A stretch of 37,637 nucleotides of DNA. Origin: a virus. Position numbers and translations under genes: made by a program. The stretch covers positions 1-37,637 of IMG/VR virus record IMGVR_UViG_3300033388_004806. One strand, given 5' to 3'. Every line of letters starts with the position of its first letter. Position 1 is the stretch's first letter. Below the pieces are notes generated by a model that saw only the letters and a program-made list of their open reading frames with translations, was not told the origin of the DNA and did no database searches. Of the stretch, positions 1 to 37,637 are shown piece by piece.

Positions 1-1
1 C

Positions 2-109
2 GATAATGAGTTTATGGCTATTTCGACGGATCCAGGGGATAAAGGTAGTACACATCCAATAACGCCTCGCCACAATGCGATAAAGTCTCCCAAGAAGAAG
101 GAGAAATAA
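2..109 (+). CDS. C-terminal fragment of a truncated gene, unknown function
   Basis: An open frame enters from the left edge of the window and stops at TAA 107-109. It encodes the last 35 residues of a protein whose start lies outside the contig. The tail ends in a lysine-rich stretch (SPKKKEK). The final codons carry the GAAGGAG ribosome binding site of the next gene, as in a tightly packed rightward operon. No family can be assigned from 35 residues. Its position just ahead of the polymerase suggests a replication or nucleotide-metabolism gene, but that is inference only. Confidence 0.6.
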   Translation, partial: DNEFMAISTDPGDKGSTHPITPRHNAIKSPKKKEK

Positions 110-110
110 G

Positions 111-359
111 ATGCATATGAATGTTACCTATAAGTCGGTATGGCTATCAGACTTAGAACAGGAGGGTTGCGACTTCTCTAGCTTGCCTATAGAACTACGG
201 CTAACTGAGAAACAGCATGGGAAGATGGGGGGTAGGTTCAAGCTACCAGTGCCATTTATGTCGGCTGGAGTTATTGTAACCTGGTCATACCGATATAACA
301 ACTTTGTCACATACGTATATATGCTTGACAATATAGAGCTAGAGGAGAAACTACTATGA
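111..359 (+). CDS. Small hypothetical protein upstream of DNA polymerase
   Basis: This 82-residue ORF starts at ATG 111, 1 bp after the preceding stop, with GGAG at 100-103 as its Shine-Dalgarno; a second ATG at 117 is an alternative start. Its last codon overlaps the polymerase start in an ATGA arrangement (356-359), so the two are probably translationally coupled. The protein is mixed alpha/beta with no signal peptide or membrane helix. The middle is aromatic and beta-prone (around VIVTWSYRYNNF) and the C-terminus is acidic (NIELEEKLL). I do not recognise the family. Coupling to the polymerase gene suggests expression with the replication module. Confidence 0.7.
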   Translation: MHMNVTYKSVWLSDLEQEGCDFSSLPIELRLTEKQHGKMGGRFKLPVPFMSAGVIVTWSYRYNNFVTYVYMLDNIELEEKLL

Positions 360-2761
360 CCCAAGTGCTCTACGCTGAAGGCCCTCTTGATTGCAAGATC
401 TGCTTCATCGGTGAAGCTGCAGGCATTGATGAAGTTCGCCAGCAACGTCCCTTTGTAGGCAAAGCAGGCCAACTCCTTGACAGACTATTATCCAGAGCAG
501 GCATCGTCCGAGCAGAGTGCAGAATAGAGAACGTCTTACAGCTTCACCCACCTAACAACGATATAAGACCTTTTATTAACCTATCCAAGAAACCACCTTG
601 GATAACTCCACTAGCCCGACAACATATAGATGCCCTGTTGGAACGTCTAAGCAAGTGCTCAGCCAATGTGCTTGTGCCTTTGGGAGGTGTACCACTATAT
701 GTACTTACAGGCCTAGATAAAATAACAAAGAGACGAGGCTCCATCTTAAGCACACCAGAAGGTAGAAAGGTAATCCCTACTATCCATCCCTCAGCCTCTT
801 TCCGTATGTATGAGTACCAGCACTTTATTGCTCACGACTTGAAGAGAATAAGAAGGGAAAGTGAGTTTCCTAAAATTAGGTTGATGAAACGGAATCTTAT
901 CCTCGAGCCCTCATTCGATGAAGTGATGATATTCATAAGAAATTGCCACGATTATTTAAAGGTGGCCTTTGATATTGAGGTGAGCAGAGAAGAAATTTCT
1001 CATGTCAGTCTTGCGGTAGCTCCAGACAGTGCTATCTGCATTCCGTTCTATGATAGAGGCAGAGAAAACTTTACAGTAGATGAAGAAGCCTGTATCTGGA
1101 AGTCCTTAGGCGAACTCTTGGAGGTTCCCTATATCATAAAGATTGGCCAGAACATAGGCTTCGACTCTACCTTTGTATATCGCAAGTTTGGCATACGCAT
1201 AAGCCCTATCGAAGATACTATGGTAGCCCAAAAGGTAGCTTTTCCAGACTTCCCAATGGCTCTAGACTTCATTACATCTCTCTATTGCAATGGCGAACCC
1301 TATTACAAAGATGAAGGGAAAAAGTGGTTCAAGAATCCATTTGGCGACCATCTAACCTTCCGCCGTTATAGTGCTATGGACTCCGCTGTTGTAATAGAGG
1401 CATTCCCTAAACAGATACACGTACTTAAAGAACTACACAATAAAGAAACCTATAAACACCAAAGAGACCTCATTGAGCCTCTTACCTTTATGAGTGAGAG
1501 AGGGATACGTATGGATGTGGAGGGTCTTAAACAGGCCTCAGCCAACGCCAGTAGAAAGATAGCTGAACTCCAGAAAGAACTCAACGGGATAGTAGGCTTT
1601 GAACTTAACATAGCCTCTCCTAAACAAGTGAGGGACTACTTCTATATCAGGCGTGGTATTAAACCCTATATAAAGGATGGAGTTCCTACAGTAGATGAGA
1701 AGGCCTTAACTCGCATATCTATCAAAGGGTATGAAGAGGCAAACATAATCCTGGAGTTAAGACATCTTAAGAAGATGAAGGGAACCTATTATGATGTTCG
1801 GCTAGATATCGACAATCGCCTGCACTGCTCCTACAACCCTGTAGGTACAAAGCAAGGTAGAATAAGCTCATCCGAAACCATCTTTGGTACTGGAACTAAC
1901 CTACAAAACCAGCCAGAGGAAATGCTAAAGCTAATGATTGCTGACCCTGATTATCTAATGATATCTTTAGACCTATCTCAGGCCGAGAACCGTGTTGTTG
2001 CCTACGCTTCTAATGAACAAAGAATGATAAGAGCCTTTGAAAAAGGCATAGATATCCACAGCCAAACTGCGGGGCTTATCTTTAGCAAGTCTATTGAGGA
2101 GGTATCAGATGAACCTGGAAGTTCCAAACTTGGAGGTGGTAAATTTAGCGAGAGATTCTGGGGAAAGAAGGCAAACCATGGACTTAATTATGATTTGGGC
2201 TACAAGTCCTTCGCCTTATTATATCAACTTCCGGAAAGGGAAGCTAAAATTATCGTCGAACGCTACCATTCTGTATATCCAGGAGTTAGAATGTGGCACT
2301 CTAGTATTAGAGAGCAACTCTCAAGAAGTAAAACCCTCATTAATTGTTATGGAAGACATAGAAGGTTTATGGGAAGATGGGGGGACGACCTGTTTAAAGA
2401 GGCCTATTCATTTAATCCTCAGTCGACAGTTGCAGATAAACTTAACGGGGATGGGATATGCTTTGTCTACTATAACCAAGACCTGTTTAGGGAAGTCGAA
2501 CTACTTAACGCTGTCCACGATTCAATTCTCTTTCAGGTTCCCTTGGAAGTAGGAAGCAAGAGGATATTCGATGTTATCCAGACAGCGATGACTAGGCTAG
2601 AGTCTCCCATAGCATGGAAAGATAGGGAGTTCTCTATCCCGACGGATTGTAAGATAGGCTTCAATGCTTATGGAGATGTGAAAATCAGTCACGATGACAT
2701 GAAAAATAAGAGAGACGTTATAGAAAGGATTGAGAGGTGTATAGATGAGTCGACATCTTGA
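356..2761 (+). CDS. Family A DNA polymerase with N-terminal uracil-DNA-glycosylase-like domain
   Basis: This 801-residue replicative polymerase has three parts. Residues 1-170 resemble a family 4 UDG: GEAAG at 19-23, PFVGKAG at 32-38, a LHPPNN segment at 63-68 and HPSAS at 144-148. The iron-sulphur cysteines of classical family 4 enzymes are not in place: only about 18 residues precede GEAAG, and the Cys usually before the RPP segment is Leu. Residues about 200-350 are a DEDDy 3'-5' exonuclease (D206/E208, N266/D270, Y338/D342). Residues about 370-780 are PolA fingers, palm and thumb. Motif A is LDLSQAENR with D539 and E544. The O helix has R600, K604 and Y612. Motif C is HD at 721-722. The position matching E. 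coli Phe762 is His608, which is unusual. A UDG-like N-terminus on PolA is known from SPO1-type phages. There is no 5'-nuclease domain. The gene overlaps its neighbours at both ends. Confidence 0.95.
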   Translation: MTQVLYAEGPLDCKICFIGEAAGIDEVRQQRPFVGKAGQLLDRLLSRAGIVRAECRIENVLQLHPPNNDIRPFINLSKKPPWITPLARQHIDALLERLSKCSANVLVPLGGVPLYVLTGLDKITKRRGSILSTPEGRKVIPTIHPSASFRMYEYQHFIAHDLKRIRRESEFPKIRLMKRNLILEPSFDEVMIFIRNCHDYLKVAFDIEVSREEISHVSLAVAPDSAICIPFYDRGRENFTVDEEACIWKSLGELLEVPYIIKIGQNIGFDSTFVYRKFGIRISPIEDTMVAQKVAFPDFPMALDFITSLYCNGEPYYKDEGKKWFKNPFGDHLTFRRYSAMDSAVVIEAFPKQIHVLKELHNKETYKHQRDLIEPLTFMSERGIRMDVEGLKQASANASRKIAELQKELNGIVGFELNIASPKQVRDYFYIRRGIKPYIKDGVPTVDEKALTRISIKGYEEANIILELRHLKKMKGTYYDVRLDIDNRLHCSYNPVGTKQGRISSSETIFGTGTNLQNQPEEMLKLMIADPDYLMISLDLSQAENRVVAYASNEQRMIRAFEKGIDIHSQTAGLIFSKSIEEVSDEPGSSKLGGGKFSERFWGKKANHGLNYDLGYKSFALLYQLPEREAKIIVERYHSVYPGVRMWHSSIREQLSRSKTLINCYGRHRRFMGRWGDDLFKEAYSFNPQSTVADKLNGDGICFVYYNQDLFREVELLNAVHDSILFQVPLEVGSKRIFDVIQTAMTRLESPIAWKDREFSIPTDCKIGFNAYGDVKISHDDMKNKRDVIERIERCIDESTS

Positions 2762-3908
2762 GGACTGGATCGATGCATATCTAAAATACACCTCCAATAC
2801 GGAACCTCGTGAGTCATTCAGAAGATGGTCGGCCATATCAGCAATAGCCTCTGTACTCCAAAGAAAGGTCTATCTCCCCTTTGGGATGGAAACCTTCTTC
2901 CCCAATATGTATATCATTTTAGTAGGCCCTCCAGCAGCCCGAAAGGGAACTGCGGTGAAGCCTGCAAGGAAGATGCTTGATAGGCTTGGAATAGAGATTG
3001 CTGCAGATGAGTCATCAAGACAGAAGCTAATAACTAGACTCGCCGAGGCTCACGCTTCGCACTCAGATAAAGAGGGCAATGCCTACTACCATTGTTCCCT
3101 AACCATATGGGCAAGTGAACTTACGACCTTTCTAGGCTATGGGAATATAGACCTACTGACAGATTTAAACAAGTGGTTCGATTGTGAGGATAGATTTAGG
3201 TACGACACAATTAAGCATGGGATGCAAGAAGTAGTTAGTGTATGGGTCAACCTCATGGGCTGCACGACCCCAGATCTCCTACAGCTATCTATGCCTCAAG
3301 GGACAGTTGGTTCTGGCTTCTCTTCTCGTACGGTCTTCGTATATGAGGACAATAAAGGGAAGTTAGTCATATTCCCTAAAGACGATGAGGCAGCTATGGA
3401 GATTCTGACTCAAGACCTGGGCAAAATCTGGACTCTATGTGGAAAGTTCCAAATGGAAAGTGGGTTTATGGAGAAGTATGGGGTATGGAGAGAAGTAGGA
3501 GAAAGAAACCCTCCAATTAAAGACCCAAGATTGTGCTATTATCTCCAACGCAGGCATGTTCAGTTGCTAAAGCTCTGCATGATATACTCTGCATCGAGAG
3601 GTAATGATATGACTCTTAGATTAGTGGACTTTGATAGGGCTAATAAGACATTGGTGAGTGCAGAGAGGAAGATGTCATATGTATTTAGAGGCATGGGAGC
3701 TAACCCACTTGGGCATGTTCAACTACTGATAATGAAGACCATTGGAGAGGCTAGGGAGATAAGAATATCAGAGCTTATGAATATCTATCATGATGAGGTT
3801 AATAGAGATGATTTAGGAAAGATATTTGCTACATTGCAGATGATGAGGTATTGTGTCGTGGATTATAAGAATGGAGTTGTTAGGTATATTGAGGAGGAGA
3901 AAAGATGA
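2745..3908 (+). CDS. P-loop replication protein (DUF3987-like helicase/ATPase)
   Basis: This 387-residue protein starts inside the polymerase gene (17-bp overlap) with AGGTG about 6 nt before the ATG. A Walker A loop GPPAARKGT lies at residues 61-69. A hydrophobic strand ending in an acidic residue (LTIWASE, 119-125) fits Walker B. The GPPxxxKGT form, preceded by an N-terminal helix containing a WxAISAIA segment, is typical of DUF3987-type ATPases encoded beside phage and plasmid primases. The likely role is a replicative helicase or helicase-loader acting with the adjacent polymerase. The C-terminal 80 residues look like a winged-helix domain (ISELMNIYHDEV, then LGKIFATLQMM). No primase domain is visible in this chain or elsewhere in the window. 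The last codons overlap the next start (ATGA, 3905-3908). Confidence 0.75.
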   Translation: MSRHLEDWIDAYLKYTSNTEPRESFRRWSAISAIASVLQRKVYLPFGMETFFPNMYIILVGPPAARKGTAVKPARKMLDRLGIEIAADESSRQKLITRLAEAHASHSDKEGNAYYHCSLTIWASELTTFLGYGNIDLLTDLNKWFDCEDRFRYDTIKHGMQEVVSVWVNLMGCTTPDLLQLSMPQGTVGSGFSSRTVFVYEDNKGKLVIFPKDDEAAMEILTQDLGKIWTLCGKFQMESGFMEKYGVWREVGERNPPIKDPRLCYYLQRRHVQLLKLCMIYSASRGNDMTLRLVDFDRANKTLVSAERKMSYVFRGMGANPLGHVQLLIMKTIGEAREIRISELMNIYHDEVNRDDLGKIFATLQMMRYCVVDYKNGVVRYIEEEKR

Positions 3909-4492
3909 AAGGCACTAGAAGAGGAATGGCTATGCTACCAATATTCAATGCTAACCAAGAGCGAGCCAGAGATCTCGTCGAGAAAGATAGCGGTGTGTGG
4001 ATTGAGTTGTTGAGGGAACAGCCGCTAGAAGGCATGGAGTTAGCTGTATTCGGTAGTACGAATAACCCTGCACATGATGGTACAACTGTATTTACAATGC
4101 AACCGCAAAGAGGATATTTATTATACGGCGAAAATGGGAACAGTATAATTATCAAGCTCTATCATCCGTCAGGTCTGTATGATGTCAAGGAGACTTGGTG
4201 TGCTAGAATATATGAATACATTGAAGGACAAGGAACTGAAATTACCATCCTTTATAAGTCAGATTATACCAAAGAAGAGCTTGAAATATTAAATTACAAA
4301 TGGTGCTCCCCTATTCTTATGCCCCGCGAAGCTGTTCGGTCTAGGGTGAAGATTGATACAACGGTGGAGCAGAAAGATGACGGCCTATGGTATGAGATTT
4401 ATAACTGGACAGAGGAGATGGTGAAATGGCACCTGCATAACAAAATGTTACACAGTTTTGAGGGAAGGAGTAGTAATAATGGTACAGACTAA
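3905..4492 (+). CDS. Hypothetical protein in replication operon
   Basis: This 195-residue protein is coupled to the upstream ATPase by a 4-bp ATGA overlap. The start is supported by GAGGAG in the tail of the previous gene. The chain is acidic and beta-rich, with no transmembrane segment, metal-binding motif or recognisable fold; the centre (GYLLYGENGNSIIIKLYHPSG) suggests a small beta-sheet domain. One 23-bp palindromic element (4433-4455) lies inside the last 20 codons and encodes LHNKMLHS, so the DNA signal is overlaid on coding sequence here, unlike the other copies. The extreme C-terminus (FEGRSSNNGTD) is low-complexity and probably reflects that overlap. Function unknown. Confidence 0.75.
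   Translation: MKGTRRGMAMLPIFNANQERARDLVEKDSGVWIELLREQPLEGMELAVFGSTNNPAHDGTTVFTMQPQRGYLLYGENGNSIIIKLYHPSGLYDVKETWCARIYEYIEGQGTEITILYKSDYTKEELEILNYKWCSPILMPREAVRSRVKIDTTVEQKDDGLWYEIYNWTEEMVKWHLHNKMLHSFEGRSSNNGTD
4433..4455 (+). repeat. 23-bp interrupted palindrome, copy 1
   Basis: Left arm CTGCATAACA, centre AAA, right arm TGTTACACAG. It is identical base for base to the copy at 18826-18848, although the flanking genes run in opposite directions. It ends 23 nt before the ATG of the next gene at 4479. Confidence 0.9.
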
Positions 4493-4658
4493 ACTAGTGC
4501 TACGGCTAATTAAGGATGGGAAAGATGTAGGGAGAATGAGGATAAGAAAATCCAAAGTTTCTACAAGCATGTTTATAGAGCAATCTCGTAACGATGATAT
4601 TTGGTTTTCTATATACGCTGAGCTAATTGACTATGACTCCTTTGAATTGCTAGTTTAA
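4479..4658 (+). CDS. Small hypothetical protein at end of rightward operon
   Basis: I place the start at ATG 4479 because GGAAGGAG at 4463-4470 has normal spacing to it. The upstream in-frame ATG at 4458 has no Shine-Dalgarno. The product is 59 residues beginning MVQTKLVLRLIKDG and is rich in short beta-strands. It overlaps the end of the preceding gene by 14 bp. Its TAA (4656-4658) overlaps the stop of the converging late block, so the two operons meet with no intergenic space. No family recognised. Confidence 0.65.
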   Translation: MVQTKLVLRLIKDGKDVGRMRIRKSKVSTSMFIEQSRNDDIWFSIYAELIDYDSFELLV

Positions 4659-7600
4659 CGCTCTTCCTCTGCTTCTTTCTTTAACTGTTTTCTAGCCTTA
4701 CCCTTACCTTTATCAACAGCCTTCTCCAAACCTTCTATCACCCTTTCATCATCATAAGTAGGCCACAGCCTGCGTCCTACTTCCTTCTCAATCTCTTCTC
4801 CTACATACAAAGCAGAAAGCTTCTGGTATCTATCATACCTTTCATCGTTAAGCACCCAGGTCCCAATCCTTCTACTCAATCCTTTAACCGTTATACCAAA
4901 GTGCTCTAACACAGCCTTATTCTCTTCAGAAAGCATATCACGGACATTTCTTTCTGCCCCTCTTTGCTCTCTAAACATAGGCCTTAGGTCTGGAATGCCT
5001 CTCCTTTCAGCTCTCGCTATCCCTTCTAACTTACCTATCTCACCGTGCATGCCTCTCACAAGCTCTTGTTCTTTAGGACTTAACTCATCCCAAGCAACTC
5101 CATAATAGTCATTAGCAAGCTCATCTTTCTTATTCGCAACGTCAGCCCAAGGAGAAGGAGGATAAGTCTGTTGACCAATGCCCAAAACGGATGGAATAGA
5201 CATAGCAGTTGCAGCAACCCCTATAGCTATTGGGTCTCCTACTTTTGACTTAAATATATGACCTCCCTCAAGTCTTTGAAATCTAATAACCTCAACTATA
5301 TCTTGAAAAGTCATTGGGCCCATCCGTTTCCACAATACATTGTCAAAAGCGACCTCAGCAACCTTCTTAACACTTTCCCAATCCATACGTAGGCCTTTAG
5401 GAAGAGTGAAAGACTCTCTGATAGATCTAGGCGTAAACTCTTCTCTTATCATAGTCTCCTCTGCTATTATATCTGTAACCCCTCCACCAAGTGGAGACAA
5501 CTTAGTTCTAAGAAAGTCAGTGAGCGTTTTTGCCCTTCGCTTAGTATATATATGACCTGTTGCTGTAGCCTTTCCTTTTCCCATTACCATCTGAGCAACC
5601 ATCCTAGCCATAGATTGGTCAGCTCCCCAATAGTTGTACCTCGTGTTGCCAATCTTGATCTTTCCAAAGTCGGTTGAGAGGGGGTTGTGCTCTACTTCTG
5701 CACCTCCAAGTTTGGCAAGACCCATAATAGCAAGACCAGTACCTACATATCTAACTAACCCACCAGCAACAATCTTGCGTACCTCTGGAGTACTTGTAAA
5801 CAGTAGCAATGGCATCTCGAATCTAGAGGAAGTATACCTTGGAGAGAAGAAAGCAGCGTTTAGTGCTGGGCCTAGAGCCTTGAGAGCTCCAAGTGATCCC
5901 CTACCACTAAAAACATTTATCATATGGGCTAGGCTCTTCTCTTGTGCCAACTTCTCTAATGGTGACAACGCTTCAAACCATATACTCCCGTCCCACTCTT
6001 GCCCTGTTATGTAATCGAAGTAGTCTGCCCTTAGCTTGTCTAAATAGATAGCATATGCTCTCGCTGATGCCCTAACACCAGGAATAAACTGAGCAAGCCT
6101 GCCCTGAATGGCCTCTTCCCTCATCCCAATATCAGCAGTGTCCCAAAACTCTGACTTAAATACACCGGCTTCAGCCCTTCTCTTGGCTCTAGGCCCCACT
6201 CTTAACAGCATATCCTGCGCCTTAAAGTATTCCTCGTTGGCGAACGCTTTTAGCTGAGTTATAAATGCCTCCTTAGCAATCTTTGGCTTCATTAATCCGA
6301 GTATAAGTCCCTGTCTTCCAGCTCCAGATAGATCCTCAGCAGTTAGAGTAGTCCTTGGAGTATTAGCTGCTTCTAAAAGAGCCCCGTAGATCTTAACGCC
6401 TGCAGGTCTCTTTGCTTCTAATGCAAATTCTATCTCAGGCCCAAACACTTTGGCAATAGATTTCATGTCATTTCCTCTAGGGACAACACCATTTGTTAGG
6501 TTGCTTAAAGCTCTACCTGCATGAACTCTATTAAATATACTTAATGGTGCAGCATGAATCCTATTAAATAGGTAATCTATCTGACTCCTAGGTAAGAGCA
6601 AGGGATCAATTTCCACCTGCGGCAACTTCTGCCCCGTTGTACTCCTTAAAGCTTCTCTATATCCAGCTTCCCCTGTCCCTGCTCCCCATATCGTGTCTAT
6701 TTGCAAGGCCTTTCGTTGAAGCTCCTTATGTGTTAGATCATCTAGTTCCTTTTTACTGACCTTGGTCTTCTTTACAAATTCTAGCAGTTTGCCCTCAGGC
6801 GTCTGAGGCATACCAGTTGCCTTGGGCATTCCAGGCCAAGGTGTTCCCTTTGTAGCCCTTGGGTTCTTACTCATATATTCCTGTACTAAAGGTATATGGG
6901 CGTCAGCATCCGCTAAAGCCTTTATCTCAATCCCCCTTTTCTTTGCAAACCTAGCAAACCCCTTGATATTTAGGTCTCCAGTATTAATAGCTCCACGAGC
7001 AGCATCGGAGCTAACAGACCATTTAGGAGGACGTTTGCCTGCACCAAAGGGAAAGAGGGTCATGCCTAGAGTTCCGCCTTCAACTTCAGTTCTAGCAGCC
7101 TGTTCCCTAAAGTACTTAGCCCTTCCCTCCTTACTCCTCATTATCTTTGGGATATCCTTGGAAACCTGAGCCTTAGTCTCTCCCCTCTGTATCCTCTTCC
7201 ATACATCTAGAGTAAGAAACCCTTTCTCTTTATCTGTAAGTGACTTAAACCAAGGAGCTTTCACAAGGAACTTTCCAGCACCAGCAACCTTACCAGCTGT
7301 AACCACCTTCCCTATAAACTCTGCAACCTCTGCCCCAGTTTTAACAGCCCCACCTTTAACGCCTAATACCTCTGGAAGACCCTTGCCTGCCCCAAACTTA
7401 TAATCAATATCTTCCCTTACACCAGCCGCACCAAGATTCATGAGTTCACTTATACCCATAAAAGTACCTACTCCAATCAAAGTAGGGATAGGTGCAGCAA
7501 TAGCTCCAGCAGCCACAGCAGGAACCAAAGCAGTTTCGACTAGACCTTTACCTAACTCTGGCAATGTCGGCCCTGTCATCTCTCCTCTAAGTCTAAGCCT

Positions 7601-7954
7601 TTCCTCTTCTGCCTCACTAATAGCAGTAGGCTTAGCCTCTGGAAAGTAAAGCTCTCTAGGCCCAACCATCTTCTCTCTTCCCCACTCATATGCCCTTTGA
7701 GAAATCGAAGGTTGTTCTACCTCTGATATAGAAGGAATCTCCTCTGGAGGGCCTTCTCCCCACGGATATACTGGAAGCCTCTCAGGCCTTATCCCCTCAA
7801 ACTCTTCCTCCGCTACAGCTGTACTAACAGCAGGCGCAACCTCCATTTCTGGAATAGCATCATAGCTCTCGTCTATCATTCCAGCTATTTGTTCAGGCGT
7901 TAAGCCATCTGGGATTTCCACTTCCCTCTTTTTGCGTGGTAGATATATTCTCAC
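4655..7954 (-). CDS. Large internal virion / DNA-ejection-type protein
   Basis: This 1099-residue protein starts at GTG 7954 and overlaps the previous stop as GTGA. It is the last gene of the late block. The N-terminus (KREVEIPDGLTPEQI) is a short conserved-looking peptide, followed by an acidic, proline-rich linker to about residue 135. A hydrophobic Ala/Gly-rich region follows at about 138-178. Further hydrophobic stretches lie near 733-750 and 904-924. A segment near 765-778 (FGKIKIGNTRYNYWG) followed by YTKRRAKTLTDFL resembles the C-terminal LPD38-type region of phage large polyvalent or ejection proteins. The C-terminus is strongly charged and helical (KGKGKARKQLKKEAEEER). Size, membrane-compatible stretches and position after the nozzle gene fit an internal protein injected with DNA, the role of T7 gp16-like proteins. 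No lytic transglycosylase motif seen. Confidence 0.65.
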   Translation of the reverse strand: MRIYLPRKKREVEIPDGLTPEQIAGMIDESYDAIPEMEVAPAVSTAVAEEEFEGIRPERLPVYPWGEGPPEEIPSISEVEQPSISQRAYEWGREKMVGPRELYFPEAKPTAISEAEEERLRLRGEMTGPTLPELGKGLVETALVPAVAAGAIAAPIPTLIGVGTFMGISELMNLGAAGVREDIDYKFGAGKGLPEVLGVKGGAVKTGAEVAEFIGKVVTAGKVAGAGKFLVKAPWFKSLTDKEKGFLTLDVWKRIQRGETKAQVSKDIPKIMRSKEGRAKYFREQAARTEVEGGTLGMTLFPFGAGKRPPKWSVSSDAARGAINTGDLNIKGFARFAKKRGIEIKALADADAHIPLVQEYMSKNPRATKGTPWPGMPKATGMPQTPEGKLLEFVKKTKVSKKELDDLTHKELQRKALQIDTIWGAGTGEAGYREALRSTTGQKLPQVEIDPLLLPRSQIDYLFNRIHAAPLSIFNRVHAGRALSNLTNGVVPRGNDMKSIAKVFGPEIEFALEAKRPAGVKIYGALLEAANTPRTTLTAEDLSGAGRQGLILGLMKPKIAKEAFITQLKAFANEEYFKAQDMLLRVGPRAKRRAEAGVFKSEFWDTADIGMREEAIQGRLAQFIPGVRASARAYAIYLDKLRADYFDYITGQEWDGSIWFEALSPLEKLAQEKSLAHMINVFSGRGSLGALKALGPALNAAFFSPRYTSSRFEMPLLLFTSTPEVRKIVAGGLVRYVGTGLAIMGLAKLGGAEVEHNPLSTDFGKIKIGNTRYNYWGADQSMARMVAQMVMGKGKATATGHIYTKRRAKTLTDFLRTKLSPLGGGVTDIIAEETMIREEFTPRSIRESFTLPKGLRMDWESVKKVAEVAFDNVLWKRMGPMTFQDIVEVIRFQRLEGGHIFKSKVGDPIAIGVAATAMSIPSVLGIGQQTYPPSPWADVANKKDELANDYYGVAWDELSPKEQELVRGMHGEIGKLEGIARAERRGIPDLRPMFREQRGAERNVRDMLSEENKAVLEHFGITVKGLSRRIGTWVLNDERYDRYQKLSALYVGEEIEKEVGRRLWPTYDDERVIEGLEKAVDKGKGKARKQLKKEAEEER

Positions 7955-8148
7955 TTGATTATTCCTCTACTCCTAAGAGCCTCATCAGCTCTTTCTTTAG
8001 CAGTTGCTCCACCTGGTTCTCCTATTACCTCTACCCATCCGTGTTCAGTAGGAATCCTATCCTCGGGCAACCTACCATCCTTAATAGCTTCCCTAATAAG
8101 TTCTGTATATATCCTCTGGTATTCTCCAGCCCCAGCTCTCTGCCTCAT
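7951..8148 (-). CDS. Small charged protein between two ejection-protein genes
   Basis: This 65-residue ORF begins inside the end of the upstream gene (56-bp overlap, different frame) and ends on a GTGA overlap with the 1099-residue gene. The frame is closed by TAG two codons before its ATG, so it is a separate ORF and not a readthrough extension. A weak GGAT lies about 9 nt before the ATG. The sequence is hydrophilic (IYTELIREAIKDGRLPEDR, then a Gly/Pro turn and a helical tail). Coupling at its 3' end supports translation. Function unknown; possibly a small companion of the ejection proteins. Confidence 0.55.
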   Translation of the reverse strand: MRQRAGAGEYQRIYTELIREAIKDGRLPEDRIPTEHGWVEVIGEPGGATAKERADEALRSRGIIK

Positions 8149-9064
8149 TGCCTATATCATCCATAATGCTGATATATAGCCTTTCCTGTTCTGGAGTCAC
8201 CCCTTCAGGAACTCCATACCTCTCCTTAACCTCTTCCATCCGAAGTCTATAAGTCTCTTGAAGTTGCTCTCTCCTAAACGTCCGTTCCTTCTCCGCCTCC
8301 ACCTCCTCACGTCCAAGCTCTTCCCTCTTAAATCCCATCTCCTCATCAAACCTCTTCATCATGTCTTCTCTAGTCCTCTCATCTAACTCTTGTCCCCTCA
8401 ACTTCAACTCATAATCCTGTCTAGCCTTAACACGAGCCATCTTGAGCTTCTCATTTTCCGTTTGAAGAGTATTGATCTCAGCCCTCTGCTCAGGCGTAAG
8501 GATAGTAAACTCACTAGGATCTAACCTATCTCCAGCCAAAGCCCTAGCCATAGCCTTCTGATATGCCTGTGCCTGCGAGAGCTTCTGCACCTGTCCACCA
8601 AGTTGGGCTTGCCACCTGTCCTGGAATTGTCCCATAGCTGCTTTGCCTATACCTCCTAAGACATAAGCCAGACGATTCCAGTCAACACCAGGCCCTTCAC
8701 CAGGAGCCTCAACACCAGCTTCATGCCTACCACCTTCCATTTCTGGAATAGCAGCAGGAACGCCTCCACCTTTACCCATTACTCCAGGTTCAAAAGGCTC
8801 AAATCTAGGTGTTCCTCCTCCTAAAGGCATAAAGTTAGGTACAGCTCTCCCTCTCACTCCAGGCATAAAGTCGAATGGTTTTCTAGTATCTCCAGCCATC
8901 CTTTGCTCTACAACCTTATTAACTTGAGGAGCCCTTGTTACACCAGGATAAGGAGGCCTTATAGGTGAGATTCCAGGTCTAGCGGGCGGAGGAAACGCCT
9001 CTGGTTTCCTTTTCTTCTTCCTAGGTTGTCCATACGTAAAGTACATTCCATGATATTTAGGCAT
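8093..9064 (-). CDS. Proline/glycine-rich and coiled-coil virion protein, ejection-type
   Basis: This 323-residue protein has GGAG at proper spacing before ATG 9064. Residues 1-125 are disordered and rich in Pro, Gly and Arg (RKKKRKPEAFPPPARPG). Residues about 135-160 contain a Gly/Ala helix. Residues about 195-295 form a long charged coiled coil (EELGREEVEAEKERTFRREQ). The layout resembles internal virion proteins of short-tailed phages that sit inside the capsid above the portal. It lies between the Ala-rich 1127-residue protein and the 1099-residue protein, giving a set of three large internal-type proteins. The 23-bp palindrome at 9077-9099 sits just upstream of its ribosome binding site, so it begins the last late module. 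No enzymatic motif seen. Confidence 0.65.
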   Translation of the reverse strand: MPKYHGMYFTYGQPRKKKRKPEAFPPPARPGISPIRPPYPGVTRAPQVNKVVEQRMAGDTRKPFDFMPGVRGRAVPNFMPLGGGTPRFEPFEPGVMGKGGGVPAAIPEMEGGRHEAGVEAPGEGPGVDWNRLAYVLGGIGKAAMGQFQDRWQAQLGGQVQKLSQAQAYQKAMARALAGDRLDPSEFTILTPEQRAEINTLQTENEKLKMARVKARQDYELKLRGQELDERTREDMMKRFDEEMGFKREELGREEVEAEKERTFRREQLQETYRLRMEEVKERYGVPEGVTPEQERLYISIMDDIGNEAESWGWRIPEDIYRTY

Positions 9065-9076
9065 AATATCTCCATT

Positions 9077-9099
9077 CTGTATAACATTTTGTTACGCAG
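9077..9099 (+). repeat. 23-bp interrupted palindrome, copy 2
   Basis: Left arm CTGTATAACA, centre TTT, right arm TGTTACGCAG. It lies between the stop of the 1127-residue gene (9102) and the ribosome binding site of the 323-residue gene, 12 nt from the ATG. Confidence 0.9.
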
Positions 9100-9101
9100 T
9101 T

Positions 9102-12100
9102 TTAATTTGCACCAGCCGCCGTGCCTGCAAGAGCGCCTGCAACCCCTCCAATAACTGACCCAACTCCAGGAGCTATAGCAGTTCCCAGTTGCATACCTTG
9201 AGCAGCTCCACTAAACGCTCCACCTATCATGCTCTGAGTCTTGCTAGGCTTGTTAGGCCCCTGTATAACAGAACCAGTTACTGAACTCAACACATTACCA
9301 CCCATCTGAAATAAGTCCATATCCCACACAGCCGCTCTTGAATCGTACTCAAGGTTCTTCTCGTCCTCTTCACCTCTTGCTATAATTATAGCCTTCTGTA
9401 ATTCAGCAAGGAGTAAGGTAGCCGCCCTATGTGACTCAATCTCAAGGGAGCTCATATTCTGCAGTAGGGTTGTATGTGTATTAACGAACATCTGTTTCTC
9501 CCTCTTCTCCTCGAGCCTAGATTCTATCGTTCCTCTAAAGTGGTCGTTGAGTGTACTACCTGCTGCCTGAATATGGCCGAGGAAATCCCTGTTAAACACA
9601 TCGAGTTCTTTATCAGCAATTCTAGAGAAGACCTCCAATTTAGCGGCGAGCATATCCTTAAAGGCAGCCATCTTACCTTTGCCCATATTGCTAAAGACAT
9701 TAGCATTGTTTCCTTGTTGAGCCAAAATATCTACATATGTCCTGAGATAGGTATTAATTAACTCCTTAGCTTCCATAGTCTTGCTGTTAAACACACCAGC
9801 ACTATTATTTTGCTGGGCTATAAGTTCTGTATATACCCTAAGATACTTATCAACCAACTCTTTTGTTACAGCAGTCTTACTATTTCCAGCCTGGTTAGCC
9901 CCATCAAAGCCTGACTTAAACATATCCATTGAGGCTCTAAGTTGAGAACTAAGATTGCCATCATGAGAACTTACATAGAGCTTCCCTAAGTCTATTGCCA
10001 ACCTTTGTCTTGAATCTGCTAATTCTTTAATCATATTCCCTTGGAGGTTTCCAAAGTTAGCGGCCGACCCCATTCCAGCGTTGAATATTCCAGCTTCTGT
10101 GTCTATATAAGTTGTAAGCACCTGGGCATAGATTTCCATCTGCATCTTGCTTAAGCTATTAACCATAGACTGTCTAAGACCTACAGATGCCTGTATCATT
10201 CTGCTTTGCACATCTGAGAGTTGAGTCTCGGCATTCATTACATTGCCATAGATGCCTTCATACAATCTAGTCTCCAGCCCCATAACGGCCTTTGCATCTT
10301 CACTGTATATAGCCATCATATCTTTGCACATACCTACATATTCTACAAAGCCTCTCATATAAGATTCTATATATTGTGTAAGAGAGGTAACAAACATGCC
10401 TGTGATTGTGTTGGTACTATTGTTAGCTATACTAATCATATGACTCTGTTGAGCAGCATAGGTTTCCAGATAACTATTCATCACGTTCTTAAAGGTGTCA
10501 ACATAGATAGGGAAGGCATCAATATAGAGCTTAGTCTCTAGCTCTGCCTGATAGTCCAGAACCTTACCTTCAAACTCCGACTCCTGTAAGGCCATGCCTA
10601 TAATAAAGGCTGAACTATTAACAGCATTAACATCAGACATACCTCCAGCAAATCTATTAACAGACCTAAGATGTTCTGTCAATGCCCTTCGCCTGTATGA
10701 TGCAACTGCCTTAGCGATAGGAGCACTCTCAATTATTTCCTCTGCTGCACTTATAGCCATAGATATAGCAGTTTGTGCACCGGTCAAAGCGTCTTGCAGG
10801 GATGCCTGGATAAGAGAAGACACCTCTGGGGTAGCTCCATCCATTATATCTAGCATGGCCTCCTTAGCACTAGTTCTAATAGAAGACTCTGCACTTGTAG
10901 CATCTGTGAGAGCTCTTGTTCTGGCAGTATCTACTGCCCCATCCATAGTAAGCCCAGCCGAAGCCAGTGCCTTATCGTCAATAGTATCTGCATTAGCCCA
11001 ACCTTTAGCCAACTCTGCAGTAGAAAGAGCATCAGCGTGAGTTACCGCATCGCCTGCTGAGGCTTCTACAGCCTCCTGGGAATTGACCCTAGCAACTACA
11101 TCTGCTTTACTATCAAACGCTTCCGTTGTAGAAACAACACCTGCGCTTATGCTATCCATAGCAGACTCAGCATCATCCTCAGCATCGTCATAGATATTAT
11201 CGGACTGAGTCTCAGCAAGAGCGCCTGTTGTTCCTACCTTTGTATTAATATCACTTATTACATTATCACTCTCACTGCTGGCCCGAACAGCAGCATTTTG
11301 CACACGAGCTAGAACTTTCTCATCTGCCTTTACACCGACACTATCTAACACATCCTCGTTAGTCTTCATAGCAGAACTAGCTGCATCTGCAAGGGTAGCT
11401 ATCCCAGTCTTGCCATCGGCCTCGGCATCGGTGTATATAGTATCACTGGCAATTTCAGCCAGGGCTTCGTTTGCAAGTATTTCAGTATTCACTTTATCTA
11501 TCATGGCACTTGCAGCATCTAAAGAGTCCCTAGCCGCCTGTGTCGCACTAGAAGAGGCATCGTTCTGTGCTTGGTTAGACATAAAGGACATGGAGGTACC
11601 CAAGCTGTCATCATCCTCAACCATATCCTCTGCCTCTGCAATAGCCTTATCTACAGCATCCCCAAAGACATCACTAACGTCCGCCTGGGCATCTAATTCA
11701 AGAGAACCAAAAGCAGTTCTAGAATCTGCCATTCCCTCAGTAGCAGCAATCCTACCAGCAGTAGCTATACCTGCAAAGTCCTCAGCTGCTTTAGCCGCTG
11801 CATCTCCAAAGACATCTTCCACATCTGCCTGTGTATCAGTCTCAGTTAGACCGAAAGCAGTCCTGGCGTCGGTCATACCTAGTGTAGCTCCATCCCTTTC
11901 GTCACTTACCAGCAATGAGGAGCGGATATCTGCCTCTGCTTCGGCTGTAGCAAGAGCAGCAGACGCTTTAGCTCCAGCACGAGTTACCACACTATCCATC
12001 AGGTTCTCACCATCTAGCTTGGCGGTAGAATAAGCCTGTGTAGCAAGCTGTAGTGCTCTAGCTAAAGAGTCTCCAATGACGCCTGTAAAGATAGCATCAA

Positions 12101-12485
12101 CATCTAGTTCAGGCACCTGCCCAGTCTGCTCCGCCTGGGCTAAATCTAAGAAAGATCCCCAGTCACTATCCGAGTCAATATCATCAACCTTAGTCATAAA
12201 GTCATCAAAACTCTCACTCATCTCATCCAGTGCATCACCTGGGTTATAAGCGGAAACTCCCTCAAAAGGATTGCCTCCTACTCCAGTCAAACCCTTATCA
12301 TGTATAAACCTAAGCACTGATGGATAGTCGTCATAAGCTCCACCTCTATGATAAACATCATCAGCAGCAAGGCCATCCCACGTTAGAGGAGCTGCATCAA
12401 CCGTATAGCCACCGAGTATCAAGGCATGAGTATCCATCTGATAATCAGCCGTGCCCTGTGCAGTTCCACCACCTGAACCAGCCAT
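9102..12485 (-). CDS. Alanine-rich helical internal virion (ejection) protein with internal repeats
   Basis: I start this at ATG 12485 because AGGAGGT precedes it. The longer frame to 12524 would need a TTG without a Shine-Dalgarno. The product has 1127 residues, is very Ala/Asp/Ser-rich and almost wholly helical. Two copies of a roughly 35-residue unit with RTAFG and ADVxDVFGDA occur at about 203-282. A second pair of related units (SDTIYTDAEAD, SDNIYDDAEDD) lies further on. Two 32-residue units beginning KELVDKYLRVYTELIAQQ and KELINTYLRTYVDILAQQ lie at 875-906 and 907-938. The last ~42 residues are a Gly/Ala-rich, GxxxG-like hydrophobic segment typical of phage proteins that enter or cross a membrane. 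Context (after nozzle, before two more internal-type proteins) supports a DNA-ejection role. A tape measure is less likely because no long-tail genes are present. Confidence 0.7.
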   Translation of the reverse strand: MAGSGGGTAQGTADYQMDTHALILGGYTVDAAPLTWDGLAADDVYHRGGAYDDYPSVLRFIHDKGLTGVGGNPFEGVSAYNPGDALDEMSESFDDFMTKVDDIDSDSDWGSFLDLAQAEQTGQVPELDVDAIFTGVIGDSLARALQLATQAYSTAKLDGENLMDSVVTRAGAKASAALATAEAEADIRSSLLVSDERDGATLGMTDARTAFGLTETDTQADVEDVFGDAAAKAAEDFAGIATAGRIAATEGMADSRTAFGSLELDAQADVSDVFGDAVDKAIAEAEDMVEDDDSLGTSMSFMSNQAQNDASSSATQAARDSLDAASAMIDKVNTEILANEALAEIASDTIYTDAEADGKTGIATLADAASSAMKTNEDVLDSVGVKADEKVLARVQNAAVRASSESDNVISDINTKVGTTGALAETQSDNIYDDAEDDAESAMDSISAGVVSTTEAFDSKADVVARVNSQEAVEASAGDAVTHADALSTAELAKGWANADTIDDKALASAGLTMDGAVDTARTRALTDATSAESSIRTSAKEAMLDIMDGATPEVSSLIQASLQDALTGAQTAISMAISAAEEIIESAPIAKAVASYRRRALTEHLRSVNRFAGGMSDVNAVNSSAFIIGMALQESEFEGKVLDYQAELETKLYIDAFPIYVDTFKNVMNSYLETYAAQQSHMISIANNSTNTITGMFVTSLTQYIESYMRGFVEYVGMCKDMMAIYSEDAKAVMGLETRLYEGIYGNVMNAETQLSDVQSRMIQASVGLRQSMVNSLSKMQMEIYAQVLTTYIDTEAGIFNAGMGSAANFGNLQGNMIKELADSRQRLAIDLGKLYVSSHDGNLSSQLRASMDMFKSGFDGANQAGNSKTAVTKELVDKYLRVYTELIAQQNNSAGVFNSKTMEAKELINTYLRTYVDILAQQGNNANVFSNMGKGKMAAFKDMLAAKLEVFSRIADKELDVFNRDFLGHIQAAGSTLNDHFRGTIESRLEEKREKQMFVNTHTTLLQNMSSLEIESHRAATLLLAELQKAIIIARGEEDEKNLEYDSRAAVWDMDLFQMGGNVLSSVTGSVIQGPNKPSKTQSMIGGAFSGAAQGMQLGTAIAPGVGSVIGGVAGALAGTAAGAN

Positions 12486-12486
12486 A

Positions 12487-12648
12487 TTATACCTCCTCTG
12501 ACTCTCCTTCAGAGCTTGCACCAACTATAGAGGGCAGCTCGATTTCTAAAGATCTTCTACCAACGGTTATGCTCAGGTACTTGTCGTTAATACTCACATG
12601 AGCATCCGGCTCGAAAAAACTGTTAATCTTGTCCAGTAAGTCTTTCAT
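12487..12648 (-). CDS. 53-residue acidic protein, short gene
   Basis: A short ORF from ATG 12648 to TAA 12487-12489 encodes MKDLLDKINSFFEPDAHV and onward to an acidic tail GESEEV. AAGGAGG sits just upstream of the ATG. The last codons contain the GAGGAGGT that serves the next gene, and the stop is 1 nt from that gene's start. It fills the gap between the GNAT-like gene and the Ala-rich internal protein. The strong ribosome binding site and exact fit between neighbours support a real gene. It looks like one amphipathic helix followed by a beta-hairpin (YLSITVGRRSLEIELP). Function unknown. Confidence 0.75.
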   Translation of the reverse strand: MKDLLDKINSFFEPDAHVSINDKYLSITVGRRSLEIELPSIVGASSEGESEEV

Positions 12649-12663
12649 GTTATACCTCCTTAG

Positions 12664-13104
12664 TTAAACCTCCCAACCTACAAGCGTAACAGATGTATCC
12701 GCCCCCAAGTCTTTAGCAATAGTTAATATTCTTTTCACCTGTGTATAAGCTACCACCTTATAACATCCATTACCTTTAGCATATGCTGTTATTGTATTAA
12801 TAGCACTTCTCCATAAAGGCTCCGGCACAAAGCGATAACCAGACAGGCTATATATTAATAAGTTTTTAGTTCTAGTTGTTTCCTCAATAGTCAAAGTAGT
12901 TACAGCCATTGCATAAACTTCTTTAGCCTTCTCACCTTCTCCCATCAATACCCACACCTGACTTGTACCTTTAAGGACACTCTCCAATACATTGTTAAGG
13001 GACTCCTCCGAGACTTCCATCTGAGGGGAAAGTGTATATATTAAGTGCGCCTTTATATCAGACCAATACCTAGTGGCCTGGTCACTTGTTAGCCGTATCA
13101 GCAC
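12664..13104 (-). CDS. GNAT-fold-like small virion-associated protein
   Basis: This 146-residue protein starts at GTG 13104 with GAGGGGG at normal spacing, overlapping the nozzle gene by 23 bp. The pattern is a beta-sheet with V/L-rich strands (VWVLMGEGEKAKEVYAMAV), a central strand, and a C-terminal segment with CYKVVAYTQ followed by ILTIAKDLGAD and a final strand. It resembles the GCN5-like acetyltransferase fold used by small proteins near tail or internal genes in T7-like phages (T7 gp13 neighbourhood). The acetyl-CoA loop Q/RxxGxG/A is not clearly present, so enzymatic activity is doubtful. Context suggests an assembly or core protein. The fold assignment is by eye and moderate. Confidence 0.5.
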   Translation of the reverse strand: MLIRLTSDQATRYWSDIKAHLIYTLSPQMEVSEESLNNVLESVLKGTSQVWVLMGEGEKAKEVYAMAVTTLTIEETTRTKNLLIYSLSGYRFVPEPLWRSAINTITAYAKGNGCYKVVAYTQVKRILTIAKDLGADTSVTLVGWEV

Positions 13105-14668
13105 GTAGCCCCCTCACGGTTCTTTTGCCAGATGCCTGCCATCTTATATTTGCGTAATCAAGTTTCATATCTGCATACCTACTGCACTTTATAGCCAATC
13201 TAAATTCAATAGCCGTCGCTTGAACCCGAGCATAGCCCATATCATTTACAAGAACCCATGTAGAGCGAGTCCAACTTGCATCTTTATTATATCTATAATC
13301 CACTGCTACATGAGTAGTCGTAGGCGTATCAGCATCATAGTAGACTTCTATTCCAAGCTCTACAGTCGTAATAGTCTTGAGGTCTCTATACCCAAAGTCA
13401 ATAACGTCGGTTACAATTATAGGAATTGTACTTGCATCGGTATCAAATACCCCAAGCAGTGAACCTTCAAGAGGGAAAGCGCTGGTCACCTGCTGAGGAC
13501 TTTGACCTAAACCTTTCTCCGTTAGAATATAGGAAAGGATATTATTGCTGCTATCTTCCCCACTAATAATAAACTCGTTCTCGCTCTGATTGTAAGTAAT
13601 TACAACAGTCTGATCTACAATATCATCAAAGAACTCCTCATAGCCTAGTTTGCGCAAACTGAGGTCGCTCGCACTAATCCTCCATAAAACCCCAGATGTA
13701 TCCATGAATAAGTGGGTAGCTTCATCTCCTCCAACACAACCCCGTCCCGCGATACCAAAGGGTGCAAGCTTACGAAGTCCGAAAGTAGGATATGGGTTTG
13801 TAACACTAGGCAAGTATGCAATACCATCTTCTCCATAAGCCATAAATCCATTTCCCAAAGGTTTAACTATATAAACAGTTCCCTGCCAAGGCATAGGCAT
13901 AAAGCCTGCCTCATTACGTCTCCATAAGTCTAGGAACATTCCATCATCTACAGCCCTAACGTCTTCCTGTATGACACCTTCAACTGCTAATTTAGGTAAA
14001 AACAGATTAAGAATATCGCCCCCACCAATGGTAGTCCACATAACGAAGTTGCTATTAACATCGTCTAAGGCTGTATCTACAGCGAATGGCATTCTTCCTA
14101 ACCACTCATCCCATATAGATTCCCAGTCAGAACTGAAATAGGTAGCAGGATTAAAGCCTGCCATTATTAATCTACCGTGAAACTCACAACCAGTCTGAAC
14201 AGCAATAGCGTTCTGCACAAAGACCTGGTTCGTTTCTCCAAACATGCCTTCCTTATTAGTCTTAACAACTACACTAGTCCCATTGAATAGCATCCAAGAG
14301 TCGTAGAAATCTGCCATCTGCCAGACATCGGAACCTGTTATAGACTTAGCCGTTGGAGGGTCATTCAAGTCATATGTGGTTATAGCACTACTCAATGTCC
14401 AATTAGGACTTGCCTCTGTAACCGTTTTGAGAGAGGTAGCAGTCGCTAATAATGTCACTTCATTGCCCCTTATTATCTGGGCAAACGGCCATGTGCTAAA
14501 CTGCTCGTCAGTAAAAGGGTTAACCACAGTCTCACATGGTCTTAATCCCCATTCCTCAGGCTTTAGAAACTTGCATTGGGTTAGATACTTTGACCCTCTA
14601 CCGTGCCTACTGTTGGGTCTCAAGCCATTAACTAACGTTTCCCGTATCGGTAGTTGATATTCCTGCAA
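13082..14668 (-). CDS. Tail nozzle / tail tubular protein candidate
   Basis: This 528-residue protein starts at TTG 14668; GGGAG 6 nt upstream favours that start over any ATG. The chain is beta-rich with repeated strands and Trp-Asp clusters, for example VWQMADFYDSWMLFNG and DWESIWDEWLGRMPF. It includes blade-like units (GNGFMAYGEDGIAYLPS, ATHLFMDTSGVLWRI), as in beta-propeller nozzle proteins such as T7 gp12 or P22 gp10. It follows the adaptor gene with two very small genes between and precedes the ejection proteins, the expected order in short-tailed phages. No signal peptide. The assignment rests on size, composition and gene order; sequence identity to a named family was not tested. Confidence 0.65.
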   Translation of the reverse strand: MQEYQLPIRETLVNGLRPNSRHGRGSKYLTQCKFLKPEEWGLRPCETVVNPFTDEQFSTWPFAQIIRGNEVTLLATATSLKTVTEASPNWTLSSAITTYDLNDPPTAKSITGSDVWQMADFYDSWMLFNGTSVVVKTNKEGMFGETNQVFVQNAIAVQTGCEFHGRLIMAGFNPATYFSSDWESIWDEWLGRMPFAVDTALDDVNSNFVMWTTIGGGDILNLFLPKLAVEGVIQEDVRAVDDGMFLDLWRRNEAGFMPMPWQGTVYIVKPLGNGFMAYGEDGIAYLPSVTNPYPTFGLRKLAPFGIAGRGCVGGDEATHLFMDTSGVLWRISASDLSLRKLGYEEFFDDIVDQTVVITYNQSENEFIISGEDSSNNILSYILTEKGLGQSPQQVTSAFPLEGSLLGVFDTDASTIPIIVTDVIDFGYRDLKTITTVELGIEVYYDADTPTTTHVAVDYRYNKDASWTRSTWVLVNDMGYARVQATAIEFRLAIKCSRYADMKLDYANIRWQASGKRTVRGLRADTANK

Positions 14669-14864
14669 TCTCTACTCCCAGTTTTGCAAACGCCGGAGGG
14701 ACAATTCCTTCTCTTTCTAATCTCTCTTTGCGTTGCTTTTCCTTTTTCTTAGCTATCTTCTTACGACGGTCGAATATCTTTTGAGCATCAGCTTCTCGTT
14801 GTCTTCTAACCCTATTATCACGATAGGGTCTACGTACAAACTTGGTTGGTCTATTCCTATTCAT
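14628..14864 (-). CDS. Small highly basic protein
   Basis: This 78-residue protein has an N-terminal half dominated by Arg and Lys (RRKKIAKKKEKQRKERLE) that would form a charged helix, and a short Gly/Ala/Thr-rich tail. It overlaps the preceding 57-residue gene by 8 bp and the nozzle gene by 41 bp. A Shine-Dalgarno AGGAGAG lies in the tail of the preceding gene. Such basic proteins among head-tail genes can bind DNA or neutralise charge at the portal vertex, but nothing specific is visible. Function unknown. Confidence 0.6.
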   Translation of the reverse strand: MNRNRPTKFVRRPYRDNRVRRQREADAQKIFDRRKKIAKKKEKQRKERLEREGIVPPAFAKLGVEIAGISTTDTGNVS

Positions 14865-15030
14865 AACACTCTCCTGTTACTTCAAGTATCTCATCTATTA
14901 AACCTTCCTTCTCATCTTCAGTCAGCGGGACATTCTCGAGAAGCACTCCCCAACCATCATTGAATACCTCAAAGTTGTCCGGGGCTATACCATAAGATAG
15001 TAGAATGGCATATATTGGTACGAGGTTCAC
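14857..15030 (-). CDS. 57-residue acidic protein with GTG start
   Basis: This frame runs from GTG 15030 to TAG 14857-14859 and encodes a 57-residue product (MNLVPIYAILLSYGIAPDN, then an acidic helix LTEDEKEGLIDEILEVTG). GGAGGG inside the last codons of the adaptor gene is correctly spaced before the GTG. Start and stop mesh with both neighbours (1 bp after the adaptor stop, 8-bp overlap with the basic-protein gene). These points support a translated gene in an otherwise empty 167-bp gap. Its acidic helix is adjacent to a very basic partner gene. Function unknown. Confidence 0.7.
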   Translation of the reverse strand: MNLVPIYAILLSYGIAPDNFEVFNDGWGVLLENVPLTEDEKEGLIDEILEVTGECYE

Positions 15031-15031
15031 C

Positions 15032-15892
15032 TTATCCCTCCATTTGTAATTCTTCAGCTGCTAAACTCTCTACAAGGTCACTATCTATACCTCGCAAAGC
15101 TCTCTTTATAATCCTGTCAAAATCATCATAGCCTTGTGTGTTCCTATAGAACGCTTCTCTATTTCTAAGGCACGCCAAGACCAACAGGTTTGGATAGTTG
15201 ACGCTCCAATAATTTTCATCTGCATTAGCAGCAAGTATTAATGAATGGAACTTTCCGAATACTTTAATCTTACATGACAGATATGAACTATCTTCCACCC
15301 ATGCAGTACCAGCAGTCGTTGTCATAACCGACCAGTAATCAGCATAGTTCTCGCCTGTAATAGGCCTATCATCAGTTGTAGCTGTATGTGCTACAGTGCA
15401 CTTATAGTCCTTGCTATCAGTTCCAAGCACTACATTTGCACCTGTTTCTAACGGTGGCATACACAGAATACCCTTATACTTTATATCAGCACCACTAGAA
15501 TAATTAGAAGGATCTCTATGGATAATATTAGGAGACCAATAAGTAAGAAGTCCAGCAGTTGTATCTCCTTGCTCAGGATAATCAGAAAATAGCTCGTCAA
15601 GATACTTCTTTTCAAGCTGACTTAGATTACCCTCAGTATTAAGAAACCACACCTGCTTAATAGCTACACACTTCTGTATTAGCTCCGTATTGTAGTCATT
15701 AGCAACCCAGGTCTCTTCATACCATCTATCTTCAACATGGCCTGTTTCTAAATCCAAGTCCATACAAGCACCTTCGATAAAGAAGTCAGCACCATTATCT
15801 ACAGACCACTGCTCCTCCTCAGCGGGGGTAGTTGCTAGATCGAAATGCCCCGATAAGTTAACGAATTTTTGTCTAATTTTGCCCAAGTTCAT
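15032..15892 (-). CDS. Head-tail adaptor-type protein
   Basis: I prefer ATG 15892 over ATG 15898, because AGAGGT is directly abutted to the first ATG and is 6 nt from the second. The product has 286 residues. The N-terminus NLGKIRQKFVNLSGHFDL and the following DNGADFFIEGACMDLD segment resemble the helical adaptor proteins placed after the capsid gene in many short-tailed phages. Residues about 155-200 contain TDSKDYKCTVAHTATTDD then RPITGENYADYW, a small beta module common in phage structural proteins. The likely role is a ring joining portal and tail nozzle. Its place between capsid and nozzle genes agrees. Moderate confidence without a search. Confidence 0.65.
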   Translation of the reverse strand: MNLGKIRQKFVNLSGHFDLATTPAEEEQWSVDNGADFFIEGACMDLDLETGHVEDRWYEETWVANDYNTELIQKCVAIKQVWFLNTEGNLSQLEKKYLDELFSDYPEQGDTTAGLLTYWSPNIIHRDPSNYSSGADIKYKGILCMPPLETGANVVLGTDSKDYKCTVAHTATTDDRPITGENYADYWSVMTTTAGTAWVEDSSYLSCKIKVFGKFHSLILAANADENYWSVNYPNLLVLACLRNREAFYRNTQGYDDFDRIIKRALRGIDSDLVESLAAEELQMEG

Positions 15893-15957
15893 ACTCATAC
15901 CTCTTTTATAAAGGCGCAGGCGAACCCACGCCCTTATTCCAAGATGAACGAAACAAA

Positions 15958-17277
15958 CTACACTTCGTTATTTTGACCTATTCCGTTCAAATATCCCCAT
16001 GTTTCAGGGAAACGAACTTCAAAGCCTGCTTCAGTAAGGTATTCCTCCTGCTTACCGTCAACTCCCGTTCCTCCACCCTTCTTATAAGTATTGTCAGGGT
16101 AGAAATCAGTATCGTCTATATAGCGCCATATAAGATTCTTAGGTTCTATAATGACCATACTATAACGGGTAGTTGCCTCATGTGTAAGCAGCGGATGAGT
16201 CTTGAAGGTAACCGTTCCGAATGGAAGTGTCCACTCCAAGATATTACTACCCCAAGTGGTTGTCTTAGGCGTAATGTTAGTCCACCCAACATCCTTAGCA
16301 AGTCTCTGGATTCCTAAAAGGGCTCCAGACCCCACAAAGGCCAGGCGTTCACTCCCACCCATACGGAAGATCTCCTCAAAATGCTCGTCGAGCCACCGCT
16401 CACCTTCCTCTAACCAAGTCTTTCCTGTATAAGTGGTGTCAGTATCAAGCGAATAATCTTGAACTGTACCATACTCTTTAATCCAGGAAATCAGGCCACG
16501 AGTAGCATACTTAGGCTTAGCGTTAGCACCAACTGCTGTACCGCTGGTTGAGTACATTGTACTCCAGAACAAAGACTGCTCAATCTCGATTGTGTGGTCT
16601 TCGAGAGCATCTCTCTTTGCCTCTAAATAGGCGTCAACGGTACGAAGCTTAGTGTTCATTAAGGTTCTCGACAAGTCGAGAGAGTTACGCCAAATCTGCG
16701 TATTGTTCTCAAACTCCGTCGGACATTGAGCGATAGCAGTCGGTCTAGTGCCACCCATAGCGTTAAGGTTACCAATGGTAAGTATAACATCCGCATCGCT
16801 CCAGTCAGTAGAGGTAGTCGTATTATCATCATCCTCCATCATCTTAAGAGCTATTACAGAACTAGCACCGTTTAAGATAACACTAGTAACCTCAGCTGTA
16901 GTATCCACGTTATAATCATTAGCATCTCTAATCATAACCTGTTTACCGGCCACAAACCTCGCTGCATTTGCTGCTGAGACGTTAGCAAACAAAGAGTCGC
17001 CAGCACTTCCAGTTCCACTAGAATAAGCAGTACTCAAACTGCTGTCGAGATACAACCCATCGTTTAACAAGGCCGCTCTTGCAGGCGAAAAGCTTTTAGT
17101 CCACCAGTGAAAGTGTGGAGCATCAACCCTCTCTTTTTTCATAAGAGCGGTTAGTCCAGTGAGTGGAGCCATGCCGTTGGGGTACATTCTCAATACCCCT
17201 GCTCGCCAGGACTCAGGATATTCATTGGTTACAAGGTCTTCAGTAGCCCTCATACCCACAAACCATGTATCAGCCAT
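15958..17277 (-). CDS. Major capsid protein, HK97 fold (SU10/DUF5309-like)
   Basis: This 439-residue protein starts at ATG 17277 with GGAG in the end of the zinc-ribbon gene. The central helix-rich segment CPTEFENNTQIWRNSLDL then LEAKRDALEDHTIEIEQSLFW is typical of SU10-type capsid proteins (DUF5309). So are the later RMGGSERLAFVGSGALLGIQ spine region and the YLTEAGFEVRFPETWGYLNGI C-terminus. There is no obvious prohead protease cleavage site or separate delta domain, which fits the separate scaffold gene at 19894-20826. It is the expected size for a T=7 class capsid subunit. Neighbours are a micro-protein upstream and the adaptor downstream. Confidence 0.88.
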   Translation of the reverse strand: MADTWFVGMRATEDLVTNEYPESWRAGVLRMYPNGMAPLTGLTALMKKERVDAPHFHWWTKSFSPARAALLNDGLYLDSSLSTAYSSGTGSAGDSLFANVSAANAARFVAGKQVMIRDANDYNVDTTAEVTSVILNGASSVIALKMMEDDDNTTTSTDWSDADVILTIGNLNAMGGTRPTAIAQCPTEFENNTQIWRNSLDLSRTLMNTKLRTVDAYLEAKRDALEDHTIEIEQSLFWSTMYSTSGTAVGANAKPKYATRGLISWIKEYGTVQDYSLDTDTTYTGKTWLEEGERWLDEHFEEIFRMGGSERLAFVGSGALLGIQRLAKDVGWTNITPKTTTWGSNILEWTLPFGTVTFKTHPLLTHEATTRYSMVIIEPKNLIWRYIDDTDFYPDNTYKKGGGTGVDGKQEEYLTEAGFEVRFPETWGYLNGIGQNNEV

Positions 17278-17280
17278 AAT

Positions 17281-17409
17281 TTACTCCATAAGTTCCTCAA
17301 GTTCGCCCTTAAAACCACAATAAGGACAATCATGAGTTATGTTGACTACAATAATCCTACAATCAGGACACCTGTAGCTTTTTGTTTTAGGTTTAGCTTT
17401 TCTAGGCAT
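17281..17409 (-). CDS. 42-residue zinc-ribbon micro-protein
   Basis: A short ORF from ATG 17409 to TAA 17281-17283 begins MPRKAKPKTKSYRCPDC and ends GELEELME. GAGGAG precedes the start. The product has a basic head and two knuckles, CPDC (residues 14-17) and CPYC (28-31), spaced by ten residues, the signature of a zinc ribbon. The stop is 3 bp from the capsid start, and the last codons carry the capsid Shine-Dalgarno. The protein could bind nucleic acid or act as a tiny assembly or regulatory factor; the sequence does not decide. The short length hides it from ordinary gene calling. Confidence 0.8.
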   Translation of the reverse strand: MPRKAKPKTKSYRCPDCRIIVVNITHDCPYCGFKGELEELME

Positions 17410-17427
17410 TTTCTACACTCCTCTATT

Positions 17428-18417
17428 TTAGGTTGGGCTAATAGGATTACCCGAGGATCCAACACCAGCACTACCAGCTATACCAGTTGCACCCACTACC
17501 TGTATACAAGCACGGGCAGCAGCATTCCACTCAACGATAGAAGAAAAGCTACAATCCTTAAGCAGTATAGCAGCGTGAGTACACTCTGGGCATTCCCAAA
17601 CTTCGAGAAGTTCATCAGCCTTGCCTGCCCACCGGTTATAAAAGTAACAGTCGTCAAACAGTACCCAGTCTCGGATACCATCTGCGTCAGCTACCTTCAT
17701 TATACAATAGGTATTAGTCTCAGCATAACTGAGGAACTTACATCTAGTGAACTGTAGCTGGCTACATATAGTGTCGAAGAGAACAATAGAATTATCAGCA
17801 GTTCTCTTTGTACTAGTGCCTCCAAAAGTGCAGTCTATAAACTCGTTGAGTCCGCACCCGGTGAGTTTCAGTGAATAGTTGCCAGCATTACCAGCCTCAG
17901 ATGCAATATTCATGCCCTGAAACGTAACATGATCCCACACGTTATAGGGACTGGCAATCTCTACACAGTAAGCTGTAGCTTCATCAGTACCCTGATAAAA
18001 CCGAAGATTCTGGAATAGACAACCCTTCGCTGTAACGTTGAACACGTTGTTTCCGGCAGTTGTTGCACTAGCAAAAAGCCTAGCACGAGTTTGGTGTGTT
18101 AATGGTGCACCATACCCTATAAGGTGAGTGTAGTCTTTATCCCAATCTAGTGTATCGGTAATAGTTCCGCTCGTCGAGCCAGCCAGGTACACTAGTTTAT
18201 CATTCTGGTTGGCTGTAAGTTTGGCCTCAGCGTCGTGAATACTACCACAAGCAGTTCCAGGAGTCCTTCCAGTCATGCCTGCCGTTTCTGTAGGATTATA
18301 ATAGATTGTCTTGCCCTGACCAGCAATAACATTATCAGCAGTCAAAGCTCCCTCTATTTCAATCCCACTCGACACTACACTAATGCCAACCCTGCGTAGT
18401 GCTCCTTTAAGTCCCAT
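17428..18417 (-). CDS. Right-handed beta-helix structural protein
   Basis: This 329-residue protein has GAGGAG before ATG 18417. Repeated short strands with polar turns (VWDHVTFQGMNI, NEFIDCTFGG, LQFTRCKFLSY, WVLFDDCYFYNRW, AILLKDCSFSS) recur about every 24-30 residues. That is the pattern of a right-handed parallel beta-helix of the pectate-lyase type. Cysteines recur in an xDCxF / xRCKF ladder. The C-terminus is a Gly/Ser-rich tail (GSAGVGSSGNPISPT). No catalytic Asp/Lys set for depolymerase activity can be identified. Placement just before the capsid gene suggests a head fibre or decoration protein rather than a tailspike. Confidence 0.7.
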   Translation of the reverse strand: MGLKGALRRVGISVVSSGIEIEGALTADNVIAGQGKTIYYNPTETAGMTGRTPGTACGSIHDAEAKLTANQNDKLVYLAGSTSGTITDTLDWDKDYTHLIGYGAPLTHQTRARLFASATTAGNNVFNVTAKGCLFQNLRFYQGTDEATAYCVEIASPYNVWDHVTFQGMNIASEAGNAGNYSLKLTGCGLNEFIDCTFGGTSTKRTADNSIVLFDTICSQLQFTRCKFLSYAETNTYCIMKVADADGIRDWVLFDDCYFYNRWAGKADELLEVWECPECTHAAILLKDCSFSSIVEWNAAARACIQVVGATGIAGSAGVGSSGNPISPT

Positions 18418-18429
18418 AGTTTAATCTCC

Positions 18430-18807
18430 TCAACTGATGGTTGTAATCCCGCCATCAAGGCAGAACCAGTGAATACCATCACTAATAAGAATACACCTGT
18501 CGTTTACATCAGCCATAGTAGCATCATCAAAGTCTGCGTCATCCCCAGCATCAGTAATAGTCACGTCTTGACCACCATCCGATACAAGGTAGAAGAAGAA
18601 CATCATTCCGCCGGCTTGAGCGACAGGAGGAAGTGTGCATGTTAAAGTATATGTATCATCTGTTGTGAGAATGTTAGACCTTTGGTCTAATGTAATACTG
18701 ATAGTTTCATTAGCCTCATCATCACCAGTATGATAGTGCACACCATCTCGAGGAGACAAACCTGCATCAGCAGTTCGCTGAGCCTGTTGCGCTCCGGGAA
18801 TATTCAT
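18430..18807 (-). CDS. Small beta-protein of a four-member paralogous set (member 4)
   Basis: This 125-residue protein has AAAGGA before its ATG. It shares a layout with the three genes upstream: a hydrophobic beta-strand ending in LPP (here TLTCTLPPVAQAGGMMFFF), a region of V/I strands (VTITDAGDD), and a closing strand CILISDGIHWFCL that contains the S-D-G-x-x-W signature. It differs from its siblings in a longer polar N-terminus. The 23-bp palindrome at 18826-18848 separates it from them, so it heads a new module with the beta-helix and capsid genes. Likely a capsid decoration or head-fibre subunit. Confidence 0.65.
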   Translation of the reverse strand: MNIPGAQQAQRTADAGLSPRDGVHYHTGDDEANETISITLDQRSNILTTDDTYTLTCTLPPVAQAGGMMFFFYLVSDGGQDVTITDAGDDADFDDATMADVNDRCILISDGIHWFCLDGGITTIS

Positions 18808-18825
18808 AGTTCAAATCCTTTCGTA

Positions 18826-18848
18826 CTGCATAACAAAATGTTACACAG
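18826..18848 (+). repeat. 23-bp interrupted palindrome, copy 3
   Basis: Left arm CTGCATAACA, centre AAA, right arm TGTTACACAG, identical to the copy at 4433. It lies 1 bp from the stop of the gene at 18850 and 18 nt before ATG 18807 of the next leftward gene. Confidence 0.9.
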
Positions 18849-18849
18849 A

Positions 18850-19188
18850 TTATGAATAATTGTAGTTCAAAATGCTCCATTGGAGACCATCACTCCAAAA
18901 AAGTACATAGTCCCAAGGTTCATCTAGAGTAATATCGATGTCAGACCTTAAATAGTTGCTATCTATAACAACCTCCGAGTCTTCACTATTTATGTTAAGA
19001 AACACACATATGAAGTTTCCCGGACTGGTCTCTGGTCTAGGCACCTTAATAACAATATCACCATGACGGGAGGTAAGTTCAACAAATATAGTAAGGTTCT
19101 TTCCATCAGGTAGTCGGAGGCCCTTGCTCGTGTGGATTACTTCCACTGCCCCGGCATCCTCAAGATATAGACCATCTACTAATCTCAT
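18850..19188 (-). CDS. Small beta-protein of a four-member paralogous set (member 3)
   Basis: This 112-residue protein is coupled to its upstream sibling by an ATGA overlap (19185-19188). It is the most divergent member and lacks the LPP strand, but ends in the shared closing strand DYVLFWSDGLQWSIL with S-D-G-x-x-W. The N-terminal half is beta-rich (GLYLEDAGAVEVIHTSKGL). Its length matches member 2 exactly. No hydrophobic anchor or cysteine cluster. The role is likely structural, as inferred from the set. Confidence 0.6.
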   Translation of the reverse strand: MRLVDGLYLEDAGAVEVIHTSKGLRLPDGKNLTIFVELTSRHGDIVIKVPRPETSPGNFICVFLNINSEDSEVVIDSNYLRSDIDITLDEPWDYVLFWSDGLQWSILNYNYS

Positions 19189-19523
19189 GTCTGCACCCCC
19201 GCTAGTTGATACCAGTTATTTCCGTCAGAGTAAAGAATTGTATAGTCATCTATTGCGGTCATGGTCAAATTAGCTGCTGCAGCCGCATCATCTATATAAA
19301 TGTTAGCACCATCACCTGCTTCGGCTACTGCCCTTACATTGCCTGCAATAGTATTATCATCACATCTAATAACAAATATTAATCCTGCTGCATCTTGTGC
19401 CGTTGGAAGCGTTACATCATAAGGGCCTGAACCTAAGCAGCTAACCAACGCAATCTCTTCGGTTATTGTAACACTTGCAATGGTATGAATTAATCTTCTT
19501 ACCATTCCTTCATAAGTTCTCAT
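19185..19523 (-). CDS. Small beta-protein of a four-member paralogous set (member 2)
   Basis: This 112-residue protein has GGAGG before its ATG. The order is strand-LP-strand (PYDVTLPTAQDAAGLIFVI), then a VRAVAEAGDGANIYID hairpin, then DDYTILYSDGNNWYQLAG. The pattern (LP[PT]-x5-AG-[LH]-I then YSDGxxW) is shared with the neighbours and with beta-modules found in many phage fibre or decoration proteins. The protein is neutral and has one Cys pair without a metal motif. It sits between the scaffold and capsid genes, where decoration proteins are usual. Confidence 0.65.
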   Translation of the reverse strand: MRTYEGMVRRLIHTIASVTITEEIALVSCLGSGPYDVTLPTAQDAAGLIFVIRCDDNTIAGNVRAVAEAGDGANIYIDDAAAAANLTMTAIDDYTILYSDGNNWYQLAGVQT

Positions 19524-19531
19524 AACGCCTC

Positions 19532-19894
19532 CTATGATACATTCTCAGCAATCAAGTGCCAATGGGAACCATCGCTATACAGTACAGCATACTCTCCATT
19601 AGCATCTAGATCATACGTGTTATCTCTAGCTATACCTTTGAGAATGTTCTTGGTCACTAAATCGCTATCGTTCCTGCTTATAGTTAACAAGTTAGGAGCA
19701 GCAACGGTAACACCAAATATAGTATATATATGCCCTGCAGCGTCTCTAACAGGCGGAAGCGTTACTGTCTTAGCAGCCGCAAGCGTTGCATTCACGACCC
19801 TATCACCTAACTTCATGGCATAGGTATCGTTTATACCTACCTCTTGCGTAATTTCGCTATACCGATTAGGAATAACAATAGTCTTACCTCTCAT
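19532..19894 (-). CDS. Small beta-protein of a four-member paralogous set (member 1)
   Basis: This 120-residue protein overlaps the scaffold stop in a TAATG arrangement (19892-19896), with GGGGGT upstream in the scaffold tail as Shine-Dalgarno. The order KTVTLPPVRDAAGHIYTIFG, then a strand region, then GEYAVLYSDGSHWHLIAEN matches member 2 closely. It is the first member transcribed after the scaffold. Likely a head decoration subunit; oligomeric state and location cannot be told from sequence. Confidence 0.65.
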   Translation of the reverse strand: MRGKTIVIPNRYSEITQEVGINDTYAMKLGDRVVNATLAAAKTVTLPPVRDAAGHIYTIFGVTVAAPNLLTISRNDSDLVTKNILKGIARDNTYDLDANGEYAVLYSDGSHWHLIAENVS

Positions 19895-20826
19895 TATACC
19901 CCCATCATATCGTGAATCTCTCCACCAATTCCCTTAGGTGCATTTGGAGTAGTTATTCTCTTCCCGCCAGGTTTATTAAAGGTGGATCTGCGCTTTTTCT
20001 TCTTCTCCCTGTGTTCCACCTCTGCGGTCTTATACGAACCCTTCTGCTCGCCTGTGCCGAGTCTCCTGCGAACCTCTTTAGCCAAAACCTTAAAGTGGTC
20101 AAGAGGGGAGGTCTCAGGGTCTTTATTCACCATATCATTATATACGTAACGAACAAACTCCCTTTGAGGTATCAAATCTTTATTGTCTATAAAGAACTGG
20201 TCTGATTGCCTATAGGCAGATACTTCGTCCTGAACTATCTTTATTATAACTGCAGGAAGTCTCTTGTAAACATGCTCAAGAGAAACGTTAGCGGCTTTAC
20301 TTGCAACTTTACCAAGCGTTGCGTTGATCTTATCTGCATCTTGGAACAGGTCTTCCAAATCGGCCTCTTTATCAACGAAGGTATCACCAACATCTAGAAC
20401 AGGAACCTCTTCCTCTTCTATATCCACCTCTTGCTGTTTCCCTGACACCTCATTAAGCTGAGCCTGTAACATCTCGTTCTGCTTTCTTAAGGCTTCCATC
20501 TCTAACTCTCGAGGGTCTTTTTCTTCTTGTTCGCTTTCTCCCTTATCCTCTGTATCTTCGTCTCCGTCTTCTTCCTCGCCTGTATCACCCTCTTCTTCCT
20601 CTCCCGCTTCTTCTCCTCCCTCACCATCTGTTTCCGTAGAAACCTCTTCCTCCTGGTCGCTTTCCTCTTCACCCCCTTGAGCTCCCTCTTTCTCATCGGA
20701 TAGTTCCTCCTGTTGAGTTAAGTCGTCTTGGGTAGACTCATCCTGCTCAATAGAGTCCTCCGGTTTGCCAACTCCCCTAAGTACATCGCCAACCTGCTCT
20801 TTAAGATTCTTCATGTTGAGGTTCAT
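19894..20826 (-). CDS. Scaffold protein
   Basis: This 310-residue protein lies between the portal side and the decoration/capsid genes. Residues about 24-105 are extremely acidic (runs of E, D and Q). A coiled coil (REMEALRKQNEMLQAQLNEV region, about 105-130) and a helical middle (about 150-245) follow. The C-terminus has a basic patch (EHREKKKKRRSTFN) and a PGGKRITTPNAPKGIGG tail. Acidic coiled coil plus basic C-terminal binding patch, small size and gene order match phage scaffolding proteins. The start at ATG 20826 follows GGGGAAG; ATG 20814 is an alternative. No protease motif, so a fused prohead protease is not supported. Confidence 0.8.
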   Translation of the reverse strand: MNLNMKNLKEQVGDVLRGVGKPEDSIEQDESTQDDLTQQEELSDEKEGAQGGEEESDQEEEVSTETDGEGGEEAGEEEEGDTGEEEDGDEDTEDKGESEQEEKDPRELEMEALRKQNEMLQAQLNEVSGKQQEVDIEEEEVPVLDVGDTFVDKEADLEDLFQDADKINATLGKVASKAANVSLEHVYKRLPAVIIKIVQDEVSAYRQSDQFFIDNKDLIPQREFVRYVYNDMVNKDPETSPLDHFKVLAKEVRRRLGTGEQKGSYKTAEVEHREKKKKRRSTFNKPGGKRITTPNAPKGIGGEIHDMMGV

Positions 20827-21118
20827 CTTCTTCCCCTTCTTTTTTAAGACTGTTTATTATAGTATCAGGCATAGATAATATGCACCTGAGAATGTAACAT
20901 TGGCCTTGGAGATAAGATATAGCATTTCTGTCATAGCCTTCTCCAAGTTGTTCTAAATCGTCTCTAGCTGCAATTAGGAGACACATTAGTTGGCTAGATA
21001 TGTCAATCCATGCTCTACTTTCCTTAAAGATTTCTATATCACGTTTTGTAGACTCGAAAGGCATATCACTACCTTTTTCCTCTATAGCCTTAAATAGCTT
21101 AATCCACTCACCTTCCAA
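20801..21118 (-). CDS. Small helical protein between portal and scaffold
   Basis: The open frame extends to 21280 but the first 54 codons lie inside the portal gene. I place the start at TTG 21118, because GGAGG with 6-nt spacing lies before it in the portal tail. ATG 21175 lacks a Shine-Dalgarno. The product is then 105 residues (begins with EGEWIKLFKAIEEKG after the start residue) and is predominantly helical with a short acidic tail (GEEDEPQHEES). It overlaps the scaffold gene by 26 bp. No family recognised. Its place between portal and scaffold suggests a minor head protein. Confidence 0.5.
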   Translation of the reverse strand: MEGEWIKLFKAIEEKGSDMPFESTKRDIEIFKESRAWIDISSQLMCLLIAARDDLEQLGEGYDRNAISYLQGQCYILRCILSMPDTIINSLKKEGEEDEPQHEES

Positions 21119-24100
21119 TAGCTTCCTCCATGGATACAAGGTTTCCTTTTTGAACTTCAGACGCAACTTCCTCATCTTGCATAACTGTTGGTTGCAGGCT
21201 ATCCATCTTCTTCTCAAACCTATGAAGGTTCTTAGCCCCAGAAAGCCTCGCCCAATGTTTGAATATTCTAACCACATCAAACCTTTCCATCAAGGCTGGA
21301 TTACCTCCAATCATCTGCATCATAGCTAACCACGCTTGGGGGTCTCCACTGGTAGGTAATGTGCCACTATGTGATACTACATTATACTTAATAAGAATAT
21401 CCATAGGACCCACCATAGCCCTTTCTTGAGCATCCCCAAACTCTCTACGAAGCACCTCCTCATGTTCACCCACTATAGACACATACTGTTCCTGAGTCAT
21501 AAATTGCTGAGTATGAGAAGCATACATTTCGCTTAAAGGATTTAAAGCCTGCAGTCCGATAATCATCGCGTGCTTTTCCATTCTATTCAACGCTGCACTT
21601 TGACGCCCTTGAAACTCAGAGGCACTAACCCTTTCCTTTTTAGACCCAACACCTCCCTGCAAGGCATCTTCAGCACCAGAGACTCTATCAAGTATTTGAG
21701 ATATAACGCCTGACTCACGAAGATGGTTGCTAGTTACATCTGTTACCTTAAGCTGTTCCATAAGATTTGCAACACCTTTGCCCCATGCCTGCCTACGGGT
21801 TCTTATTATCTTTCCAGGCTTCGGAGTAAGCAGGTCATTAACATTTACTGCCATAGGGTCTACCAAGAACATATCATGGATGGCCTTACGTACATTCTGA
21901 ACATGGCTTTGTCCTTGGATTGCAATTTTCCCATGACGCCTGGTAATAGTAAGGTGTGTAGAATTTTCAAAGCAATATACCTTACCTTCATATTTGTATT
22001 TAAAGCAGTTCCTCTGAGCTATTGTAGGGAAAGTCGAGGATGTAGATATATTTAGTCTATGAAAAGGCTTGCCTGCAGTTCCATAAGCGTTTTCTCCTAT
22101 CTCACCCAAATATACATGCGAGAAGTATCCAAGTCTCAGGGAGATCTCCTGCATGTCGTCAATGAGCTGCTTACTGGTAGAACTATACTGTCCTAAATTA
22201 GGATGGCTGTCCATCCAGCTTCCGTCCCCCCTCATTGCACAACCAAAGAACAACTCCAGATGGAAGATATCCCATTCCTTTATGAAGTTGGGAACCTTCT
22301 TATGCTCACTATGCGTCCCTCCACTATAACAGTTCTCCTTAAGCCACTCATAAAACCCTCTATGGGTTATCGTCCACGAAAAGGCATCCTTGCCTTCATG
22401 GTAACAGCGGGTCACGTGAACAGGAGAGCCAGACATTAAAAAATCAATATCATCGAGATTCTCATCCTTCTTTTGCTTAATACTTACACTGTAGCTCCCA
22501 CTAGCCTCCCCATGAGAAATGCTTCCTTCCGAAACGAACCAACCAAGAAACTCGGCCATCCAATACGCAGGGATCTCGACTGGTTTATCTTTTCTTCTCT
22601 CCCCACGACTTTCAACCCTAATAGAAGGAGGATTAATCTCCCCTTTCCAATTCAAGTTCCCTATCGTTTTATAATCAGAGGCTGAATCACGTCCAACAAG
22701 AGCCGCAGGCTTGAACTCCCAATCGCCCCTGTATCGCTTTCTAACAAACATATTATGATTTGGAGTTACACATATATCCATTCGGGAGGACAAAAACTGT
22801 ACCAAGTAGCCATCATAATCGTACTCAAACATCTGCTTTGGTTTCTCAAACCAGAACTCCAGCGTTACTGGGTCTACAGCAGATACTTCGTCATCTTCCT
22901 CTAATTGAGGAAAAGGCACCCAACCTCTCGACGTTAGAACTTCTGTCTCCTTATCATAGCAATTATATAAGAAGTTGATTAGCTTCTGAAGTCCATATAC
23001 GACTTCCATCTTGGAAATTGGCGTTATAGTATATCCATCATACTCTGGAGCGCATGTAACAATAGGGAACATATTATGGTCTAATTCTAGAGGATGAGCA
23101 GAGGTTATGACCTGGTCGCCGGTCAGACCAAACGCCCACTTCTCTGGATATTTACTCCTTCCTAATGCAGGCCCTTTGTCTCCTTGAGACTTCCACTCAT
23201 TCGGAATTAGATCTATATACATGTAGATAGTATCCATTCTGTCAGTGCTGTTAGAAGTGTTTTCCATACCAGAACTCACATCGAACCTATCACGCTCGGA
23301 CTCGTCTATACCGAGTGTACTCCTTCCATCTATATGACGCAAATACTTGGCGTTAAATGTATTCTCGTCATAGGCCTCTCTAGATAGTAACTCCATTCTA
23401 TTCTCATGGTTGAGCCATCCTACGTATTCACCCTTTTGAACATCCTGAATAGGATGATTAACATCCGGAAGGTAGTTATAAGGATCTATATTATGGAGTT
23501 CATTGCCTTCAAACTTTATTTCCTCGACTCTCTCAACCACATCTTCAAATCCAGTGAACCTATTAAGAAACGTCGAGAACACACCTTGCTGCCTCTTCTG
23601 CCTTCTCCAACCCATCCTTTGAGTCCATATAGGAGTAGCAGCACCAAACCCATAAGCGAGGGCATCCCTAAATACAGTATGAAGTTGGATGCCAGCACCG
23701 CTCTTTCTGGTTTGAAGCTCTACTAGTTTTTCTATCAATATAGCCCCAATCATGTCTTCATCTGTAAACCCCTCATATTGAAAGATAGGCTCTTCAAGAA
23801 AGGCTATAGTGAGATAAGAAAGAAGTGTCTCAATAGCTGCATAGGAAAGAGGCACTACCATCGAAACCGGCTTTGTCTCATCATCCAGAGCCATATTTTC
23901 CTCTACATCTGAAAGAGGTATATAGGAGGTTAGCGTCTCATCAATCTTGTTCCAACTCTCATATCTATTAGACATAGCCTCATGGCTCTCGTTAGCCCTA
24001 GCCATAATCTCACCCTTAAGAAACTCGTGCATATCACTGCCCGGTCTTAAATCCAAACCGAGTGGATATGAATATCTATATCTAACATTAAGCAAACTAG

Positions 24101-24149
24101 TCGGAGTCGGCTTGGTCTGACTTGGATATGGGTTTAGGAGTCTAGGCAT
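21108..24149 (-). CDS. Portal protein interrupted by a LAGLIDADG intein
   Basis: This 1013-residue precursor splits into a 662-residue portal plus a 351-residue intein (residues 397-747). The extein has a long N-terminal helical region (GEIMARANESHEAMSNRYES), a wing-like segment with ALAYGFGAATPIW, and the clip/stem region rejoined across the insertion. Removing the intein gives INFLYN joined to SHVQNVRKAIHDMFLVDP, a continuous sequence of the stem-helix type in short-tailed phage portals. That strongly supports correct boundaries. It forms the dodecameric ring at the packaging vertex and binds TerL, whose gene is directly upstream. A weak Shine-Dalgarno (TTGGTAA) precedes ATG 24149. Its 3' end overlaps the small helical gene by 11 bp. 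Confidence 0.9.
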   Translation of the reverse strand: MPRLLNPYPSQTKPTPTSLLNVRYRYSYPLGLDLRPGSDMHEFLKGEIMARANESHEAMSNRYESWNKIDETLTSYIPLSDVEENMALDDETKPVSMVVPLSYAAIETLLSYLTIAFLEEPIFQYEGFTDEDMIGAILIEKLVELQTRKSGAGIQLHTVFRDALAYGFGAATPIWTQRMGWRRQKRQQGVFSTFLNRFTGFEDVVERVEEIKFEGNELHNIDPYNYLPDVNHPIQDVQKGEYVGWLNHENRMELLSREAYDENTFNAKYLRHIDGRSTLGIDESERDRFDVSSGMENTSNSTDRMDTIYMYIDLIPNEWKSQGDKGPALGRSKYPEKWAFGLTGDQVITSAHPLELDHNMFPIVTCAPEYDGYTITPISKMEVVYGLQKLINFLYNCYDKETEVLTSRGWVPFPQLEEDDEVSAVDPVTLEFWFEKPKQMFEYDYDGYLVQFLSSRMDICVTPNHNMFVRKRYRGDWEFKPAALVGRDSASDYKTIGNLNWKGEINPPSIRVESRGERRKDKPVEIPAYWMAEFLGWFVSEGSISHGEASGSYSVSIKQKKDENLDDIDFLMSGSPVHVTRCYHEGKDAFSWTITHRGFYEWLKENCYSGGTHSEHKKVPNFIKEWDIFHLELFFGCAMRGDGSWMDSHPNLGQYSSTSKQLIDDMQEISLRLGYFSHVYLGEIGENAYGTAGKPFHRLNISTSSTFPTIAQRNCFKYKYEGKVYCFENSTHLTITRRHGKIAIQGQSHVQNVRKAIHDMFLVDPMAVNVNDLLTPKPGKIIRTRRQAWGKGVANLMEQLKVTDVTSNHLRESGVISQILDRVSGAEDALQGGVGSKKERVSASEFQGRQSAALNRMEKHAMIIGLQALNPLSEMYASHTQQFMTQEQYVSIVGEHEEVLRREFGDAQERAMVGPMDILIKYNVVSHSGTLPTSGDPQAWLAMMQMIGGNPALMERFDVVRIFKHWARLSGAKNLHRFEKKMDSLQPTVMQDEEVASEVQKGNLVSMEEAIGR
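21909..22961 (-). mobile_element. Intein with LAGLIDADG homing endonuclease in the portal gene
   Basis: The intein runs in frame from Cys397 (YDKETEVLTSRGWVPF follows) to Gln747, with Ser748 as first C-extein residue (TGC at 22961-22959; AGC at 21908-21906). Block A is CYDKETEVLTSRGW. Block B is VTPNHNMFV with T462 and H465. Two LAGLIDADG helices are visible: LGWFVSEGS (about 535-543) and FFGCAMRGDGS (about 634-644). The end is VYCFENSTHLTI followed by GKIAIQGQ. The usual His-Asn before the splice site is Gly-Gln here. Gln at the last position is tolerated in some inteins, but loss of the penultimate His is less common, so efficiency is uncertain. The endonuclease half looks full length. Confidence 0.9.
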
Positions 24150-24173
24150 ATTATTACCAATTTAAAGTTAAAG

Positions 24174-25688
24174 TTATACATAAGTAGGAACTTCAAGTCC
24201 AGGCTCGGACTCTTTCATAAGCTCTTCATATTCCTTTTCTATATCTTCTGGATCTTCATTTTTAGGGGCAAAGTAGCGCTCACCATCTTCAAGTACAAAT
24301 ATTATACCAGCTAAAGCGTCTATCTCATCCCACTCAGCAGGCCTCGGCCACTGCATTAGGTTCTTCTCCAGAGAAGCACAAGGTACTCTATTATGCTTAA
24401 CATGACCACCTCTATACCAAGGAATAAGACCTGCACTTCTTTTAGCTCCAGTCTTACCCTGCCGAGGATTCACCTCAATGATTATGTAGTTAACTCCCCT
24501 TGCGTGCATAGCATTTCTGAGTGGCCAGGTGATATACTCGTGAAGAGCTGTAACTTCTGGAGCTAACACAAGGGCATTTAGGCTCTCAGCCATATCCAGC
24601 ATTCCATCATACAACTCACCAGGTGTCATTTGCTCTTTAATCACATCTCTTACCCAAAGCTTATGCTTCTTCATATTTACGGTTACGCCGACGATGGCAG
24701 TCTTAGCACTACCCTTTTTCATAGTCTTTGCTGGGTCAGAAAGGATAATGGTCTCAGCCTCAATACTGCTCATATCAGGGTCGTCTTCCTCATAATCAGA
24801 AAAGTATGCAGGCTTAAACCCCTGTTCATCAAGAGCTATAGGTATATTGCGAAATTCCCTGTAGAATATCTCACTCTTTCCAGCAGCCTTAAGCCCCTGG
24901 TGCAATTCCCTGCACTTCTCATCAGATATATGTTCAGGCCAACTAGATACGTAGTGGTCATTACATAGCTCAAGTTTAACCTTATACCAATCAGGGTACT
25001 TATTATCATCTAACAAATTAGCCAGCAGAGAGTCCTCATGTAGCATAGTGCCTATAACTACAATCCTCCAGGTTGGGTCGCTGAACTCTACACTGTGCAT
25101 AACTGCAGAAAGAAACCAGTTCTTTAGCTTCTCCCTTCTCTCCTCACTCTCAACCGCCTCATCGTTTTCTAAATCGTCTACGATATAAAGATCGGGCCTA
25201 TAATTCCCAAACTGTCTGCCTCGAACCTGTTGGCCTGCACCTCTCGGCATAACTTTAATGCCAGTTGAAGTGACCCACTCAAGCGTAGAGAATGAACCAT
25301 AGCTATAACCGGATGTCTTGATAGAGCCAAACACTGGAACAAGATCCTCGTTACTCATTAACTCCATCTTCAGGTTCTCAGAAAACTCAATAGCACTACT
25401 TCCAGTAGCAGATATGGGAATAATATAGTGCTTATCTTGAAAGACTATCTTCTTAGCCGGATAGGCCTTGTTGATAATAGATGTCTTTCCCCAACCTCTA
25501 GGCATTGCTATCACGAGCTTTTGAATAGTCTCATTATCAAGAGCCTTAAAGACCTTTGCATGACCTGGAGAAAAGTCCTTATAGAATGTCTTAGGCATAA
25601 ATATCTTGCAGAACTTATCCGTATGCTTATAGCAATCGTAGAGAATGTCCTCAGTTTCTTTGTCTACTCCCTTAGGGAAATAAGGCAT
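24174..25688 (-). CDS. terL: Terminase large subunit
   Basis: This 504-residue protein starts at ATG 25688, overlapping the upstream stop as TAATG, with GAGGT in the previous gene as Shine-Dalgarno. A longer frame to 25706 exists but lacks a ribosome binding site. Walker A is PRGWGKTS at 63-70. Walker B is DLYIVDDLEN at 166-175 with adjacent acidic residues. The coupling-type strand VVIGTMLHEDS is near 210-220. The RNase H-like nuclease begins at IILSDPAKT (D318) with LVLAPEV further on. The full ATPase-nuclease layout is present, so it should be the packaging motor. The portal gene follows after 24 bp. The candidate small subunit is 10 kb upstream, not adjacent. Confidence 0.93.
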   Translation of the reverse strand: MPYFPKGVDKETEDILYDCYKHTDKFCKIFMPKTFYKDFSPGHAKVFKALDNETIQKLVIAMPRGWGKTSIINKAYPAKKIVFQDKHYIIPISATGSSAIEFSENLKMELMSNEDLVPVFGSIKTSGYSYGSFSTLEWVTSTGIKVMPRGAGQQVRGRQFGNYRPDLYIVDDLENDEAVESEERREKLKNWFLSAVMHSVEFSDPTWRIVVIGTMLHEDSLLANLLDDNKYPDWYKVKLELCNDHYVSSWPEHISDEKCRELHQGLKAAGKSEIFYREFRNIPIALDEQGFKPAYFSDYEEDDPDMSSIEAETIILSDPAKTMKKGSAKTAIVGVTVNMKKHKLWVRDVIKEQMTPGELYDGMLDMAESLNALVLAPEVTALHEYITWPLRNAMHARGVNYIIIEVNPRQGKTGAKRSAGLIPWYRGGHVKHNRVPCASLEKNLMQWPRPAEWDEIDALAGIIFVLEDGERYFAPKNEDPEDIEKEYEELMKESEPGLEVPTYV

Positions 25689-25996
25689 TATACCTCGTGC
25701 TCCCACCCTATTCCATCTGTGATAGGGTTCAGTATCTCGATGATTCTATCAGATATAGTGTCACCTACATAAGCGACTGGATCTGTATCAGCTACCTGAT
25801 GAGGAGGGCCTCCAGATGCAAAGACTTTATCCAACGTATTTTTCACCTCAGCTGCAGACACGCCCTGGGCTAACAGTTGTACGCTAGTTCGACTTGCCGT
25901 TTCGTTCAGTTGAATCAGCTGGGTTACTAACTGCTGCACCTGCCGAAGCTTAGCTCTCCTAATAGCCAATGTTTGTGTAGTGGTTGTAAATGCCAT
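25688..25996 (-). CDS. Small helical protein upstream of TerL
   Basis: This 102-residue protein has GGGAGG before its ATG and overlaps the TerL start. The N-terminal 65 residues are helical and Gln/Leu-rich (LRQVQQLVTQLIQLNE) and could form a coiled coil. The C-terminus (SDRIIEILNPITDGIGWEHEV) is amphipathic. In many phages this place is taken by the small terminase, but there is no DNA-binding helix-turn-helix here, and a better candidate lies at 35357-35881. It heads a module right after a 23-bp palindrome. Function unknown; a packaging accessory or head protein is plausible. Confidence 0.65.
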   Translation of the reverse strand: MAFTTTTQTLAIRRAKLRQVQQLVTQLIQLNETASRTSVQLLAQGVSAAEVKNTLDKVFASGGPPHQVADTDPVAYVGDTISDRIIEILNPITDGIGWEHEV

Positions 25997-26017
25997 TACT
26001 CTTTCCTCCCAATATGC

Positions 26018-26040
26018 CTGTATAACAAAATGTTACGCAG
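26018..26040 (+). repeat. 23-bp interrupted palindrome, copy 4
   Basis: Left arm CTGTATAACA, centre AAA, right arm TGTTACGCAG. It lies between the stop of the propeller-like gene (26046) and the ATG at 25996, 21 nt from that start, so it precedes the terminase-portal-scaffold module. Confidence 0.9.
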
Positions 26041-26045
26041 TTTGA

Positions 26046-27398
26046 TTAAAATACCCATTGGGCAGTTCTTTCCTGCCCTTCTTTACTATTTCTAATAACT
26101 ATTCTAGAACCACCTGGTTCAGTAGCTCCTATCTCAAATATCTGAATCTCACCCTTATCTCCATTTGCATCATCCTGGTGCATTACCACTAAATCTCCTG
26201 AGAGCTCTATTGCCCTACATCCTTTTACAGCAGTATCACTGTTACCTACAGCAGTGTATACAACTGCTGGAGTAAAATCGCTCACAAAAGCCTGCAACTT
26301 ATCACTAGTATCGGTGTACGCTCCTAATATCTTTTCTCCAGACACGCAGGCAAGACCAGTTCGAGCTCCCCTATCTGTCAACTCACTTATATCAACAGCG
26401 TCTCCTAATGAGGGGGTGCTTCCAGAAAGAGTCAACAACTGAAGTACTAAAGTGTCAGTAATCGTATTCCAGTGGAGAGTCGATATCTTCCCTGTATCAT
26501 AAAGGCTAAGAGCTGTAAAATAGAAATATTGCTCAGATGCCTTTGCTGCTATGGTTACATCGCCCCCTAAACTTAAAACATTAGTTCCAGCATTCCAATC
26601 AACTATTCTCCCCATATAGTGCTCAGCTATATAATAAGTGCAAAAAGCTTGGTCAGTAGCAGTCTTTATGCCAACAGGCGAGAAAGTATAAGCGCCTCCA
26701 CCTGCCCACGCACCATTCATTGTTAGATAACTTCCGACCTTAGCTAGATTATCTCCTCCCCCGCTTACTCTAAGGGCCTGTGCTTTTAAAGTGGTATTTG
26801 CTCCATACCCCTTGAAGTATATGGCATCTGTATCATTCACACCACAGATGCTATCAGCCCAATTACTTAACCCCTCAAGGGTAACCTCAGCTGTAGTATT
26901 TACAGTTACATCTGTCCCACTAACATCTGCTACATAACCCCATGTATAAGAACCCGAGGAATACATGAGAATAACCTGACTTGATGTTAGCACTCCTATA
27001 TCACAGTTATGAGCATTGGTTAAGCCTCTATCCATAGGGTCAGCACTCACAGGACTCCCCATAGTAAAAGTAGTTCCATCCCACTCAAAAGCGGCAACCT
27101 TAGGATAATTACTATCTCCACCATCAGTAAAAAGAACAATCCCATGGGTGGAATCCAGGGGCTTTAAGGCAAACTTGCGGTCTTGACTATCTGCAATGGT
27201 CATAACGCTAGTGCCGTTAATATTGTTCTGGTCGCCTGCACTAAAAGCAGAATAGGACGATGTAAAAGGAACGCTCTTATCCTTAATGATAACCTTGTGA
27301 GAGGATGATACAGCATCACTAATTACCACTCTATCACTCGTCTCTCGATGGCCTCTCCTAAACTTCACATCATTAAGTATACTACGTCTCAAATTCAT
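26046..27398 (-). CDS. Beta-propeller-like structural or adhesin protein
   Basis: This 450-residue protein is coupled to the upstream gene by ATGA. About seven sequential units of 45-60 residues share a pattern of a V/I-rich strand, a short polar turn, an aromatic strand and a G-S/D turn. Examples are IGVLTSSQVILMYSSGSYTW, YFTALSLYDTGKISTLHW, TGLACVSGEKILGAYTD and CRAIELSGDLVVMHQDD. This is the pattern of a beta-propeller. No catalytic residues can be assigned. Its neighbours are fibre-type and lysis-type genes, so a receptor-binding or tail-appendage role is likely. The N-terminus has a short basic segment (MNLRRSILNDVKFRRGHR) that may be an attachment peptide. Confidence 0.6.
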   Translation of the reverse strand: MNLRRSILNDVKFRRGHRETSDRVVISDAVSSSHKVIIKDKSVPFTSSYSAFSAGDQNNINGTSVMTIADSQDRKFALKPLDSTHGIVLFTDGGDSNYPKVAAFEWDGTTFTMGSPVSADPMDRGLTNAHNCDIGVLTSSQVILMYSSGSYTWGYVADVSGTDVTVNTTAEVTLEGLSNWADSICGVNDTDAIYFKGYGANTTLKAQALRVSGGGDNLAKVGSYLTMNGAWAGGGAYTFSPVGIKTATDQAFCTYYIAEHYMGRIVDWNAGTNVLSLGGDVTIAAKASEQYFYFTALSLYDTGKISTLHWNTITDTLVLQLLTLSGSTPSLGDAVDISELTDRGARTGLACVSGEKILGAYTDTSDKLQAFVSDFTPAVVYTAVGNSDTAVKGCRAIELSGDLVVMHQDDANGDKGEIQIFEIGATEPGGSRIVIRNSKEGQERTAQWVF

Positions 27399-27769
27399 TC
27401 CGTTACCGTCCTAGACGCCTCCCTACTTAGTGTCACACTTCCCTCAACTAACCTGTAAACAGTTGGGGTATTAAAAGCCTCAATGTCATAAACGGCTCGA
27501 TGAAAGTCCAAAGCGGCAGTGTTGGTTGCCGTCATAGTTACCACGAGCACTCCAACATTGGCATCTGTTAAGTCCATAACCAAGGTTGGAGTCTCTCCTT
27601 CGGAAGAAGCAATAGCTGTGCCTGCTTCTTTAGTCGCACGTATGTCCATCCTGACATCAGTGTAAGAGGAGAAGTCCACAACAGCCCCATTAGCATCCCT
27701 CCATTCAAAGGTCATACTAAAGGTTGCACCTTCTTCTATAACTATAGGGTACCAGGCCGCCCGGTTCAT
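27395..27769 (-). CDS. Small immunoglobulin-like structural protein
   Basis: This 124-residue protein has an AAGGG ribosome binding site. A single beta-sandwich is suggested by the run GATFSMTFEWRDANGAVVDF, SSYTDVRMDIRATKEAG and VLVVTMTATNTAALDF. The closing HRAVYDIEAFNTPTVYRLVEG resembles a module seen in phage tail and baseplate proteins, where a charge-rich loop follows the 'W-x-D-x-x-G' turn. It ends coupled to the propeller-like gene, so the two may form one appendage. No membrane or enzymatic motif. Confidence 0.6.
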   Translation of the reverse strand: MNRAAWYPIVIEEGATFSMTFEWRDANGAVVDFSSYTDVRMDIRATKEAGTAIASSEGETPTLVMDLTDANVGVLVVTMTATNTAALDFHRAVYDIEAFNTPTVYRLVEGSVTLSREASRTVTE

Positions 27770-27772
27770 ACA

Positions 27773-27994
27773 TTAAGCCCTTCTGGTTATAGTTCTGGTT
27801 CTAGCCTTAGGTGCGTGATATATACCCCTCACCCTTTGAGTGTTTGAGCCCTGTCTAGCTCTTGAGGATACAGCCCTAGTTCTCCTCTTGGAACCTTTTC
27901 TTTTTGCCTTAAGTCTATTAGCCCAAGTAGTGTTTGCACCCTCTCCTTTTCTAGACCTTCTTCTCGACAATCTACTAGGTCTCGATCTAGCCAT
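27773..27994 (-). CDS. Small protamine-like basic protein
   Basis: This 73-residue protein contains 20 Arg and 6 Lys, about 36 percent basic, with only one acidic residue (in KGEGANTT). GGGAGG precedes ATG 27994. The composition (clusters such as SRRRSRKG and KRKGSKRRTR) resembles protamines and other DNA-condensing peptides. It could bind phage DNA or be cationic and membrane-active; its neighbours on one side are two membrane-protein genes. The DNA-binding and membrane-active alternatives cannot be separated from sequence. Confidence 0.65.
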   Translation of the reverse strand: MARSRPSRLSRRRSRKGEGANTTWANRLKAKRKGSKRRTRAVSSRARQGSNTQRVRGIYHAPKARTRTITRRA

Positions 27995-27996
27995 GA

Positions 27997-28206
27997 TTAG
28001 TTCCTCCCAATCAAAGTTTTAACATCATCTCTTATTATCTTAATATCATCTTGAATAGCCTTTATATTAGCCTCTACACCAGAATGTGCTGAGCATACAT
28101 CGGAGTCTCTACAACCGTTCCTTTGAGAAGAATATCGACTGTCTATAATTTTAAAGGCCAAGACGCAAACGCCTGCAAGGGCTATTCCATCTCCGGGGCT
28201 CAGCAT
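27997..28206 (-). CDS. Single-membrane-helix small protein, lysis-type candidate
   Basis: This 69-residue protein has an N-terminal hydrophobic stretch (GDGIALAGVCVLAFKII, about 5-21), then a Cys-containing polar linker and a C-terminal coiled coil (VEANIKAIQDDIKIIRDDVK). A membrane anchor followed by a coiled coil is the layout of i-spanins and of some holin-associated proteins. It lies between a candidate holin and the basic protein. No lipobox or o-spanin gene is visible, so the lysis assignment is tentative. Confidence 0.55.
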   Translation of the reverse strand: MLSPGDGIALAGVCVLAFKIIDSRYSSQRNGCRDSDVCSAHSGVEANIKAIQDDIKIIRDDVKTLIGRN

Positions 28207-28209
28207 AGT

Positions 28210-28395
28210 TTAGTCCTCATTCTCTTTCCCCGCACGGTCGGCGATTCCATAGATGCCACCAACGGTTGCTACCTTAAGAAGGATAGCTGCATAAGGAGCA
28301 GTAACAGGGAACAATACCATTACTTGAGACACTATGCCGGTTAAAATTGCCCAGTTCGTCTTCTTCTGCCACCATTTACGTTTCTTGCGTGCCAT
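28210..28395 (-). CDS. Candidate holin
   Basis: This 61-residue protein has AAGGAG before its ATG. A basic head (MARKKRKWWQKKTN) precedes two hydrophobic stretches, about 16-31 (AILTGIVSQVMVLFPV) and 33-51 (APYAAILLKVATVGGIYGI), and a short charged tail (DRAGKENED). Two closely spaced transmembrane helices with charged ends and this size are typical of class II holins. The adjacent single-helix gene supports a lysis cassette. No endolysin was recognised in the window, which weakens the assignment. Confidence 0.6.
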   Translation of the reverse strand: MARKKRKWWQKKTNWAILTGIVSQVMVLFPVTAPYAAILLKVATVGGIYGIADRAGKENED

Positions 28396-28407
28396 TGTTA
28401 GATCTCC

Positions 28408-29070
28408 TTATCGAACTATATAATGCACGTTTATAGAGCCCTCAGCAAACAGTGTATCATCCTTACCTATCTCCATAGCGGCACCACCATTTTCCATCGC
28501 TACATAGCTAACCTCGTTGAGTGCAGAGTCATCAGTATCAGCAACAACTCCATTCTTGTAAAGTTTAAAACCGCTACTTGCTTCGTTGCCAGAGTAGGAA
28601 GCACCTACACATATCCAGTTGCCTTGATCATCTGTAAGCGCTGCTGTTTTCCTGCCGATATAACAGTCCGCTATAGACTCATCGAATGCTTGGATATTTA
28701 GCTTATCGTCAGAGTCAACAAGAAGTCTCCATTCACCGCTGGTATTATATACACCTTTCTTGATGATAGGAAACTCAGTTGCGTCCACCATGTTTATCCA
28801 AGCGACAATGCTGAAAGGTATATCGCTACCCGCAGAGCCAAAGCCAAAGCTGAGAATGTTATTATCAGGAATAGAGATATAGTCAGTTGTGCCATTTAGC
28901 AAAGGAACGTAGATAGTATCGTTCACAAGCGTCCAATCGCCTGCTGCAAGACCTCCCTCGAAAGAACCATTAAGGCCGTTTCGACTACTGTCGGTAAGGA
29001 CAGCTGGGATAGTTGCTGGTGCATTGCGACCATACTGTATAGGCTCAAATATTTTGTTTGTACTTTTCAT
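28408..29070 (-). CDS. LamG-like (concanavalin fold) fibre protein
   Basis: This 220-residue protein has GGAG before its ATG. It contains the laminin-G-like pattern LTDSSRNGLNGSF, DYISIPDNNILSFGF, FSIVAWINMVDATEFPI, then WICVGASYSG and FKLYKNGVVADTDD, with strands typical of a jelly-roll. Compared with the next gene it lacks the usual LamG end (xGxI-x-V-x-I-Y), and stops at GSINVHYIVR, so it is shortened or uses a different closing strand. Such modules bind carbohydrates and are common on phage tails. Probable receptor-binding component. Confidence 0.65.
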   Translation of the reverse strand: MKSTNKIFEPIQYGRNAPATIPAVLTDSSRNGLNGSFEGGLAAGDWTLVNDTIYVPLLNGTTDYISIPDNNILSFGFGSAGSDIPFSIVAWINMVDATEFPIIKKGVYNTSGEWRLLVDSDDKLNIQAFDESIADCYIGRKTAALTDDQGNWICVGASYSGNEASSGFKLYKNGVVADTDDSALNEVSYVAMENGGAAMEIGKDDTLFAEGSINVHYIVR

Positions 29071-29073
29071 ATT

Positions 29074-29718
29074 TCATACTCCATAAGATTCATAAAGTTT
29101 GGCTACCTGACCAGCGGACATGACGTAGCTGTAAATTCGCACTTTTGCTATTTTGCCATCGAAAAACCTACTCAGAAAACTTAGTGCGCCGATAAAAACA
29201 TTTGATTCTCCTGCTACAGGTATGCCAGAATCCTGATTTGCAGCTCCTGAAAGAACGCCATTTAAGTATATGTTTGCAATACCATTAATATCACGGGTTA
29301 TACAAGTATGATACCAAGTATTAAACACAATAGCGCCCTCAGCAGGGTATGCACCTCTGCTACCATCACTTGTAAATTTTATTCCGTATTCTTCATAAAC
29401 GTGGAAAATTAAACGCCTATTATTAATAACTCGACCAGAACCGCTTTCACCCCATCCAGTTAGATAAATCCACACATCAATCGTCAGCGGCCCTATCCCT
29501 ATCATATCAGTGCCAGTATCAATCCCACTAGTCGTACCATTAAACAAGGCTGCACCATTGCTTTCACCGTGAATACCTGTTGTTAAGCTGACATCAGTAC
29601 AAACCCCATCATTACCAAATCTACTAATATCCTTTGCAGTTGGCAAAGCAATGTGATTCCCATCAAGAGGCCAATGGCCTATAATCCCCGTACTCTTTGT
29701 AGTCATCCCACCAATCAT
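29074..29718 (-). CDS. LamG-like (concanavalin fold) fibre protein
   Basis: This 214-residue protein starts at ATG 29718, coupled to the upstream gene (ATGA) with GGAA as weak Shine-Dalgarno. The full LamG_3 order is visible: IIGHWPLDGNHIALPTAKD, then SRFGNDG, AALFNGTTSGIDTG, PLTIDVWIYLTGW, WYHTCITRDINGIANIYLNG and the closing FDGKIAKVRIYSYVMSAGQV. It is a complete carbohydrate-binding-type jelly-roll. It may share a trimer or tail tip with the neighbouring fibre proteins. No hydrolase signature seen. Confidence 0.75.
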   Translation of the reverse strand: MIGGMTTKSTGIIGHWPLDGNHIALPTAKDISRFGNDGVCTDVSLTTGIHGESNGAALFNGTTSGIDTGTDMIGIGPLTIDVWIYLTGWGESGSGRVINNRRLIFHVYEEYGIKFTSDGSRGAYPAEGAIVFNTWYHTCITRDINGIANIYLNGVLSGAANQDSGIPVAGESNVFIGALSFLSRFFDGKIAKVRIYSYVMSAGQVAKLYESYGV

Positions 29719-29939
29719 TCTTTAGGTTCCTTTACAACTTTAACAGCCTCATACTCATCAATTTGAGGTTTAAGAACCTCACTATACAGTTTCATCTCCT
29801 CTACGCAACCATTTCTTTGCTTTGTCAGCCTTACAACATGGGCACCCAAACTTGCAATGTCCTTGTTAATAGATCTCATTCTACTTGCCAAGGCAGACCT
29901 AGATTTCACAATCTGTTGATATGCAGCGTCTTCTAACAT
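29715..29939 (-). CDS. Short coiled-coil protein
   Basis: This 74-residue, fully helical protein has heptad-like spacing of L, I and V (SRMRSINKDIASLGAHVV, then LYSEVLKPQIDEYEAVKV). AAGGAG precedes ATG 29939. It is sandwiched between fibre-domain genes and overlaps the LamG gene. Likely a connector or oligomerisation peptide for the fibre; no family recognised. Confidence 0.6.
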   Translation of the reverse strand: MLEDAAYQQIVKSRSALASRMRSINKDIASLGAHVVRLTKQRNGCVEEMKLYSEVLKPQIDEYEAVKVVKEPKE

Positions 29940-29953
29940 CTTAATTCTCCTTA

Positions 29954-30388
29954 TTAAACAAGAAAATATCTAAAGTGAACTTCTATACTTTCATTACCAG
30001 CTGCGCTACACATACATCTATAAAAGAGTTGTTGTCCTGATATTGTATGCTTAGCTCTTATTCTTGGAGACTGAGCAGTGGGCAATTTGTTTGTCTCTGA
30101 CTGTACTCTAAAATGAGAAAGAACAGTATGAGATGCTCCATACGAAATCTCCACCATAAACCTTTTACCCGCAACGGAGGCCAACTCAACAAGCATTGCG
30201 GTTATATGACCATCGGACGTAAATAGATCATCAAAGAAATTACCTCCGGGAGCATCAACTATCCTAGTATAATCACTATAAACATTCGCACCTGCAGCTG
30301 TTAACGTACAAGTATCAGCCGTTGAGGCTGGAAATATATAAGTATCATGGTGCTCAACGTGATGTTGTACTCTTTCGTAGAATGGCAT
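29954..30388 (-). CDS. Small beta-rich fibre-cassette protein
   Basis: The open frame reaches 30442 but I place the start at ATG 30388, 1 nt after the upstream stop, with GGACGGA as Shine-Dalgarno. This gives 144 residues beginning MPFYERVQHHVEHHDTYIF. The chain is a beta-sandwich-like unit (TCTLTAAGANVYSDYTRI, VEISYGASHTVLSHFRV, QQLFYRCMCSAAGNESIEV). The His-rich N-terminus (HHVEHH) might hold a metal, as in some trimeric phage needle and fibre tips, but this is speculative. Function unknown. Confidence 0.6.
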   Translation of the reverse strand: MPFYERVQHHVEHHDTYIFPASTADTCTLTAAGANVYSDYTRIVDAPGGNFFDDLFTSDGHITAMLVELASVAGKRFMVEISYGASHTVLSHFRVQSETNKLPTAQSPRIRAKHTISGQQLFYRCMCSAAGNESIEVHFRYFLV

Positions 30389-30389
30389 C

Positions 30390-31079
30390 TTATTCCGTCC
30401 ATACCTTAACAGGCAATACATGCATATCAGTCGCCACACCATTAGTATTCTTAACAGCTGCTACAACGTAGAAGTTCTTGACGGGAACTCTTGTTGTATG
30501 GGTAACTCTAAGAACATCATCAATATAGAACCTTACATCTGTATCACTGACTACTATCTTAACCTTATAATCAGTATCATCAGTGTCAAGCCAAGCAGGA
30601 GTATGCAAGTCAGTCGTTTCCACTCCTACTTCATCACTGGTAACTGCATCTACGGTATCATTATCGCCATGAATACAGGCGTTCATACTTGCTAACAGAT
30701 CAGCATCACTTGCCTCAGCCGAAGCTCCTGCTTCAAATAAGCCAATAGCCCATTCACCTGTTAAGTCTACAATCCTAAAGGTAGTCTCAAATACAACATA
30801 AGTACAGATGGTTGGATCATAGACATAATTACCAGTCGAAGTCATATAGGTATCGTCTGTCGCTCCAACATCAGCAACGAGACGACAATACTTGGTAGAC
30901 TGTTCACTCCACTCAACCGTAACCGCACCTGCACCATCTTCTGTAACTGCCCATTTATTAGCATTAGGAGCAGCTCCATCAACAACATCGCCAAAGTAGT
31001 CAATCAACGGTGGCTGCCCTACATCGACAGTAGTACCAACCTGTGTATCTGTTTCAACTCCATTTATATAAATAGCCAT
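30390..31079 (-). CDS. Concanavalin-like fibre protein
   Basis: This 229-residue protein has AGGAGG before its ATG. After a short N-terminal strand region (MAIYINGVETDTQVGTTVD), residues about 25-225 form a jelly-roll. The pattern is NKWAVTEDGAGAVTVEW, YVVFETTFRIVDLTGEWAIG, then DYKVKIVVSDTDVRFYIDD and a closing FYVVAAVKNTNG. The V-x-F-Y-I-D-D turn is typical of concanavalin-like modules. It resembles a segment of the 852-residue gene upstream (around IFADFFVITEDVTCTWGTTDG), so the cassette may have grown by domain duplication. Confidence 0.65.
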   Translation of the reverse strand: MAIYINGVETDTQVGTTVDVGQPPLIDYFGDVVDGAAPNANKWAVTEDGAGAVTVEWSEQSTKYCRLVADVGATDDTYMTSTGNYVYDPTICTYVVFETTFRIVDLTGEWAIGLFEAGASAEASDADLLASMNACIHGDNDTVDAVTSDEVGVETTDLHTPAWLDTDDTDYKVKIVVSDTDVRFYIDDVLRVTHTTRVPVKNFYVVAAVKNTNGVATDMHVLPVKVWTE

Positions 31080-31090
31080 ATTTCCTCCTA

Positions 31091-32140
31091 TTAAGGCGCT
31101 AATGTGCCGGTTCCAGCACCTAGTGGTTTATACACGACAGCAATATCAGGGGCACAGTTTTCATCTGCTGCACCTCCATAGATAGTCAACTGTATTTTTG
31201 TGCCTAATTTGATATAAAGTCCAGCATGACCACCATCCCAACCAAGTGTAGCTTCTGATGTTAGGTTAGCCTTTACACCATCGGCCTGGGATATAATTGT
31301 AGCAGGTGTAACATCATCGGTCTGGATGCTAATACCTGTAAAGTTCACATCATCACTTAGATCTACAGTGGCATTTCTCATGGTAAGGCCCAAGAGAATT
31401 ACATCTGCTGTAGTTCCCGTAAATAGGTCCTTAGCTCCAGCAGCTGCGTTAAGCTCTTCAGTCGTACTTGCAACCAAAGTGGCATTAATAAGAGCAGTAC
31501 CGATGGCCTCTTGTGAGTCAGTCGTACGGTCGAAGTCAGAAACGTCAGATACCGATGACAGATGACCTAAAACAGCATCATCATCCATTACAGTATCAAG
31601 CGCAGCCCCCATAGCTGTATTGATTAAATGGTTAAGATCATCAGCATCAATTACGGCAGTCATATTAGTCTGCTGATTGGCATTGGTTATAAGAGCAGCA
31701 ATAGCTTCAAGTGACATAGTGGTATCATCATAAGCACTTACATCGCCATCTTGAGCCATGAGGCGAGCAAGCCAACTATCATCAGCTATCCTCGCACCTG
31801 TTGCATCGGCGTGGGAAGCTAAAAGGGCTACAGTCTCATGCACTACCATAATTAAATCATGGGCTTCAACATTAGCTGTAAAGGCAGCAGTTGTAAACAC
31901 CCCAGTGTCGCTAACATAGTCGGTGATTTGCCTACACTCACCTTCAGGCGCATCACCTACATCGTTATAGTCTTTAAGTATTATCATATAAAACTTAGTA
32001 TTAAAGAAGTCATTACTAAAGCCTCTAAGATCCCTGACATGAATAGCAGTAGTACTACCTGCCATATCATCGTCGCAGCTACCCATAAAGACAAGACCTC
32101 GACTAGTTACTGAAGCCATTACATTAGGTCCGTATAGCAT
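31091..32140 (-). CDS. Fibre protein with repeated beta domain
   Basis: I use ATG 32140, because GGAGG lies properly before it. The upstream ATG at 32152 would make that Shine-Dalgarno coding. The product has 349 residues. Residues about 10-105 carry a beta module (FFNTKFYMIILKDYNDVG, then ITDYVSDTGVFTTAAF, then DLIMVVHE) that recurs in the 852-residue gene. The middle is helical and Asp/Ala-rich (SLEAIAALITNANQQTN). The C-terminal third is beta-rich (FTGISIQTDDVTPAT, LTIYGGAAD). A 23-bp palindrome precedes it. Likely a tail-fibre subunit. Confidence 0.65.
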   Translation of the reverse strand: MLYGPNVMASVTSRGLVFMGSCDDDMAGSTTAIHVRDLRGFSNDFFNTKFYMIILKDYNDVGDAPEGECRQITDYVSDTGVFTTAAFTANVEAHDLIMVVHETVALLASHADATGARIADDSWLARLMAQDGDVSAYDDTTMSLEAIAALITNANQQTNMTAVIDADDLNHLINTAMGAALDTVMDDDAVLGHLSSVSDVSDFDRTTDSQEAIGTALINATLVASTTEELNAAAGAKDLFTGTTADVILLGLTMRNATVDLSDDVNFTGISIQTDDVTPATIISQADGVKANLTSEATLGWDGGHAGLYIKLGTKIQLTIYGGAADENCAPDIAVVYKPLGAGTGTLAP

Positions 32141-32155
32141 TATATCCTCCATATC

Positions 32156-32178
32156 CTGCGTAACATTTTGTTACACAG
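32156..32178 (+). repeat. 23-bp interrupted palindrome, copy 5
   Basis: Left arm CTGCGTAACA, centre TTT, right arm TGTTACACAG. It lies between the stop of the 852-residue gene (32184) and the ATG at 32140, 15 nt before that start. Confidence 0.9.
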
Positions 32179-32183
32179 TATGA

Positions 32184-37637: not shown

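Follow-up and report, generated by a model that had tools for sequence, protein, structure and literature searches.

A predicted mobile class 1 intein with a conserved terminal Gln in the portal gene of an uncultured short-tailed phage

INTRODUCTION

An intein with an atypical C terminus in the portal gene of an uncultured short-tailed phage raises the question of whether production of the portal is limited by splicing. The gene lies in the virus record IMGVR_UViG_3300033388_004806 of IMG/VR, whose whole stretch of 37,637 bases was analyzed and is termed the window below. A sequence-only reading had placed an intein in this gene, had noted Gly and Gln instead of the penultimate His and terminal Asn, and had proposed that C-terminal cleavage may be slowed and portal production thereby splicing-limited. 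Here, we ask whether the insert is a genuine intein, whether it moves among phages, and whether its ending is a handicap.

RESULTS

The insert occupies an exact site in an SU10-type portal

With the insert removed, the encoded protein matched the Pfam profile SU10_portal (PF23899) with 41.7 bits for a cut-off of 30, and the structure model of an intein-free relative, L001, resembled the portals of Vibrio phage VP1 (8zkk; Z score, 29.9) and of SU10 (7z44; Z score, 26.9). The profile match of the extein, together with the portal fold of this model, places the protein among the SU10-type portals and bears out its earlier identification as a portal. Elsewhere in the window, an 801-aa open reading frame (positions 356 to 2761, + strand) fuses uracil-DNA glycosylase (amino acids [aa] 8 to 152), 3'-5' exonuclease (aa 198 to 350), and family A DNA polymerase (aa 389 to 748). 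A PHROG search at an E value of 0.001 gave no match for the large open reading frames at 4655 to 7954, 9102 to 12524, 13082 to 14668, and 32184 to 34742 (all on the - strand; 528 to 1140 aa).

Comparison with intein-free homologues, which had been put forward as a check, revealed an exact empty site (LYN/SH, with the slash marking the junction). L001, a portal encoded on another viral contig, shares 72% identity with the extein over its full length and reads LINFLYN/SHIQNVRRAI where the window reads LINFLYN/intein/SHVQNVRKAI. This junction confirmed to the base the proposed boundaries, residues 397 to 747 corresponding to positions 22961 to 21909, and removal of these residues does leave a continuous portal. 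The additional claim that the restored segment is the portal stem went too far, as the site is placed only to a helix (residues 378 to 408 of the L001 model, with Ser at 395). In the intein-free sample, made of the best 80 of 490 portal relatives, none had an insert and 70 matched the motif N/[ST]H..N.R at the site. The site itself is well conserved, ranking 45th among 639 ten-residue stretches of the portals. The exact junction in L001, the lack of inserts in the 80 relatives, and the motif in 70 of them argue that the insert is far beyond chance.

Anatomy of the intein

The insert begins with Cys1 (CYDKETEVLT), a residue found in the same position in all eight other alleles described below, and its blocks F and G read KVYCFENSTHLTITRRHGKIAIQGQ, followed by Ser+1. 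Both LAGLIDADG motifs seen in the sequence-only reading are indeed present with their acidic residues (SEG in FLGWFVSEG and GDG in CAMRGDG), and the LAGLIDADG_3 profile scored 31.9 bits for a cut-off of 22.5 (Table 1). As is the case for class 1 inteins, the host protein is continuous without the insert, both in the empty L001 allele and in the 80 intein-free portals, and a cyclizing C-terminal residue (Gln) precedes the Ser+1 nucleophile in all nine alleles. The penultimate His, which is common in class 1 but does not define it, is Gly in the window; this is no bar to the assignment, because His is also absent from most related phage inteins and from published inteins that splice. A class 3 intein, which would have a WCT triplet and no nucleophile at position 1, was ruled out by Cys1; the block F Cys is Ser in two of the nine alleles. 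The NCBIfam model intein_Nterm scored 16.9, below its cut-off of 24.5. A structure model of the intein, of low confidence (mean pLDDT, 59.5), matched PI-SceI and TliVMA, which are homing-endonuclease inteins. Used by itself as the query, the intein sequence matched no solved structure in a direct search, and a profile built from six members found PI-PkoII. From its sequence features, we assign the segment of residues 397 to 747 to the class 1 inteins.

Table 1 Features of the portal gene, its predicted intein, and neighboring genes in the window
Feature	Positions	Strand	Remarks
Portal precursor ORF	21108..24149	-	1013 aa; extein of 662 aa once 351 aa are removed
N-extein	22962..24149	-	Residues 1-396; end ...LINFLYN
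C-extein	21111..21908	-	Residues 748-1013; starts with Ser+1 His (SHVQNVRKAI)
Intein, predicted class 1, with LAGLIDADG endonuclease	21909..22961	-	Residues 397-747; 351 aa; in-frame
Block A, Cys1	22920..22961	-	CYDKETEVLTSRGW; aligned across 9 allelic inteins
Block B (TxxH; TPNH)	22740..22784	-	RMDICVTPNHNMFVR; T and H invariant in 9/9
LAGLIDADG motif 1	22512..22556	-	AEFLGWFVSEGSISH; acidic residue E or D in 9/9
LAGLIDADG motif 2	22212..22256	-	ELFFGCAMRGDGSWM; GDG invariant in 9/9
Blocks F and G	21909..21998	-	YKYEGKVYCFENSTHLTITRRHGKIAIQGQ; FENSTHL invariant in 9/9
Penultimate Gly and terminal Gln	21909..21914	-	GGA CAA; Gln in 9/9 alleles, Gly in 8/9
Terminase large subunit, without intein	24174..25706	-	Upstream neighbor of the portal; PHROG 38, E 3e-67
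SU10-type major capsid protein	15958..17277	-	In the gene block of the portal; PF17236, E 4e-26

An allelic family under purifying selection

Scans of viral contigs yielded eight more portals (L094 to L098 and L180 to L182) that are interrupted by an intein at the same point, N/SH(I/V)ANVRK. These inteins are 41 to 62% identical to that of the window, and, with the latter included, all nine end in Gln, eight of them as Gly-Gln and one as Ser-Gln, with CAA and CAG codons mixed. The Ser-Gln ending belongs to L182 (3001 to 4044), the most divergent portal allele found. A scan of the genome collection gave distant inteins only, ~22 to 31% identical over full-length matches, and our literature search found no paper on this portal intein family. 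The allelic family, the conservation of its Gln, and its scatter among portals are new.

The allelic inteins are under purifying selection: pN is well below pS in both the endonuclease and the splicing regions (0.13 versus 0.72 for L095 and L097), although these figures are rough, as synonymous sites are near saturation. Such selection is hard to reconcile with a decaying or cleavage-only element, in which splicing would be lost and the portal cut or inactive. The nucleophiles at positions 1 and +1, the TxxH motif, and both endonuclease acidic residues are retained in all nine alleles, and the frame of the precursor is open over 1013 codons. Furthermore, the portal is presumably essential, so that a phage whose intein no longer spliced would not survive. 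We therefore regard decay as highly improbable, despite the atypical terminal residue and the weak score on the standard model of intein N termini.

Distribution of the intein among portals

We looked into the distribution of the intein in a tree of 88 portals, in which six intein carriers were tested. Each of the six carriers occupied a branch of its own, surrounded by empty alleles, with well-supported forks forcing at least six changes, and their inteins formed a single clade (support, 100/100). The nearest portal relative of the window in this tree has an empty site. Between the window and L094 to L097, the inteins are 57 to 62% identical and the exteins 43 to 45%, an excess of 14 to 18 points for the inteins. 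Because the inteins are more alike than the portals and the nearest portal relative is empty, these data point to horizontal transfer into one fixed site, which is what homing would produce, and the scatter is likewise the pattern expected of it. The same observations make it unlikely that the scatter results from vertical inheritance with many losses, a scenario that finds its support in L098, L180, and L181. In the subgroup that these form with L182, the inteins show no clear excess of similarity over the exteins, and the values for L098, L180, and L181 agree with each other (~67% for the inteins, 62 to 69% for the exteins), which is compatible with vertical descent of these three.

Bearing of the Gly-Gln ending on splicing

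The ending of the intein is Gly-Gln, as had been read from the sequence, but its description as a defective replacement of His-Asn does not fit the related inteins. Among the best 80 intein matches on viral contigs, 68 end in Gly-Asn and 6 in Gly-Gln (5 of these being portal alleles), with the ends read automatically at the splice site, in a few cases wrongly. A second set of inteins has Gln endings in other genes, for example, CGQ/T in L203 and L213 and a similar ending in L199. In these three inteins, all on viral contigs, Cys-Gly-Gln stands before (S/T)MD(E/D)T, a sequence similar to that of a terminase nuclease domain. Judging from these sets, penultimate Gly is usual among related phage inteins, and Gln is a minority ending that recurs and that is fixed in the portal family. 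The NrdA intein of phiCbK (L174 85 to 1005, - strand), whose C terminus is described as Gly-Gln in PMC3556154, was rejected as a precedent, since its GenBank sequence ends in ...YLTGN/C and thus in Gly-Asn.

If Gly-Gln made C-terminal cleavage rate-limiting, splicing could time portal production. The Pol II inteins of P. abyssi and M. marisnigri are slow with their native Gln and gain speed with Asn (PMC4031507), but a passage of the same paper, reporting Amitai et al. (2004), has the RNR intein of CIV (invertebrate iridescent virus 6) losing splicing efficiency when Asn takes the place of its native Gln, so the terminal residue alone does not settle the splicing rate. Similarly, changes at the penultimate residue shift the splicing rate of a phage intein, yet the mycobacteriophage RDF intein in question splices fully with its native Gly and is slowed by a Gly-to-His change (PMC5050341). 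In the portal family, Gln is kept in all nine alleles across a divergence down to ~41% identity, which would have left time for any initial defect to be compensated. Moreover, many portals of this clade do without the intein, so a regulatory need is not apparent. By analogy with the published inteins, Gly-Gln need not imply slow splicing. Given the CIV RNR and RDF data and the recurrence and fixation of Gln in the portal alleles, the proposals of slowed cleavage and splicing-limited portal production find no support, and we consider a timing role improbable.

DISCUSSION

We propose with high confidence that the insert is a mobile class 1 intein at a fixed, well-conserved N/S-H site of SU10-type portals, predicted both to splice and to home. 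Cys1 would attack the N-terminal splice bond and Ser+1 would take over the N-extein, after which the terminal Gln would cyclize, forming a glutarimide in place of a succinimide and setting the intein free; ligation of the exteins would then yield a normal portal of 662 aa. The LAGLIDADG domain would cut the intein-free portal genes of co-infecting phages, into which the intein would be copied. We infer that the intein splices, efficiently rather than slowly, and that its endonuclease cuts DNA; the element is a real and very probably functional mobile intein. Since all eight relatives at the same site share the Gln ending, the portal intein has the look of a selfish element that works and spreads, rather than of a handicapped one. 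A more specific hypothesis, which we put forward tentatively, is that this lineage fixed its C-terminal Gln, became specialized for Gln cyclization with the invariant block F His (FENSTHL), and homes repeatedly among the portals of distantly related short-tailed phages.

This family leaves the overall view of phage inteins unchanged. Nevertheless, nine allelic Gln-ending inteins and many empty siblings, including one pair (L096 with the intein and L077 with the exact empty site) that is ~86% identical in flanking DNA, constitute a natural series. It can be used to tell slow from well-adapted splicing in inteins that end in Gln and to follow the spread of homing in a virion gene that is essential.

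Both portal inteins (PMC5050341) and Gln-ending inteins (PMC4031507) were already known. Six portal inteins (POG1190) are catalogued in the cluster C1 mycobacteriophages (PMC5050341), contrary to the view that the portal is an unusual host for an intein; they likewise reside in a phage portal gene, in phages of another lineage. The GX15bay "portal" intein was set aside, as the intein is present but its flanks are not portal-like. Another portal intein, in L011/L124 (a 168-kb viral contig; L011 4053 to 7253), is 34 to 37% identical to that of the window and also ends in Gly-Gln, but it occupies a different site in a portal of another family (PHROG 16240) and is followed by Thr+1. In L171, an intein starts at the same site as in L011/L124. 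The CIV RNR intein shares with the window a native C-terminal Gln and differs in its host protein and virus. We take its penultimate residue to be Gly. A passage of PMC3556154 remarks on a Gly at this position. Finally, the Gly-Asn phage LAGLIDADG inteins have the same architecture and penultimate Gly as the window intein, to which they are ~24 to 26% identical over the full length, but they end in Asn and reside in other genes, those of cultured phages (Gordonia GMA6 TerL, a mycobacteriophage nucleotidyltransferase, and Tenacibaculum PTm1 RNR).
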